A stretch of DNA of 64,000 bases. It comes from Hydrogenispora sp. GTDB taxonomy: Bacteria; Bacillota; UBA4882; UBA10575. The position numbers were made by a program, and so were the translations under genes. Shown here piece by piece: positions 1-64,000 of the stretch (the first letter of the stretch is position 1; the number at the start of each line of letters is the position of its first letter). The stretch spans positions 27,258-91,257 of the forward strand of contig DUQQ01000064.1 in NCBI GenBank assembly GCA_012837705.1. The letters are read 5' to 3'. The notes below the pieces were generated by a model. The model made no database searches. It saw only the letters and a program-made list of their open reading frames with translations, and had not been told where the DNA came from.

Positions 1-1795
1 CGTGTTTTTGGAAGAGCCCGGCCAAGGTGAGCCACGGGTTGTTCGGGTCCAGCAAATCACCGCTGAAGTTGTAGCCAAAGGCCAGGTTCCACCGGAACAT
101 GTCCAGATCGTCAGTCCACGTCTCGATGGCCAGATTGTGCTGGTAGAAGAGGACCTTGTCGCGGCAGAGCATGCCAAGCATGGGGTAATATGCGGTGTAG
201 GGCGCGGTTTCCAGCCGGTAACCGAGGAGGTCCCATAAGTAGTTGGTACCGCAGAATCCGGTCATATCTTTGGCCAGAACGTCAAAACCGCATTCGGTCA
301 TTAAATTATTTTTCTTTAAAGTACGGCCATGGGCTAAAACTCCCGCCAAGTAGGAAGTGGCAGGGTCGTAAGCTTTTAAACCAGCGGGATTAAAATCATA
401 CGGGGTGTCTCTGGCCCCCAGTTGGTCTTCGAAGATTCCGTCAAATCCTACTTGGTTCATGAGGGCTTTTTGCTCGGCGGCGACACGCTTACGGACAAAA
501 TCATGGTGGAAGTTGACGACATATCCTTCCGAAGCATAAGTCTCCGCCAGTAAGCGACCATCGGCTTGTTGGACAGTGACGGCCGGCAGTTCAGCGCGGG
601 TGATCAACTGCTGCAGGGTGGGAGAGTCCAAATTCCACCAGGAGAAATTGGTGTATGGTACGACCAGGTTGCCCTGGGTTTGCGCGTACTTAACGAGGTC
701 AGCAAGCTCTTCTGTGCTCCCATAGGCCGGATTGGGCGGGAGAAAGTCGGGATAATGGTGATCATGGCCGATCGGCTGGAAAGCCACCGGGTGGATGAGC
801 CCAGGGACTTTGATGACGTCGATCACTTCGGTTTTTAAAGCGGTAAAGGGTTTTTGGAAACGGTTGAAATCCAGTTTATAAAGGGGAGAAGCAAAATACT
901 GTGCTTTTTTCGCACCCAGCTTCTGTCCGAGCGCTGGGTAGCGGTGGATCCGGTTTTCCCGCCGGTAAGCGGCGATGGTCTCCGGATAATCGGTACCAAT
1001 CTGGATCAGTATCCGCGGGGAAGACCAAATTTGCTCAGGTTCCACCCAGGTTTTAAAGTCATGGACCAGCCGGGTAAAGCCCTCTTGCGAGAGAGCGGCA
1101 AATCCGATCTGGACCGGCTGGGGCAGGGTAAAGCTGTGCCCTTGGTGTTGGCTATACAACGCTAAACAACTGTTGTCGGTACGGAAGCCGACATAGTCGG
1201 CGAACATGACCCCCGGATACTGGGCGCTAAAGGATTGCTGATCTGTAAAGAAAGCAGCGTTTAGTCGGACTCCCGGAACCATTGGTAATAAGGCGTCTTG
1301 AATTGTGGTGGCCGCCACACTTATGTCCGCCGGGAAATGGAAAGTTTGAATCGGCACCGTGTGATGATTGGTGATTTTCGCCTGCATTTGGAGGCGTTGG
1401 TCGTCGCGGGGGCTGATCTCAACGGTGACATCGAGGGGTAAGGCTGCTGTTCCGTGGTAATAAAAAGTTAAACGTTGAAAAAGGGCGTTCCATTTATAAG
1501 TGAAATGTCCATGATAGGCGCTGCTGAAAACTTGTTCACCGTTGGTAAAAGTAACCCCCCATAGCTTGGCGTCCTCCGCTGCCCAGGAGAGGGGCTTTCC
1601 GGTTTTTACATCAAGAAACTGGACCAAACCACCGGTTGTCCGGTCAAAGGCCACCTCATAATGGCCGGTCTTTAGGTGCAGGAACTCCTGGCTAGCACTG
1701 AAATTCACCGGCGCCCCGGCCACCGGCCGACTGAGGACCAGAACAAAGATTGCCAGAAGGAACAGGGCTTTGGGCTTGGACAGTTTGGTTCCCAT
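1..1795 (-). CDS. Partial secreted glycoside-hydrolase-like protein (DUF6259-like), C-terminus beyond left edge
   Basis: Open minus-strand frame from ATG at 1795 (MGTKLSKPKALFLLAIFVLVLSRPVAGAPVNFSASQEF...) with signal peptide and GGAGG upstream; continues without stop to base 1. Not in supplied ORF track because it runs off the edge. Confidence 0.7.
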   Translation of the reverse strand, partial: MGTKLSKPKALFLLAIFVLVLSRPVAGAPVNFSASQEFLHLKTGHYEVAFDRTTGGLVQFLDVKTGKPLSWAAEDAKLWGVTFTNGEQVFSSAYHGHFTYKWNALFQRLTFYYHGTAALPLDVTVEISPRDDQRLQMQAKITNHHTVPIQTFHFPADISVAATTIQDALLPMVPGVRLNAAFFTDQQSFSAQYPGVMFADYVGFRTDNSCLALYSQHQGHSFTLPQPVQIGFAALSQEGFTRLVHDFKTWVEPEQIWSSPRILIQIGTDYPETIAAYRRENRIHRYPALGQKLGAKKAQYFASPLYKLDFNRFQKPFTALKTEVIDVIKVPGLIHPVAFQPIGHDHHYPDFLPPNPAYGSTEELADLVKYAQTQGNLVVPYTNFSWWNLDSPTLQQLITRAELPAVTVQQADGRLLAETYASEGYVVNFHHDFVRKRVAAEQKALMNQVGFDGIFEDQLGARDTPYDFNPAGLKAYDPATSYLAGVLAHGRTLKKNNLMTECGFDVLAKDMTGFCGTNYLWDLLGYRLETAPYTAYYPMLGMLCRDKVLFYQHNLAIETWTDDLDMFRWNLAFGYNFSGDLLDPNNPWLTLAGLFQKH

Positions 1796-2000
1796 CCTTT
1801 TACCTCCTTTTTGTTTACCTAATGTTCTAAATAAAAGTATAAAGGAAAAAAAGGGTAGAAGCTGGGCATTTTGTGACTGAATAACAGGCTTTTCAGGACC
1901 TTTTTCCGTTGGGTTGAACTTTACTTGGTATCTTTGCCAACAAAACCATGGTGTCAAAGGGTTGATTGCCGGATAAAAAAAATGAGGGGGAGGTTGCGGA

Positions 2001-2543
2001 ATGTGGTCAGTGGTCGAAGAAGATTTTAAGCGTAAAGACTACCAAAGAATAGTCGGCAACTGGCTGGAGAAAGAAGAAAGGGCGGGCGTGGGCTTTGAAA
2101 TCTCTTCCGCGTATGAATTCCACGCCAAAGATGAAGATTGTAAGTGGTTGGTGATCCATGTCAACCTAAATCAAGAACGGTCGGAGAAGAAAAAGTGCGA
2201 ACCTGTTGAGGCGGTAAAGTTTCCCGCAATTCTCACGCGTGTTCTTACTTATATCGATATTAATCTCCAGGACGACCTTTCCTTAGCCAGTTTGGAAAAG
2301 AGGTTTTTTATTAATCGATCGTATTTGAGCCGGCTTTGTCGGAGATATTTAGGGATCAGTTTGCACCGGTATATTATCTTACGGCGGATTACCAAGGCAA
2401 AAGAGTTATTGAAGGCGGGAAAAAGTGCGATGGAGGCCTGTAAGGATTCGGGGTTCAATGATTATTCCAATTTCCGTAAAATGTTTAAAAAGGTGACGAA
2501 TCTTTCGCCTTCCGCCTATGCCAAAAGACAACACCGCAAATGA
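2001..2543 (+). CDS. AraC-family transcriptional regulator (short N-terminal region plus C-terminal HTH)
   Basis: C-terminal double HTH: DDLSLASLEKRFFINRSYLSRLCRRYLGISLHRYIILRRITKAKELL...GFNDYSNFRKMFKKVTNLSPSAY. Confidence 0.85.
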   Translation: MWSVVEEDFKRKDYQRIVGNWLEKEERAGVGFEISSAYEFHAKDEDCKWLVIHVNLNQERSEKKKCEPVEAVKFPAILTRVLTYIDINLQDDLSLASLEKRFFINRSYLSRLCRRYLGISLHRYIILRRITKAKELLKAGKSAMEACKDSGFNDYSNFRKMFKKVTNLSPSAYAKRQHRK

Positions 2544-2726
2544 TCAGCGGGGTAACATTGGTCCATCCTAATCCCTACAGATTATCACAGGTTGATGGAA
2601 AAAGTGACAGGACGGCAAAAGGGTGTTAAAATAAAGCATAAATACCTGATTAAATGAAGTTGGTGGAGCGCGAAGCGCGCTAAGGAAGAGAAAGCTTTCG
2701 ACCGGTGGTCAGAATGAAGAGGGGGT

Positions 2727-4379
2727 TTGACCTTGCTCGCCTTGATTGCCTTTTTACCGATTTTAGTCACCGTACTGCTCATGGCCGTATTCAACTGGAG
2801 CGCGAAAAGAGTCTTGCCTTTGGCCTGGGGTTTGGTCTGCCTGATTGCGCTCGCCGTTTGGCGGATGGAACCGGTCTATGTTCTTGGTTATTCTCTGTTT
2901 GGCGCTTTAAAAGCGTTGGATGTAATCATCATTATTTTTGGCGCGGTTTTAATCTTAAACACCCTGCGACAGTCCGGCGCGATGCTTAGGATCAGTAATG
3001 GTTTTCGGCATATTACCAACGACCGCCGCCTACAGGCGATTATCATCGGGTGGATGTTTTGCGCCTTTATCGAGGGAGCTGCCGGGTTCGGCGCTCCGCC
3101 GGCCTTAGCGGCGCCCCTTTTGGTCGGGCTGGGTTTTCCCCCGTTGGCGGCGGCGATGATTACCCTGATTTTGACTGGGACCTCGGTATCGTTCGGGGCG
3201 GCCGGTACACCGCTCTTGAGCGCGGTCAATGGTCTTACCATCTATGTGGAGAGGACTGGCGGTGCCCGTTTTACCATGCTCCTTACGGAACAGGTGGCCT
3301 TCCTCCATGCTATCGTCGGCTTTTTTGTCCCCTTAATTGGTCTTTGTTGTCTGGTGGTGCTTTTCGGTGAGGATAAATCCTTGAAACATGCCTTTGCCGC
3401 CATGCCTTTTGCGTTCTTTGCCGGCCTGGTCTATGTGGTTCCCTATTACTGCACGGCCCGCTTTTTGGGACCGGAATTTCCGGCTTTACTCGGTGGTTTG
3501 GTGGGACTACCCATACTCCTTTGGGCGGCAAAATCCGGCTTTTTAGCGCCGAAAACCCGGTGGGACTTTCCGGCACAAAACGCCTGGCCGGCGGATTGGC
3601 GGTCCCAAATTGAGTTGGAAGAAAACCAACGGCCAGAGGTGGGGATGCCTTTATGGAAGGCCTGGACCCCTTATATGCTGATCGCCTTTATCTTAGTCGT
3701 TACGCGGATCCCGGTTTTTGGGCTCAAGGAGCTTTTATCCTCAATAAAGCTTACGGTCCCTAATGTTTTGGGGATCGACGGCTTGGATTATGAACTGACT
3801 TGGGCCTATTTGCCGGGGATTATCCCTTTTACCCTTGTTGCTTTGCTCACCCATTTCCTGCACGATATGACACCCGCCCAAACCAAGCGGGCTTGGCAGA
3901 ACACCTTTCAGCAAATCTCCGGGGCCGTGGTGGCTTTGTTATTTGGGGTGGCGATGGTCCAGTTAATGCTGAATTCCCATGTGAACACCGCTGGGTTCGA
4001 CAGCATGATGACGACCATGGCCCGGGCGATGGCCGCCCTGGCGGGTAACGCCTTTATGGTTTTCGCCCCGTTCATTGGGATTATGGGCACCTTCATGTCC
4101 GGGTCAAGTACGGTCTCGAATATTCTCTTCGCTTCCTTTCAATATGAGACCGCATTGCTTCTGGAGCTTCCACCGGTGCTCATTGTTGCTCTGCAAGCGG
4201 TGGGGAGCGCCTTCGGGAGCATGATCTCCTTCAATAATGTGGTTGCCACTTGTGCCACCGTGGGTCTGATGGGGGCAGAAGGAAAGCTGATCAAGCGCAA
4301 TCTTATTCCGTGCCTGCTTTATGCGTTGCTGGCCGTCGCGGCGGCCCTTCTGTTGCTGGGCGGTGGTCACTTGCGCTAG
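2727..4379 (+). CDS. lctP: L-lactate permease (LctP/LldP family)
   Basis: Polytopic membrane protein with LctP-type motifs [26 protein letters not shown] and [25 protein letters not shown] start. Confidence 0.85.
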
Positions 4380-4552
4380 TGAATTGAGTCATGTGGGAGG
4401 CTGGAAGTCGAGCAGTGTATAGTTTGCCGGATTGGTGGTCTTTACACACTAGATTAAGTCTTGAGCCGACGTTCTGCTAAGGTTTTCTCCGAGAAGCAAC
4501 GGGATCGATCGAAGAGTCAGGCCGTCGCCCATGTTTTAAGTACAATCACGAG

Positions 4553-5827
4553 GTGAATGAGAAGTTGCCGCAACTATTACCGCTGGTCATCGCTGTTGTG
4601 TTCTTAGTTATTCTTTTGGCTTTCAAAGTCAAGCTTGGTTTGTCCCTCTTCATTTCCTCCGGGGTTTTGCTGGTGTTCTCCGGGAACGGTCCGGTTGAAT
4701 TGGTCGAGATTGTCCGTAGAACAGTCACCGACGGCCAATTTCTTGAGATCATCGGGATTATTCTTCTGATCAACCTTCTGGAGGAGTTGCTGCGGAAGAC
4801 CAACTATTTTGACCGGGCCTTCCAAGTTCTCCAGGGAACCGTTAAGAACAGGGTGAAAATTACTGCGCTTTTCCCCGCGTTGTTCGGTTTGATCCCGGCG
4901 TTTGGCGGTGCGAAGTTCTCGGCGTCCTTGGTTGACCTGGCCGCGCAAGACCTTGCGATTGACCGGACGGAAAAATCCCTTTTGAACTACTGGTTTCGGC
5001 ATGTTTGGGAGTTTTGCAGCCCATTGTTTCCCGGTGTGATTTTAGCGATCTATCTCTCCGGAGTGGAGACGGGGAAGTATATCTTGTTGATGTTGCCTTC
5101 GACTATTCTCTTTATCGTGCTGGGAACCGTCTTTTTTCTCCGTCCGGTAAACGTAAGGAACCAAGCTGCGGCGGGGGCAGCCCCCGTTGGTGGCCAAGGC
5201 CAGGAGGAGCAAAGGCGCGGCTTTTGGTGCGTCTTTCTACGTCTGTTCCGGATTGTCTGGCCGATACTGGCGATTGTGTTTGTAGTGGTTGTGTTTAAGG
5301 CCTCAATTCTCTGGCCTTTACTCCTGACGGTGGTGGTTTTGTTTGCTCAAGCACCGAAAGGAGAAGGGTTTGTCCGTGAGCTTTTCCGTAAAGCGTGGTC
5401 GCTTTCGACTTTGGGGATGGTCTTTGGGGTGTATCTTTTTAAAACCACTTTTGAGTGGACCGGTATTCCGCAGGAGATTCCCGTCTTAATGGCCGCGGCC
5501 CGTATCCCCAGTTCGGTGCTGCTGATCGTTTTCCCCTTCACAATGGGGCTGTTAACCGCAATGCCTTCGGCTTTTGTCGGGATCACCTATCCGGTGCTGC
5601 TTCCCATCTTTAACCATGGGGGTCTGCTTCACCTGGGTGCCGTCATGCTGGCTTATGTGGCCGGACATATCGGTACCATGCTTTCGCCGCTTCACCTCTG
5701 TTTTGTTTTGACAGTGGAGCATTTCCAGACGGAGATTCTCCCGTTTTGGACCCGACTGTTATCCCCCCAGGTTATCCTGTTCATCCTGACCTATGCTTTG
5801 GCTTGGGTGTTCGGCCTTCCGGGATAG
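4553..5827 (+). CDS. DUF401-type polytopic membrane transporter
   Basis: Multiple TM segments; FGLIPAFGGAKFSASLVD and LTAMPSAFVGITYPVLLPI segments typical of this family; GTG start. Confidence 0.65.
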   Translation: MNEKLPQLLPLVIAVVFLVILLAFKVKLGLSLFISSGVLLVFSGNGPVELVEIVRRTVTDGQFLEIIGIILLINLLEELLRKTNYFDRAFQVLQGTVKNRVKITALFPALFGLIPAFGGAKFSASLVDLAAQDLAIDRTEKSLLNYWFRHVWEFCSPLFPGVILAIYLSGVETGKYILLMLPSTILFIVLGTVFFLRPVNVRNQAAAGAAPVGGQGQEEQRRGFWCVFLRLFRIVWPILAIVFVVVVFKASILWPLLLTVVVLFAQAPKGEGFVRELFRKAWSLSTLGMVFGVYLFKTTFEWTGIPQEIPVLMAAARIPSSVLLIVFPFTMGLLTAMPSAFVGITYPVLLPIFNHGGLLHLGAVMLAYVAGHIGTMLSPLHLCFVLTVEHFQTEILPFWTRLLSPQVILFILTYALAWVFGLPG

Positions 5828-5922
5828 GATCTTTAGGGGCAGGGCAAGGTGGTGATTATGCTTCGTTCCTGCTCGAAGACGCGAAGAAGGGTAGAAGAAG
5901 AGAAAATATCTGAAAAATACCC

Positions 5923-5955
5923 TTGACATTTTACCGTGATGTGTGGTAATATAAT
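5923..5955 (+). promoter_or_regulatory. Sigma-A type promoter for tRNA cluster
   Basis: TTGACA (5923-5928) and TAATAT/TATAAT (5947-5955) immediately upstream of tRNA-Gly. Confidence 0.6.
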
Positions 5956-5971
5956 TTTTGCAAGAGGAAGA

Positions 5972-6046
5972 GCGGAAGTAGCTCAGTGGTAGAGCATCGC
6001 CTTGCCAAGGCGAGGGTCGCGGGTTCAAATCCCGTTTTCCGCTCCA
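5972..6046 (+). tRNA. tRNA-Gly(GCC), CCA encoded
   Basis: Cloverleaf GCGGAAG...CTTGCCAAG...GGTTCAAATCC...TTTCCGCTCCA. Confidence 0.95.
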
Positions 6047-6057
6047 ATTTTATTTCT

Positions 6058-6131
<74 letters not shown>

Positions 6132-6145
6132 CTTTATAAAAACAA

Positions 6146-6234
6146 GGGAGAGTGGCGGAACCGGCAGACGCAACGGACTTAAAATCCGTTGACCTTTCTA
6201 GGTCGTGGGGGTTCAAGTCCCCCCTTTCCCACCA
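6146..6234 (+). tRNA. tRNA-Leu(TAA), long variable arm, CCA encoded
   Basis: Class II tRNA: GGGAGAG...GGACTTAAAATCC...variable arm...GTTCAAGTC...CTTTCCCACCA. Confidence 0.95.
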
Positions 6235-6252
6235 AAATAATGACAAGGTTTG

Positions 6253-6281
6253 ACTCCGGAGCAAGTTCCGGAGTTTTTGTT
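6253..6281 (+). terminator. Rho-independent terminator of tRNA cluster
   Basis: ACTCCGGA-GCAAGT-TCCGGAGT followed by TTTTGTTTT. Confidence 0.8.
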
Positions 6282-6308
6282 TTGCAAACGTTGAACGAAC
6301 GTACCTTA

Positions 6309-6338
6309 AAGGCCCCCTCCGCATTAGGAGGGGGCCTT
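6309..6338 (-). terminator. GC-rich hairpin, probable terminator of minus-strand glycan operon
   Basis: Perfect inverted repeat AAGGCCCCCTCC-GCATTA-GGAGGGGGCCTT just past stop at 6344. Confidence 0.6.
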
Positions 6339-6343
6339 CGCCT

Positions 6344-7417
6344 TTATTTCTTTTTACTGGCTCCTTCTTTTTTGGCTTGCTTCTTTCCGGGTTTGGCGTA
6401 GAGGAAGCCTCTTTTTCGCTGGCGACCAATCTCTTTAATTTCATAATGGTGTTTTTTGAGAAAACTTTCCACCTTGCTTCTGTCCGTGAGGGCTTCATGG
6501 ACTTCAATGATAAAACTGGGTCTTTTTGCCTTAATCGTGTGGTTCATCCCTTTTAGGACTTGTAATTCGAAGCCTTCCACATCGATTTTGACCAGATCGG
6601 GACGGGCGATTTTTTTCTTGCGGGTATAGGTATCCAGATCCCAGACTTCAACCGGGGTGGTCAGGCTGCTTACCGTTTTTTGGAGTGAATGCTGACCAAG
6701 GCCGGAGAGATAACCCTGGAGGGACAGGAACCGAACTTCCTGTTTTGCCCCAGCTGCAATCGGATGGGGGGTGATGTTGTGCAGTTTATTCAGCTCAATG
6801 TTGCGCAGTAATTTCCAGAAGTTCAAAGTTTCCGGTTCGAAGGCGTGGATTTGGCAATTGGGATGCGCCCGGGCCAGGAGCAGGCTATGGATGCCGATGT
6901 TCGCGCCGATATCGTAGATGATCATCTCGGGTTTGATTAAAGACTGCATAAAGGTGAGGATCTTTGCTTCTAGGACATGTCGAGCCCGTTTTGATTCGGC
7001 TTTGTTTTCCGCATAGATCAAGACATCCCCCTTACCGTATTGGACCGGCATTACTTGTGTTTCCCCGTTGATCAACTGCTCGAGGGAGGATTGCCGGAGC
7101 GCTAGATAATCCGGCAAGTATTCCGGATCGAGCAGGGTGCTGATCTTTTTCCGGGGGAACTTGGCTTTCAATTCTTTCTTCAGTTGGGTGGCTAACGGTT
7201 CGGTCGCCACGCCGATCATGATCCCGTCTACCTGGTTTAGGGCTTCATTGGGCAGGATCTCCATGTTTTGACAGACCGCGAATCCTTGATCGAGGGCCTG
7301 TTGGATCAGGCGTCCCGAACAATCGATCACCCCTAAAACACTATGTTGTTTTTCTTTGAGGACGTTTAAGGCGACGAAACCGGCCGGGTCCTCACTGTAA
7401 AGCAGATATTTTCCCAT
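6344..7417 (-). CDS. FkbM-family SAM-dependent methyltransferase
   Basis: YDIGANIGIHSLLLARAHPNCQIHAFEPETLNFWKLLRNIELN and PDLVKIDVEGFELQVLKGM; start at MGKYLLY preferred over the longer ORF start. Confidence 0.85.
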   Translation of the reverse strand: MGKYLLYSEDPAGFVALNVLKEKQHSVLGVIDCSGRLIQQALDQGFAVCQNMEILPNEALNQVDGIMIGVATEPLATQLKKELKAKFPRKKISTLLDPEYLPDYLALRQSSLEQLINGETQVMPVQYGKGDVLIYAENKAESKRARHVLEAKILTFMQSLIKPEMIIYDIGANIGIHSLLLARAHPNCQIHAFEPETLNFWKLLRNIELNKLHNITPHPIAAGAKQEVRFLSLQGYLSGLGQHSLQKTVSSLTTPVEVWDLDTYTRKKKIARPDLVKIDVEGFELQVLKGMNHTIKAKRPSFIIEVHEALTDRSKVESFLKKHHYEIKEIGRQRKRGFLYAKPGKKQAKKEGASKKK

Positions 7418-7433
7418 ACGCTTACCACATCCT

Positions 7434-8744
7434 TTATTTGCTGCCGCGGCCGATGCCTTCGTAGATAAAGCCATGGGCGCGGACCTGTTCCGGAGGTAGA
7501 AGGTTCCGGAGGTCAATGACGATGGCTTGGGCCATTTTGGCTTTTAATAAGTCCAGGTTAAGCTGGCGATACTGCTCCCACTCGGTAACGATCACTACCG
7601 CCGACGCGTTTTGGGCGGCAGTATATTCATCTTCGCAGTAGGTGATTTTGTCGCCGAAGACCCCTTTTCCGGCGGCTAAAGCTTTCGGGTCATGGACCCG
7701 GATCTGGGCACCGGCACGTAGTAAGCCCTCGATAATCGGTAAAGCTGGCGAATCCCTCAGATCATCCGTATTGGCCTTGAAGGCCAGACCGAAAACGGCA
7801 ATGGTCTTTCCGGTAGGTGGGTCGAGGGTGCGGATGATCTTTGCCAACATCTTCTTTTGGACGCGGGTGTTTACCGCATCGGTCGCTTCGACGATGGAAA
7901 CTTGTTTGCCGTGGGTTCGGGCAAGGTGAATTAAGGCTTTGGTGTCTTTCGGAAAACAGGAACCGCCATAACCCGGTCCGGCGGCAAGAAATTCGGGCCC
8001 GATCCGGTGGTCCAGGCCCATACCACGGGCCACTGTTGGTAGATCGGCACCGACGGCTTCACATAGCTCGGCGATCTCGTTGATGAACGAGATTTTAGTG
8101 GCCAGGAAGGCGTTGGACGCATACTTAATCAGTTCGGCGGTCTCCGGGTTTGTTTGGATTAAAGGAATCTTTTTTTTCAGTAAAGGCCGGTAAATCTCCT
8201 CCATGAGCTTGAAGGCCTGGGGTGAATCGGCGCCGATGACGATGCGGTCTGGATTCATAAAATCATAGACCGCATTACCTTCCCGCAGAAACTCCGGATT
8301 ACTGACGACGTCAAAAGGAACCGGGCGGCGGGTGTGCTGACCAATGATGGCTTTGATGCGCTGGGTGGTACCCACCGGGACGGTGGATTTGTTGACGATT
8401 ACCGTATAACTATGAAGCTGGGGACCGATTTCGGCGGCGACGGCTTCGATTTGGCTAAGATCAACCGACCCGTCGCTCAAGGGTGGTGTTCCGACCGCGA
8501 TGAAAATGATCTGGGAATTGGCTACCCCCAGGCCCAGGCTGGTGGTGAAGCTTAGCCGTCCGGTTTTTGCGTGGCGGCGTAGTAAGGGTTCCAAATCTTT
8601 CTCGTAGAACGGGACTTCTTGGCGGCGTAGTTTATTTATCTTTAGCGGGTCGCGGTCAACGCCCGTTACCCAGTGTCCGGCTTCGGCCAGAGCAGCAGCC
8701 GTAACTAGACCAACATAACCGCAACCGATTACCGTTATTTTCAC
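7434..8744 (-). CDS. ugd: UDP-glucose 6-dehydrogenase
   Basis: MKITVIGCGYVGLVTAAALAEAGHWVTGVD, GPGYGGSCFPKDTKAL, FGLAFKANTDDLRDSPAL. Confidence 0.93.
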   Translation of the reverse strand: MKITVIGCGYVGLVTAAALAEAGHWVTGVDRDPLKINKLRRQEVPFYEKDLEPLLRRHAKTGRLSFTTSLGLGVANSQIIFIAVGTPPLSDGSVDLSQIEAVAAEIGPQLHSYTVIVNKSTVPVGTTQRIKAIIGQHTRRPVPFDVVSNPEFLREGNAVYDFMNPDRIVIGADSPQAFKLMEEIYRPLLKKKIPLIQTNPETAELIKYASNAFLATKISFINEIAELCEAVGADLPTVARGMGLDHRIGPEFLAAGPGYGGSCFPKDTKALIHLARTHGKQVSIVEATDAVNTRVQKKMLAKIIRTLDPPTGKTIAVFGLAFKANTDDLRDSPALPIIEGLLRAGAQIRVHDPKALAAGKGVFGDKITYCEDEYTAAQNASAVVIVTEWEQYRQLNLDLLKAKMAQAIVIDLRNLLPPEQVRAHGFIYEGIGRGSK

Positions 8745-8859
8745 TCTTTATCTCCTCCGATGGAATCGTCTTTCTTTCCAACTCTCCTCTACTCATTCAT
8801 CTTATTTTTATTGCAGAATGAAGGGGATGGGATAAAAAAACAATTCCGCCAGGAGGAAG

Positions 8860-9597
8860 CTACTTTTTCTTCCACTTTGCCCTTAACAACTGGGCGCTGC
8901 GTTGACGGAGTTTAAGCCGTTCTTTGCGGGTGATGTTTGCTCCTTGTCGGTAATGGTAGATGGGGACGGGAGCATAAACCACTTCATAACCGGCTTTTCG
9001 CACCCGCCAACAAAAATCAACTTCTTCGCCGTACATAAAGAACTGTTCGTCAAAGCCCCCGATTTTGGTGAAAATTTCGCGTTTGACCAGAAAACAGCTG
9101 CCCTGGACCCAGCGGACCTTTTTTTCCTGGTCCAAGAGGCCCGGACGGTCCTTTTGTCCTTTGCCCCGGATTTTACCATCGGCACCTGCATGGTAAATGG
9201 AGCCGTCGGGGTTGAGAATTTTTGCCCCAACGACCATTGCTTTTTTATGCCGTGCGGCGCTTTGTATTAATTTAGGGAGCCAGTCCCGGGTAAACTTGAG
9301 ATCGGGGTTTAAGAAGACAATATACCGGCTGGAAGTCATCCTTACCGCCTGGTTCCAGGCTTTCGCCACACCGAGATTCTTTTTGTTGAAAACTAACTGC
9401 ATTTTGTGGCGGAAAAAATGATCTTGTGCCTTTGATTGTAAATAAGCCTTGCTCTGGTCTTGACTGTTGTTATCGATCACCAATAAACGAAAAGGCAGTT
9501 TGGTGGATTGCCGTAAGGACTGGAAAAAGGTGGGCAAGGAAAGTGCGCTCTCGTAGGTGACCATTACAAGATCAACATGGGTTTTCACCATTATCAT
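8860..9597 (-). CDS. Glycosyltransferase family 2
   Basis: VDLVMVTYESALSLPTFFQSL...IVFLNPDLKFT...FDEQFFMYGEEVDFCWRVRKAGYEV. Confidence 0.9.
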   Translation of the reverse strand: MIMVKTHVDLVMVTYESALSLPTFFQSLRQSTKLPFRLLVIDNNSQDQSKAYLQSKAQDHFFRHKMQLVFNKKNLGVAKAWNQAVRMTSSRYIVFLNPDLKFTRDWLPKLIQSAARHKKAMVVGAKILNPDGSIYHAGADGKIRGKGQKDRPGLLDQEKKVRWVQGSCFLVKREIFTKIGGFDEQFFMYGEEVDFCWRVRKAGYEVVYAPVPIYHYRQGANITRKERLKLRQRSAQLLRAKWKKK

Positions 9598-9677
9598 CCC
9601 CTTTCAAACTGGCCTGGGCTTCGGCAGTGAGGGGCAGGGTTTTCTGGGGCTAGCCGGTCAGACCAACTCCAGTCTGG

Positions 9678-10460
9678 TTAGGCTTTCTCCCGATTGTCTT
9701 TGGCCGGTTTGGTCTGGGGATTCCAGGGACGAATGCGGTTGTTGGGCCGGACCGTATACATCATGGTTTTCCCGAAATCAATCGCTACTTTGTTGTAGCG
9801 CTTGGCAATGGCCGGGGCGAGAATCACCGCGTTGACCCCGGCGGAGATTAAGGCCAGATCAAATTCGTATTTACCTACTTTTTTGAGGACGGTTGAGATT
9901 TGGTCATAATGCTCAAAATTGATGGTCCCCACGATCTGTGGGGGTAGATCCGCGTATTTGCTGGTTATCTGTTTGGCGTATTCATCGGCCCACTTCGAGA
10001 TGAGAAGAGTTCGGTATTGGTGGATAATCTTCCAGAAATAGCGGTAAGAGACCATCTTGCGGTTACAGAAGACATAGCAGAGTTCGCGGGGCTGTAAGTT
10101 GTAATAATCGAAGATTCTATTGGTGAGGGCCCGTTTAAATCTGGTTGGTGCGGAGACTTCATCGTTCTGCTGTCGACAGATACCGACAACATCGGCCGCT
10201 TTGATCCCCTTCAACATCCGGTCGCGAAGGGTGAGGTTGGGGAGGTCTACTCCTTTTCTTCCGGTACGGCTATCCCGCACCCAGTAGGTCTGTTCCAGTT
10301 CTTCGTTGCTGAGGAATTTACCCTGGGCGAGGACGATATTTTCACCATCGCCGATCCGGACCAGGGAAAAAGGTTTCTGTTCGCGGAGGGCCCGGTGAAT
10401 TTTCCGTAAGACTTCTAATTCGGAGAGGAGCTTCTTGTCAGGAAAATCCTTAAGGGACAT
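9678..10460 (-). CDS. GT-D fold-type glycosyltransferase domain protein
   Basis: FSLVRIGDGENIVLAQGK...; start at MSLKDFPDKK (10460) rather than ORF start. Confidence 0.65.
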   Translation of the reverse strand: MSLKDFPDKKLLSELEVLRKIHRALREQKPFSLVRIGDGENIVLAQGKFLSNEELEQTYWVRDSRTGRKGVDLPNLTLRDRMLKGIKAADVVGICRQQNDEVSAPTRFKRALTNRIFDYYNLQPRELCYVFCNRKMVSYRYFWKIIHQYRTLLISKWADEYAKQITSKYADLPPQIVGTINFEHYDQISTVLKKVGKYEFDLALISAGVNAVILAPAIAKRYNKVAIDFGKTMMYTVRPNNRIRPWNPQTKPAKDNREKA

Positions 10461-11298
10461 GGTTTGCTCCTCCTTCTGGGGTGGACCGGCTTTGTGCCGC
10501 TTCTTGCGCGGCGCTGAGCAAAGTGCGAACCTCGGCGATCTGGTGCTCAGGGTAACCGAACCGCCGCATGATTTCCGCTTCCGCCGGGCCGAGGACAAAA
10601 CTTTTTTTCCAGGTCTCAAAGTCGCTTCGAGCTTCCTTCTTTTTAACATAGAAAAGTTTCCAGGCCCCATAAAGCGGATCTGACTCTTCCGTCCGTCCTA
10701 AACTGGTGCAAATGTGGGAAGTCAGATAGGCTTTCTTGAGACCAAGCTTATTTGCTTTCCGCTCGTAATGCCGTTCTCCTACGCCGTAGAGGGGGAGATC
10801 GGTTAAGTAAAAGTGTTTTCGCCATAACTGTTTATCGATCATCATGCACCAGAAAAGTATAGTACTGCGCCGGAACTCCAGGGTATAACCGGCCTTTTTC
10901 ACCTGTTGACGCGGGTGTCCTTGGATCGCGGCGGGAAGGAGCGCAACATAGGCCAGCTTTGGGAAGTCCTTTAAGGCCTGGTACATCGCGGCGGTCCAAT
11001 TTTTATTGGGAACGAGTACATCATCGTCCAGCTTGACAAGATATTGGCCCTGGGCATGTTCGGCACCGTATTGGAAACCGGGCATACAGCCGATGTTCTG
11101 TCCCGGATCCAGGATGCGGACCCGGGGGTGTTTGAACTCGTGCAGAAAGGTCATGGCATCCGTGTAGGGTGGATGGTTATTGATCAGGATGATCTCGCTG
11201 TTTTGGTCCGTGCTGACCAGCGCTGCTTCGAGGCATTTTTTTATCAAAGGTAAGGTGTTATAACAATTAATAATAATTGAAAATCGCAACCTGCTCAT
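10450..11298 (-). CDS. Glycosyltransferase family 2
   Basis: FSIIINCYNTLPLIKKCLEAAL...GQYLVKLDDDVLVP. Confidence 0.85.
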   Translation of the reverse strand: MSRLRFSIIINCYNTLPLIKKCLEAALVSTDQNSEIILINNHPPYTDAMTFLHEFKHPRVRILDPGQNIGCMPGFQYGAEHAQGQYLVKLDDDVLVPNKNWTAAMYQALKDFPKLAYVALLPAAIQGHPRQQVKKAGYTLEFRRSTILFWCMMIDKQLWRKHFYLTDLPLYGVGERHYERKANKLGLKKAYLTSHICTSLGRTEESDPLYGAWKLFYVKKKEARSDFETWKKSFVLGPAEAEIMRRFGYPEHQIAEVRTLLSAAQEAAQSRSTPEGGANHVP

Positions 11299-11542
11299 CC
11301 TTTCTGGTACCTCTTTTCTTTAGTGTACGGCTTCGCTGTGTCTGGCGTGATGTGGTCAAGGCATTTTCCAAGTAGGGTTCTCAAGAATACGATTAGGTAA
11401 AGGAATTCGTAGCGGTATATGGCGGGATCCCTGGTAGAAGGGCCTTTTACTGGAACAAGTTGTTCCTTCAAAAAGATTGATCTCATATAATATTCCGATA
11501 TTCCGAATCAGAAAACGGTTAATGACCGAAGGAGGAAAGAAG

Positions 11543-12613
11543 ATGAGGGTCCTGTTTGTTGATTCCGGAGCAATGGGCTTTCACTACCGCTACGCCTATG
11601 ATATCTTTGTGACCCTAAAAAAGATGAAGCATCATGTGCGGCAGATCGGCCCACGGAAGCTTTCTTCCGGCCTCATCAAGGAGTTTCGCCCCGAAGTGTT
11701 ATTGGTGGTGCATGGGAACCGTACTCCGCTGGAACAGGTCCATTATGCCCGTTCCTTAGGGGTGAAAACGGTTCTGTGGTTAGTGGAAGATCCCTATGAG
11801 ATCGATCTGCACCGTGGTCCGATGGTTGAAGCCTATGATCTGGTCTTTACCAACGAACGGCAGGCTGTCACCGAATATAATCACCCCCGGGTCTTTTATC
11901 TGCCCTGGTGTTGTAATCCCGAAGTTCATCGGCGCCTGAAGACAGCGGAAGAATACCGCAGTGATCTCTGTTTTGTGGGGATGGGGTTTCCCAATCGCTT
12001 GAAGGTCCTGAACGCGATTGCGCCCTTCCTCAAGAAATTGAACGTTAAATTAATCGGGGTCTGGGACCGTTGGGGGGAATTACACCCGGATCTGCGGAAA
12101 TTCGTGCAACCGGTGATCCATGATTTCCACGAGGTGCAGAAATATTTTAACGGGGCCAAGATCAATCTGAACATCCACCGCGATCCGGTTAATCCACCGT
12201 CCGGAAATAGCCGGGGCGTAGGGGCGACCAGTCCTAACGATCGGGCCTTTGCGCTAGCGGGCTGTGGCGCTTTTCAGATCGTCGATGCGACGCGACCGGA
12301 TCTTTTTAAATATTTTACCGAAGGCAAAGAGATCGTCAGTTTTTCCAACCCCGATGATTTGGCGGATAAAATCAAATACTACCTGGGTAAAACAAAACTA
12401 CGCCGCCAGATCGGCGACGCAGCGCACCAAAGGGCCTATCGGGAGCATACTTATCACCACCGTTTACAGCGGATCTTTGCGGAGGTGGCCAAACTGCCCA
12501 CATCCTATTGGGCACGGGTCAGTGTGCGAAGGCCGGTGGCCTTTTCCTTTCACGATGGCTACCTACAGCAAGAAGGGATCTGGACCTTTGAGCCTCCCCG
12601 GAGTATTAAATAA
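11543..12613 (+). CDS. CgeB-like glycosyltransferase
   Basis: MRVLFVDSGAMGFHYRYAYDIF...FTNERQAVTEY...YLPWCCNPEVHRR...DLCFVGMGFPNRLKVL...NDRAFALAGCGAFQIVD; GGAGG before ATG 11543. Confidence 0.75.
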   Translation: MRVLFVDSGAMGFHYRYAYDIFVTLKKMKHHVRQIGPRKLSSGLIKEFRPEVLLVVHGNRTPLEQVHYARSLGVKTVLWLVEDPYEIDLHRGPMVEAYDLVFTNERQAVTEYNHPRVFYLPWCCNPEVHRRLKTAEEYRSDLCFVGMGFPNRLKVLNAIAPFLKKLNVKLIGVWDRWGELHPDLRKFVQPVIHDFHEVQKYFNGAKINLNIHRDPVNPPSGNSRGVGATSPNDRAFALAGCGAFQIVDATRPDLFKYFTEGKEIVSFSNPDDLADKIKYYLGKTKLRRQIGDAAHQRAYREHTYHHRLQRIFAEVAKLPTSYWARVSVRRPVAFSFHDGYLQQEGIWTFEPPRSIK

Positions 12614-13400
12614 AGGCTTGTTCCCCCGGGAAAACCGGTGCTTTGTCCTCAAACAACCGTTCCCATCCGTATTGTGCTAAGTAAGACGCCCATTTCCGGT
12701 TGAAATGCGCCCAACTGGCCGTGGCCAGTTTTTCGTTTACCACCGGGTCACTACGGTCAAAAGAAGCATGGACCGTGTGCTCAATCAAGACATCACAGGC
12801 GATCCGCAACTGGTAGCCTTTTTCGCGAATCCGGAGGGCCAGATCAAAGTCATCAGCGCCTAAAGCCAGCTTTTCGTCGAAAGGACCGATCTTTGCGGGT
12901 AAGCGGCGGTCAAAAAGGACCAGACAGCCGATGAGAAACTTGGCGCGCTGGGATTGACGGGCGTAAAGGGCGGCAAATTTACGGTCGGCGGCCGGTAAGT
13001 GACGGGAGAATGCCTGGGGACCGGCCCATTGCTTGCCCCCAATCCCCAGACTTTTGGGACCAACCATTAAGGTTAGAGGATGTTGCTTTAGATGCCATAT
13101 GAGCCGGTTTGCCCAGTTCAACGGGGTGATGACATCTGCATTCATCGTCACCAGATAACGGCCGGTGGCACGCGCGAGGCCTTGGTTACAGGCGGCCGCG
13201 TAGCCCCGGTTTTCGGAATTGAAGATGACACGGGTGTGGGGGGCGTTTAAGGAGTGGAGCCAGGCGGCGGAATCATCGGTGGAGTGGTTGTCAACAATGA
13301 TTATTTCGTGGGGGAGCGTTGTCGTGGTGGCCAGTGTCGCCAGGCACCGTTGCAGAAAAGGACGGGTATTGTAATTGACAATAATGATGCTTAATTCCAT
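12606..13400 (-). CDS. Glycosyltransferase family 2
   Basis: MELSIIIVNYNTRPFLQRCLATL...NRGYAAACNQGLARATGRYLVTMNADV. Confidence 0.9.
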   Translation of the reverse strand: MELSIIIVNYNTRPFLQRCLATLATTTTLPHEIIIVDNHSTDDSAAWLHSLNAPHTRVIFNSENRGYAAACNQGLARATGRYLVTMNADVITPLNWANRLIWHLKQHPLTLMVGPKSLGIGGKQWAGPQAFSRHLPAADRKFAALYARQSQRAKFLIGCLVLFDRRLPAKIGPFDEKLALGADDFDLALRIREKGYQLRIACDVLIEHTVHASFDRSDPVVNEKLATASWAHFNRKWASYLAQYGWERLFEDKAPVFPGEQAFI

Positions 13401-14128
13401 AACAAGGCCTCCACATCTTCCCCCCGCCAACACCGCAGCTCCGGGCGGGAATATAGAATTGACTGGTAGTGGACCAACGGACAGAACTCCCCCTGCGGGT
13501 CGAGGTAAAGGTAACGCCGGTATTTCGCCTGGTGCTCCCGGCGGTGGGCATACCCGAGGTGGAGAAGGGGGATGGCGCTATCTAACCGGGGCGTCCAGTA
13601 GGCTTCTTGCGGTAGACGCCCGCAGTGCAGGGTGCGGGGTGCCCAGTGGTACGTTCGGTACCTTTGGTAGCGGTACAGACAGGCAGTGCGCCCCCGGGCC
13701 GGGTGCCACCAACGGTCGACCCGGTAATGGCGGAGATCGCCCCAGAAGTGGTAGACGGGGAAAGTAATCAGTTCATACTGGGTCTGTTGTAAAAAGGTAA
13801 GGATTGCTTGTTTGCTCCGGGTTTCGAAGATCTCATCGGCATCGATGGCCAGGATCCAGTCCGGGTTGAGCTCGACGGTCAGATGCCATAGTTTTTCCCG
13901 GAGTTTGGCTTCATCATGAAAAAAAAGGGGCGCGGACAAGCGCTCGAACCGGACTACCCGCGGGTGGGCCCGGCAGAGCGCGGGAGTATGGTCAGTGGAG
14001 GCGTCGTCCAGAATGACAATGCCATCGACCAAGATACTGAGCCGGTCTAAAACCGGCTGTAAGAAACGGTCGGCTTCATTCCGGACGACCAGCATTGCCA
14101 ATAGGCTTTGTTTCTTAGGGTAGTTCAT
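13391..14128 (-). CDS. Glycosyltransferase family 2
   Basis: LLAMLVVRNEADRFLQPVLDRLSILVDGIVILDDASTDHT...WILAIDADEIFE. Confidence 0.85.
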   Translation of the reverse strand: MNYPKKQSLLAMLVVRNEADRFLQPVLDRLSILVDGIVILDDASTDHTPALCRAHPRVVRFERLSAPLFFHDEAKLREKLWHLTVELNPDWILAIDADEIFETRSKQAILTFLQQTQYELITFPVYHFWGDLRHYRVDRWWHPARGRTACLYRYQRYRTYHWAPRTLHCGRLPQEAYWTPRLDSAIPLLHLGYAHRREHQAKYRRYLYLDPQGEFCPLVHYQSILYSRPELRCWRGEDVEALLWN

Positions 14129-14864
14129 GCTTTTCCTCCCCGGTTCGCCATTTCCGGTCGAAATAAGCTTTGCTTTGGCGAAAATAAGCTTGTAAGCGCC
14201 GTTGGTTACGACAACTGCCGTTGACCAGGTGAACAACGCGGCTGGTGGGAACATAAAGTACTTTATACCCGTGGCGGCGGGCGTTGTAACAATAGTCGGT
14301 CTCCTCGAAGTAGTGGAAGTAGTTCTCGTCAAAATAACCCAGCTCCGGCAGGAGCGTTCTTTTCAGGCCAAGACAGGCACCGCATAAGCTGAGGCAGGCC
14401 GTGGGTTCGGTAAAAAGGGTGGGATCGTCGGGGACGCCCCAACCGCGGATCTGGGGCGCGGCTTCGTCACCAACCACCCCGACCCCGACCAGGTAACCAG
14501 CGGGGTTGACCAAACGGGGTCCAACCACGGCCACCTCTGGGTCTTGTAAGGCCGCAATCAGCGGGGGAAGCCAACCCGCCGTCACTTGTGTGTCACTGTT
14601 CAGAATAAAGATGTACGGAGCGTTTCCGGCTTTGATTCCCTGGTTACATGCGGCGGCGTATCCCCGGTTTTCACGGTTAAAAAGCCCGGTTACCCAGGGC
14701 AAGCTACGGATGAAGGTCGCGCTCCCGTCGGTGCTGGCGTTATCCACCACCCAAAGACGATAAGTTTCAGGCGCGCCACTGAACCGGCGGAGGCTGGCTA
14801 AACAAGCGGCTAAAAGTTTTTTGGTGTTGTAATTGACGACGATCAGATCAACCGTCTCTTTCAT
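14115..14864 (-). CDS. Glycosyltransferase family 2
   Basis: VDLIVVNYNTKKLLAACLASLRRF...NRGYAAACNQGIKAGNAPYIFILNSDTQV...YFEETDYCYNARRHGY. Confidence 0.9.
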   Translation of the reverse strand: MKETVDLIVVNYNTKKLLAACLASLRRFSGAPETYRLWVVDNASTDGSATFIRSLPWVTGLFNRENRGYAAACNQGIKAGNAPYIFILNSDTQVTAGWLPPLIAALQDPEVAVVGPRLVNPAGYLVGVGVVGDEAAPQIRGWGVPDDPTLFTEPTACLSLCGACLGLKRTLLPELGYFDENYFHYFEETDYCYNARRHGYKVLYVPTSRVVHLVNGSCRNQRRLQAYFRQSKAYFDRKWRTGEEKHELP

Positions 14865-15066
14865 CACTTCCTCCTTCCTGTTTCTGCCGAATATTTGTCG
14901 CCAAATAAGCACCCGCGCTGGTAACCGTCAAGTCGCTCACGCCAGCGACAAAAGATTGCTTTACGAAGTAGATCAAATCAAAGCGGGGTGAGGCGAGCAA
15001 CTATGTTGAAGGATAAAACCAAAACCAGTGGACGACAAGCCAAACACAAGTCCAACTTCCTTCTGG

Positions 15067-16119
15067 CTAAAGTTCCAGGATGGCATCGGCCCCGACCAGC
15101 AGCGAACGGACGGGGGCCGTTTTTTGTTGACCACTGATGCGGACCCTTTCCCCGATTATGCTGTTGGTGAACGTCACCCCTTTCACGTGGGCGTCGGTGA
15201 AGACCAGCGAATGACTTATGTTACTGTCGACAATTTCGGCACCATCACCAATGGCCACATAAGGGCCGAGTGTCGCACCGCTAATCCGACAGCCGGCCCC
15301 GATCGTGACCGGGCCCTTCACCCGACAGTTTTTCAGCGTCGACCCTTTTGCCACTCTCAGGACCCCTTTGACCGTCGACTTTTTCACTTCACCGTCGACG
15401 GCGGACGTCAACTTTTTCAGTAAATACTGGTTGGTGGCGAGGAGGTCGGTTACGGTACCCGTATCCTTCCACCATCCGGAAAAGAGATGGTAGGCTACGT
15501 TTTTGCCCTCGGCGATCAACTGCTGGATTGCGTCGGTGATCTCCAGTTCACCCCGGGGAGAAGGGCTAATTACCTGGACGGCCTGGTGGATCGCGGGAGA
15601 AAAAAGGTACACGCCAACCAGCGCCAGGTTGCTCTGGGGCTCGTTCGGTTTTTCTTCTACATGGACGACGTTTTGGCCGTTGATCCGGGCGACCCCAAAG
15701 TGGCGGGGATTTTTGACCCGCCTTAAGAGGAGGAGCGCGTCGGGTTTTTCGCGTACAAACCGGTTGACCAAGGGGCGGAGCGGTTCGTCCAACACGTTAT
15801 CGCCCAGGTACATTAGGAACGGGGTGTTACCCAGTACTTCCCGGGCCAGCAGGACGGTATGGGCCAGACCCAGTGGCTTAGGTTGGTCAACGAAGGTGAA
15901 ATCGAACCCCCACGGATTGGTTTTACGTAGAAGCTCCACAATAGGCTTTCCGTTGGGCCCAATGATGATCACAACCTCGCGGATGGTCGTGGCAGCCAGG
16001 GTGTCGAGGATGTGGAATAAAATCGGTTGGTGGGCGAGGGGAAGAAGAGCTTTCGGCTGGGTATGGGTGAAGGGGCGGAGACGCGTTCCTTCACCACCAC
16101 AAAGAAGAAGCGCTTTCAA
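15067..16119 (-). CDS. Sugar-nucleotide pyrophosphorylase (glucose-1-phosphate thymidylyltransferase type with left-handed beta-helix C-terminus)
   Basis: MKALLLCGGEGTRLRPFTHTQPKALLPLAHQPILF; C-terminal hexapeptide-like repeats (GPVTIGAGCRISGATLGPYVAIGDGAEI). Confidence 0.88.
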   Translation of the reverse strand: MKALLLCGGEGTRLRPFTHTQPKALLPLAHQPILFHILDTLAATTIREVVIIIGPNGKPIVELLRKTNPWGFDFTFVDQPKPLGLAHTVLLAREVLGNTPFLMYLGDNVLDEPLRPLVNRFVREKPDALLLLRRVKNPRHFGVARINGQNVVHVEEKPNEPQSNLALVGVYLFSPAIHQAVQVISPSPRGELEITDAIQQLIAEGKNVAYHLFSGWWKDTGTVTDLLATNQYLLKKLTSAVDGEVKKSTVKGVLRVAKGSTLKNCRVKGPVTIGAGCRISGATLGPYVAIGDGAEIVDSNISHSLVFTDAHVKGVTFTNSIIGERVRISGQQKTAPVRSLLVGADAILEL

Positions 16120-16284
16120 GACTAACCCCGCTTTCGTAGTTTTTGCTTTTCATCTTATGCAAGGAGCATGACCGATGTCCCTGGCGCACTCTACAGGGCG
16201 GATGTGGTAAAAAGCAGTATTATTTTCCGGCCAGAAGCAAATAATAGGGGGAGACCAACGGGAGGGAATGACAGGGGGGATATT

Positions 16285-17094
16285 TTGAAGTACAAGATCC
16301 GAGGAAGATGGGACCGGGATTGCGCGGAATTGGGCTTTTTGTACCGTAACAACGAAGCGGCCCCGCCGGGAGAGACGGATCAGGAAGGGGAAGAGGCGAA
16401 GCCGAATGCGCCCCGTCGTCAGCGGTTGGCGTTGCAGAGCCTGAAACAACTGGGGCAGATGGCACCCCCGCCAGCAGCGGGGACCGATCTCCATACCATG
16501 GTGATTATCGGGCAGATTGAAGGGCATATGATCCTACCGCCCAAAAACAAGACGACCAAGTATGAACACATCATTCCGCAACTGGTGGCGATCGAACAGA
16601 ACGAACGGATCAAAGGGTTACTGGTGATCCTGAACACCGTCGGGGGTGACGTGGAAGCCGGACTGGCCATCGCCGAAATGCTGGAGAGCCTCTCTAAACC
16701 AACAGTCTCTTTGGTCCTGGGTGGGGGACATTCCATCGGCGTCCCAATCGCGGTGGCGGCTGATTATTCCTTCATCGCCGAAACCGCCACCATGACAATC
16801 CACCCGATCCGGCTGACCGGAATGGTGATTGGCGTACCGCAAACCTATGAATATCTGGAAAAAATGCAGGACCGGGTCATCAAATTTGTCACCAGTCATT
16901 CGGCGATTACGGAAGAGAAGTTCCGGGAATTGATGTTCCGTACCGGTGATCTGGTCCGCGATGTCGGTTCGGTGTTGGTCGGGAAAGATGCGGTCAGTTC
17001 CGGGTTGATCAATGAGATCGGTGGGATCGATAAGTGCTTGCGTAAGCTCCGGGAGTTGGTCCAGCAAAAGGAAGCCGGGGTACAAACGAGGTGA
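16285..17094 (+). CDS. tepA: ClpP-class protease, TepA/YmfB-like
   Basis: [25 protein letters not shown]...[20 protein letters not shown]...[11 protein letters not shown]; sits upstream of ylzJ-like and ftsK/spoIIIE genes. TTG start at 16285 with AGGGGGGA; the ORF track extends to 16168. Confidence 0.8.
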
Positions 17095-17098
17095 AGAA

Positions 17099-17311
17099 AT
17101 GCTTTTTTATTCGATTTACCCCTTAGCGGTGGTCCTCGCAGAGGAGGAGGGGATGGAAAAACCGGAACAATGGCGTGAGCTCGAGGTTGAGGGCAAAAAG
17201 GTGCTTGTTACCGTCAATAACCGGGGCGAACAGGTGATTGCCCGTCTGCTCAGTACGGACCCCGCCGATTACCTGGACCCCCGTTGGACACCGGGGAATG
17301 TAATTGTTTAG
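17099..17311 (+). CDS. ylzJ: YlzJ-like small protein
   Basis: MLFYSIYPLAVVLAEEEG...DPADYLDPRWTPGNVI; position between tepA and spoIIIE. Confidence 0.75.
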   Translation: MLFYSIYPLAVVLAEEEGMEKPEQWRELEVEGKKVLVTVNNRGEQVIARLLSTDPADYLDPRWTPGNVIV

Positions 17312-17324
17312 TTAAAAACCGCTT

Positions 17325-17350
17325 AAAACCTCTTAAAGAGAGGTTTTTTC
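17325..17350 (+). terminator. Rho-independent terminator
   Basis: AAAACCTCT-TAAAG-AGAGGTTTTTTCTTT. Confidence 0.75.
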
Positions 17351-17438
17351 TTTAAGATCGGGTCTGGTCAAGGGGAGGAGAAAGTACTAGTGGAAACGAA
17401 GTAAAGCTTAAAAAGATCCGACTTTCATAGGAGGCAAT

Positions 17439-19178
17439 ATGGCAAGCGTGATGCAAGAGATAATTTTCGGCTTGGCTGGCGGCCTTGGTCTCTTTTTACT
17501 GGGCTTTGCTCTGATGGGGATGGGTTTTCAAAACATCGCGGGCAACAAGATATACCGGTTTATGGAAAAGACCAACAATCCGCTGGTCGCCATGGGGACC
17601 GGCTTTTTGATGACGCTGGCCCTTCAAGAGACGGGAGCGGCGACGGTTTTACTGATTGGGCTTTTGGGGTCCCGGTTGATCCAGCTTAAACAAGGGATCT
17701 GTGTAATGCTCGGTATTAATCTGGGGGCGACCCTCTTGGTCCACTTGACGTCATTTCAGATTGGAAGCTATGCTTATCTCGCTGTTGGCCTCGGTTTTTT
17801 ACTGTATACTTTTGGCAAGAAACACCATATCCAGTATCTTGGGTTTACCACGCTTGGTTTTGGTTTAGTTTTTATCGGTTTAAATACAATGACGGTTGCA
17901 ATGAAACCGGTGATTGAAAATTCGCTGTTACAAGCAGTTTTAATGCAAATCCGGTTTTCGCCATTATACGGATACTTGTTCGGTTTTTTCTCCACGGCCT
18001 TGGTGCAAAACAACATCGCCATCATCGGTCTTTTACAAGCCTTCCTCCGACAGGTGGCTTTGAGTGGGCAGGAGAACGTTTTTCTGTCTTTATCGGAGAT
18101 TTTACCTTTTTTACTGGGGACGGGGTTTGGTGTTGTGGTGATTGCCACCGTTGCGGCGCTTAAAAGTAATATTCTAACGAAAAGAGCCGTCTGGGCCCAT
18201 TGGTTGATTATGGGCGCAACAACGCTGGGCTTCCTTCTTTTCCGCGTACCCTTGGCGGCGGCGGCCAGCTGGGCTTCCCTTCAACTTTGGGGCCTGATTG
18301 ATGCCGGAAAAGAGCTTGTCTTTTCTTCCTTACCGACCGGTTTGTTACCGACCGGTGCCGGGGTGATGACGAAAGAGATCGCTATGGCGCATACCTTGTA
18401 TAATTTAGTCATGGTCCTTATTTGGTTACCCCTGACCGGTCCTGTTGCCCGGCTTCTGAGTGATCGGGTGACCGGGTCTTGGCGGCATCAGGAGGAAGTG
18501 GGCACCGAGCGGAAATACTTGAACGAGAAGTTTTATCCAACTCCGGGTTTGGCTTTGCGGGGGGCGGCCAAAGAGATCATGCGAACCGCGCAGATCGCCA
18601 TTGACATGCTTTATTTTGCCCGGATTGCCTTTTTTAAAGGCCAGTCTTCGGCGATTAAGGATATTGCCAAAAAAGAGGATATTGTGGATGAAAGGCGCCG
18701 GCAGATCATCCTTTATCTTTCCAATTTACTATCGGAGAATATCCTCACGGCTCCGCAATCCCGGTATTTGGCCGGGCTAATTCAAGTGATCAATGATGTG
18801 GAGCGCATCGCGGATCATGCGGAACATATCGGCGAGTATGCTCAGGCGAAGGTGGAGGAGAAACTGCCTTTTTCGCAGGTGGCGATGGACGAGATCGGGC
18901 TGCTTTACGATAAAGTGTTGGATATTTGCAAAAAAGCCCTGATTGCGTTGGAAGAAGACGACCCGGTTCTCGCGCGACAAGTGTTGGAGCGGGAGATCGC
19001 CATCGATAAGCTACAGGAAGAGATGCGTCAGAACCATATCAACCGGCTCAATCAAGGCCGGTGTTGGCCCGGTTCGGGCATTACCTACCTGGATCTGCTG
19101 GCTAGTTTAGAACGGGTGGCGGATCATGCCGCCAATATGGCGGAAGTGACGCTGGTAGGGAAGGAGGAGCTGATCTGA
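17439..19178 (+). CDS. Na/Pi cotransporter family protein with C-terminal PhoU-like domain
   Basis: [24 protein letters not shown]...[24 protein letters not shown]-terminal helices [13 protein letters not shown] and [11 protein letters not shown]. Confidence 0.85.
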
Positions 19179-19180
19179 GG

Positions 19181-21355
19181 ATGGCGAAAAAACAAAAGGG
19201 GCGACCGTCCCAGACCGAAAACCGTTCAGAACGGAGTGACCGGCAGAAAGAGTTAAAAACGGAGATCCTCGGCGTAGTCTATTTAGGCTTGGCCGTTTTG
19301 CTTTTTCTGTCTTTACAGATGAAAGAGACGGGGAGCTTTGGCGAAGCAGTCCGCCGGGTTTTATATACGGTCACGGGCAAGAAAGGTTCTTTTCTTTTAC
19401 CAGTACTTTTTGCCGCCTTAGGCTGGCAATTACTGAAAAATCACCGTAAGTTTTCTTTGACCTACCGTTATGTGGGGGTTATTATCGGTTGTTTCTGGGG
19501 GATTCTCCTGATTCATCTGCTTTCGGTCGGTGTGCCGCTGGAACCGTTGCCCTTTGGTTATCAAGAAGGCGGTGGGGCGGTGGCCAGCGCTATATTGTAC
19601 GGATTGAACCGGATCTTCTCCGTCTTGGGGACGATGGTGGTTTTAAGCTTGTTGCTGTTGATTGCGGTCATTCTCATGCTTGACCGCCCTTTGCTTCAAT
19701 TTTTGGCTGACCTTAAAAAAAGAATCGGCCAAAGAATTCTGGGGCTCTTCCGGCGACGGAAAACACCGGTTGATCTCCATTATGAACAGGCTTCGGCGGC
19801 GACAGAAGAAAAGGCGGTTCTTCCGCCACGGGCGCCCCGGAGTAAAAAGGAAGAACGGCGCAAAGAACCCCGCCGCCGTAAAGAACAGCCACCACGGGAG
19901 GCTCCGGCGCTGATGGCGGTAAAAAGTGGTCGCCAATTGGGCCCCTACCAGTTACCGGCCCTTGATCTTTTGCAGCCGCCACCCCGGCCCCGGCGGAATC
20001 AGAAACTACTGGACCAATCGGAGCAACTGGAGGCGACGCTGGCCTCTTTTGGCGTACAGGCTCAGGTCACCGCGGTCCATCAGGGGCCAGTCATTACCCG
20101 CTACGAAATCCAGCCGGCTCCAGGCGTGAAAGTGAGCCGGATCGTGAATCTGGCCAATGATCTTGCTTTGGCATTGGCGGCACGGGGTTTAAGGATTGAA
20201 GCGCCGATTCCCGGAAAATCGGCGGTGGGGATTGAAGTGCCGAACCAGGAAGCGCGGACGGTTACCCTCCGCGAAGTCGTTGAGTCCCGCGCTTTTTGGA
20301 GCGCTGGGAAACTGGGGATCGCCATGGGGGTTGACATCACGGGGGAACCGAGTGTAACCAATCTGGATAAGATGCCCCACCTCTTGATTGCGGGGGCGAC
20401 CGGTTCCGGGAAAAGTGTCTGTCTGAACACGTTACTAATTTCCCTTTTGTACCGGGCTTCACCGGTGGAGGTAAAATTGGTTTTGATCGACCCGAAACGG
20501 GTGGAACTATCGGTTTACGATGGAATTCCCCATCTGGCCGCGCCGGTGGTCACCGAGGCGAAAAAAGCGGCTGCGGTGCTCAAAGCGGTTGTCGCCGAGA
20601 TGGAGGCGCGGTATAAGGCGTTTGCTGAAAAAGGGGTGCGGGATATCGCCCGCTATAACCGGACGGTGAAGGCGGAGGAGCTTCCCATGCCCTATATGGT
20701 TGTGGTCATTGATGAATTGGCCGACTTGATGATGGTTGCCCCGGTCGATGTGGAGGACGCCATCTGCCGTTTGGCCCAGATGGCGCGGGCAACCGGGATT
20801 CACCTGGTGGTGGCCACCCAGAGGCCATCGGTGGATGTGATCACCGGTCTAATTAAGGCGAATATTCCGTCCCGGATTGCGTTTGCCGTTTCTTCGCAGG
20901 TGGACTCGCGGACGATTCTGGATAGCGCCGGGGCCGAACAGTTATTGGGCCGGGGCGATATGCTCTTTGCACCGGTGGGTGCTTTGAAACCCATCCGCTT
21001 GCAAGGTGCTTTGGTCTTGGATGAGGAGATTAAAATGATCACCGACCATTGGCGGCGGCAAGGTGCTCCCGAGTATGTGGAGGCCTTAACCAATCCCCCG
21101 GCGCCGGAGGCCCGGGGTGACCTGGCAGCGGAAGAAGATGAACTGTTCTGGGATGCGGTGCAGTTGGTGATTGATCAGGAACAAGCTTCCGCTTCTTCAT
21201 TACAACGGCGTTTTCGGATTGGTTATACGCGGGCGGCCCGGCTGATTGACACTATGGAAGAAAAAGGCTTTGTCGGCCCGCATGAAGGGAGTAAACCCCG
21301 GACTGTGCTGATCAATCGCCGCCAGTTGGAAGAGTTGAGAAAGAACGACGCCTGA
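19181..21355 (+). CDS. spoIIIE: DNA translocase FtsK/SpoIIIE
   Basis: [80 protein letters not shown]-terminal gamma domain. Confidence 0.93.
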
Positions 21356-21457
21356 GCGATTGACTTTATTTTGCAGGAGGAGTTGGGGTCGATTCCACGA
21401 ATTATTTGCAACAAGATAACTGCATTTAGCAGGCGCTTTGCTTAGGAGGGACAATAA

Positions 21458-22315
21458 GTGAAAGAGATCGGAGCAATGTTAAAAGCAGCGCGCGAAGAAA
21501 AAGGGTTGTCCTTGTCGGATCTACAGATGGCGACCAAGATTCGGTATCAGCAATTGGAAGCCATGGAAGCGGGTGATTTTCACAAGCTTCCGGGAGAAGT
21601 CTATGTGCGTGGTTTTCTTATTAACTATGCTAAACATGTGGGTTTGGATGAAGAACAGGTTCTCGCCCAGTATAACGCGCGAAAAAAACAGGAGGCCGCG
21701 GAAGAAACCGACCACGAAGCGGAGGCAGAAACCGAAGGCACCGCTTCTTTTGGGGGAACTGTAAAGCGGCAAACCCCGGTGGGAACCGACCGGGGACAAA
21801 AGAAAGCTAACCTTCTGGTTATGGCCAGTGTCGGCCTGGTCTTGGTGGTCGGGGTTGCGGTTGGGCGATATTTTACGCAAAAGCCAACCGCGGGGCCTGT
21901 GACCGATGACACCCCGGTGGTGGTTGCGGAAGGGGCCGCGGAGGCGGCTGGTGCCGCTCCGGAGTCGGCTGCGGTCTCCGCCGAAAACAGCGGCCAGACA
22001 GGGACAGAAGGACAAGAAGGGGATCAGGGCACGGCGGGGACGGTCGAACCGGCAGCGGTTTTGCCCGCCGACAAAGGACGTTTGGTTGTTGAGGCCAGCG
22101 AGGTGGTTTGGCTTGGTCTTTACCGGTTGCCGTCCCGCGACTTAATCTTTGAAGGCACCCTTTCCCCCGGTGAAAGGCGGGAATGGCTCCTAACCGCGGA
22201 TGTATCCTTACGAATTGGTAATGCGGGCGGACTGCGCATGATTTACGAAGGACAGGATCTTGGTGAACTGGGCTACTCCGGCCAGGTGATCACGAAGGTG
22301 ATTACGGTTGACTGA
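21458..22315 (+). CDS. RodZ/YmfM-like HTH membrane protein
   Basis: MLKAAREEKGLSLSDLQMATKIRYQQLEAMEAGDFHKLPGEVYVRGFLINYAKHVGLD, single TM, C-terminal DUF4115-like domain. Confidence 0.85.
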   Translation: MKEIGAMLKAAREEKGLSLSDLQMATKIRYQQLEAMEAGDFHKLPGEVYVRGFLINYAKHVGLDEEQVLAQYNARKKQEAAEETDHEAEAETEGTASFGGTVKRQTPVGTDRGQKKANLLVMASVGLVLVVGVAVGRYFTQKPTAGPVTDDTPVVVAEGAAEAAGAAPESAAVSAENSGQTGTEGQEGDQGTAGTVEPAAVLPADKGRLVVEASEVVWLGLYRLPSRDLIFEGTLSPGERREWLLTADVSLRIGNAGGLRMIYEGQDLGELGYSGQVITKVITVD

Positions 22316-22372
22316 AACGATCTTCTTGTATATAAAGAGGAGATCTGCCTGGGGGGACGAATAAGCCAATAG

Positions 22373-24229
22373 GTGAAGAAAATGGATCGGTTAACAAACG
22401 AAAAGATTATTAGCGACGTAAAAGAGAATAATGATATTGTTGCAGTGATCTCCGAGTATGTTAACCTGAAACAACGTGGTCGGTCCTTCACCGGTTTGTG
22501 TCCTTTTCATAGCGAGAAGACCCCTTCCTTTACCGTGAGCCGGGAGAAACAGCTTTTCTACTGTTTTGGCTGCGGTGCTGGGGGCGATGTCCTCACGTTT
22601 ATCATGCGGATCGAAAACCTGACTTTCGGACCCGCCCTCCGCTTATTGGCCGAGCGGGCGAATATCCAACTGCCGGAGGTCCAACTTTCGCCGACGGGGA
22701 AAAAACAGAAAGAAGAACGGGAACGGCTTTATCGCTTAAACGCCTTTGCCGCCGCGTTCTATCAGAAGATTCTCTGGCAGACCAAGACCGGGACGAAAGC
22801 CGTGGCTTATCTGGAAGCCCGCGGTATCACCCGGGCGGCGGCGGAAAAGTTTGGCTTGGGTTATGCGCCGCCCCAATGGACTGCGCTGGTCGGCCTCTTC
22901 CGGAAAAAAGGAGTTGCCCTTGATGAGGCGGAAAAGGCCGGACTGGTCTGCGGTGGGGCCGAAGGTTTCTATGACCGGTTTCGCGACCGGCTGCTTTTTC
23001 CCATCACCGATCCGCGCGGGCGGATTATTGGTTTCGGTGGACGGCTCTTAGGGGATGGACAACCCAAATACCTCAACTCCCCGGAGACGCTGATTTATCA
23101 GAAAAACCGTTCCCTCTATGGGCTGGCGGAGGCCCGGGAAGGGATTCGCCGGCGGGGCCAAGTGATTGTGGTTGAGGGATATATGGATGTGATCCAAGCC
23201 CACCAACAAGGGATTGATGAGGTGGTTGCTTCTTCCGGGACAGCTTTGACGCCGGAACAAGTCCGCCTTTTGAAGCGTTATAGCGATAAAGTGTTCATTG
23301 CCTACGACGCCGACGCGGCGGGGGAGGCGGCGACGATCCGGGGGTTGGATTTACTGGCGGCGGCGGGGGCGGATGTCCGAGTAATCCGCCTGCCGGCCGG
23401 CGAGGATCCCGATTCCCTGCTGAAGAAGGAAGGTGCCGCGGGTTTTCGGCGGTACATGGCGGAAAGCGTGGACCTTTTCACCTTCAAACTGGCATATATT
23501 CTAGAGAATGCGGATCTTGCGACGCCGACCGGCAAGGCCCGGGCGGTCCAGCGGGTTTTTCCCCTCCTTACCCAGGTTAAAAACGAAATCATGCGGGAAG
23601 CCTATCTCAAGCAAACCGCGGCGGCGGTAGGGGTTTCGGAAACGACGATTTATGACCAGTGGCGCATATACAGGTACAATTTAAGGAAAAATAAACAACG
23701 TTTGGATATAAAAAACAACCAGCGGCATACTAATGGTATTGCTGATGATCAGCCACAACCAGCAGCTCCGGCAGGAGAAAAAGAACTTTTACAACTGGAA
23801 AGACAACTTTTACGTGGCTGTTTGCAGGAGAAAGATTATTTTGCGCGAATAAAAAGAACGTTAATAGAGTTTGGGTTTTCCACCCCGCTTTATGAAATCC
23901 TACGGCAGCAACTGATGGAATGGGATCTTTCCGGAGAGTGGCCCCCACCGGCCAGTGCTTTTCCTCCGGAAACGCGCGCCCTTTATGTGGAACTGTTGAC
24001 CGAAAACCAGATGAACCCCTTGCCAGTTGACCTGGAGGGTTGTTTGCAACGTTTGCGGCAACGCCGCCTAACCGACGAGATCCGCCGGTTACAGCAAGAG
24101 GTGGCGGTCAGCCTGGAACAGCAGGCGGAAGGTACTTCCCCAGCCAAGTTACAAGAGAACTTAGCGTTATTAAACGAACTCCATAAGAAGCTCCGGGAAG
24201 AGTTTCCGACTTTCTCCGGTTTAACATAA
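22373..24229 (+). CDS. dnaG: DNA primase
   Basis: CHC2 zinc finger CPFHSEKTPSFTVSREKQLFYCFGCGAGGDV; TOPRIM VIVVEGYMDVIQAHQQGIDEVVASSGTALT. Confidence 0.95.
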   Translation: MKKMDRLTNEKIISDVKENNDIVAVISEYVNLKQRGRSFTGLCPFHSEKTPSFTVSREKQLFYCFGCGAGGDVLTFIMRIENLTFGPALRLLAERANIQLPEVQLSPTGKKQKEERERLYRLNAFAAAFYQKILWQTKTGTKAVAYLEARGITRAAAEKFGLGYAPPQWTALVGLFRKKGVALDEAEKAGLVCGGAEGFYDRFRDRLLFPITDPRGRIIGFGGRLLGDGQPKYLNSPETLIYQKNRSLYGLAEAREGIRRRGQVIVVEGYMDVIQAHQQGIDEVVASSGTALTPEQVRLLKRYSDKVFIAYDADAAGEAATIRGLDLLAAAGADVRVIRLPAGEDPDSLLKKEGAAGFRRYMAESVDLFTFKLAYILENADLATPTGKARAVQRVFPLLTQVKNEIMREAYLKQTAAAVGVSETTIYDQWRIYRYNLRKNKQRLDIKNNQRHTNGIADDQPQPAAPAGEKELLQLERQLLRGCLQEKDYFARIKRTLIEFGFSTPLYEILRQQLMEWDLSGEWPPPASAFPPETRALYVELLTENQMNPLPVDLEGCLQRLRQRRLTDEIRRLQQEVAVSLEQQAEGTSPAKLQENLALLNELHKKLREEFPTFSGLT

Positions 24230-24277
24230 AAAATTTGATTATTTGCTTAATAATTTCTCCGGTTTTCTCTGGGAAGG

Positions 24278-25438
24278 ATGATTGAAAAAGTGAGTAAAGA
24301 AAAAGAGGTTAAAAAGCCTGATCTGTCCTTTGCTGAGCAAGCGAAAGGGAATGAAGAACAAGAAGCGCTTAAAGCAGCCGCAATTAAAGAGATCCTTTCT
24401 TTAGGCAAGAAAAAGGGTGTTGTGACGTATAAGGACATCATGGACACCTTTGAGCAAATTGATCTTGCGCCGGAGGAAATCGATGGGATCTATGAACTGC
24501 TAACCAATAAAGGCATTGATTTTGTGGCTGAAGATGAGGAACCCAAGGGCAATGAGGCTGGTGACGGTGAGGAAGACCAAGAAGTCGATCTTTCCCTCCC
24601 GGAAGGGATCTCACTGGATGATCCGGTCCGGATGTATTTGAAAGAGATCGGACGGGTGCCCCTTTTGTCGCCAGAAGACGAATTAGAGCTGGCGCGTCGG
24701 GCGCAAAATGGTGATGAAAACGCTAAACGGCGGTTGGCCGAAGCCAATCTGCGTTTGGTGGTAAGTATCGCCAAAAGGTATGTCGGGCGCGGTATGCTTT
24801 TTCTCGATCTAATACAGGAAGGGAACCTGGGCTTGATTAAAGCCGTGGAAAAATTTGACTACCATAAAGGGTTCAAATTTAGTACCTATGCGACCTGGTG
24901 GATCCGGCAGGCGATTACGCGGGCCATTGCGGACCAAGCGCGGACGATCCGGATTCCCGTCCACATGGTGGAGACGATTAATAAACTGATCCGCATCTCC
25001 CGGCAATTGTTACAGACGTTAGGGCGGGAGCCAACTGCGGAAGAGATTGCGGAAGAGATGGGGATGAACGTTGAGCGGGTCCGTGAGATAATTAAGATTG
25101 CGCAAGAGCCGGTCTCCCTCGAGACCCCGATTGGGGAAGAAGAAGACAGTCACCTGGGTGACTTCATCGAAGACCAGGATGTTCCGGCCCCGGCCGAAGC
25201 TGCTTCTTTCCTTTTACTCAAGGAACAACTGGAGGAAGTGCTGGATACCTTGACCTCCCGGGAGGAAAAGGTTTTACGGCTCCGCTTCGGTTTGGAAGAC
25301 GGCCGCGCCCGGACTTTAGAAGAGGTTGGTCAGGTCTTTGGGGTGACCAGAGAACGGATTCGCCAGATCGAGGCCAAAGCCTTGCGGAAGTTGCGCCATC
25401 CGAGCCGGAGTAAGAAACTGAAGGATTTCCTGGAATAG
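24278..25438 (+). CDS. rpoD: RNA polymerase primary sigma factor (RpoD/SigA)
   Basis: [56 protein letters not shown]; region 4 [31 protein letters not shown]. Confidence 0.97.
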
Positions 25439-25450
25439 GCGCCGATACCC

Positions 25451-25479
25451 TTGACATAAGTAAAAAAAGGGGGTATAAT
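25451..25479 (+). promoter_or_regulatory. Consensus sigma-A promoter for tRNA pair
   Basis: TTGACA (25451-25456), 17-nt spacer, TATAAT (25474-25479), 18 nt before tRNA-Asn. Confidence 0.85.
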
Positions 25480-25497
25480 TAATTTTGCGCAATAAAC

Positions 25498-25572
25498 TCC
25501 TCGATAGCTCAACGGTAGAGCACCCGGCTGTTAACCGGGCGGTTGTTGGTTCGAATCCAACTCGGGGAGCCA
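25498..25572 (+). tRNA. tRNA-Asn(GTT), CCA encoded
   Basis: TCCTCGA...CTGTTAA...TTCGAAT...TCGGGGA-G-CCA. Confidence 0.95.
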
Positions 25573-25581
25573 TAATTATTT

Positions 25582-25656
25582 GGGCCCATAGCTCAGCGGT
25601 GGAGCAGTCGGCTCATAACCGATCGGTCCCTGGTTCGAATCCAGGTGGGCCCACCA
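25582..25656 (+). tRNA. tRNA with CAT anticodon (elongator Met, or Ile2 after lysidine modification)
   Basis: GGGCCCA...GCTCATAAC...TTCGAATCC...TGGGCCC-ACCA; identity between Met and Ile2 not resolvable by eye. Confidence 0.9.
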
Positions 25657-25676
25657 ATCTATGAAGATTATTGGAT

Positions 25677-25703
25677 AAAAGTGGCATGGCACCACTTTTT
25701 TTT
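25677..25703 (+). terminator. Rho-independent terminator of tRNA pair
   Basis: AAAGTGG-CATGGCA-CCAC followed by TTTTTTTT. Confidence 0.8.
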
Positions 25704-25904
25704 GTTATCATGCGGCTTTGGCGTCCATGGAGCGCTGCTCAGGTGGCAATTAAAGGTAAAAACGGCGAAAAGATTGCCCGACAAGCAGGAAATGCGGGGA
25801 CAACCTCGAAAATAGTAAATTAATAGTTATTATGTACAGTCCTTGGTTTATATTATTAATATAAAAAGCAAACAAATGGGACTTAGACAGAAGGTGAAGC
25901 GTAA

Positions 25905-27020
25905 ATGCCGACTGTGCGAGAGATTACATCGATCTTAGAAGAATTGGCACCCGTAGCGTTGGCCGAATCCTGGGATAACGTTGGGTTACAGGTTGGCCGC
26001 TTCGACCGCGAAGTCACCGGCCTTTTACTGGCTTTGGATCTTACTCCGGCGGTTCTGGCCGAAGCCCGGCAGAAAAAGGCTAATATGATCGTCAACCATC
26101 ACCCCTTGATCTATAAACCCCTTAATAACCTCCAATTTGACCGGCCCGGCGGCGCGCTTTGGGAGGAGATTATTGCTGGGGGTTTTGTTGTATATGCCAT
26201 GCACACCAATTATGACCGGGCCGCCGACGGCTTAAACCAATACCTGGCGGAACTTTTACGGCTCAATCAGGTCGAACCGGTGGAAGAGGGGGCTGAAGAA
26301 TATCTCAAACTGGTGGTCTTTGTCCCTGAAGACCACGTCGAACCGGTCTTTACGGCCTTAACGGCAGCGGGTGCTGGTTGGATCGGTAAATACAGCCATT
26401 GCACTTTCCGGACGTCGGGGGTGGGGACGTTCTTGCCGCAAAGTGGGGCCAATCCTTTTTTAGGTGACGTTGGTGCCGTTTCGTCCGTCCCGGAAGTGCG
26501 GTTGGAGACGATTATTCCGGCTTGGACCCGGGAGCGTATCATCCAAGCAATGTTGGCCGCCCATCCATACGAGGAAGTGGCCTACGATCTCTATCCGGTC
26601 GTCCAAAAAGGCGGTCGTGCCGGATTGGGGCGGGTCGGGGTTTTGCCCACACCGCAACCTTTCCCCGATTTACTCGCGGAGCTCAAAGCCTTATTTAAAG
26701 GAGAAACCCTACGCTGGGGTGGTTTTCCGCGGGAGAGGGTGCAAAAGCTGGCGGTGATCGGAGGTAGCGGCGGAAAATATATGCGCCAGGCGAAGCGGAA
26801 AGGGGCGGAGGTTCTGATCACCTCAGATCTGGGTTACCATGATTTTCTCTACGCCGAACAGCTCGGTTTGACCATAGTGGAAGTGGGACACCACACCATT
26901 GAGGCGGTTGGCCTGAACCGAATCAAGGAGTATTTAGAACAAGACCGGACATTGACATCTGAGTTTAAAGCACGGATCTATCTCAGTGAACACCAAATTA
27001 AACCCTACACATTATACTAG
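25905..27020 (+). CDS. Nif3-like dinuclear metal-centre protein (YqfO type with inserted domain)
   Basis: LAPVALAESWDNVGLQVG, IVNHHPLIYKPL, AMHTNYD, GHHTIEAVGL. Confidence 0.9.
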   Translation: MPTVREITSILEELAPVALAESWDNVGLQVGRFDREVTGLLLALDLTPAVLAEARQKKANMIVNHHPLIYKPLNNLQFDRPGGALWEEIIAGGFVVYAMHTNYDRAADGLNQYLAELLRLNQVEPVEEGAEEYLKLVVFVPEDHVEPVFTALTAAGAGWIGKYSHCTFRTSGVGTFLPQSGANPFLGDVGAVSSVPEVRLETIIPAWTRERIIQAMLAAHPYEEVAYDLYPVVQKGGRAGLGRVGVLPTPQPFPDLLAELKALFKGETLRWGGFPRERVQKLAVIGGSGGKYMRQAKRKGAEVLITSDLGYHDFLYAEQLGLTIVEVGHHTIEAVGLNRIKEYLEQDRTLTSEFKARIYLSEHQIKPYTLY

Positions 27021-27088
27021 TGGCAATGAAATAAAGGAGCTTGTCGCCTACCGTCACGACTGACCAGGACTACTAAGGAGGGTTTCAA

Positions 27089-27271
27089 ATGGGCAAAAAA
27101 TGCGAGCTATGTGGTAAAGCGATTTCAGCGGAACGGCTGGAAGCTTTACCGGAAACCAAAAGGTGTGTCAAGTGTGCAAAGGAGAAGGGCTCCGATATTG
27201 TTGCCCGCCGATCCGAGATCGGGATGGATATCGACACCTACAAGGATCTCCTCGGTGCGATCCGTAGTTAG
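27089..27271 (+). CDS. Small zinc-finger protein (TraR/DksA-like C4)
   Basis: MGKKCELCGKAISAERLEALPETKRCVKCAKEKG: CxxC-x17-CxxC. Confidence 0.7.
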   Translation: MGKKCELCGKAISAERLEALPETKRCVKCAKEKGSDIVARRSEIGMDIDTYKDLLGAIRS

Positions 27272-28003
27272 ATGATGATGGGTAAAAATCCGGATTTATC
27301 TTTATTATATCGCTATCAGGAAGCTCGGCGCCGCCTAATGGCTTGTGAGGATGAGCTTGCCGTTTGGAAGGGGGAAAGAGTCCTTGCCGACCTGAAAAGC
27401 CAGGTGCAGACGGCGCGGCAGGCGGCCGAACGGATCCAGACCGAATGTAAGCGCTTGAATATGGAGAATCGACGGTTGGAGGGGGAGTGCCAGGATTACG
27501 AAGCGCAACTTCGTGACCTGGAAACCACTTTGTACAGTGGGAAAATTACAGTTCCAAAAGAACTGGAACAACTGCAAAGAAGGATTGGCGAGTACCAAAC
27601 GGCCAAAGCGGAGCGGGAGGAGAAGATCCTTAACCAGCTTTATCTACTGGAAACCAAAGAACAGGAGTTAGCCCAAGCGCAAAAGCAAGCGGCGGCACTC
27701 CAAAACAAGCTGACGGCCGCGGCCGAAGAAGTCGCCCAGCGGGTAGCTTCCCTCGCGGAACGCTGCGTGGAGCTACAAGAAGAAGTGGAGGCTCTGGACC
27801 GGGATTTGCCGGAGGATTTAAAAGGGTTCTATCAACGTTCCGCCAAAGCATTAAAGGGGGTCGTCGTGGTGCCGATCAAGGATAAAACGTGTGGCTTTTG
27901 CCATATGATCATCCCCCCTGCTGTTTTGGAGAAGGTCAAAAAAGGCGGTTCCGGCGTGATGTTATGTGAAAACTGTGGACGGGGGTTGTTTGAGCAAAAA
28001 TGA
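27272..28003 (+). CDS. Coiled-coil protein with C-terminal C4 zinc ribbon
   Basis: Long heptad-rich region, then CGFCHMIIPPAVLEKVKKGGSGVMLCENCGRGLF. Confidence 0.8.
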   Translation: MMMGKNPDLSLLYRYQEARRRLMACEDELAVWKGERVLADLKSQVQTARQAAERIQTECKRLNMENRRLEGECQDYEAQLRDLETTLYSGKITVPKELEQLQRRIGEYQTAKAEREEKILNQLYLLETKEQELAQAQKQAAALQNKLTAAAEEVAQRVASLAERCVELQEEVEALDRDLPEDLKGFYQRSAKALKGVVVVPIKDKTCGFCHMIIPPAVLEKVKKGGSGVMLCENCGRGLFEQK

Positions 28004-28707
28004 ATCAGTACGCAAGGGATTTCCGACGTTTTCTCTATCGTGAATATATTCCGATTACCAAAGGGATTATTGTGTTCAGTTTAGCGCTTTTCATCGGCCA
28101 TTATTTCTTGTCTTTTGTGAGGATCAATCTCTTCTCCCTCTTTAATTATCCGTCTTTACGATGGTTCTGGCGGCCGTGGACCTTACTGACCTATCCCTTA
28201 GTCAACCGGAGTCTTGGCGATCTTTTCGCCCTCCTCTGGTTATGGTTTATCGGCGGCAGTCTGGAACGTAGTTGGGGTGGACAAACCTATGGCCTTTTCT
28301 TGGTTCTTCTGACCGGGGTCACCGGCCTCGCTTTCACCTTAGCCTCCTGGTCTAGTGGCGTGAATATGTATGTTTCCGGTTTGTGGCTACCCTTGACCGG
28401 CCTGACCTGGGCGTGGGCCAAACTTTTTCCCGATCGGGAGCTTTTGTTTTGGGGCTTGATCCCGGTTAAAGCCCAGTGGTTGGCCTGGATCCATGCCGGC
28501 TTGATCTTTTTTAATTATTTGGCGTTTGGGGTCACCTTCGCATTAGCCGCGGTCAGTAGTATTGCCGTTGCCTACCTTTTTACCGGCCATGGACCCTTTG
28601 CCCGTGGTGTCCGTTACTGGGCGTGGACCCATAACTACCCTGGCAAAGGCTTCTCGGAAAAGATGAAGAATAAATGGCGGCGGCGACGGTTGAAGGTGAT
28701 GAAGTGA
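28000..28707 (+). CDS. Rhomboid-like membrane protein, probably catalytically inactive
   Basis: WRPWTLLTYPLVNRSLGDLFALLWLWFIGGSLERSWGGQTYGLFLVLLTG arrangement; SG retained in NMYVSGLWLPLTG; no His in the last TM (ALAAVSSIAVAYLF). Confidence 0.6.
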   Translation: MNQYARDFRRFLYREYIPITKGIIVFSLALFIGHYFLSFVRINLFSLFNYPSLRWFWRPWTLLTYPLVNRSLGDLFALLWLWFIGGSLERSWGGQTYGLFLVLLTGVTGLAFTLASWSSGVNMYVSGLWLPLTGLTWAWAKLFPDRELLFWGLIPVKAQWLAWIHAGLIFFNYLAFGVTFALAAVSSIAVAYLFTGHGPFARGVRYWAWTHNYPGKGFSEKMKNKWRRRRLKVMK

Positions 28708-28800
28708 TCATCCGCAGAGGGTGCGGATGGAAAGCTATAGGTAAGGTTGGGTTAAAGTAAAATAGCAAGTTAAAGAAGATTCTTAGAACGTTGGTGACAG

Positions 28801-28830
28801 AAAGACTCCCCGCAGCGCGGGGAGTCTTTT
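28801..28830 (+). terminator. Rho-independent terminator
   Basis: AGACTCCCCGC-AGC-GCGGGGAGTCTTTT. Confidence 0.9.
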
Positions 28831-28978
28831 GTTGAAGCCGCAATGGTATACTTTACTCGTTCATCCTCCAGAATAGTTGGTCGATAGTTGGTCGGCTAAC
28901 CCAGCTTTGATTCTATTCACTTTGTAAATTTAAGGTAACTGGTGCGAGCTACTAGTGGTTGCTAGCGTAGGCGAATAC

Positions 28979-30214
28979 TTAGAAATGGAGCGCCGTCATG
29001 GCGCCAACATAGGCCCCTTCTCCTTCTCCAACCCAACCTAAATGGAGATTGAGCCAGAAGAAGAAAAGACGGAGTTCGACAAGACCGTCATAACCCAGGG
29101 TCCCATCTTGGTAAGAGAGGTTACCCGCTAACCGTAGTAGATGACGGGGACGCCACTCCAGCCCCGTTTGGAAGCAGGGCTTACTGGAGATCCCCCAACC
29201 ATCGGAAAAACCCTTCTCCATCCCCAAATGCCAGTAAAAATTGAGCGGTAGACGGTAGGAACCCTGTAGTTGGAGCACCAGGGGTAGAGATAAGGAATAA
29301 TTCGCGAGGCGGACTTCATTTTTTTCTTCTTCAAAAAATTCGGGATCGTCATCGAAGAAATCATCGTCTATGTTCTTTTCCTGTACGCGATGGGAGCCCT
29401 CTCGGAGATTTCGCCATTTGATGACACCGATATTTTTGAGAGCAAGACCGGCGTGGAGCCGATCGTAATCATAGGCGACACCTAAATCGACTAAAAAACC
29501 GGTACCGGAAGGTTTCTGGAAGAGGGCCTGGAACAGTTCGCTCGGACTGTTTGCCTCTAGATTCTGCAATTGGTCGGTGTAGAGATAATGATACTCTACA
29601 TCCATCTCGGTTTCTTTCCAATCATCCTCGTAAAAAGCGACTGTTCCTTTAGTGATCTTCGCCTTGCCCATACTAAAACCTTGGATATAACGTAATGTAA
29701 CCCCGACGCCGAGTTGGGAGTTTCTGCTCAATGTGAACGGATGTCCGTACGTAAAATCAAAGGAGTTGCCAGCGAGCACATTTAACTCCGAACCGGCCAG
29801 GTTGTGCTCGCCCATGGCCCCTTCAGTTCCCATTATGATGATTTTAGGAAGCCCGTAGTTCAATCGGGCCGACCCAAATACGAATGGTCTATATTGTAGG
29901 GAAAAACGGCCTATGGTTAGACCTGTTCCGAACTCAGTGGCAAAGTCGGCGTTAAAGTCTTTCCCGTCAAGGCGGGCGAGGAGGTCCTCTTTAACGCTGG
30001 ATTCGCTCAGATCGAGCTCAAGATGATTAACGGTAAAGAGGTTATTATGCCCTCGAAATGAGACATAAGGAAGGACAAGTTCAAAACGGGTTTGGGAAAA
30101 GGCGGCTTCGGCTGGGTTTTCATAGGTAAAGCCCCAAGCGGAAACGGCAGTACAGCCGAACGTAAAAATAATAGTCAGCACGACGGCGAGGTTATAACGA
30201 AGAGACCTTGCCAT
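28979..30214 (-). CDS. Secreted beta-barrel-like outer-membrane protein (PorV/DUF5723/TraF-like)
   Basis: Signal peptide MARSLRYNLAVVLTIIFTFGCTAVSAWGF; NPAEAAF near N-terminus; alternating amphipathic strands; C-terminus ...YVGAMTALHF. Confidence 0.6.
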   Translation of the reverse strand: MARSLRYNLAVVLTIIFTFGCTAVSAWGFTYENPAEAAFSQTRFELVLPYVSFRGHNNLFTVNHLELDLSESSVKEDLLARLDGKDFNADFATEFGTGLTIGRFSLQYRPFVFGSARLNYGLPKIIIMGTEGAMGEHNLAGSELNVLAGNSFDFTYGHPFTLSRNSQLGVGVTLRYIQGFSMGKAKITKGTVAFYEDDWKETEMDVEYHYLYTDQLQNLEANSPSELFQALFQKPSGTGFLVDLGVAYDYDRLHAGLALKNIGVIKWRNLREGSHRVQEKNIDDDFFDDDPEFFEEEKNEVRLANYSLSLPLVLQLQGSYRLPLNFYWHLGMEKGFSDGWGISSKPCFQTGLEWRPRHLLRLAGNLSYQDGTLGYDGLVELRLFFFWLNLHLGWVGEGEGAYVGAMTALHF

Positions 30215-30318
30215 TGTAAAGTCTCCTTTCTTTGTATGATGTGTTATATATCGGCAATAAAGCTAAAAACGATAATAGTCAATTTGGAAAAATAATGGGA
30301 ATCCTGCTAATAACGGAA

Positions 30319-31293
30319 TTAGGTTAAAAATTGTGACGGTAATTCCTGCCGGATGGTGAGAAGGGGGGCAAAGAGATCGCCGGTGGCAGCCAGCCGGGTG
30401 GGGGTGGTGGTGATGGTGAAACTATCCGGTTGGACGGAGGGGAGTTCTTCCCAGGTGACCGGCATCGAAACCGGGGCGCCGGCGAAAGGGCGGAGGCTAT
30501 ACACGGAAGCAATGGTTTTGCCCTTCTGGTTTTGGAGGTGATCGATGTAGACTTTGCCCCCACGGGCCGAGACCTTTCGCTCGTTGGTGGCCAGTTCAGG
30601 AAGGACCCGGATCACCGCTTCACCAAGCCGCTGGACAAAGGTGGCCGTCTCCTGGTAGCTATAGACCGGTTTGACCGGGAGGTAAAGGTGGAGTCCGGTG
30701 GCTCCGGAGATTTTCGGGAAAAGGGCGAGCCCCAGATGGTCGGTGAGGGTTTTTAAGGCCAAAGCCACCTGGACGGCATCTTGGAAGGTGGCGGGGGACA
30801 TCGGATCGAGATCAAAGATGATGTAAGTCGGGTTGTCCAGATGCAACTGGGGAGAAAGCCAGGGGTGGATTTCGATACAGCCGAGGTTAACGGCCCAAAT
30901 CAGAGTCTCCAGGTTGTTGGCCATCACATAATGGGTTACCCGCGTTTTCGAGCGGATCGGGATTGTTTCCACCCAGGGCGGGGCTCCCGGAAAATTTTTC
31001 TGGTAGAAATAATGGCCGTTGATCCCTTCCGGGTAGCGGACCAGGGAGAGCGGGCGGTCTTTGAGGTGGGGGGCGAGATAAGGCCAGACCTTTATATAGA
31101 AGGACATGACATCGCCCTTGGTGTAGCCATCCTGTGGCCAAAAGGGTTTATCCAGGTTTTTCACCGGGATGCGGTGGCCGTTGATCATTAGGTGTTGGGT
31201 GAGGGTTGTGGACAAGGCGGGTTCTCCTTTGTTGCGGGTATTTATATTCTCGACCGGAAGGATATTTTTTAACCAGGGGGAAGTTAATAGCAA
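30319..31293 (-). CDS. Stand-alone LigD-type primase/polymerase domain protein
   Basis: VKNLDKPFWPQDGYTKGDVMSFYIKVWPYLAPHLKDRPLSLVRYPEGINGHYFYQKNFP...YIIFDLDPMSPATF...GATGLHLYLPVKP...YIDHLQNQKGKTIASVYSLRPFAGAPVSMPVTWEEL. Confidence 0.9.
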   Translation of the reverse strand: MLLTSPWLKNILPVENINTRNKGEPALSTTLTQHLMINGHRIPVKNLDKPFWPQDGYTKGDVMSFYIKVWPYLAPHLKDRPLSLVRYPEGINGHYFYQKNFPGAPPWVETIPIRSKTRVTHYVMANNLETLIWAVNLGCIEIHPWLSPQLHLDNPTYIIFDLDPMSPATFQDAVQVALALKTLTDHLGLALFPKISGATGLHLYLPVKPVYSYQETATFVQRLGEAVIRVLPELATNERKVSARGGKVYIDHLQNQKGKTIASVYSLRPFAGAPVSMPVTWEELPSVQPDSFTITTTPTRLAATGDLFAPLLTIRQELPSQFLT

Positions 31294-31364
31294 AGAAGGG
31301 TATAATGGTCCAAGTGCAGGAAAGATTAGGTCTGGAGGAAACTGGGTGAAGAAGAGGAGGCAGA

Positions 31365-32450
31365 GTGATGCGAAAACAAAAAAACCGGTGGGTTCTTGCC
31401 CTTTGTGTGCTTTTTTTACTGGGATCGGCCTTACCTGTTACCGCGTTGGGCGAGAAGGCTTCCTGGCAATTCGAGTATGAGCCGCGGATCTGGGGGATTG
31501 ATCTGATCTGGAGTCGTTTGGGCGAACCGCTGTTTCCTGCGGTCGACACGGCCTACTTTTTCAGTGTCGGCGGTGGCCTTGAAACCTTTGGGTTTTACCG
31601 CGAATCCGCTGGGACGCCCTATCAACCGCCGCAGGACGGTACAAACCGCGCTCTATACCAAGACGCCAACCTCACCTGGAGTCTGGGGTTGAAACAGGGT
31701 TTGGTCTACGATCTTCTTCGTCTCCGGAACCTTTGGGAAGCGGTCTTGGTCTACTATGGCCGTTACGATCACCATCTCCGCGACTGGACGCCAGATGCTC
31801 TGCTTTACGCCACTTCCTTCCCCGACCGTGCGGGCGGGGTACAAAACGCCATCTTCACCGGGGTCCTTTATAACGCGATCGATGAAGACCAAGAGCGGTG
31901 GCTGAAGCAAGGTTTTTATGCCGAACTTTCTGGCGAGTTTGCCCCGCTTGGCCTGTTCAATGCCGATACAGGTGCCGATTATTACCGGTTCAATGGAACC
32001 GCCCTTTGGTTTTATCCGCTCCACAAAGGGGACAAGTTCGGCATCTACCTGGCCGAGCGTTTGATGTATGATCACCTGGGTGGCGCTTATATTCCGGTAC
32101 GGGCCCGCACGACATTTGGGGGGTTCAGTAAATACCCCTTCTTCAGCCCGGGCCTGGGCGGGAGTCTCCGCGGGGTGGATGCTGGCCGGTTTGACGGTTA
32201 TGTGAAAGCCGTGAATAACCTGGAAGTCCGCTTTGGTTACCTCCCGTGGCAGGAGTACGGGGTGGTGCCGGAAGTGATCGCCTATTTTGACTTTGGAGTC
32301 ACCGATAATTTGACTTCCCGCTTGGATTTTGACCGGATCATGGCGGCCACGGGGATTGGGATTGGGGTCTCCGATCTGATCCTCTATGGGAACTACTATT
32401 GGAATGAGAAACGCTTCTCCTTCAACTTGGGCTTGGGCCTTCATTTTTAA
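31365..32450 (+). CDS. Secreted Omp85-like beta-barrel without POTRA domains
   Basis: Signal peptide; GLGGSLRGVDAGRFDGYVKAVNNLEVRFGY resembles the RG(F/Y) plus E.R signature of Omp85/surface antigen barrels; C-terminus ...FNLGLGLHF. Confidence 0.6.
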   Translation: MMRKQKNRWVLALCVLFLLGSALPVTALGEKASWQFEYEPRIWGIDLIWSRLGEPLFPAVDTAYFFSVGGGLETFGFYRESAGTPYQPPQDGTNRALYQDANLTWSLGLKQGLVYDLLRLRNLWEAVLVYYGRYDHHLRDWTPDALLYATSFPDRAGGVQNAIFTGVLYNAIDEDQERWLKQGFYAELSGEFAPLGLFNADTGADYYRFNGTALWFYPLHKGDKFGIYLAERLMYDHLGGAYIPVRARTTFGGFSKYPFFSPGLGGSLRGVDAGRFDGYVKAVNNLEVRFGYLPWQEYGVVPEVIAYFDFGVTDNLTSRLDFDRIMAATGIGIGVSDLILYGNYYWNEKRFSFNLGLGLHF

Positions 32451-32572
32451 GGCGTAAAGCGGAAGGGTAAATGGGTCTAGGGCGTGATTTGACATGCTTG
32501 TTAAATAAACGTAAAATAAGGTAGGTAACTTTTTTTCGTGGGCGCCAAAGGTTGGGGAAGAGGTGTGGCCTG

Positions 32573-33820
32573 ATGAGAAGGTTCCGGTTTATTCTGCTCG
32601 TAGCAGTTTGTGGTTTATTGGTTTTAATCTCGAATTCGGTGGGGCAAAACCGGCCGCCGACAAATCTGGTTTTTTATACGCCGGCGGAGGATGCATCCGG
32701 CGCGATTCGGGCGCTGGTTAATCGGTTTAATGCGGAAAACCCGAATATTCAGGTTGAACACCGGACCCTTTCCTGGGGTTCCGATGATTGTCGCAATTTT
32801 TATGTGTCGGCCTTTTCGGCCCGGGACAATAGTTTTGATGTTTTTTCCGCCGATATTATCTGGGTTTCGGAGTTTGCTTCCGCGGGCTGGATCGAACCAC
32901 TGGATTCCTTCTTCCCGCTGGAGGAGCGGAAGTTTTTCCTCCCGGGTCCGATTGAAGGATGTAGCGACCAGAACCAGATCTGGGCGGTTCCTTGGTTTAC
33001 CGATTCGGGCGTGCTTTTTTACCGGAGTGATCTTTTGGACCAGCCCCCACGGACCTGGGCGGAGTTGTTCGCCGTTGCGCAGGAGCAGATTGCCGCGGGG
33101 AACGTGGAGTATGGTTATGTTTTTCCCGGCAATCAGTATGAAGGCCTGGTGTGCCATGGCTTAGAACTGATCTGGAGTAACGGGGGCCGTATTTTCGATG
33201 GTGAGCGGGTAACGGTCAATACGTCCCAGGCCACTGCGGCCCTTCAGATCCTGGTCGAGCTGCTTGAATTGGGGCTGGCACCGGCGGAAGTCCTTTGGTA
33301 TCAGGAGGAAGATGCCCGCCTTTTCTATCAGGATGGGAAGGCTTTATTCCTCAGAAACTGGCCCTATGCTTGGTCCCTGATGAACCAGGAAGGTTCCCGG
33401 ATCCGGGGTAAATTTAAGATGGCACCCTTGCCGGTGGGGCCCCATGGCACAGTGGGCAGCGGGTGCCTCGGCGGTTGGAACCTGATGATCAACCGCCATT
33501 CTCGACATAAAGAAGCGGCTTGGCAATTCATAAAATACTTAACCAGTTTTGACGCGCAAAAGTTCCACGCGATGGTAGGTGGCCGCTTACCAACACGCAT
33601 CTCCGTCTACCAGGATGAAGAGGTGCAAAGTGTTAACCCCTATTACCAGGAGTTGTTACCACATTTCCTCACCTCTAAACCCCGGCCGGTTTCCCCCTAC
33701 TATCCGGCCCTCTCCGAAATCATGCAGGTTAATTTCCACCGGGCGCTGTCGGGCTTGACCAGCGCTGAAGAAGCGATCGCAAACATTGAAAGGGAGATGA
33801 AAAAGTTTTATCCTGATTAA
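32573..33820 (+). CDS. ABC transporter substrate-binding protein (family 1)
   Basis: Signal peptide; VFYTPAEDASGAIRALVNRFNAENPNIQVE...; KEAAWQFIKYLTSFDAQKFHAMVGGRLPTR. Confidence 0.9.
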   Translation: MRRFRFILLVAVCGLLVLISNSVGQNRPPTNLVFYTPAEDASGAIRALVNRFNAENPNIQVEHRTLSWGSDDCRNFYVSAFSARDNSFDVFSADIIWVSEFASAGWIEPLDSFFPLEERKFFLPGPIEGCSDQNQIWAVPWFTDSGVLFYRSDLLDQPPRTWAELFAVAQEQIAAGNVEYGYVFPGNQYEGLVCHGLELIWSNGGRIFDGERVTVNTSQATAALQILVELLELGLAPAEVLWYQEEDARLFYQDGKALFLRNWPYAWSLMNQEGSRIRGKFKMAPLPVGPHGTVGSGCLGGWNLMINRHSRHKEAAWQFIKYLTSFDAQKFHAMVGGRLPTRISVYQDEEVQSVNPYYQELLPHFLTSKPRPVSPYYPALSEIMQVNFHRALSGLTSAEEAIANIEREMKKFYPD

Positions 33821-33846
33821 AAACCCCGGCGTTTTGGGAGTGAGTA

Positions 33847-35712
33847 ATGATTAACCTTACTAAAGGACGTTCCGGCTTTGACCGCTTAACTTTCCAACGG
33901 CAACTGACGATCTTTTTTCTAATCACGGCAGTATTGGCCATGCTTTTCGTCTCGGTGATCGCTTATTTTCAGGCCACAACCGAGTTGGAAAAGAATTTTA
34001 CGCTTTATACGGCCTCCATCCTTAACCGTACCAAAGATGAGATTGTTACCAAGTTTAACATGGTGGAAAACACCCTGAATTTTATTGCGGCCGACTACCG
34101 GTTGCAAATGCTGGGTGCGCCCGCTTCTCCGGTTGATCAGCGCAGCCTGGCGAAGCTTTTGGTTGATTCGATTAATCTCAATAATTATCAGGTCAGTCTG
34201 GATAACCGGCGGATCACAAAAAATCTCATCGATGATCTGCTCATCTACAGTGATTACGCGGAAAAACCGATGGTGGTCATCGGCCGCCGGGATCACTTTA
34301 CCGCTTATGGGATCGAACAGTATTTAACCCCTGAACTCCTGGCGACTGCTCGCGCCGCCGAAGGAGGAGTGGTCTGGTCGGAGATCTTTTTTAACCCGGT
34401 GGGGGCCCGCTTAATGGTAAATTTACCCCCCGAACTTCTCCGGGAAGAGCTTAACCAGATCGCGGTCATTAAATGGCTCTTCGATGTGCAGACCAAACGG
34501 AGCATCGGTTATTTGGTGGCCAGTATCAACCTGTCGCGTCTTTCGGGGCTGATCGAAGATATTGTCCTGGGGAAAACAGGCCGTCTATATCTGGTTGATC
34601 AAAAGATGCAGGTTCTGGCCGGGAGTGAGAAAAACCTGATCTTAAGGCCGATTCCCCTGGATGAGGAGAGCCGGGCGCAACTGGCCGCATCCCCTGCGGG
34701 CAGTATTAAAGGAAAATTTAATCATCAGCATAGTTTCATCCATTATCAAGAGATTGCGACGAATAACTGGAAATTGGTGGGGGTCATCTCCAGTCAGGAA
34801 TTTGAGGCGGCGGCGGGTGAGGTACGGAACCGGATTCTGATCGGGGGCATCTTGGTCTTGGCGGTCTTTGCGGGGGTGGCGGTAGTTGCCGCCGGGAAAA
34901 TTACACGGCCGATCAAGAACATCTGCGCCTTCATGCAGAAAGTGGAAAAGGGAGACTTAAGTTTACGGGTCCATGAAACGGGAAGTATCGAGATCGAACA
35001 GCTTTCGCAGCAATTAAACCACATGATCGAAAACTTGGCCCAATTACTCGAAGAGATGTATCAGGAGCAGATCTTTAAACGGAAAATCGCTTTGAAGATG
35101 CTCCATGCACAGATTAATCCCCATTTTCTCTATAATACACTGGATTCCATCTCGTGGATGGTGGAGACCGGGCGGCGGGACCAGGCTGTGGAGTTGCTGG
35201 AATCCCTGTCGACCATCTTCCGCGTCACCCTTTCCGGGGGGCGCGATGTGATTAAAATCGGGGAAGAAGTAGATCATGCCGAGAATTACCTGCGGGTCCA
35301 ACGGATCCGTTACCAAGATAAATTAGATTACGTGATCAATGTTGACGAGGAGATCAAAAAACATGAGATCGTGAAGATAACCCTCCAGCCGTTGATCGAA
35401 AACGCGATTTACCATGGGATCAAGCCGAAGCTGAACGGGCGTGGGACGGTAGTTGTTCTCGGCCGTAAAGTGGACTCGGACCATATTCAACTGTCGGTGA
35501 TCGATGATGGGGTGGGGATGAGCCCGGAAAAACTGGCTGCACTCCGGGCGTCGTTGGTTGAACCACAGTTGAACTTGGAGACGGAGGGGAGAGGTTATAG
35601 CCTGATGAATATCAACTCGCGGATTAAACTCTATTTCGGCCCGGCCTACGGCTTGATCTACACCAGTGAGGAAGGTGTGGGCACGCGGGTGGATATTCTT
35701 TTACCAACTTAA
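33847..35712 (+). CDS. YesM-type sensor histidine kinase (extracytoplasmic sensor, HAMP, His kinase, HATPase)
   Basis: KMLHAQINPHFLYNTLDSISWMVETG; KITLQPLIENAIYHGIKPK; DDGVGM. Confidence 0.95.
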   Translation: MINLTKGRSGFDRLTFQRQLTIFFLITAVLAMLFVSVIAYFQATTELEKNFTLYTASILNRTKDEIVTKFNMVENTLNFIAADYRLQMLGAPASPVDQRSLAKLLVDSINLNNYQVSLDNRRITKNLIDDLLIYSDYAEKPMVVIGRRDHFTAYGIEQYLTPELLATARAAEGGVVWSEIFFNPVGARLMVNLPPELLREELNQIAVIKWLFDVQTKRSIGYLVASINLSRLSGLIEDIVLGKTGRLYLVDQKMQVLAGSEKNLILRPIPLDEESRAQLAASPAGSIKGKFNHQHSFIHYQEIATNNWKLVGVISSQEFEAAAGEVRNRILIGGILVLAVFAGVAVVAAGKITRPIKNICAFMQKVEKGDLSLRVHETGSIEIEQLSQQLNHMIENLAQLLEEMYQEQIFKRKIALKMLHAQINPHFLYNTLDSISWMVETGRRDQAVELLESLSTIFRVTLSGGRDVIKIGEEVDHAENYLRVQRIRYQDKLDYVINVDEEIKKHEIVKITLQPLIENAIYHGIKPKLNGRGTVVVLGRKVDSDHIQLSVIDDGVGMSPEKLAALRASLVEPQLNLETEGRGYSLMNINSRIKLYFGPAYGLIYTSEEGVGTRVDILLPT

Positions 35713-35852
35713 ACTTTACTTTTTTCCGCTGGGCTTTTCGAAAAGCAAAGTACGTATGGGCATAACTTAACCAATTATTACAGCCAACCAAACGGTCTGA
35801 ACGAACACCAATCCCAAGGCCAGCGTTGGACCCCGCGCGCCGGGAGCAAAAA

Positions 35853-37487
35853 CTATTTAAAGCGATACCGGACTTGGTCCCGATACTCACTGGGGGCCAG
35901 ACCGGTTATTTTTTTAAAGACGATGCCAAAATAATGGCTGTCCCGAAAGCCAACTGCTTCGGCGATCTCGTAGATTTTTGCCGGAGAGCTGAGGAGGAGG
36001 TGTTTGGCTTCTTTAATCCGCCGCCGGTTCAGGTATTCCGTGAAGGAATAGGCGGTCACTTCCTTAAATAAACGGCTCAAGTAACAAGAGCTGATATAGA
36101 CATGTTCGGCCACTTTATCCAGGTTGAGTTCGGGGTCGCGGAAATTAACCTCAATATACTGCCGCGCCTTCTCCACAAAGTTACGGCCGACTTTTTGTTT
36201 GTGGTTATGGATAAACGCCACCGCTTGCCGGGCCAGCTGTTCCAACCAAGACTGGAGTTGGTCTAAGGTATCAAACTTTTCAATCTCGCGCACCGGATCG
36301 AAGTTGGGACCGTAGAGTTCGTCCGGAGATCCGTTGAACTCCAACAGGGAACGGATGATCTGATTGACCAGATCAAGAATGGTTAAGCGGAGATAACTTT
36401 TGGGCATCAGTAAATAATTTTCGCTTTGAAGGTTGGTGAAGAGTTGTTCCATGAAGGACGTAATCTTGGCGTCGTTCCCCTCCCGCAGCAGGGAAGAGAG
36501 GGTCTCCTGTTCACGATGGTGCAGCAACCGGCCCGACTTCGAGTTTTCAATATCTTTATAGGGAATCAGGGCATTGCCACCGGTCCAAATCTTAAACTCC
36601 AAGGCCAGGCGGGCCTCGCGGTAGGATCTTTCCTGCACGACCAGATCGGGGTAGAGTCCACCGATCCCCGCCGAGAAAGAAACCCCGTCGGTTTTGAGGA
36701 TTTCGTCTTGGACCGTTAGAATTGTTTCGTAGATCGTCTTCTCTTGTTCGGCCGATTCAAGGCCGTAAAGAAGAACGATCTCATCGGGTTTATTGATAAA
36801 GGCATACAAGAAGGAAGGGGTGGTAAACCGTTTTTTGATTAAGTCAAGCAGGTGAAACTTGTAAAATTGCAGTTGGGCCTCTTTATTCTCCTTGACCAGC
36901 TGGAGATAGTTGTCCAAGTGAAACAGGATTGTTCCCCACATCTTCCCCTTTAGCTCGATCTCCAGGAAAGCCAGCTGTTCTTTTAGATCTTCCGGACCCA
37001 TCTCCCCATTGACCAGTTTAATGAAGAACTTCTCCCGTAAGCTAGGGAGATTTTTTCGGATTAGGTTCTGCAAGCGGAGTTTTTCCTCCGTGGCCTGGCG
37101 ACGGGCAGCCAAACATTCCTTCGCTTCCGCGAGGATTTTCGTTAATTCTCCAGCGCGGATTGGCTTCAGTAAATAGCGAAAGACCCCCGCTTCGATCGCC
37201 TTCTGGGCATAGGAAAATTCGTTATACCCGCTGATCAGGATGACCAGACTCTCCGGGAGAAAACTTTTGATCTCTTCTGCCAGTTCGATCCCGTCCATCA
37301 GCGGCATGTATATATCGGAGAAGATAAGCTGTGGTTTCAGATCACGGCAGAGCTTTAAAGCCTCTGCACCGTTTCCGGCTTCCGCTACGATCCGGCAACC
37401 TTCTTGTTCCCAATCGATCACATGCCGGAGCTTTTCTAAGATGATCGGTTCATCGTCGATGAGCATTACCGTAAACATGTTCCTCAA
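35853..37487 (-). CDS. YesN-type response regulator with AraC output domain
   Basis: MFTVMLIDDEPIILEKLRHVIDWEQEG...IFSDIYMPLMDGIEL; C-terminal AraC HTH VAEHVYISSCYLSRLFKEVTAYSFTEYLNRRRI. Confidence 0.95.
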   Translation of the reverse strand: MRNMFTVMLIDDEPIILEKLRHVIDWEQEGCRIVAEAGNGAEALKLCRDLKPQLIFSDIYMPLMDGIELAEEIKSFLPESLVILISGYNEFSYAQKAIEAGVFRYLLKPIRAGELTKILAEAKECLAARRQATEEKLRLQNLIRKNLPSLREKFFIKLVNGEMGPEDLKEQLAFLEIELKGKMWGTILFHLDNYLQLVKENKEAQLQFYKFHLLDLIKKRFTTPSFLYAFINKPDEIVLLYGLESAEQEKTIYETILTVQDEILKTDGVSFSAGIGGLYPDLVVQERSYREARLALEFKIWTGGNALIPYKDIENSKSGRLLHHREQETLSSLLREGNDAKITSFMEQLFTNLQSENYLLMPKSYLRLTILDLVNQIIRSLLEFNGSPDELYGPNFDPVREIEKFDTLDQLQSWLEQLARQAVAFIHNHKQKVGRNFVEKARQYIEVNFRDPELNLDKVAEHVYISSCYLSRLFKEVTAYSFTEYLNRRRIKEAKHLLLSSPAKIYEIAEAVGFRDSHYFGIVFKKITGLAPSEYRDQVRYRFK

Positions 37488-37691
37488 TCCTTTTTGTGGT
37501 CTTCCCTTTTCAGTTTATAAGATTTCCAGGTCAGCGGCAATGTTTTAGGATAAATCGCAAAAAAATGCTAGAAAGCAAAAAATATTCACCATTAGCGGTG
37601 GTCACAAAAGTGGGTCATTTTTTTGTCACGGCTGAATCGCCAAGATAACAACGGAAGTAAAAAGATATTCACTTCATTTTAACAAAGCTGT

Positions 37692-38654
37692 TTGTTAACA
37701 TTTATGTGGACGTTTCGGAACGGTAAATTCCCAGTGTTAAGTGGTTCAAAGTTGAGCAAAACAAAATTCGATAAGGTGGTGAAATGGGTGGCCGCACTAA
37801 AAATCCTCTTTAAACGTTACAAGCTAGAAATGCTGATGGTCCTACCACTCATCATTTTTATTCTCGGCTTCACCCTTGTTCCGGTCTTACAATGTATCTA
37901 CTATAGCTTCCAAGATCCGCTCACCGGTGCCTTTCCGACCTTGGATAACTACCGGCTGATTGTTGGCAGCCGTAAGTTTGGGGATGCGTTGAAAAATACC
38001 GTACTGGTGACCCTGATTGGCTTATCTTTGGAGATGAGCGTGGGGATGATGGTTGCCTTGCTCTTGACGACCAAAAGCCGGTTTCGCGGGATTTTCCGGG
38101 CAATAACCATGATTCCGATGGGTGTACCGACCATCGTCTCCGGGGTAATCATGTTATATATCTTTAGTTCCAACGGATATCTGAATGAATTCCTCTACCG
38201 GATCGGCGTGATCAAGTTGCCGATTGACTGGGCGCAAGGGGGCCTGCGGACCCTTTTTATGGTGGCCATTGCTGATATGTGGAAGGTGACTCCTCTGGTG
38301 ATTATTCTCCTCCTGTCGGGGCTGGAGAGTATTCCCAGTAGTATCTATGAAGCTTCAGCCATCGACGGGGCGACCCGTTTCCAAAACTTCTTCTATATTA
38401 CCTTACCGCTCATCAAACCCTTTTTCACGATTGCCCTGATTATGCGGGCGATTGACGCCTTCCGGATCTTTGAATTACCGATGGTGTTGGCCGGGCGGAA
38501 TACAATGTTCCTCGGGACTTACGCCTATAGTGAGTATTTTGACTATAACAATATTCATGCTTCGGGGGCTGCTTCCACCATCCTGCTGTTGTTGATTGCC
38601 GCTTTCGTCTTCGGTTATATCATGATGGTGGGTTCAAGGGAGGTTGAGCAATGA
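37692..38654 (+). CDS. Sugar ABC transporter permease (MalF/UgpA-like)
   Basis: EASAIDGATRFQNFFYITLPLIKPFF EAA loop. Confidence 0.93.
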   Translation: MLTFMWTFRNGKFPVLSGSKLSKTKFDKVVKWVAALKILFKRYKLEMLMVLPLIIFILGFTLVPVLQCIYYSFQDPLTGAFPTLDNYRLIVGSRKFGDALKNTVLVTLIGLSLEMSVGMMVALLLTTKSRFRGIFRAITMIPMGVPTIVSGVIMLYIFSSNGYLNEFLYRIGVIKLPIDWAQGGLRTLFMVAIADMWKVTPLVIILLLSGLESIPSSIYEASAIDGATRFQNFFYITLPLIKPFFTIALIMRAIDAFRIFELPMVLAGRNTMFLGTYAYSEYFDYNNIHASGAASTILLLLIAAFVFGYIMMVGSREVEQ

Positions 38655-39526
38655 AATTACGGAAAGAGATGGGGCTGATCATGGCGGAGCGGAAGATCGA
38701 CCCTAAAGTGCTACAACGCCGGATTAACCGGGTTTTAAAGGCGCTTTTTATTGCGGGCACCATCTTCTTTATCCTGGTGCCAATTCTCCTCTTGTTTAAG
38801 ATCTCGGTTAGCGCGCCCCAGGATATCCTGACCCAACATCCACCTTTTCTGATCAAAAACTTCACTTGGAATCATTGGAAAAGGGTTTTAGCGGCAGGAC
38901 ACATCTGGGTTCCCCTCTGGAAAAGTGTGGTCGTGGCGACCAGCGTTGCCCTTCTCGGCATCATGATCGCCGCCCCCGCTGCTTATGTCATTTCGCGACT
39001 GCCCACCGGGATAAAATATGGGGTTCTCCTGGCGATCTTCTCGACGCGGATGTTTCCGGAGGTCGGGATTGCCTTGCCGATCTCGGTGACCTTTATCCAG
39101 TGGGGTTTGGTGGATACCAATTTTGGTTTAGTCTTGGCGCATCTGATTAAGGTTTTACCGTTAATGGCGTGGATCTTAACGGGAACCTTTGATTCGATCC
39201 CGAAAGACCTGGAACAATCGGCCCTGGTGGACGGGTGTGATAAGTTGCAGGCGCTCGTGATCGTCGTCTTGCCGCTTTCGCTGGCCGGGATGGCGGCGGC
39301 GAGTATTCTCTGCTGGCTTGAATCCTGGAATGAATTTACCTATGCCGTATATCTCTGCTTAGCCGATGCGACTCTCCCGCTGAAAACCTATTACTACGTT
39401 CGTCGGGGGAACTGGTTTGAATCGGCGGCCTATGCCGTGTTTTTGACCATTCCGGTGTTAATTATCACCTTTGCGCTCCAAAATTACTTAAAAAGCGATT
39501 ATCTCTCTGGTGCTTTAAAATATTAA
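38651..39526 (+). CDS. Carbohydrate ABC transporter permease (MalG/UgpE-like)
   Basis: EQSALVDGCDKLQALVIVVLPLSLAGM EAA loop; overlaps upstream permease by 4 nt. Confidence 0.93.
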   Translation: MKLRKEMGLIMAERKIDPKVLQRRINRVLKALFIAGTIFFILVPILLLFKISVSAPQDILTQHPPFLIKNFTWNHWKRVLAAGHIWVPLWKSVVVATSVALLGIMIAAPAAYVISRLPTGIKYGVLLAIFSTRMFPEVGIALPISVTFIQWGLVDTNFGLVLAHLIKVLPLMAWILTGTFDSIPKDLEQSALVDGCDKLQALVIVVLPLSLAGMAAASILCWLESWNEFTYAVYLCLADATLPLKTYYYVRRGNWFESAAYAVFLTIPVLIITFALQNYLKSDYLSGALKY

Positions 39527-39628
39527 GGCTTGTGTGTTTAGCGCTGCCGCGAGTTAGGAAAGCGAGGTGATTATGGTAATTTTCCCTTGAAACCGGACAA
39601 ACGAATTTATAAAATTTAAGGAGGAAGT

Positions 39629-40834
39629 GTGATGAAGAGAAACCTTCGTTTAGTGTTGGGGTTGCTCATCTTGAGTCTGGTGGTTTCCGTGGTGACCTTT
39701 TCGGCACCTACCACTCTGCGCGTGATTATGGGTTTGGCGGAAGAAGAATGGCAGGTTATGCGGGAGCATATCTTCCCGGCCTTTGAAAAAGAGTACAACG
39801 TCAAGGTCGAAGCGTACCAGGCCGAAGCCCAGGATACCGAGAAGATTCTGGAGGCGCGGGTCCGGGCGAAACGGATGGATATCGATCTGATTGCCCAGGA
39901 TAACATGCGCCTGGCCACCCTCGTGGACCGGGGTTTGGTGGAAGACCTGAGTGACTACCGGTCGCTGATTCCGACGACCGTCTATCCGTCCCTGATTGAA
40001 GTCGGTGAGTTCAACGGTAAACTCTACTTTTTACCGTATCGTCCTAATGTTGAGATTGCTTTCTACAACGCGGCCAAATTTAGACAGTATGGTTTAGAAG
40101 TACCGACCACTTGGGATGAGCTGTTTGCCGTGGCGAAATTCTTCTATGAGAAAGAAGGCGTCGGCCGCGTGGCCATTAAGGCCGATCTTTCGCCGTGTAC
40201 CGCCACCCATCTCTTTGATTTCTGCCGCAGTGCCGGTGGGGATCCGGTGGTCTTGAATGATCAAGGTTGCTTTGAAGCCTTTATGTTTCTCCAAAAACTC
40301 TGGCCGTATCTCTCGCCCGATTCCAAGACGGCCAACTGGAACTTTATGAACACCCACATCGCCACCGAGTCGGTCTATCTCGGTCAGAACTGGCCCTTCG
40401 GGATGAATGTGATCGTGCGGGACGGTGGTAAGAAGGAAGTATTGGCCTACAATGGTTGGCGGGGTCCGGTGAAAGAATCCCACGTCCTCGGCGGCGAAGT
40501 GATCGGGATTCCGAAGGGGGCACCGAACAAAGCATTGGCCATCGAATTTGCGAAATACTTAATGTCCCGTGAGGTACAGGAAAAACTGACCATCTACAAC
40601 GGCTGGCCGGCAGTACGGAGCGATGCTTACGGGCAAGTGGCGGATTGGCAGAAACCCTACTTTGAGGCCATCAACAAGGTCTTGGCCCATGCCGAAGCAC
40701 GGCCGAACTTGTTGTACTATGGTGCGGTGGAAAAGGCTTTGAATGAAGCTTTCCGTGAGTGTGTCATCGAAGGGGAGCCCGTCAAACCAACTTTGGAAAA
40801 ATGGGCAAAATACATCGAGGATAACAAGCGGTAA
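39629..40834 (+). CDS. Extracellular sugar-binding protein (ABC)
   Basis: Signal peptide, EEEWQVMREHIFPAFEKEYNVKVEAYQ..., ALAIEFAKYLMSREVQEKLTIYNGWPAVRSDAY. Confidence 0.92.
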   Translation: MMKRNLRLVLGLLILSLVVSVVTFSAPTTLRVIMGLAEEEWQVMREHIFPAFEKEYNVKVEAYQAEAQDTEKILEARVRAKRMDIDLIAQDNMRLATLVDRGLVEDLSDYRSLIPTTVYPSLIEVGEFNGKLYFLPYRPNVEIAFYNAAKFRQYGLEVPTTWDELFAVAKFFYEKEGVGRVAIKADLSPCTATHLFDFCRSAGGDPVVLNDQGCFEAFMFLQKLWPYLSPDSKTANWNFMNTHIATESVYLGQNWPFGMNVIVRDGGKKEVLAYNGWRGPVKESHVLGGEVIGIPKGAPNKALAIEFAKYLMSREVQEKLTIYNGWPAVRSDAYGQVADWQKPYFEAINKVLAHAEARPNLLYYGAVEKALNEAFRECVIEGEPVKPTLEKWAKYIEDNKR

Positions 40835-41111
40835 ATCATCCACGCCCCCGGACCCGGGTTTTCGCCCCGGGTCCACTAACCAATAAAAATATTTATTATT
40901 CGTTCGCCCGGCGCGCGGGAGGCCGCGGCGAATGACCAGCTTCTGTAGATCTCCGGGGTTTGTCGCCCACCTGGCGACCGCACTCACACTTCGTTGTGGG
41001 AGTGGTCATCAGGGGGGCGTTGGCCTTGGGGTTTTTTTGGTTAAAAGAAAAAACGGTGTCCACCTGGGACTTTTGTGGTGACAGCAAAGCGCGGGGGAAA
41101 GGAGAAACGTT

Positions 41112-43436
41112 ATGAAAAGAAAACAAAATAAAGGACAACCGATCTATCCCCCCCATGAATGGGAGATCGTCGAGGAGCAGTTTTTGCCCGTCTATAATCT
41201 ACGGAACGAAACCATATTTACACTGGGTAATGGTTACCTAGGGCTGCGCGGAAATTTTGAGGAAGGCGATGCGGGCTTGGCGGGAACCAGCGTCGAAGGG
41301 ACTTATATTAACGGTTTTTATGAGACGGTAGAGCTTAAATACCCGGAAATTGCCTACGGTTACCCGGAAACAAGCCAGACGATGCTGAATGTGACCAACG
41401 GAAAAGTGATCAAACTCTACCTGGAAGACGAAGAGTTTCAGATGTTCTCCGGTGAGTTACTGACTTATCAAAGAAGGCTTGATTTGAGAAATGGGGTTCT
41501 CCACCGCGATTTGGTCTGGCGCTCACCGGCGGGACGGGAAGTAAAAGTGGCGATCACCCGTTTAGTCTCTTTTACCAACAAGCATGTGGCGGCGATTGCC
41601 TATGAAGTTACGCCGCTGAATTTCAGCGGGAAGGTCCGCCTCTTCTCGGCGCTTGACGGCGATGTCCAGAATCTACAGGCCGGAACGGACCCGCGGGTCG
41701 GCTCCCATTTAACCGGACGTGCCCTTGAAGTGTTAGCACAAAACGTCAATGACGAGGGGGGCGCCCTGCTGCAACAGACCAAAAAAACCGGTTTTTATTT
41801 AGCCTGCGCCATGCGGAACCAGGTGGAGGGCCCCCTTACGCAGGTACAAACCGAACGTTTGCCGTTGAAAGTCGGAGTCAGCTATGAATTTGCCGGAGAA
41901 GCGGGGCAGGCCATTCGTTTGTATAAATATCTCGCGTATGTAACAGCCAAAGACGGGGCTTCTGACCTCTGCCCAAAAGCGGAAAGTTTGGCTTGGCAAG
42001 CGGGAAAAGCCGGTTTTACCCGTCTGCAACAAGACCAGCAGGACTATTTAGCGGCCTTCTGGGCGCAAGCCGATATCGAAATCAAAGGCGATCCGCTGGT
42101 ACAGCAAGGACTAAGGTTTAACGCCTTTCATCTGTTGCAGGCGGTAGGGAAAGACGGGGTCACCAATATTGGGGCCAAAGGACTAACCGGAGAAGGTTAC
42201 GAAGGGCATTACTTTTGGGATACGGAGATTTACATGATCCCCTTCTTTATCAACAGTAACCCGGCGATCAGTAAAGCACTCTTAACTTACCGTTATCATA
42301 CCTTAGACCAGGCCCGGAAGCGGGCTTTGGCGATAGGTCTCACGCGGGGAGCCCTTTATCCTTGGCGGACGATCGGTGGTGATGAATGTTCCGCTTTCTT
42401 TCCGGCGGGCACGGCTCAGTACCACATTAATGCCGATATTGCGTATGCCATCCAAAAGTATGTGGAATTTACGGGGGACCGTGAGTTTCTGTTTACATAC
42501 GGCGCGGAGATTCTGTTCGAGACCGCCCGTCTGTGGCTGGAGATCGGGGCGTTTAATCCCCGGAAGGACAATCGTTTCTGTATTAACGTGGTTACCGGTC
42601 CCGATGAGTATACAGCCCTGGTTGATAACAACTTTTACACTAATTTGATGGCGCGGGAGCATCTGAAATATGCGGTGCAGACGGCGGCTTGGATGGAGGC
42701 GGAGGCCAGCGCAGAGTACCAAAACCTCTGCGCGAAGATCGGTCTGGATGCGGAAGAGATCGCGCTTTGGCGGAGAGTAGCGGAGCATATGTATCTGCCC
42801 TACGATCCGGGCCTAAAGATCTACGCCCAAGACGATACCTTTTTGGATAAACCGGTTTGGGATCTGGCGACAACCCCACCGGAGAAGTTTCCTTTACTCC
42901 TCCACTACCATCCGTTACTGATTTACCGGGCCCAGGTCTGTAAACAGCCGGATGTTCTTTTAGCGCTTTTTCTCTTGAGTGCCCAGTTTACAACCGCGGA
43001 GAAAAAGCGGAATTACGATTATTATGAACGGATCACAACCCATGATTCTTCGCTCTCGCCGTCGATCTTCAGTATCGTGGCGTCGGAGATCGGTTATCAC
43101 GATAAAGCTTATGATTACTTTACTTCCACTGTCCGTTTGGATTTAGACGACTACAACGGCAACACCAAGGATGGTCTGCATATGGCTTGTATGGCCGGTT
43201 CCTGGCTGTGTGTGGTTTATGGTTTTGCCGGGATGAGGGCTGCCAATGGGGTCTTGAGTTTTGCCCCTTATTTGCCCGAAGCGTGGCAGGAATACCGTTT
43301 CAATGTGGCCTACCAGGGAAGGATCATCCACGTTGTCGTCAACAAAGAGGGCACCAGCTATCAATTGCGGGAGGGAGAGTCCTTGGTCATCTTCCATCAC
43401 CAAGAAAAAAGGGTTTTGACTACAAAGTGCGAATAA
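41112..43436 (+). CDS. Glycoside hydrolase family 65 disaccharide phosphorylase
   Basis: ETIFTLGNGYLGLRGNFEEG, YEGHYFWDTEIYMIPFF, NVVTGPDEYTALVDNNFYTNLMA. Confidence 0.92.
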   Translation: MKRKQNKGQPIYPPHEWEIVEEQFLPVYNLRNETIFTLGNGYLGLRGNFEEGDAGLAGTSVEGTYINGFYETVELKYPEIAYGYPETSQTMLNVTNGKVIKLYLEDEEFQMFSGELLTYQRRLDLRNGVLHRDLVWRSPAGREVKVAITRLVSFTNKHVAAIAYEVTPLNFSGKVRLFSALDGDVQNLQAGTDPRVGSHLTGRALEVLAQNVNDEGGALLQQTKKTGFYLACAMRNQVEGPLTQVQTERLPLKVGVSYEFAGEAGQAIRLYKYLAYVTAKDGASDLCPKAESLAWQAGKAGFTRLQQDQQDYLAAFWAQADIEIKGDPLVQQGLRFNAFHLLQAVGKDGVTNIGAKGLTGEGYEGHYFWDTEIYMIPFFINSNPAISKALLTYRYHTLDQARKRALAIGLTRGALYPWRTIGGDECSAFFPAGTAQYHINADIAYAIQKYVEFTGDREFLFTYGAEILFETARLWLEIGAFNPRKDNRFCINVVTGPDEYTALVDNNFYTNLMAREHLKYAVQTAAWMEAEASAEYQNLCAKIGLDAEEIALWRRVAEHMYLPYDPGLKIYAQDDTFLDKPVWDLATTPPEKFPLLLHYHPLLIYRAQVCKQPDVLLALFLLSAQFTTAEKKRNYDYYERITTHDSSLSPSIFSIVASEIGYHDKAYDYFTSTVRLDLDDYNGNTKDGLHMACMAGSWLCVVYGFAGMRAANGVLSFAPYLPEAWQEYRFNVAYQGRIIHVVVNKEGTSYQLREGESLVIFHHQEKRVLTTKCE

Positions 43437-43459
43437 GATTGACCGGAGGAGGGCTGATT

Positions 43460-44119
43460 ATGACGGAGAACGCAGTTATTTTTGATTTAGATGGGGTTAT
43501 TGTTTCGACAGATGATTGTCATTACCGGGCGTGGAAAAGGTTGGCCGATGAGGAAGGGATCTATTTTGACCGGGAGATTAACCACCGGTTACGGGGGGTC
43601 AGCCGGATGGAATCCTTGTCAATCGTTTTAGAGCGGGCCAACCGCCCTTATACGACGGAAGAGCGACAAGCCTTAGCCGAACGGAAGAATGGCTATTACC
43701 GGGAGTTAATTAACGAGTTAACGCCGGAGCATATTCTCCCGGGTGTGATGCCGCTCATGGAGCGACTGAAGGAGCACGGGATCAAGATCGCGATCGGTTC
43801 TTCCAGTAAGAACACCCCGTTAATTCTGGAACGGCTTGGGCTTGCCAACTATTTTGATGCCGTTGCCGACGGCAATGCGGTGAAGAACAGTAAACCGGAT
43901 CCGGAGGTTTTTCTGCTTGCCGCCGCAAAACTGGGTATTCCTCCGGCCCAGTGTGTGGTCGTGGAGGATGCCGATGCCGGCGTGGAAGCGGCGCTGGCGG
44001 CCGGGATGCGCGTCATCGGCGTGGGCACGGCGGCCTGTAACCCACGGGCGACCTTGACCGTGGATTCCCTGGCCGATCTGTCCTGGGAAGAACTGACTCC
44101 GTGTTTTAATGGCGTTTAG
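43460..44119 (+). CDS. pgmB: Beta-phosphoglucomutase
   Basis: AVIFDLDGVIVSTDDCHYRAWKRLADEEGI; IAIGSSSKNTPLILERLGL; ATG 43460 with GGAGGAGGG; follows GH65 gene. Confidence 0.92.
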   Translation: MTENAVIFDLDGVIVSTDDCHYRAWKRLADEEGIYFDREINHRLRGVSRMESLSIVLERANRPYTTEERQALAERKNGYYRELINELTPEHILPGVMPLMERLKEHGIKIAIGSSSKNTPLILERLGLANYFDAVADGNAVKNSKPDPEVFLLAAAKLGIPPAQCVVVEDADAGVEAALAAGMRVIGVGTAACNPRATLTVDSLADLSWEELTPCFNGV

Positions 44120-44150
44120 TTGGATTAGAGGCGGACGGGACTAAACCAAT

Positions 44151-44191
44151 GAAAAAGGCAGTGGTTGCTCGAAACCACTGCCTTTTTCTTT
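44151..44191. terminator. Bidirectional terminator between convergent pgmB and usher-like gene
   Basis: AAAAAGGCAGTGGTT-GCTCG-AAACCACTGCCTTTTT. Confidence 0.85.
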
Positions 44192-44226
44192 TAAGGCGCT
44201 CGCGGGTTATTTTGCTGAACGTGCCG

Positions 44227-47200
44227 TCAATCGGTGGTGAGCAAAGGAAAATCCAGGCCACTGACTTCGAGGCTCTCTTCGGTCAGGGTGAACGTCTTGA
44301 CATCATGGCCGACGGTCTCGAGGTTTGTGGGTAAACTCGTGCGGTCAAGGGTGAGCGCATGGGTACCCAAGGGGACCCCTTCGAAATAGAAACGGCCGTC
44401 CTCACTGGTGAAGACTTGTTGTGCGCCGTCGTCCAAGATAACCCCCACCCAGGAGACGGGCTCTTCGTCCCCGTCCTGTATGCCATTGGCATTACGGTCG
44501 ATAAAGACTTTACCGCTGACCGAGCCGTTGGCGGTCACCGCAAAGTCGATAAAGAAGTTTTCCTGTTCCCGCAGGCGGATTAACTGTGGTCCCGTAACCG
44601 GTGTATAATTCGCGGGTAAAGAGGGGAGATGGAACTCCACCCGGTAAATCCCCGGGTCTAAGTTGGCGAAGAGATATTCCCCATGTTCATTGCTGGTGGT
44701 AGTGCTACCATCCAGCCGAATCCTGATGGCGGAGAGGGGCTTATCAGCCTTGTCAAAGCGCCCGTTAGCGTTGATATCCAGATAAACCACCCCGCTAATG
44801 CTGGCCATGTTGTCTTCTTCCGTGTAGCGGAAGGGCTTCCACACCCCATCAGCAAACCCAAGGGCGCGGCTGAGCGAGATCTGGATCACATCCTCCGGGA
44901 CTTCATCCCACAACGCGTCATAGAGCCGCTTGAGTTCCAGTTTGAGTAGGAAAGAGGAAGGAAGATATCTTTCTAGACTTAAGCCGTAGGACCATTGGGG
45001 ATGCTTGCGTGTGCTCACCGGCGAGCGGTACCCAAGGCTTCCATTGATCTTCCATTTCCCGTCGTAGGTGAAATAATTTAAGCCCAGGTTGGCGGTGGTA
45101 TAACGGTAGTCCTGCGCTGCGGAGTAGAAGGGCAATTCTCTGATCCGTTTCACATCCATGAACAGGGTGAGTTCGCGGGAGAGAAACTGATAAAGGGCAA
45201 GACCGGTTGTGAGCTCATCGATCTGGAAAGTTGCGTCCGGTGGAGACTCTTTGCGCCCTTGCAAGAGAAAATTGCTCATCAGGAGGGTATTGGCCGTCAT
45301 ATTCCATTTGGTGTTGGCCTCTCCAGTAAGGTTCAGACCGGCATAACGCTGTTCTTTCCAGGTGTTCGTGGTATCCAGCGCGACACCAAAAAGGAAGTTA
45401 CGGGCGACCGCTAAAGTCAGATCGCTGAGGAGATAGAGTTTCTGCAAGTTGAAGGGGCCTTCCTGGTTGAGGAAGAAATCAGCGGTGACAAACTCCACTT
45501 TTGTACTGGTGCCAAAGATGTTTTCCCGCTGGATGTGTTTTATGTTGAAACTGGTTTCTTCGACTTCGAAAAAACCTTGGTTTTTGTCTTCGGTTTTCCA
45601 TTCTTTCCCGATTCCCCCGGCGAGACTGTTCTGGCCGTAGTGCCCAAAACGCTTGGTCAGCGTCAGGTTGGCCCCATCCAAGGACCAGGGACGGGCGGTT
45701 GGCGTTGCTTCGATAAGATAACCTTCAGTCGTGAGGAGCAGATCTTCTTTAAGCTCAAGCTCGGAAAGGATCTTTCCCCCTTGGCCCGGTTCGGTTTTGA
45801 CTCCAAGGGAGACGGCTGTTGGTATATAGAAAATAACTCCTTTAAAATAACCGTTTTCGAGGCAATACAAGAGGGAAGCTTCAAGGCCCGAGCGCACATC
45901 GGTCTTGATTTCGCCACCGACCATCCAATCCAGCGTACAGATGAGGTTGTCGTTGATACGGAAAGCGACGCCCGTATCAGCACCGACATAACTTAAATCG
46001 GGAAAAGCGACAAAGGGCGCGGAGACCGTTGTCTCCTGTTCAAAAGTGAGGTTCGCGGTGACGGCTTTCCGTTGGCGGTAACTAACCAGAACGCCTTCCC
46101 ACTCCGTCACATCGGTTGGTTTGTAGAGACCAACGGTGACCAAGAGCTCGTTGCCTTCTTGTTTCATAATCCGGGGTGAGGCGGCAATCATTTGGGTCGC
46201 TTCGAAGGTCGCGCCGTTTTCTTTTTGCGTCACGATCCGGATTTGGTTGACCCGGTTAATCCGGAGCGGAACATCACGGAAAAGATATTCCCCATCGGCC
46301 GCCAGCTGTTGGGTTTCCCATAAACGGTCATTCACATAAAGTAACACCTGATCGCCGGCGGCGGCCGTACCGGAGACATCAGTGTAGGCAACTAATTCAC
46401 TGCGGAACTGTTCGTCGGGGATCATATACAAAATGCCCCAAAGATCCTGTTTGGCAATGGTGTTTTCTAAATCAAGGGTGGTATTACCGATGATGATTAG
46501 TTCGTTATCTTTCTGGTATTTACCGCGCAGCAGCGTCAGATCGGGTTTGAAGGTTTGCTGATCAAACTCATATTCAGCGCCTCCGGCGATGGAAAGCGCC
46601 CACTCTCCCGCATAACCGTCGGTGCGGATCTTAAAGAAGCCTGTCACTGTCTCGTGCTCGCCGGCTTCTTTCCGGTGTTCGGCCCCCAGTTGATAACGGA
46701 CCGCACTAAGCGCAAAGGGCGGACCTTCTTGGGGTGGCGGTGCTTTGCGCGGCTCCGGGGCCTCTTTTTCCGGTCGGATGGGGGTGGGGCTTTGTTTCAG
46801 CAAAGCCGCATCCACGTTGATGCTGAGGGTCTGGTAAGCGAAGTCCCAGTCAATCTCGGCTTCGAGGAAAGTCGCTAAAAAAGGGATCCCGACAAAGAGA
46901 TCGCTATCGAAGAGGACCGGGGGCGGACTGTTTAAAAGGGATTGTCCGTCGATCCGGTAAACCTGCTCTTCCAGGTAAATCTCGGCCCATTTATCGTTGG
47001 CTTTACTTACCAACACCACCTTTTCTTCCCGCCGGAAATAGGAGACTTCCAGATTAAGATGGGCCGCCAGACGGTTGACCGGAACCAATAGCTCATCGCC
47101 CAGTTCCAGGAGGTCAAAGAAGGGATCTTGGATGACTGTGGTCCCTTCCGTTTTGATTAACAAGAGGACAACACTGGTGTCCAGGGCGTTGGTATCCCAC

Positions 47201-47298
47201 GCGGAAGCCGGCGCTCGCGTAAAAAAAGAAAGTAACGCGCAGAAGACCATCACCCATTGTAAGTTAAGGTAAACTCTTTTATTCCTTCTTTTTGGCAT
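44227..47298 (-). CDS. Usher-like outer-membrane barrel with N-terminal copper-amine-oxidase-like domain and two C-terminal SdrD_B-like repeats
   Basis: Signal peptide; N-terminal ELLVPVNRLAAHLNLEVSYFRREEKVVLVSK; usher-like VLLYVNDRLWETQQLAADGEYLFRDVPLRINRVNQIRIVTQKENGATFEATQMI; long amphipathic beta region; SISGVVYLDINANGRFDKADKPLSAIRIRLDG and SVSGKVFIDRNANGIQDGDEEPVSWVGVILDDG. Confidence 0.65.
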   Translation of the reverse strand: MPKRRNKRVYLNLQWVMVFCALLSFFTRAPASAWDTNALDTSVVLLLIKTEGTTVIQDPFFDLLELGDELLVPVNRLAAHLNLEVSYFRREEKVVLVSKANDKWAEIYLEEQVYRIDGQSLLNSPPPVLFDSDLFVGIPFLATFLEAEIDWDFAYQTLSINVDAALLKQSPTPIRPEKEAPEPRKAPPPQEGPPFALSAVRYQLGAEHRKEAGEHETVTGFFKIRTDGYAGEWALSIAGGAEYEFDQQTFKPDLTLLRGKYQKDNELIIIGNTTLDLENTIAKQDLWGILYMIPDEQFRSELVAYTDVSGTAAAGDQVLLYVNDRLWETQQLAADGEYLFRDVPLRINRVNQIRIVTQKENGATFEATQMIAASPRIMKQEGNELLVTVGLYKPTDVTEWEGVLVSYRQRKAVTANLTFEQETTVSAPFVAFPDLSYVGADTGVAFRINDNLICTLDWMVGGEIKTDVRSGLEASLLYCLENGYFKGVIFYIPTAVSLGVKTEPGQGGKILSELELKEDLLLTTEGYLIEATPTARPWSLDGANLTLTKRFGHYGQNSLAGGIGKEWKTEDKNQGFFEVEETSFNIKHIQRENIFGTSTKVEFVTADFFLNQEGPFNLQKLYLLSDLTLAVARNFLFGVALDTTNTWKEQRYAGLNLTGEANTKWNMTANTLLMSNFLLQGRKESPPDATFQIDELTTGLALYQFLSRELTLFMDVKRIRELPFYSAAQDYRYTTANLGLNYFTYDGKWKINGSLGYRSPVSTRKHPQWSYGLSLERYLPSSFLLKLELKRLYDALWDEVPEDVIQISLSRALGFADGVWKPFRYTEEDNMASISGVVYLDINANGRFDKADKPLSAIRIRLDGSTTTSNEHGEYLFANLDPGIYRVEFHLPSLPANYTPVTGPQLIRLREQENFFIDFAVTANGSVSGKVFIDRNANGIQDGDEEPVSWVGVILDDGAQQVFTSEDGRFYFEGVPLGTHALTLDRTSLPTNLETVGHDVKTFTLTEESLEVSGLDFPLLTTD

Positions 47299-47338
47299 GT
47301 GCTAATCCCCCTTATCTGCCGGTTCAAGGAAAGACAAA

Positions 47339-48139
47339 TCAGGGAATGGTAAAGGGAACTACGGGAGCGAGTGTTTCGGTTGTCCCTGAAAAACTGAGTT
47401 TTAACGATAACTGATAATTACCGGTGGGTAGTTCCGCATTGATGGGCAGCGCCAGCAGCCCTTGGCTAGCGGGGAGGATCAGTTGCTCTCCTCCGTTACC
47501 ATCGGCGTAGAGTGTACCGTCTTCTCCGTTGATTTGGTAGGCGACCTGATAGCGGATGTGCGCTTGCCCTTCATTGGCCAAACCCAGCATTATCGTTGGT
47601 TGGCCTTGTGGAGTCGGTTCGACTTTTACCCCCAGCAAACGAAAGGAATGGACGGTTTCGGTAAAGGAAAGATAAACGGTGGTCCCAACCTGAAAAACCA
47701 CCGTTGAACCCATCGTGTCGGGTGACGGCTGGTTTTCTTCAAAAAAGATGATCCCCCTTCTTTCCAACCAGTCCCCGCTTTTCGGTGCGGTCAAGGTGAA
47801 ACGGACATACTGGCTCTGGCCGGGGCCCAGTTTAAACCGGCGGGGGTTAAATTTAATCAAGCCGTCGAGGGTATCCGCCCGTTCACCGGCGCGGAAGGTG
47901 ACGAGGCGGCCTGCGGCGTCGAGCGTCCAGTCGTAAATAACGGCGGTAAATTCCACCTCCGTCTCCTGGGTGTTGGTGACTTTAATGGCGTCGGTGATCC
48001 GGGCACCCGGCTGTAAAGTAAAGAGAAACTTACTGGGCTCGACCCGGGCGACGCCCAGGGCGGCGGGCGCGAAGGATAAAGCCCATAAGAAAGCAGCAGT
48101 TAGGAAGATTAATCCTCGCCGTTGTACTGGTCTGAACAT
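47339..48139 (-). CDS. PapD-like periplasmic pilus-assembly chaperone
   Basis: Signal peptide; VEPSKFLFTLQPGARITDAIKVTNTQETEVEFTAVIYDW...FNPRRFKLGPGQSQYVRFTLTAP...STVVFQVGTTVYLSF: two-Ig chaperone layout. Confidence 0.65.
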   Translation of the reverse strand: MFRPVQRRGLIFLTAAFLWALSFAPAALGVARVEPSKFLFTLQPGARITDAIKVTNTQETEVEFTAVIYDWTLDAAGRLVTFRAGERADTLDGLIKFNPRRFKLGPGQSQYVRFTLTAPKSGDWLERRGIIFFEENQPSPDTMGSTVVFQVGTTVYLSFTETVHSFRLLGVKVEPTPQGQPTIMLGLANEGQAHIRYQVAYQINGEDGTLYADGNGGEQLILPASQGLLALPINAELPTGNYQLSLKLSFSGTTETLAPVVPFTIP

Positions 48140-48228
48140 TGTCGGTTCCTCCCTGCAGAGATTGATAATTAAAGAGAGGCTGGTGCGGCGCGTCCACCAG
48201 CCCGTAAGGCTTCGAATGGCAGGCGAGC

Positions 48229-49059
48229 TTAGAGAGTATACGCGCGGAATACAATGGTACCATCGTAGCGGCCTTGCGCGATATTACGGCCATACGGGAC
48301 CCTAAACTGGTGGTAGACCGTTAACTCCTCGCAAGCCTCTTTTTCGGCAACCTCAAAGATCTTGCCATCTTCATCAAAGACGAAAGTGCCACCGAAACGT
48401 TGCATACTGAAGCCACTGCGCATATGGAGTGGTAGAGAACCTTTTTCGGACGTTAAGGGTCCGGCTTCGACTTCATATTTGTAATTGTCGTTGGCGTAAA
48501 CCTCTACTTTAAAGAGGTCACAGCCCTGAATATAGACCTGATCATTTTGGATATCAAATTCGCTGTGCGGATTATGACCAAGCATATTCCAGCGGTCGTC
48601 GACAAAGCCGCCAATCTCATTGTCAAAAACCAAGAGATAACCGGAAGAAGCGGCTTTCGTATCAATGCCTGGCCCGTAGCTTCTTAAACCGGTCTGACCC
48701 TTGTTTCCGGTCACTTTCATCTCAAGGTAGCTGGGGATGAAAGCCCGAGCTTCCAGGGTCATCTCCACCGATTGGCCGTTGACACGGTTATCATCAAAGA
48801 CATAGTCGGTCCGGTTAATCCAGTCGATATTGACAAATTCATCGCCGGTTTTGTTCCAAGTAACTTTACCGTCATCAAAGATATGGCCAAACATATACCC
48901 AATTATGTCGGTGGGATCGATGGCGTTGTTGTATTCCCACCACGGATATTCCGGACTTAGATCGCCCGGGTAGCCACTGGCGATCGTAGCCACAGAAAGC
49001 GAAAGGAGGACCAGAGTGATCAGGACCGGATATATTTTTTTCATCTTATCCAACCTCAC
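48229..49059 (-). CDS. Secreted pilin-like subunit
   Basis: Signal peptide MKKIYPVLITLVLLSLSVATIASG; beta-rich; C-terminus QGRYDGTIVFRAYTL resembles pilin/spore-coat-U type terminal strand. Confidence 0.5.
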   Translation of the reverse strand: MRLDKMKKIYPVLITLVLLSLSVATIASGYPGDLSPEYPWWEYNNAIDPTDIIGYMFGHIFDDGKVTWNKTGDEFVNIDWINRTDYVFDDNRVNGQSVEMTLEARAFIPSYLEMKVTGNKGQTGLRSYGPGIDTKAASSGYLLVFDNEIGGFVDDRWNMLGHNPHSEFDIQNDQVYIQGCDLFKVEVYANDNYKYEVEAGPLTSEKGSLPLHMRSGFSMQRFGGTFVFDEDGKIFEVAEKEACEELTVYHQFRVPYGRNIAQGRYDGTIVFRAYTL

Positions 49060-49128
49060 TAGTATTTTTATTTATTACAAACCGGTATAAACGCGCCTCT
49101 ACCGGAGTGTAACCTGGAGATAACTGAG

Positions 49129-49968
49129 CTAAGGGAGAAGGGTTTCGGCCGCAAAAAACATTTTAAAGTTATAGTTGCCGGTGGGGTAATGGTACCAGTC
49201 GTCGATCGCTGCGGTGAGGTAGAGTTCGGTCCAGTAATTGGCGGGGGTCGAACCATCGCCAACCACTGTCGGCGCCCCAAAAGCCACGGGACGATAATCG
49301 TCACTGACTCGCATTCTTTCTTTAAAAACGACTGTATTAAGGGTTTTACCGATGCCGATCTGGAGCGGGAACGGAGAGGTGTGGAAAGGTGTTTCGTTTT
49401 CGAGGCGTAGTAAAAGGCGCCAGGGGGCATTGGAAGCCAGCAATAATTTGACCGGATTGCGGGTCAAGAGCTTGTCTTCTCTCAAAAATGGCGATGCGGC
49501 GATGTTAAGCTGCGGCGTAGAGTTTCCCGGTTCGATGCGGATCCAGGGTAGGATCTTGATTTTGACCAGTAAGGGGCAGGGTTGTGTCGTTTTGCGGTCC
49601 GGGTAAACCGCATAAATCAAGCCTTCGTATTCGCCGGGCGGCTCGGAAGGCAAAAGCTGGATCTGGAGGTGATAGACGGTTCGCGTCGCGTTGTTTTGTG
49701 TGGAAGGGTCGGGAGTAAAAGTAAGGCGTTCCGCCGGAATCCGGTTTCCGGTTTTGGCGGCGGAAAGCCCCGTGCCTTTGAACTGGACTGCTTGTGTGGG
49801 GGGCACCGGGAGGGTGAAGGCTAAAGCACGGCTCATTTTCTGTACGGGAGCGATCGACCCAAAGTCCATGATTAATGGCTTGTTCGCATGGGCGAACGCG
49901 GTCGGTAAAGTCAGGAAAACCGTGAAAAGAATAAGACTGAACCAAAGGGCCGGAGTACGCGTTTTCAT
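49129..49968 (-). CDS. Secreted two-domain beta-rich protein, candidate second pilus subunit or tip protein
   Basis: Signal peptide; internal GEYEGLIYAVYP and terminal PTGNYNFKMFFAAETLLP strands; first gene of the minus-strand operon. Confidence 0.45.
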   Translation of the reverse strand: MKTRTPALWFSLILFTVFLTLPTAFAHANKPLIMDFGSIAPVQKMSRALAFTLPVPPTQAVQFKGTGLSAAKTGNRIPAERLTFTPDPSTQNNATRTVYHLQIQLLPSEPPGEYEGLIYAVYPDRKTTQPCPLLVKIKILPWIRIEPGNSTPQLNIAASPFLREDKLLTRNPVKLLLASNAPWRLLLRLENETPFHTSPFPLQIGIGKTLNTVVFKERMRVSDDYRPVAFGAPTVVGDGSTPANYWTELYLTAAIDDWYHYPTGNYNFKMFFAAETLLP

Positions 49969-50232
49969 TGGAATCCTCCGTTTTACCGAAATAATTTGAG
50001 TAAAGAAGTTATTCTATTCTATGCTTTGGGAAAAAAGATGATACGTAAAAAGAGGAGGATTTCCATAATTTTCTTTAACCCCAGCTTATTGTGGGGACAA
50101 GGGTAGATCAGGCTGGTAGGCGTGAAAGTGTGGAAACGGGCGATGAATCTTCGTGCCGCACCAGAGGGAGGACGGTGGAGAAATAAAAGGGGCGGAGGAA
50201 AGCGGGGAAAGAAAAAGAAATCCGAAAAGAAT

Positions 50233-50257
50233 AACCGGCCACTAGGAAGTGGCCGGT
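50233..50257 (-). terminator. Terminator downstream of ptsI-ptsH
   Basis: Inverted repeat ACCGGCCACT-AGGA-AGTGGCCGGT, followed on minus strand by TATTCTTTT. Confidence 0.65.
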
Positions 50258-50300
50258 CCAAGGGGAATTGGTCCTAAAGAACAGGTTTTTTTACAGCAGC

Positions 50301-50564
50301 TTACCAGAGCTCATTCTCGGTGGCGCAACGGTTCAGCGCGGCGATTACTTCGTCTTCGTCTTTGCCATCAACCGTAATTGTGATCTGGTCGCCTTGCTCG
50401 ACGCCTAGACTGAGGAGGTCGAGTAAGCTTTTCAGGTTGCCCTCCTGTTCACCTTTTTTGATCGTTATCGTGCTGGTGAATTTGGAAACACAATTGACCA
50501 AAAGGGCAGCCGGGCGGGCATGCAATCCTGTTTTCGTTTTGACGGTCGCGACTAGGACTCGCAT
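50301..50564 (-). CDS. ptsH: Phosphocarrier protein HPr
   Basis: KTGLHARPAALLVN (His15 site), GNLKSLLDLLSLGV (Ser46 site). Confidence 0.92.
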   Translation of the reverse strand: MRVLVATVKTKTGLHARPAALLVNCVSKFTSTITIKKGEQEGNLKSLLDLLSLGVEQGDQITITVDGKDEDEVIAALNRCATENELW

Positions 50565-52279
50565 GCTGAATCACTCCTTTCTTCCGCGTTCTCCAAAGCG
50601 GCTCTGATCTCTTCCGCGGTGGGGAGGGCGAGCACCTTTTGGGCTAGGGCCTTTGCTGTGGTGCTTTTTGCCGCGCGGACCTGTTTTTTTACCGCCAACA
50701 AGGCCGACGGGCTCATGCTGAAGGATTCAAGACCAAGGCCGATTAAGAGGGAAGTAAACCGGGGGTCACCCGCCATTTCCCCACACATACTCACCTCGAT
50801 GCCCCCGTCGCGGGCTTGCGCGATCACCATCTTAATAAGACGCAAAACCGCCGGGTGGAAGGGGGTATAGAGGTGAGAGATCTGCTCATTCATCCGGTCA
50901 ACGGCCAGGGTATACTGGGTCAGATCATTGGTGCCGATACTGACGAAATCCACTTCTTTGGCGAAAAGATCGGTCATGATGGCGGTCGAAGGCACTTCGA
51001 CCATGATGCCGATGGGAACATGGCCGCTCACGGGGTGTCCTTCTTCGATGAGCTGTGCTCTCACTTCTTCGGCGCATTTTACGGCCGCCCGGTATTCTTC
51101 GAGACTGGAGATCATCGGAAACATGATTTTAAGCTGACCATGGACCGAAGCCCGGTAAAGGGCCCGTAATTGGGTGGTGAACACCGTTTTATTCTTCAGG
51201 CAGAGGCGGATCCCCCGTAGGCCTAAGAAGGGGTTCATTTCCGTTTCAAGGTTGAGGGAAGGCAGATTTTTATCGCCACCGATATCCAAGGTGCGGATGA
51301 CGACGGGTTTTCCTTCCATTTGGACCAAAACTTCTTTGTAAGCCTGGAATTGCTCTTCCTCGGTGGGCAGCGTATCCCGGTTTAAGAAGAGATACTCCGT
51401 CCGGAAGAGGCCAATCCCGTCGGCCCCATACTCCAGGGCTTTTGGCAGTTCCCAGGGTTCGCCGACGTTGGCCAGAAGCTTGATGGTTTTGCCGCTTTTT
51501 GTCTGTGCGGCAAGGGTTTTCAGGCTGGCCAGCTCTTTTTTCTGTCTATGTAGTACTTCTTGTTTTTGGCGGTAGACGGCGATGGTGTCGGAATCCGGGT
51601 TGACGAAAACGGCGCCTTGCTCCCCGTCGATGATGAGGTGATCGCCGCTTTGCACAGAAGCGGTGATCTTTTTCACCCCGACGACGGCGGGCAGCTCCAG
51701 AGAGCGGGCGATGATCGCCGTATGGGAAGTGGGCCCGCCTACTTCGGTGATGAACCCTTGGACCTTATCCAAAGGCAGAAGGGCGGTATCGGAAGGGGTC
51801 AGTTCGGCGGCGACAATAATGCAATCCTCTTTTATTTCGGGGATTTGCGGTCCGCCCCCCGCGAGAAACTGGAGAACCTGGTTGGCGACGTCTTTCAGGT
51901 CAGCTACTCTTTCGCGCATGTAAGCGCTGTTGGCCTGGGACAGTAAGTTGATGTAGAAATTTACGGTTGTCTCCAGGGCAAATTCGGCATTGACCTTTTC
52001 TTGGTCAATCTGCTGTTCAACACCGGTGATTAATTCCGGATCTTCCAGGACCATGCGGTGGGCTTCAAAGATTTTCGCGGTTTCCGTTTGCTCTTGCTCC
52101 TGGGCCAACGCGATAAGACCTTCGATCCGTGTTTTTGCGGCGGTCAAAGCCTGGTGGAAACGGTCCTTTTCGGCGGTGACATCCTGGATTATCTTCTTTT
52201 CAAGCTGAAACTGTTTTTTCGGGAGGACCAGCGCCGGGCCGAGGGCGATGCCTGGGGAAGCAGGAACACCTTTGTACAT
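50552..52279 (-). CDS. ptsI: PEP-protein phosphotransferase, Enzyme I
   Basis: GGPTSHTAIIARSLELPAVVG; RTEYLFLNRDTLPTEEEQFQAYK; SIGTNDLTQYTLAVDR; CGEMAGDPRF. Confidence 0.96.
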   Translation of the reverse strand: MYKGVPASPGIALGPALVLPKKQFQLEKKIIQDVTAEKDRFHQALTAAKTRIEGLIALAQEQEQTETAKIFEAHRMVLEDPELITGVEQQIDQEKVNAEFALETTVNFYINLLSQANSAYMRERVADLKDVANQVLQFLAGGGPQIPEIKEDCIIVAAELTPSDTALLPLDKVQGFITEVGGPTSHTAIIARSLELPAVVGVKKITASVQSGDHLIIDGEQGAVFVNPDSDTIAVYRQKQEVLHRQKKELASLKTLAAQTKSGKTIKLLANVGEPWELPKALEYGADGIGLFRTEYLFLNRDTLPTEEEQFQAYKEVLVQMEGKPVVIRTLDIGGDKNLPSLNLETEMNPFLGLRGIRLCLKNKTVFTTQLRALYRASVHGQLKIMFPMISSLEEYRAAVKCAEEVRAQLIEEGHPVSGHVPIGIMVEVPSTAIMTDLFAKEVDFVSIGTNDLTQYTLAVDRMNEQISHLYTPFHPAVLRLIKMVIAQARDGGIEVSMCGEMAGDPRFTSLLIGLGLESFSMSPSALLAVKKQVRAAKSTTAKALAQKVLALPTAEEIRAALENAEERSDSACES

Positions 52280-52309
52280 TCTCAATCACCTTCTTATCAA
52301 ATAATAAAA

Positions 52310-52352
52310 GGCATTAACCAAAAAACCTTATTGCTGAGGTTAGGTTAATGCC
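52310..52352 (-). terminator. Leader terminator upstream of ptsI
   Basis: Minus strand GGCATTAACC ... GGTTAATGCC (perfect 10 bp) followed by TTTTATTATT, between promoter and ptsI start. Confidence 0.75.
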
Positions 52353-52386
52353 TGGTGTTACCAGTAACACACCTGTTAAGATCCTT
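52342..52386 (-). promoter_or_regulatory. Candidate ribonucleic antiterminator (RAT) overlapping leader terminator of ptsI
   Basis: Minus strand AAGGATCTTAACAGGTGTGTTACTGGTAACACCAGGCATTAACCT; 3' half is the 5' arm of the terminator. Confidence 0.55.
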
Positions 52387-52395
52387 ATCATGTTT

Positions 52396-52424
52396 ATTTT
52401 ACTCAAGAATGGCGAGTTTTGCAA
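52396..52424 (-). promoter_or_regulatory. Predicted sigma-A promoter for ptsI-ptsH
   Basis: Minus strand TTGCAA, 17-nt spacer, TAAAAT. Confidence 0.6.
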
Positions 52425-52566
52425 CAAAAAATTAAAGTCGGTTTTTGGTGGGGTCTCTTTTTCGGAACGATCGCCTTTGCTTTTTCTGTTGTTATGTTAT
52501 AATGTTGTTAAACACAATTAGCTAAAACTGGGGATTTGCCCATTGCAAGGGCAGGAGGTGCAATTT

Positions 52567-53409
52567 ATGCCGACCGAATATGCGGTGATCAAATCTTTCA
52601 ACAATAATGTGGTTCTGGCTGAGCACCAAGGAACCGAAAAGATTTTGATTAAAAAAGGGATCGGTTTTGGCGCCAAACCGGGCGACCGGATTTCGGCCGA
52701 TACCGATTTCGAGCGGGTCTTTGTGATCGAGAATCCCGAAACCAGCCAACGGTTCAAACAGTTAATTGCGGAGATCGACGATCGGTTGGTTGGGGTCTGT
52801 GAGGAGATTTTGCATATGATCTCGTCGGCTACCGGGGAACCCCTGGATGAAGAGTTGCACGTGCGCTTAACCGACCATATTGCCTTTACTGTTTTTCGTC
52901 TTCAAAATAACGATCAGATTGAAAATCCCTTTATGATTGAGATCGAGACCCTCTACCCCCAGGAAATGGCGTTGGCCAGAGAAGCAATCCAAATGCTGGA
53001 GAAGGCCCTCAACCTGCATATTCCGGAGGAAGAAGCCGGATTTATTGCTCTGCACATCCACTCTTTAAAAACAAAGGATAAGCTCTCCAATACCGTGAAA
53101 TACGCTTATATCTGTAATTCGGCCTTGGAGATTATCGAGGATGAGTTGGCGATTGAGGTTGACCGTAAATCCTTGGACTACGCACGGTTTGCTTCCCATA
53201 TTCGCTATGCAGTCGAACGAATTATCAAGGGAAAGCCGATCAAAAACGAACTCCTGCCCGCGATCAAGCGAACCTACAAGGACTCCTATCGTATGGCAAA
53301 AATGGTGGGCAAGATGATGGCAGAGGAGCTCTATGCGGATGTCCCCCAGGAAGAACTGGGCTACCTTACGCTCCATATCGAAAGATTAAAAAATGCCCTT
53401 GACAACTAA
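52567..53409 (+). CDS. LicT/GlcT (BglG)-family transcriptional antiterminator
   Basis: CAT RNA-binding domain (MPTEYAVIKSFNNNVVLAEHQGTEKILIKKGIGFGAKPGD) plus two PRDs with conserved His; AGGAGGTG before ATG 52567. Confidence 0.93.
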   Translation: MPTEYAVIKSFNNNVVLAEHQGTEKILIKKGIGFGAKPGDRISADTDFERVFVIENPETSQRFKQLIAEIDDRLVGVCEEILHMISSATGEPLDEELHVRLTDHIAFTVFRLQNNDQIENPFMIEIETLYPQEMALAREAIQMLEKALNLHIPEEEAGFIALHIHSLKTKDKLSNTVKYAYICNSALEIIEDELAIEVDRKSLDYARFASHIRYAVERIIKGKPIKNELLPAIKRTYKDSYRMAKMVGKMMAEELYADVPQEELGYLTLHIERLKNALDN

Positions 53410-53427
53410 CAATATATTAACTATACT
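53399..53427 (+). promoter_or_regulatory. Predicted sigma-A promoter for PTS IICB gene
   Basis: TTGACA, 17-nt spacer, TATACT, overlapping the 3' end of the antiterminator gene. Confidence 0.7.
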
Positions 53428-53478
53428 GTAAATGAAAATAAATAAAACCACCTGAGACAGCGTGCAACCTGTGGGCAT

Positions 53479-53515
53479 GAGCTGGAGGGGATACCCTTCG
53501 GCTCTTTTTATTTTG
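53479..53515 (+). terminator. Leader terminator upstream of PTS IICB gene
   Basis: GAGCtgGAGGGG-ATAC-CCCTTCgGCTC followed by TTTTTATTTT, 30 nt upstream of the coding region. Confidence 0.65.
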
Positions 53516-53543
53516 TCCAAAAAAGAAAATAGGAGGTAAAAAG

Positions 53544-54950
53544 ATGAAAGGTAACTTCTTGGGTAAACTGCAACGTCTGGGGAGAGCTTTGATGACCCCG
53601 GTCGCAGTGATGCCGGCGGCGGCATTGTTGATGCGTTTAGGCGCCGGTGATGTTCTCGATCTGCCCTGGATGGCCAATGCGGGAAATGCAATCTTTAACA
53701 ATCTACCGTTGTTGTTCGCCATCGGGATCGCCATTGGTTTGGCCGATGAGAACAACGGGGTGGCCGGGTTGGCGGCGGCCGTTGGCTATTGGGTACTGAC
53801 TTTGGTGGCCACCACCTTTGATGAAGCCATCAACATGGGAGTCCTTGCTGGTATTATCGCTGGTATTATTGCTGCTTTATTGTACAACAAATACAAAGCA
53901 ATTAAGCTCCCTGATTTCTTAGGTTTCTTCGGTGGGAGAAGGTTTGTGCCAATTGTCACTTCTTTTGTGGCTTTAGTCCTGGGTGTCATCGCCGGTTTTG
54001 TCTGGCCGCTGATTCAGAATTACATTAGCACATTTGGCAATGTGATCGCCACCTCAGGCGCTACGGGCGGCTTTGTCTTCGGTTTTCTCAACCGCTTGTT
54101 GATCCCCCTTGGTCTGCACCACGTGATCAACTCCTTTGCTTGGTTCCAATTTGGCGAGTTTGTGAATGCCGCGGGCCAACTCATCACTGGGGACCTCTCC
54201 CGCTTCTTTGCTGGTGACCCGACTGCAGGTGTCTTTATGACCGGTTTCTTCCCGGTAATGATGTTTGGACTGCCCGCGGCTTGTCTGGCGATGATCGCCA
54301 CGGCCAAACCGGAGCACCGGAAATCCGTTGCCGGTATGCTCTTCGGCGTCGCTTTCACCTCTTTCTTGACTGGGATCACTGAGCCGATCGAGTTTCTCTT
54401 CATGTTCTTGGCGCCGGTTCTGTACATCCTCCATGCCTTATTGACCGGAATCAGCCTGGCGGTGACTACAGCCTTAGGCATGCGTTGCGGCTTTGGTTTT
54501 TCGGCCGGTTTCATCGATTATGTTCTCAGCTTTGGGATCTCCTCGAATCCCCTTGGCCTGCTCGTCATCGGACTGGTCTTCGGTGTAATCTACTACTTCA
54601 CCTTTGTCTTCTTCATTCAGAAACTGAATATTCCGACCCCAGGCCGGATTGAAGAAGAGTCTGCGGTTCTGTCCAGATTAAGCAACACCGAGCTGCGCGA
54701 CCGGGCGGCAGAAGTCCTGGCGGCGTTGGGCGGAAAAGAAAACATCAAGGTGCTTGATGCCTGCGTTACCAGAATCCGGATTACGGTAAATGACGGTGAG
54801 CAAGTGGACGAAGCCCGCCTGCGGGAACTGGGAGCGACCGCCATCCTCAAGATGCCGGGGAACAACTTCCAGATTGTGGTCGGGACGATGGCTGACCCGT
54901 TGGTGACCCATATGAAAGCAGTGATGACTTCCAAGAATATAAGCGGATAA
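53544..54950 (+). CDS. PTS glucose/N-acetylglucosamine-type IICB permease
   Basis: LQRLGRALMTPVAVMPAAALLMRLG; HHVINSFAWFQFGEF; IIB cysteine LDACVTRIRITVND. Confidence 0.93.
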   Translation: MKGNFLGKLQRLGRALMTPVAVMPAAALLMRLGAGDVLDLPWMANAGNAIFNNLPLLFAIGIAIGLADENNGVAGLAAAVGYWVLTLVATTFDEAINMGVLAGIIAGIIAALLYNKYKAIKLPDFLGFFGGRRFVPIVTSFVALVLGVIAGFVWPLIQNYISTFGNVIATSGATGGFVFGFLNRLLIPLGLHHVINSFAWFQFGEFVNAAGQLITGDLSRFFAGDPTAGVFMTGFFPVMMFGLPAACLAMIATAKPEHRKSVAGMLFGVAFTSFLTGITEPIEFLFMFLAPVLYILHALLTGISLAVTTALGMRCGFGFSAGFIDYVLSFGISSNPLGLLVIGLVFGVIYYFTFVFFIQKLNIPTPGRIEEESAVLSRLSNTELRDRAAEVLAALGGKENIKVLDACVTRIRITVNDGEQVDEARLRELGATAILKMPGNNFQIVVGTMADPLVTHMKAVMTSKNISG

Positions 54951-54965
54951 TAAACCGTGCGCAAA

Positions 54966-54991
54966 CTGCAGGAGCCATCCGGCTCCTGCAG
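54966..54991 (+). other. Perfect intergenic hairpin within PTS/nagA operon
   Basis: CTGCAGGAGCC-ATCC-GGCTCCTGCAG, no U tract. Confidence 0.75.
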
Positions 54992-55024
54992 TCCTTATAA
55001 ACGATTAAAGATCAGGAGGAGAAG

Positions 55025-55924
55025 ATGGTAAAAAGACTGCTGGACTGTGGTACCTCGGATTGGCAAAAGATGACGAAAAAGGAGATCTTAGCCGCCATCG
55101 CCGCCAGCGAAGGGCGGGTGCTGGTCAGTGAGGTGATCGGCATCTTTCCTCCGTTACTCTGGGATATCAGCAATGCTGAACTGGTGGCGGCCTGTGGGGC
55201 CGACCTTATCCTCCTTAATATGCTTGATCTGGAGCAGCCGCAATACTTCGGACTGCCCCCGCATAAACCGGCAGAAGTCATTAAAGAGATCAAAAGGTTG
55301 ACGGGGAGGTTAATAGGGGTTAATCTGGAAGCAGTCGGGGAAACGACCAGTTTACCCCCGGGACGGTGCGCTTCGGCGAGAAACGCCCGGAAAGCCCGGG
55401 AAATGGGGGCGGATTTTATCGTCTTGACCGGGAATCCGGGGACGGCCGCTTCCAACCGGGAGATCAGGAGAGTCCTGACGGAGATTAACCAGGAGGTCGG
55501 GGATGAACTGATCATTGCCGCCGGGAAAATGCATGCCGCCGGCATCCTCAGCGAAAGTGGGGAGCGGTTGGTCACCGCCCAGGATGTGGAGGAGTTCATC
55601 ACGGCCGGTTGTGACATAATTTTGCTACCCGCACCGGGGACGGTACCCGGCATCACCACGGAGTATGTTAAAGGGCTGGTGCAGCTGGCCCATGACCGCG
55701 GGGTTCTAACCATGACTACGGTTGGGACTTCCCAAGAAGGTGCCGATGAGCAGACGATTCGGGAGATTGCCCTGCAGGCCAAGATGGCCGGAACCGATCT
55801 ACACCACATCGGAGATGCGGGTTACCCGGGGATTGCGGTTCCGGAAAACATCATCAGTTACAGCGTGGCAATTCGGGGCCGTCGGCACACCTATCGGCGG
55901 ATGGCGCGCTCCATCAACCGGTGA
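55025..55924 (+). CDS. Uncharacterised TIM-barrel-like protein embedded in GlcNAc-PTS operon
   Basis: Alternating beta/alpha pattern with phosphate-binding-like glycine loops: LILLNMLDLEQ, GADFIVLTGNPGT, GCDIILLPAPGTVPG, GTDLHHIGDAGYPGI. Confidence 0.6.
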   Translation: MVKRLLDCGTSDWQKMTKKEILAAIAASEGRVLVSEVIGIFPPLLWDISNAELVAACGADLILLNMLDLEQPQYFGLPPHKPAEVIKEIKRLTGRLIGVNLEAVGETTSLPPGRCASARNARKAREMGADFIVLTGNPGTAASNREIRRVLTEINQEVGDELIIAAGKMHAAGILSESGERLVTAQDVEEFITAGCDIILLPAPGTVPGITTEYVKGLVQLAHDRGVLTMTTVGTSQEGADEQTIREIALQAKMAGTDLHHIGDAGYPGIAVPENIISYSVAIRGRRHTYRRMARSINR

Positions 55925-55959
55925 GTTACGATATTAATTAGCGATTGCGAGGTTTGGGT

Positions 55960-57111
55960 ATGATGAAAGCAATAAAGAACATTAAAGTAATCACCACAGA
56001 GGGGATTATAGAAGACCATGCGGTAGTCTATGACCAAACGATCCGGGAAATTCTTCCGGAGAAACAGCTTCCCCTCGGTTGTAGGGTTGTGGACGGGGGC
56101 GGTGCTTACCTTGCGCCCGGATTAATCGATCTGCATATTCATGGTTGCGCTGGTTACGACACCATGGACGATGATGACCAGGCTTTAAAGGTCATGGCCA
56201 ACCGTTTGGTCTCCACCGGGGTTACTGCTTTTCTACCCACCACAATGACGATGGACCGCGCCCGGATCGAACGGGCTTTGGACCGGATTGCTGCTGCGAT
56301 GAATGGTGAGCCGGGCGAAGGAGCCCAAATCTTAGGCTGTAATCTGGAAGGGCCTTTTCTCAGTCGGGAAAACAAAGGCGCCCATGATGAACGCTATATT
56401 ATCGGACCCGATTTTGCGTGGCTTCAGCCTTATCTAGGGGTCATCCGGGTACTGACCGTCGCGCCGGAACTGGACGGCGTTTTGGACTTTATTCGGCAAC
56501 TGGTCGCCGCGGGGGTCGTTGTTGCTCTTGGTCATAGTAAAGCCACCTATGAAGAGGCGGCGGAAGCAATTGCGGCCGGCGGTTCCCTGATGACGCACCT
56601 TTTTAACGCCATGACTCCCCTGCACCATCGCCAACCGGGTATGGTCGGGGCGGCCTTTTCCCATGAGGTGTCCTGTGAAGTGATCGCCGATAATATCCAT
56701 ATCGTGCCGGTGGTCCAAAAACTACTTCCTAAGCTTAAATCCGTTGAACAGTTGGTGTTGGTGACCGATGCGATGCGGGCCTGCCTCCTGGCGGATGGGA
56801 CGTATGATTTAGGTGGTTTACTCGTCCAGGTCAAGCAGGGTCAAGCCCGCCTCGAGGACGGTACTTTAGCGGGGAGTACGCTAGTGTTGAACGAAGCGGT
56901 GCGTAATTTCTACCGTAACACCGAACTTCCCCTGGCGGAAGTTGTGAAGATGGCCACTTTAAATCCGGCCCGGATTCTGCGGCTGGAGGACCGAAAAGGG
57001 AGTATCGCCCCAGGAAAGGATGCCGACCTGGTCTTGTGGGATGAAGATTTCAACGTCTTGATGACGATCGTCGCCGGAGAAACGGTCTTTACGGAGCGGA
57101 CTTCAGATTAG
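55960..57111 (+). CDS. nagA: N-acetylglucosamine-6-phosphate deacetylase
   Basis: LAPGLIDLHIHGCAGYDTMD; NLEGPFLSRENKGAHD; LGHSKATYEEA; HLFNAMTPLHHRQPGMVGAAF. Confidence 0.94.
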   Translation: MMKAIKNIKVITTEGIIEDHAVVYDQTIREILPEKQLPLGCRVVDGGGAYLAPGLIDLHIHGCAGYDTMDDDDQALKVMANRLVSTGVTAFLPTTMTMDRARIERALDRIAAAMNGEPGEGAQILGCNLEGPFLSRENKGAHDERYIIGPDFAWLQPYLGVIRVLTVAPELDGVLDFIRQLVAAGVVVALGHSKATYEEAAEAIAAGGSLMTHLFNAMTPLHHRQPGMVGAAFSHEVSCEVIADNIHIVPVVQKLLPKLKSVEQLVLVTDAMRACLLADGTYDLGGLLVQVKQGQARLEDGTLAGSTLVLNEAVRNFYRNTELPLAEVVKMATLNPARILRLEDRKGSIAPGKDADLVLWDEDFNVLMTIVAGETVFTERTSD

Positions 57112-57273
57112 CGATGTTTAGCTCGTTGGGCAGGCGAAAGATGATGGAGCTTGGGTAAGACGTTTGACCGATGAGTGACCAAAGGGTTTGTTTACGATAA
57201 AATGCAGTAAAATTGCTGGAGCGATATGGCCGAAGAATACAGGAGTTTTTCATGCAAGTAAGGAGGAAGAGAG

Positions 57274-57750
57274 ATGCTGGGCCTCTTCAAGAAAAACAAA
57301 ACGATCGAATTTAAAGCTCCGGTTAGGGGAGAGACCGTTGACCTTAGTGTCGTTCCGGATCCAGTCTTTGCGGAAAAGATGGTCGGTGACGGTTTGGCTT
57401 TTAAACCGGAAGAGGGAATTCTCTACGCCCCGGTTAGCGGCGAAGTAGTGCAGGTTTTTCCGACCAAGCACGCCCTGGGGCTACGGACAAAAGAAGGGTT
57501 GGATGTTTTAATCCATATTGGCCTCGATACGGTGGAGATGAAGGGCGAAGGCTTTACCAGTTTTGTCGAACCTAACCAATGGGTTAATGTCGGCGATAAG
57601 CTGTTGGAGTTTGATTTAGACCTGATTGCCGCCAAGGAGAAATCGACGCTCAGTCCGTTACTGATCACCAATATGCCGATGGTAAAGGAGCTTAATTGTT
57701 ACTTGGGGAAGGTAACACCACGGACAACGGTGATGAAGGTGAAGATCTAG
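57274..57750 (+). CDS. crr: PTS glucose-type EIIA
   Basis: MVGDGLAFKPEEGILYAPVSGEVVQVFPTKHALGLRTKEGLDVLIHIGLDTVEMKGEGF. Confidence 0.93.
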   Translation: MLGLFKKNKTIEFKAPVRGETVDLSVVPDPVFAEKMVGDGLAFKPEEGILYAPVSGEVVQVFPTKHALGLRTKEGLDVLIHIGLDTVEMKGEGFTSFVEPNQWVNVGDKLLEFDLDLIAAKEKSTLSPLLITNMPMVKELNCYLGKVTPRTTVMKVKI

Positions 57751-57833
57751 CGTTTAATGGGGGAACCGTCGTGAAGGCGGTTATATCCTCCCGTTGACGC
57801 CGGAAATAACGACCGAATTATTCGGTGCGTATG

Positions 57834-57859
57834 ACCGCCTGCGTGCAGGGCGGTTTTTT
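57834..57859 (+). terminator. Rho-independent terminator
   Basis: ACCGCCTGCGTGCAGGGCGGTTTTTT. Confidence 0.8.
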
Positions 57860-58022
57860 GTTTGGTGATTGATTCTAATCTTGAATTAACTATAATATAA
57901 AGTGGTCGCTAAGCATATGATGCCAAGAAAATCAATCGGCGGAGAATACCGTAGCCCAGCTAGGTTACGGCAAAGGCAAGCATAATCGCGAGCGACGAGT
58001 GACGAGAAGTAGAGGTGATCCA

Positions 58023-58442
58023 ATGAAATCTTACCGAAAGGAACTGGTCTTCAACACGAAAAAACGGTTCGAGTTGATTAACATCACCGACCAGGTGGAG
58101 GCGGCGCTGCGGGAAAGTGGGATTAAGGAGGGGCTCTGCTTGGTTAATGCGATGCACATTACGGCCAGCGTCTTTATTAACGACCACGAAAGCGGTCTGT
58201 GGCAAGATTACCAGAATTGGCTGGAGAAGCTCGCCCCCCACGAACCGATTGCCCAGTACCGCCATAATCTCACCGGTGAAGATAACGGTGATGCCCATCT
58301 AAAAAGACAGATTATGGGCCGGGAAGTGGTGGTTGCCGTGACCGACGGGAGGCTTGATTTTGGCCCATGGGAGCAGATCTTTTACGGCGAGTTCGACGGT
58401 GGGCGGCGGAAACGGGTGCTCATCAAGATTATTGGTGAATAA
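58023..58442 (+). CDS. YjbQ/UPF0047 family protein
   Basis: [44 protein letters not shown]...[44 protein letters not shown]. Confidence 0.92.
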
Positions 58443-58452
58443 AAGTCGACCG

Positions 58453-58482
58453 GGAGCTGGTGGCAAAGCCAGCTCCTTTTTT
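58453..58482 (+). terminator. Rho-independent terminator
   Basis: GGAGCTGG-TGGCAAAG-CCAGCTCC followed by TTTTTT. Confidence 0.85.
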
Positions 58483-58697
58483 GATCGGTGTTTTTTCGGG
58501 GTTATTTCTCCTTATGATAACAATGGGCAGGCTACGGAACAAGGCTCCACCGCGCCGTGTGTTAAGGGTGGGTTTTTCAACAACGCAACAATCAATCAAA
58601 AATAAACAAAAAATTTGCCGAAACATGAAGGAATATGCTCGAATGTGTCGTATTGTTATTATATCAATGAAGCTAAGGGAAGCAGGAGGAGTTAATT

Positions 58698-59462
58698 TTG
58701 TTTCCGGAAGAAAGACGGCAGAAATTGATCTCCGCATTGGAACAACATTATAGTATGTCCGTGAGTGAAATCGCTGGACGCTTAGGGGTTAGTGAGGCTA
58801 CGGTCCGACGGGATCTCAACGAACTGCAGAAGTTAGGAGTGATCCGACGTACCCACGGGGGTGCCCTGCTCGCTTCCCAACGCAAGTTTGAACCAACTTA
58901 CACCGATAAAAAGGACCGCTTTTTGCCACAGAAACAGAAGATCGGCCGGGTTGCCGCTGGATTGGTGGAAGATGGGGAAACTGTGATCTTGGACGCCGGG
59001 ACGACCACCTTGCAGATGGTCAGGCATTTGAAGGAGAAAAAGAACATCACCGTGATCACCAACGCGATGACCATCATTGAAGAGCTGGAAGGCAATGAGG
59101 AACTGGACTTGGTGGTGATCGGTGGTCGTTACCGTTCTAGTACCCGGGCGTTGGTGGGCCCTATGGCGGAGGAAAATCTACAGAACTTCCATGCGGATAA
59201 AGTGTTTATTGCCGCCAATGGTTGTACGCTTACAGAGGGACTGACCACCCCGAACATGACGGAAGCATTTACGAAGCGGGCGATGGTAAAAGCCGGATCC
59301 AAAGTGATTGCCGTTTTGGACCACAGTAAGTTTGGAGAGGTTAGTATGACTATGATTACCCCGCTCTCCCAGCTTGATATGATCATTACCGATGACGGCA
59401 TCGACAGGAAACTCCAAAAGGAACTGGAAAAGATGGGGGTTCAAGTTATCATCGCCGAATAA
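58698..59462 (+). CDS. DeoR-family transcriptional regulator of fru operon
   Basis: EERRQKLISALEQHYSMSVSEIAGRLGVSEATVRRDLNELQKLGVIRRTHGGAL; TTG start with GGAGGAG. Confidence 0.93.
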   Translation: MFPEERRQKLISALEQHYSMSVSEIAGRLGVSEATVRRDLNELQKLGVIRRTHGGALLASQRKFEPTYTDKKDRFLPQKQKIGRVAAGLVEDGETVILDAGTTTLQMVRHLKEKKNITVITNAMTIIEELEGNEELDLVVIGGRYRSSTRALVGPMAEENLQNFHADKVFIAANGCTLTEGLTTPNMTEAFTKRAMVKAGSKVIAVLDHSKFGEVSMTMITPLSQLDMIITDDGIDRKLQKELEKMGVQVIIAE

Positions 59463-59491
59463 AACCGGGTATGTGTGGAGGAGGATCGAAA

Positions 59492-60445
59492 TTGAAGAGA
59501 CGACAGGTGACCACGGTCACCCCCAATCCCGCCATTGACAAGACATACTGGTTAGAAGGGCTGCAGCCGGGGCGACAAAACCGGGTCAGCCGCGTGCGGG
59601 TTGATCCGGGCGGAAAAGGGATCAATATTGCCCGTATCCTCAAGGGCTATGGTCTGGAGGTGGCGGCCCTTGGGTTTTTTGGCGGCATCATGGGCCGGGA
59701 ATTGCTCAACATGTTAGAAAAAGAGGGCGTGCAGACCGCGCCGGTCTTTGTGGACGAAGACACGAGAACCAACACGAAGATCATGGATCCAACCAGTGGT
59801 GCCGAGACCGAGATCAATGAGCCGGGGCCTTATGTCGGTGAAAGGGAACAAAGCCTAATCGAACAGCATTTGGCGGATTACGCGCTGCAAAGTGGATATA
59901 CGGTTTTCTCAGGGAGTTTACCCCAGGGATGTCCGTCCGAATTTTACCGGAGACTCATTGCCACCGCCCACCAACATGGGTGCAAAACGATCCTTGATAC
60001 CTCCGGACCGGCTTTAAAAGAAGGGATTAAAGCGGCTCCTTATCTGATCAAGCCGAACCATCATGAACTTTCAGAGTTGATTGGCCGGGAGATTACGACA
60101 CCGGCCACGGCCGTGGAAGCCGCGGCCCATTTGGCTGCGGCATATCGTATTGCCGTCGTCGTCGTCTCTTTGGGGCCGCTGGGTGCTGTGATGACAAGTT
60201 CAGAGGGGGCCTTCCACGCTATCCCGCCGAAGGTCAAACCGGAAAATACCATTGGAGCCGGTGATAGTTTAGTGGCTGGTATTATCTACGGCATGGTCAC
60301 GGACCAACCCCTGGCCGAATGTTTGCGGCTGGGTGTAGCCTCCGGGACTTTAGCGGTGACCAACCAAGGAACCTCTGTTGCCAAACCGCAGATTGAAGAG
60401 GTGTTAGCGCTGGAGAAACAGGTCGAGTTGAAGCGGTTGGATTAA
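59492..60445 (+). CDS. fruK: 1-phosphofructokinase
   Basis: VTPNPAIDKTYWLEGLQPG...VDPGGKGINIARILKGYG; TIGAGDSLVAGIIYG; likely TTG start after GGAGGAGG. Confidence 0.9.
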   Translation: MKRRQVTTVTPNPAIDKTYWLEGLQPGRQNRVSRVRVDPGGKGINIARILKGYGLEVAALGFFGGIMGRELLNMLEKEGVQTAPVFVDEDTRTNTKIMDPTSGAETEINEPGPYVGEREQSLIEQHLADYALQSGYTVFSGSLPQGCPSEFYRRLIATAHQHGCKTILDTSGPALKEGIKAAPYLIKPNHHELSELIGREITTPATAVEAAAHLAAAYRIAVVVVSLGPLGAVMTSSEGAFHAIPPKVKPENTIGAGDSLVAGIIYGMVTDQPLAECLRLGVASGTLAVTNQGTSVAKPQIEEVLALEKQVELKRLD

Positions 60446-60492
60446 ACTTGGCACCAGGGTAAAATACTTTGATTAAGGGAGGTACGGGCCAG

Positions 60493-60942
60493 ATGAAAGT
60501 TGGTGATCTTTTGCAACCGCAACTAATAAATCTGGAGCTCAAGGCGACTTCAAAAGCGGAGGCCATTGGTGAATTGGCGTCCTTAATGGCGAACGCCGGG
60601 TTTCTTGATGACGCCCAAGCTTATATTGGGGCGGTTATGGAACGGGAGGCAGTCGGTAGTACCGGCGTCGGTATGGGCGTGGCCATTCCCCACGGTAAAT
60701 CCAAGGCCGTCCGCGAAGCCTGTGTCGCCTTTGGCAAGTCCGAGTCCGGTGTGGATTTTAACGGTCCGGACGGACCCGCCCATCTGATCTTTTTGATCGC
60801 GGTACCGGAAAATGCGGATAACCATCATTTAAAGATCCTGGCGAAACTATCCCGGATGTTAATCCACGAAGAAGTCCGGACACAACTGAAACAAGCTACT
60901 TCGAGCGTAGAAGTGTTGAATACTTTGAATAGTCGCGATTAA
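60493..60942 (+). CDS. PTS fructose EIIA
   Basis: VMEREAVGSTGVGMGVAIPHGKSKAV (active-site His). Confidence 0.92.
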   Translation: MKVGDLLQPQLINLELKATSKAEAIGELASLMANAGFLDDAQAYIGAVMEREAVGSTGVGMGVAIPHGKSKAVREACVAFGKSESGVDFNGPDGPAHLIFLIAVPENADNHHLKILAKLSRMLIHEEVRTQLKQATSSVEVLNTLNSRD

Positions 60943-60965
60943 GCGGTTGGAAAGGAGGTGGTTCC

Positions 60966-61406
60966 ATGAAATTTGTTGCTGTAACCGCCTGCCCGACGGG
61001 AGTGGCCCATACGTATATGGCGGCCGAAGCATTGGAGATGGCCGCGGAAGAACTCGGCCATGAGATTAAAGTAGAAACCCAGGGCTCAATCGGGATCGAA
61101 AATGAGATCACGCCGGAGGAGATCGCCGCGGCCGATGCGGTCATCTTTGCGGTGGATATGTCGGTAACCCGATCCGACCGGTTTGCCGGAAAACCGATCC
61201 TGAACAAAGGCGTCTCTGAGGTGATTAAACATCCGCGGGAGGCAATTTTAGCTGCTGTTGAGTTGGTGGAGAAAGGAGGGGAACAGTCGGTACAGAGAGA
61301 TAGCGCAGAACCTAGGTCGGAGGAACCAAGTTCGGTTTCCAGTCAAGGAAGAAAAGGGGAAAAAGAAAAAAGGAAGGTGTTGTTTGGATGGCTAAAACGA
61401 AAATAA
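60966..61406 (+). CDS. PTS fructose EIIB
   Basis: MKFVAVTACPTGVAHTYMAAEALEMAA. Confidence 0.93.
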   Translation: MKFVAVTACPTGVAHTYMAAEALEMAAEELGHEIKVETQGSIGIENEITPEEIAAADAVIFAVDMSVTRSDRFAGKPILNKGVSEVIKHPREAILAAVELVEKGGEQSVQRDSAEPRSEEPSSVSSQGRKGEKEKRKVLFGWLKRK

Positions 61407-62419
61407 GTATACGGAATAGTTTGATGACCGGTGTGTCGTATATGATTCCTTTTGTAACCGCTGGTGGTATTCTGATTGCTTTATCCTTTTTAATCGGCGG
61501 TTACCAGGTGGAAAGCGGTACCTTTGCCGGTTATCTCAACCAAGTGGGTGGTACGGCTTTTGGTTTGATGGTCCCTGCACTCGCTGGCTTCATTGCTTTC
61601 TCTATTGCTGACCGCCCCGGAATTGCACCGGGGATGATTGCCGGCATGTTGGCTTCCAACATTGGGGCCGGCTTCTTGGGCGGTTTAATCGGTGGTCTGC
61701 TTGCCGGTTTTGTCGCTCTCTGGATAAAAAACTGGCCGGTGCCCAAGTCCCTTTCGAAACTGATGCCGGTCTTAATCATCCCGTTAATCTCTTCGGCGAT
61801 TGTCGGCTTATTAATGGTCGTTGTGATTGGTTTGCCTGTCAAAGGAATCATGGATGGCTTAACCAACTGGCTCCGGGGCCTCTCCACCGGTAGTTCCGTT
61901 TTCCTGGGGGTCATTTTAGGCTTAATGATGGCCTTTGACATGGGCGGACCGGTGAATAAAGTGGCCTACGCTTTTGGGTTGGCGATGATTGCGGAGAACA
62001 TTCTTGAACCCCACGCGGCGATTATGGCGGCGGGGATGACCCCACCGCTGGGTTTGGCCTTGGCAACGGTGTTGGCCCCGCAAAAATTTACGAAACGGGA
62101 GATTGATGCCGGTAAAGCAGCATGGATCATGGGCGCTTCTTTCATCACCGAAGGGGCGATCCCCTTTGCCGCCGCTGATCCGTTCCGGGTGATTCCGTCG
62201 ATTATGGCAGGGTCGGCCGTGGCCGGAGCGTTGTCCATGTTGTTTGGCTGTACCCTCGTTGCCCCCCACGGTGGGATCTTTGTTATCCCGATGATTGGCA
62301 ACTTTGGCCTGTATCTAGTGGCTTTAGCTGCTGGAACGATCGTTACCGCCCTCGTGGTCAATGCCTTGAAACCAGCGCTTGATCAGGAGGTTGCCGAAGG
62401 GACGGGTGTTAGCGGGTAA
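61388..62419 (+). CDS. PTS fructose EIIC
   Basis: RNSLMTGVSYMIPFVTAGGILIALSFLIGG; MAFDMGGPVNKVAYAF; ITEGAIPFAAADPFRVIPSIM. Confidence 0.94.
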   Translation: MAKTKISIRNSLMTGVSYMIPFVTAGGILIALSFLIGGYQVESGTFAGYLNQVGGTAFGLMVPALAGFIAFSIADRPGIAPGMIAGMLASNIGAGFLGGLIGGLLAGFVALWIKNWPVPKSLSKLMPVLIIPLISSAIVGLLMVVVIGLPVKGIMDGLTNWLRGLSTGSSVFLGVILGLMMAFDMGGPVNKVAYAFGLAMIAENILEPHAAIMAAGMTPPLGLALATVLAPQKFTKREIDAGKAAWIMGASFITEGAIPFAAADPFRVIPSIMAGSAVAGALSMLFGCTLVAPHGGIFVIPMIGNFGLYLVALAAGTIVTALVVNALKPALDQEVAEGTGVSG

Positions 62420-62444
62420 GCGTCGACAAGGCCGGAACCGTGAA

Positions 62445-62472
62445 CCGGCGAGCAGTTTGCGCTGCTCGCCGG
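62445..62472 (+). other. Perfect intergenic hairpin between EIIC and second HPr gene
   Basis: CCGGCGAGCAG-TTTGCG-CTGCTCGCCGG, no U tract. Confidence 0.75.
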
Positions 62473-62495
62473 AAAAGCGATTCGAGGTGGAGTAA

Positions 62496-62765
62496 ATGGT
62501 TAAAAAAATGGTCACGATCAAAAACAAGTCTGGTTTGCACGCCCGACCCGCGGCGGTCTTCATGGAAAAGGCCCAAGAGTTTGCAAGTCAGATCTACCTG
62601 GCGCGTCCCGGAGAGGAACCGGTAAACGGGAAAAGCATCCTGGGAATCCTTACGCTCGGTGTGGAAAAAGGGTCGACAATTGAGATTGCGGCGGAAGGGC
62701 CCGATGCGGAAGAAGCCGTGGCTGCCCTGGCTGATTTGGTTGAATCCTTTGAAGCCGATCTTTAG
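62496..62765 (+). CDS. Second HPr-family phosphocarrier protein
   Basis: KSGLHARPAAVFMEKAQEF; NGKSILGILTLGVEKG. Confidence 0.93.
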   Translation: MVKKMVTIKNKSGLHARPAAVFMEKAQEFASQIYLARPGEEPVNGKSILGILTLGVEKGSTIEIAAEGPDAEEAVAALADLVESFEADL

Positions 62766-62868
62766 AGCACGAAGTTAACGGGCCAGGGTATTTTAAGGCG
62801 GCCGGGGCATAGTTTCCTTTGGTTAATGGTTAAACTTATAACCGGAGTAAACTACCAAAGGTGAACAG

Positions 62869-64000
62869 ATGCAAAAGAGGAAAGCCGCCAAAATGGTCTG
62901 TGTCCAAATAGAGCGAATAGCGGAAGCGATGGGATACCCATCCGACCTCCGGGTGACGCCCGTAGGCAAGGAAGGGTTATCCCATCTTCTTTATTTAAAC
63001 AGTCTTGTGGACGATGAAACGGTGGCGTGGGCCACAGATCAATTTGCCGCCTTCACGGCGGTGCGGACAGCAGGGCTAGAGCTTCCGGTACGGGGACGCC
63101 TCCGCCCGCTAGATGGTTCCAGCGCTGCGGTCGAGGTGTTACTGGAGGGCAACTTAGTAGTGGTCAATGGAGAAATGTTGGCCGTTGAAGCCCAGGGTTG
63201 GCTGAAACGGGAACCGCAAGAACCCGAGACCGAACGGGTGATCCGCGGCCCGCGGGAGGGCTTTACCGAGACGCTGGCGGACAATATCGGGCTGGTGCGG
63301 CGTTGGATCCGGGACCCCTCCTTACAAGTGGAAGAACTGCGGGTCGGTCGGCGCACCAAAACCCGCGTTGTTCTGGTCTACCTGGCCGATGTGGCCCCGC
63401 CCCGGATGGTAAGCGAGGTCCGCCGCCGGCTGGAAGCGCTTGACCTTGACGGTATCTTAGAGTCCGGCTATATTCAACAGTTAATCACCGACCGGCGGGC
63501 CAGTATCTTTCCGTTAATCCAGGCCACCGAGCGCAGTGACCGGATCGCCGCTGGTATCCTGGAAGGACGGGTTGCGATCTTGGTGGATAAGAGCACCACT
63601 TCCTTACTGGTCCCAGTGACCATCAATGAACTTTACCAAACACCCGAAGATTACTATTTAAGCTTTTGGGTGGGCTCCTTCCTCCGTCTCATCCGGCTCT
63701 TGGGGAACAATTTGGCGGTGGCCCTGCCCGGTCTTTATATTGCGGTGACCGACTTTCATCCGGAACTTCTCCCCACCCAACTGGCTTTAGCGATCGCGGG
63801 CACCCGTACCCGGGTTCCGGTACCGCTACTGGCGGAGCTCTTCATCATGGAGATTGCCGCTGCATTGTTTGGTTTGCATGGTCTGACCATCGCCGGGATC
63901 TTGGTATTGGTCCATGCCGCTGACCTCAAATCCTTTGGTGTTTCCTATTTAGCGCCGTGGGCCCCCCTCCAATGGGAAGAACTGGGGGATGCTCCGGTGC
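62869..64000 (+). CDS. Spore germination protein GerA/SpoVAF family (GerAA-like), partial at right edge
   Basis: Open frame from ATG 62869 (MQKRKAAKMVCVQIERIAEAMG...RVIRGPREGFTETLADNIGLVRRWIRDPSL...SIFPLIQATERSDRIAAGILEGRVAILVD...) running off the window; absent from supplied ORF track. Confidence 0.88.
   Translation, partial: MQKRKAAKMVCVQIERIAEAMGYPSDLRVTPVGKEGLSHLLYLNSLVDDETVAWATDQFAAFTAVRTAGLELPVRGRLRPLDGSSAAVEVLLEGNLVVVNGEMLAVEAQGWLKREPQEPETERVIRGPREGFTETLADNIGLVRRWIRDPSLQVEELRVGRRTKTRVVLVYLADVAPPRMVSEVRRRLEALDLDGILESGYIQQLITDRRASIFPLIQATERSDRIAAGILEGRVAILVDKSTTSLLVPVTINELYQTPEDYYLSFWVGSFLRLIRLLGNNLAVALPGLYIAVTDFHPELLPTQLALAIAGTRTRVPVPLLAELFIMEIAAALFGLHGLTIAGILVLVHAADLKSFGVSYLAPWAPLQWEELGDAPV

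Follow-up and report, generated by a model that had tools for sequence, protein, structure and literature searches.

A probable divergent chaperone-usher pathway in a diderm, spore-forming lineage of the Firmicutes

Four consecutive genes within a 64,000-nucleotide stretch of Hydrogenispora sp. DNA (the window) very probably encode a chaperone-usher (CU) pathway of divergent type, carried by a lineage of diderm Firmicutes that forms spores; we place the probability of this reading at roughly 0.84. The operon resembles a distant relation of the machinery with which E. coli assembles its adhesive pili. Archaic CU systems are known from the Proteobacteria, Cyanobacteria, and Deinococcus-Thermus (PMC4654587). 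The literature on diderm Firmicutes describes autotransporters, T1SS/T5SS, and type IV pili (PMC7549365, PMC4793230, PMC5007114), and no report of archaic CU systems in these bacteria was found in the literature searched. With a variant conserved among Limnochordia-like and Halanaerobiales lineages, the CU pathway would reach into the group where the diderm-monoderm transition took place. A sequence-only reading of the window had already proposed a CU-type system in a diderm, and the fold and profile of the usher, the profile of the chaperone, and the presence of BamA now support its parts and envelope; the fibre itself is predicted.

The genes lie on the minus strand and encode, in order, P1 (279 aa; 49129-49968), P2 (276 aa; 48229-49059), P3 (266 aa; 47339-48139), and P4 (1023 aa; 44227-47298), with coordinates and lengths as first read. 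The intergenic gaps of 69 (P1/P2), 89 (P2/P3), and 40 (P3/P4) bases make an operon plausible. A hairpin at 44151-44188, beyond the 3' end, has a T-run on both sides and hence corresponds to the bidirectional terminator that had been noted there. The open reading frame of P2 begins with GTG, and an in-frame ATG at 49044, 15 bases downstream, provides a better fit to the signal peptide. Signal peptides had been assigned to all four products, and inspection recovered an N-terminal signal-like segment in each, that of P4 scoring under a simple hydropathy threshold; hydropathy revealed no further membrane helix in P1, P2, or P3. Relative to the closest relative, the JC-corrected dN/dS values of genes one to four are approximately 0.33, 0.17, 0.19, and 0.20, respectively, values that indicate purifying selection on each; the genes exist and had been placed correctly.

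P4, earlier described as a barrel-like protein with an usher-like segment, is by predicted fold and by profile a divergent outer-membrane usher. When its template-free AlphaFold (AF2) model was compared with the PDB using Foldseek, FimD/PapC ushers took the first 16 places (best E 7.8e-28, prob 1.0), and non-usher barrels appeared only from about 1e-6. The low TM-scores (0.34/0.43) trace to a poorly modelled part, residues 431-606, where pLDDT is <50 and no strand count for comparison with the 24-stranded barrel is derivable. Alignment of the P4 profile with the eight ushers of E. coli K-12 by hhalign gave 97.6% (E 4e-12; reversed control, 1.4%) and runs through the plug. In the model, a beta-barrel spans residues 195-816 (44851-46716, including the poorly modelled part); six strands at residues 195-293 precede a plug-like domain at residues 304-373 (46180-46389) that aligns with the FimD plug in hhalign, and the segment originally singled out as usher-like falls within this region. 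The ends of the protein are different. A Cu_amine_oxidN1 domain (residues 67-160; 46819-47100; PF07833, E 4.2e-10) occupies the place of the usual usher N-terminal domain; a PapC_N-type chaperone-binding domain was not recognized in P4, direct hhalign reaching 28% over the last 27 residues only. At the other end, two SdrD_B-type domains (residues ~833-990; 44329-44802; PF17210, E 2.6e-19) replace the usher C-terminal domains, with which they align at 82% by hhalign, such that P4 possesses the two C-terminal beta-sandwich domains of an usher. A plain SdrD adhesin was considered as the identity of P4 and rejected, given that usher matches rank far above SdrD in Foldseek. The Pfam Usher model (PF00577) matched neither P4 nor any protein of 61 related genomes, the E. 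coli control being positive; P4 is consequently filed as a divergent homologue and not as a PF00577 member. This miss is a matter of detection threshold and not of biology; with the model blind to P4, genome surveys miss the system and standard annotation overlooks the operon.

P3 had been called a two-Ig PapD-like chaperone, and its profile is indeed CU-chaperone-like: hhalign against the CU chaperones of K-12 gave 96.4%, or 92.8% with the mature parts, with EcpB/EcpE as the closest among them. Searches of PDB sequences with P3 alone or with the profile of its closer relatives (type I) returned nothing useful, and only a wide P3-family profile matched, to EcpB (E 0.0027) and, over the full length, to EfmWxLIP1 (E 8e-8). 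The closest full-length PDB relative of the family is therefore a WxLIP and not a CU chaperone. These profiles place P3 in a CU-chaperone/WxLIP superfamily, related both to EcpB and to the WxLIP proteins of Gram-positive bacteria. Residue P99 corresponds to the superfamily-invariant CU proline (EcpB Pro60) and is kept in 13/13 type I and 23/25 wide-family members, and R196, likewise kept in 13/13 type I proteins, corresponds to the D2 arginine (EcpB Arg148). The D2 tyrosine (EcpB Tyr169) is absent, L220/Q219 being found there; R127-R128 are conserved in type I beside the position of the D1 Arg89, where the register shifts by 1-2 residues between the EcpB and EcpE alignments. A type I clade uniting Limnochordia-like and Halanaerobiales members was recovered in the chaperone tree (98/89); deeper placements, including those of EcpB and the BamA-negative forms, lie on long branches and were not used.

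The evidence for the two subunits is uneven. P2 is probably a pilin-like major subunit: the best PDB fold matches of its AF2 model are to the CFA/I pilin CfaB (E 1.4e-3, prob 0.95), although these matches are weak and mixed with unrelated beta proteins, and the pilin-like fold is thus weakly indicated. Its chain terminates in a beta-strand, and its relatives present a strand-like N-terminal stretch together with a last strand at the C-terminus. P1, a conserved first gene product with two PGxY-type strand motifs, is probably a minor subunit or tip protein, judged from its position and sequence pattern. The earlier description of both genes as subunit-like stands for P2, with the weakness noted, and for P1 in terms of position and pattern. 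Neither protein matched in family and PDB profile searches, and E. coli pilin profiles overlapped only their signal peptides.

Taken as a CU pathway, the operon would function as follows. P1 and P2 would be exported by Sec into the periplasm, where the soluble, two-domain P3 would cap each subunit, probably lending it a beta-strand for donor-strand exchange. P4, as a plugged barrel in the outer membrane, would receive the chaperone-subunit complexes, probably through its Cu_amine_oxidN1-like N-terminal domain, which would recruit them, and its two SdrD_B C-terminal domains, and would thread a linear P2 fibre outward to the cell surface, P1 most likely forming the tip or a minor subunit. Alternatively, P4 could serve as an usher-like secretion device that exports P1 and P2 as individual surface proteins, no fibre being built. 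The fibre is a prediction, the N-terminal stretch of P2 is unusually long, and P1 is without a family match, each of which would suit such a device. Known ushers, however, build fibres or capsules from repeated subunits, the relatives of P2 show the strand-like N-terminal stretch and the last C-terminal strand of CU pilins, and the best fold matches of P2 are to a polymerizing pilin; we consider export without a fibre unlikely.

The host proposed for the CU pathway, a diderm, spore-forming lineage, is borne out by its genome, which encodes both BamA (E 3.7e-34) and SpoIVA (1e-112). BamA, the marker on which an outer membrane is predicted for this host, was found in all 29 genomes of the class that were searched. 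Across the phylum, it is present in 16/16 genomes with this full-length usher and in 59/65 with a chaperone match, vs 103/399 overall; the conserved variant would provide a set of genes whose distribution tracks the outer membrane. Matches to the P4 profile occur in 234 genomes of the phylum, most of them covering the Cu_amine_oxidN1 part alone and not counted as ushers. A survey of genome neighbourhoods, as had been suggested, found the order P1-P2-P3-P4 unchanged in Orenia metallireducens (Halanaerobiales) as well as in ten related genomes, and the P4 gene always adjoins that of P3. As O. metallireducens is a cultured carrier, the system is testable. No relative was found among the viral contigs searched.

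The kinship of P3 with WxLIP raises another explanation, a wall complex of WxL/WxLIP type in which P3 would be a WxLIP-like scaffold holding P1 and P2 at the peptidoglycan and P4 an unrelated surface protein. The full-length match to EfmWxLIP1 favours it, as do weak matches of 7/25 P3-family members to WxLIP_PGBD and the membrane anchoring of P3-like proteins in five BamA-negative genomes. P3, however, lacks the C-terminal membrane helix that almost every WxLIP carries (PMC10599100), Pfam matched no WxL domain in P1, in P2, or among 16 relatives of P2, the fold of P4 is that of an usher and its gene always neighbours that of P3, and the host carries BamA; the wall complex was rejected as very improbable. 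The sequence-only reading had named homologues in monoderm genomes, of DUF916/WxL type, as evidence that would count against it. These were encountered in part, as the distant chaperone relatives are WxLIP-related and membrane-anchored in BamA-negative genomes, yet every full-length usher and most chaperone matches occur in BamA-positive ones. That the genome bin was contaminated by a fimbrial operon from Proteobacteria, the group in which CU systems are mostly known (PMC4654587), is scarcely credible: the operon recurs in the same order, at 57-82% identity, in Halanaerobiales and in ten genomes from within the genus and family; ordinary Firmicutes genes flank it on a 91-kb contig; and PF00577 gives no match.

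In the five BamA-negative genomes, the P3-like protein has a late membrane helix and is encoded beside a pilin-like gene, with no usher. These anchored homologues and their neighbours hint at a common ancestry with WxL/WxLIP. Because of the full-length match between the P3 family and WxLIP and the late helices, it may tentatively be proposed, as a possibility we hold to be doubtful, that the CU pathway was an old trait of the diderm Firmicutes ancestor; the usher would have been lost with the outer membrane, and the chaperone-subunit pair would have persisted in membrane-anchored form, with WxL/WxLIP as one descendant. The operon would make the relation of CU chaperones to WxLIP proteins open to testing, and may connect the pili of Gram-negative bacteria with a surface system of Gram-positive ones.

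Among known systems, classical FimCD/PapDC share the usher fold and plug alignment of P4, but identity is about 10%, the domain ends differ, and P3 is more EcpB-like than FimC/PapD-like. With CU systems of the CFA/I (CfaA-E) and Csu (CsuA/B-E) type, the operon shares the order subunit(s)-chaperone-usher, a plug after six strands of the usher, and a chaperone nearest to EcpB/EcpE with the invariant proline and D2 arginine; with CFA/I, it also shares the weak fold match of P2 to CfaB. It differs from them in that P4 is missed by PF00577 and carries Cu_amine_oxidN1 and SdrD_B ends, P3 is without the D2 tyrosine anchor and is unsure in its D1 arginine register, no adhesin gene follows the usher, and the present host is a spore-forming diderm Firmicute. 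The WxL/WxLIP clusters differ in the membrane helix of their WxLIP, in their WxL domains, and in having no counterpart to the outer-membrane usher; they resemble the operon in the full-length match of the P3 family to EfmWxLIP1 and in two Ig-like domains, and WxLIP, by prediction, inserts a strand into its partner (PMC10599100).

The four genes P1 to P4 form an operon that, at a probability of roughly 84%, encodes a chaperone-usher (CU)-type assembly system. As described in the sequence-only reading, the open reading frames lie consecutively on the minus strand: the subunit-like P1 (49129-49968; 279 aa) and P2 (48229-49059; 276 aa), the chaperone-like P3 (47339-48139; 266 aa), and the usher-like P4 (44227-47298; 1023 aa), with intergenic gaps of 69, 89, and 40 bases, respectively. 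The bidirectional terminator claimed for the 3' end of the operon corresponds to a 16-pair hairpin flanked on both sides by T-runs (44151-44188). All four genes are under purifying selection, given dN/dS values relative to one close relative of approximately 0.33 (P1), 0.17 (P2), 0.19 (P3), and 0.20 (P4); P1 is thus the fastest changing. The neighborhood survey proposed earlier revealed the same gene order in ten relatives at genus and family level (L031-L040), in Orenia metallireducens (L081), a cultured member of the Halanaerobiales, and in a Halanaerobiales MAG (L082). In the latter, a 1011-aa secreted protein, a candidate adhesin, is encoded immediately 3' of the usher gene (L082:6300-9335). 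The operon is duplicated in genome G017 (L045/L085), with one usher flanked by two subunit-chaperone sets.

P4 is a divergent usher. Its Pfam matches are confined to its two ends, viz. a Cu_amine_oxidN1 domain (residues 67-160, window 46819-47100; E 4e-10) and two C-terminal SdrD_B-type domains (E 2.6e-19); PF00577 (Usher) matched neither P4 nor any protein of 61 genomes, with the E. coli control being positive. A template-free model of P4 was built on 23 aligned relatives (mean pLDDT 67, with residues 431-606 unreliable). FimD and PapC account for its best 16 PDB matches, beginning at E 7.8e-28 (probability 1.0); SdrD B domains come next (E 6.6e-12), and other barrels (FecA, Occ porins) only at E ~1e-6. 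The TM-scores were low (0.34/0.43), as expected for a model that is poor in part. Independently of the model, when a profile built from 13 P4 relatives was aligned to one built from eight ushers of E. coli K-12, the match scored 112 (97.6%, E 4e-12), as against 29.5 (1.4%) when the usher profile was reversed. This alignment pairs 'VSGTAAAGDQVLLYVNDRLWETQQLAADGEYLFRDVPLR...PRIMKQEGNELLVTVGLYK' of P4 with 'IHGIARGTAQVTIKQNGYDIYNSTVPPGPFTINDIY...VPLLQREGHTRYSITAGEYR' of FimD, a stretch covering the plug and what follows it; the plug segment by itself matched ushers at 94%, and the C-terminal region matched usher C-domains at 82%. Ushers are arranged as six strands followed by the plug, and in the P4 model a plug-like domain (304-373) comes after six strands (195-293). 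Since alignment and model both place the plug there, the "usher-like segment" noticed earlier is the plug.

Other usher-like loci were encountered. The genome itself carries another system, of type II (L108, G000:C65, 3-5120), which comprises a chaperone, four small secreted subunit-like proteins, and a usher-like barrel with an N-terminal Ig-like domain rather than Cu_amine_oxidN1 and an SdrD_B C-terminus; it is common across the class (e.g., L049, L051-L054, L059, L060, L065). Its barrel appears related to ushers, judging from shared C-terminal domains and neighbors; its profile did not match the K-12 ushers. At L124:706-5919 and L131:3008-7243, a P3-like chaperone adjoins proteins of 1411-1737 aa that are weakly similar to P4 and may represent a third usher type, of giant size.

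By profile, P3 is a CU-type chaperone that is also related to WxLIP, the Gram-positive surface protein paired with WxL. The PapD-like chaperone claimed for this gene was borne out when its profile was aligned to that of eleven CU chaperones of K-12, giving a match of 96.4%, or of 92.8% (E 4e-7) once signal peptides were removed (reversed control, 0.2%). Among the K-12 chaperones, a wider family profile favors EcpB and EcpE, both from the alternative pathway; in the PDB it matched EfmWxLIP1 at E 8e-8, along the full length, as well as EcpB at E 0.0027. Of the diagnostic CU chaperone residues given by Pakharukova et al. (PMC4654587), Pro60 of mature EcpB, invariant across the superfamily (PMC4654587), corresponds to P99 of P3 and is kept in 13/13 type I and 23/25 wide-family members. 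Arg148 of EcpB domain D2 (NTGNATLR) has its counterpart in R196 (NEGQAHIR), which all type I members share, while Arg89 (D1) lies opposite the basic pair R127-R128 in an uncertain alignment register; the D2 tyrosine is absent from P3 in the residue alignment. Secreted proteins of 550-600 aa, each of two P3-like units, were found in BamA-positive genomes of other families (L122:5318-6973 and 10265-11932; L132:5011-6786; L134:5923-7629 and 11660-13348), adjoining secreted proteins of 230-250 aa, with no usher nearby.

Of the two subunits, P2 gave a model of pLDDT 71, in which an N-terminal stretch of low confidence is joined to a beta domain finishing on a C-terminal strand; P2 relatives, some as short as 171 aa, have a strand-like N-terminus. 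The three best structural matches of the P2 model were CfaB, the CFA/I pilin (E 1.4e-3, probability 0.95), and the list also included CS17 pili, CsuE, and the PapG pilin domain, along with unrelated beta proteins. Taken alone these matches are weak, and they count only jointly with P3 and P4. From its two strand motifs of the PGxY type and its faster evolution, P1 may be a two-domain subunit or tip protein.

The host was claimed to be a diderm spore former, and its genome indeed has the genes of both, as it encodes BamA/Omp85 (E 3.7e-34), an outer-membrane marker, and SpoIVA (E 1e-112), a sporulation marker. Publicly named relatives are Bacillota MAGs, several of the AS-series and UBA sets, and the class, in which 29/29 genomes searched encode BamA/Omp85, is probably Limnochordia, known to be diderm (PMC11456536; PMC11448272). 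Across the phylum, BamA was found in 103/399 genomes, P4-type barrels (counted only if the match reached the barrel) in 16/399 from six families, and P3-type chaperones in 65/399. All 16 barrel genomes have both BamA and a P3 match, and 59 of the 65 chaperone genomes are BamA-positive (hypergeometric, 2e-10 and 4e-35, respectively, uncorrected for common descent). The distribution of the system therefore tracks the outer membrane.

A cell-wall role in monoderms, as in WxL systems, had been named as an objection to this reading. Membrane-anchored P3-like proteins do occur in a few BamA-negative genomes; the barrels are confined to BamA-positive genomes. Of the six chaperone-positive genomes without a BamA match, G382, whose sister genomes have BamA, is probably incomplete. 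The other five encode a P3-like protein with a late membrane helix, adjoined by a pilin-like gene of 156-201 aa (L125:2234-3760, L126:426-2212, L127:5305-7368, L128:5334-7359, L129:5656-7803), and the stretch read around them contains no usher. P3 itself has no C-terminal membrane helix, nor does any of 60 P3-like ORFs of the remaining loci, four of which have mid-protein hydrophobic windows. A C-terminal helix is a feature of virtually all WxLIP proteins, which are also predicted to insert a strand into WxL (PMC10599100). The five anchored loci may thus be the monoderm counterpart of the system and connect it to WxL/WxLIP. With their late helix and pilin-like neighbor, compared with the WxLIP helix and strand insertion, it is plausible that CU chaperones and WxLIP share an ancestor, as a lead from five genomes.

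The operon is homologous to the chaperone-usher pathway and most likely works like it, as had been claimed for a diderm spore former. P1 and P2 would be exported by Sec, capped by P3, and handed over to the plugged barrel P4, through which the fiber would grow. The homologies and the host's envelope genes are observed; strand exchange, the fiber, and what the N-terminal domain does are inferred. No report of CU systems in diderm Firmicutes was found in the literature searched, preprints and most subscription journals being outside the search. The operon is set apart from the described CU clades by falling below the Pfam usher threshold and having no recognizable PapC_N. Compared directly, the P4 and usher N-domains matched at 28%, over the last 27 residues only, which pair weakly with the final part of the FimD N-domain. 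FimD has a chaperone-recruiting N-domain, whereas P4 carries a Cu_amine_oxidN1 domain at the same place; the usher N-domain may be either a degenerate Cu_amine_oxidN1-like domain or one that was replaced by such a domain.
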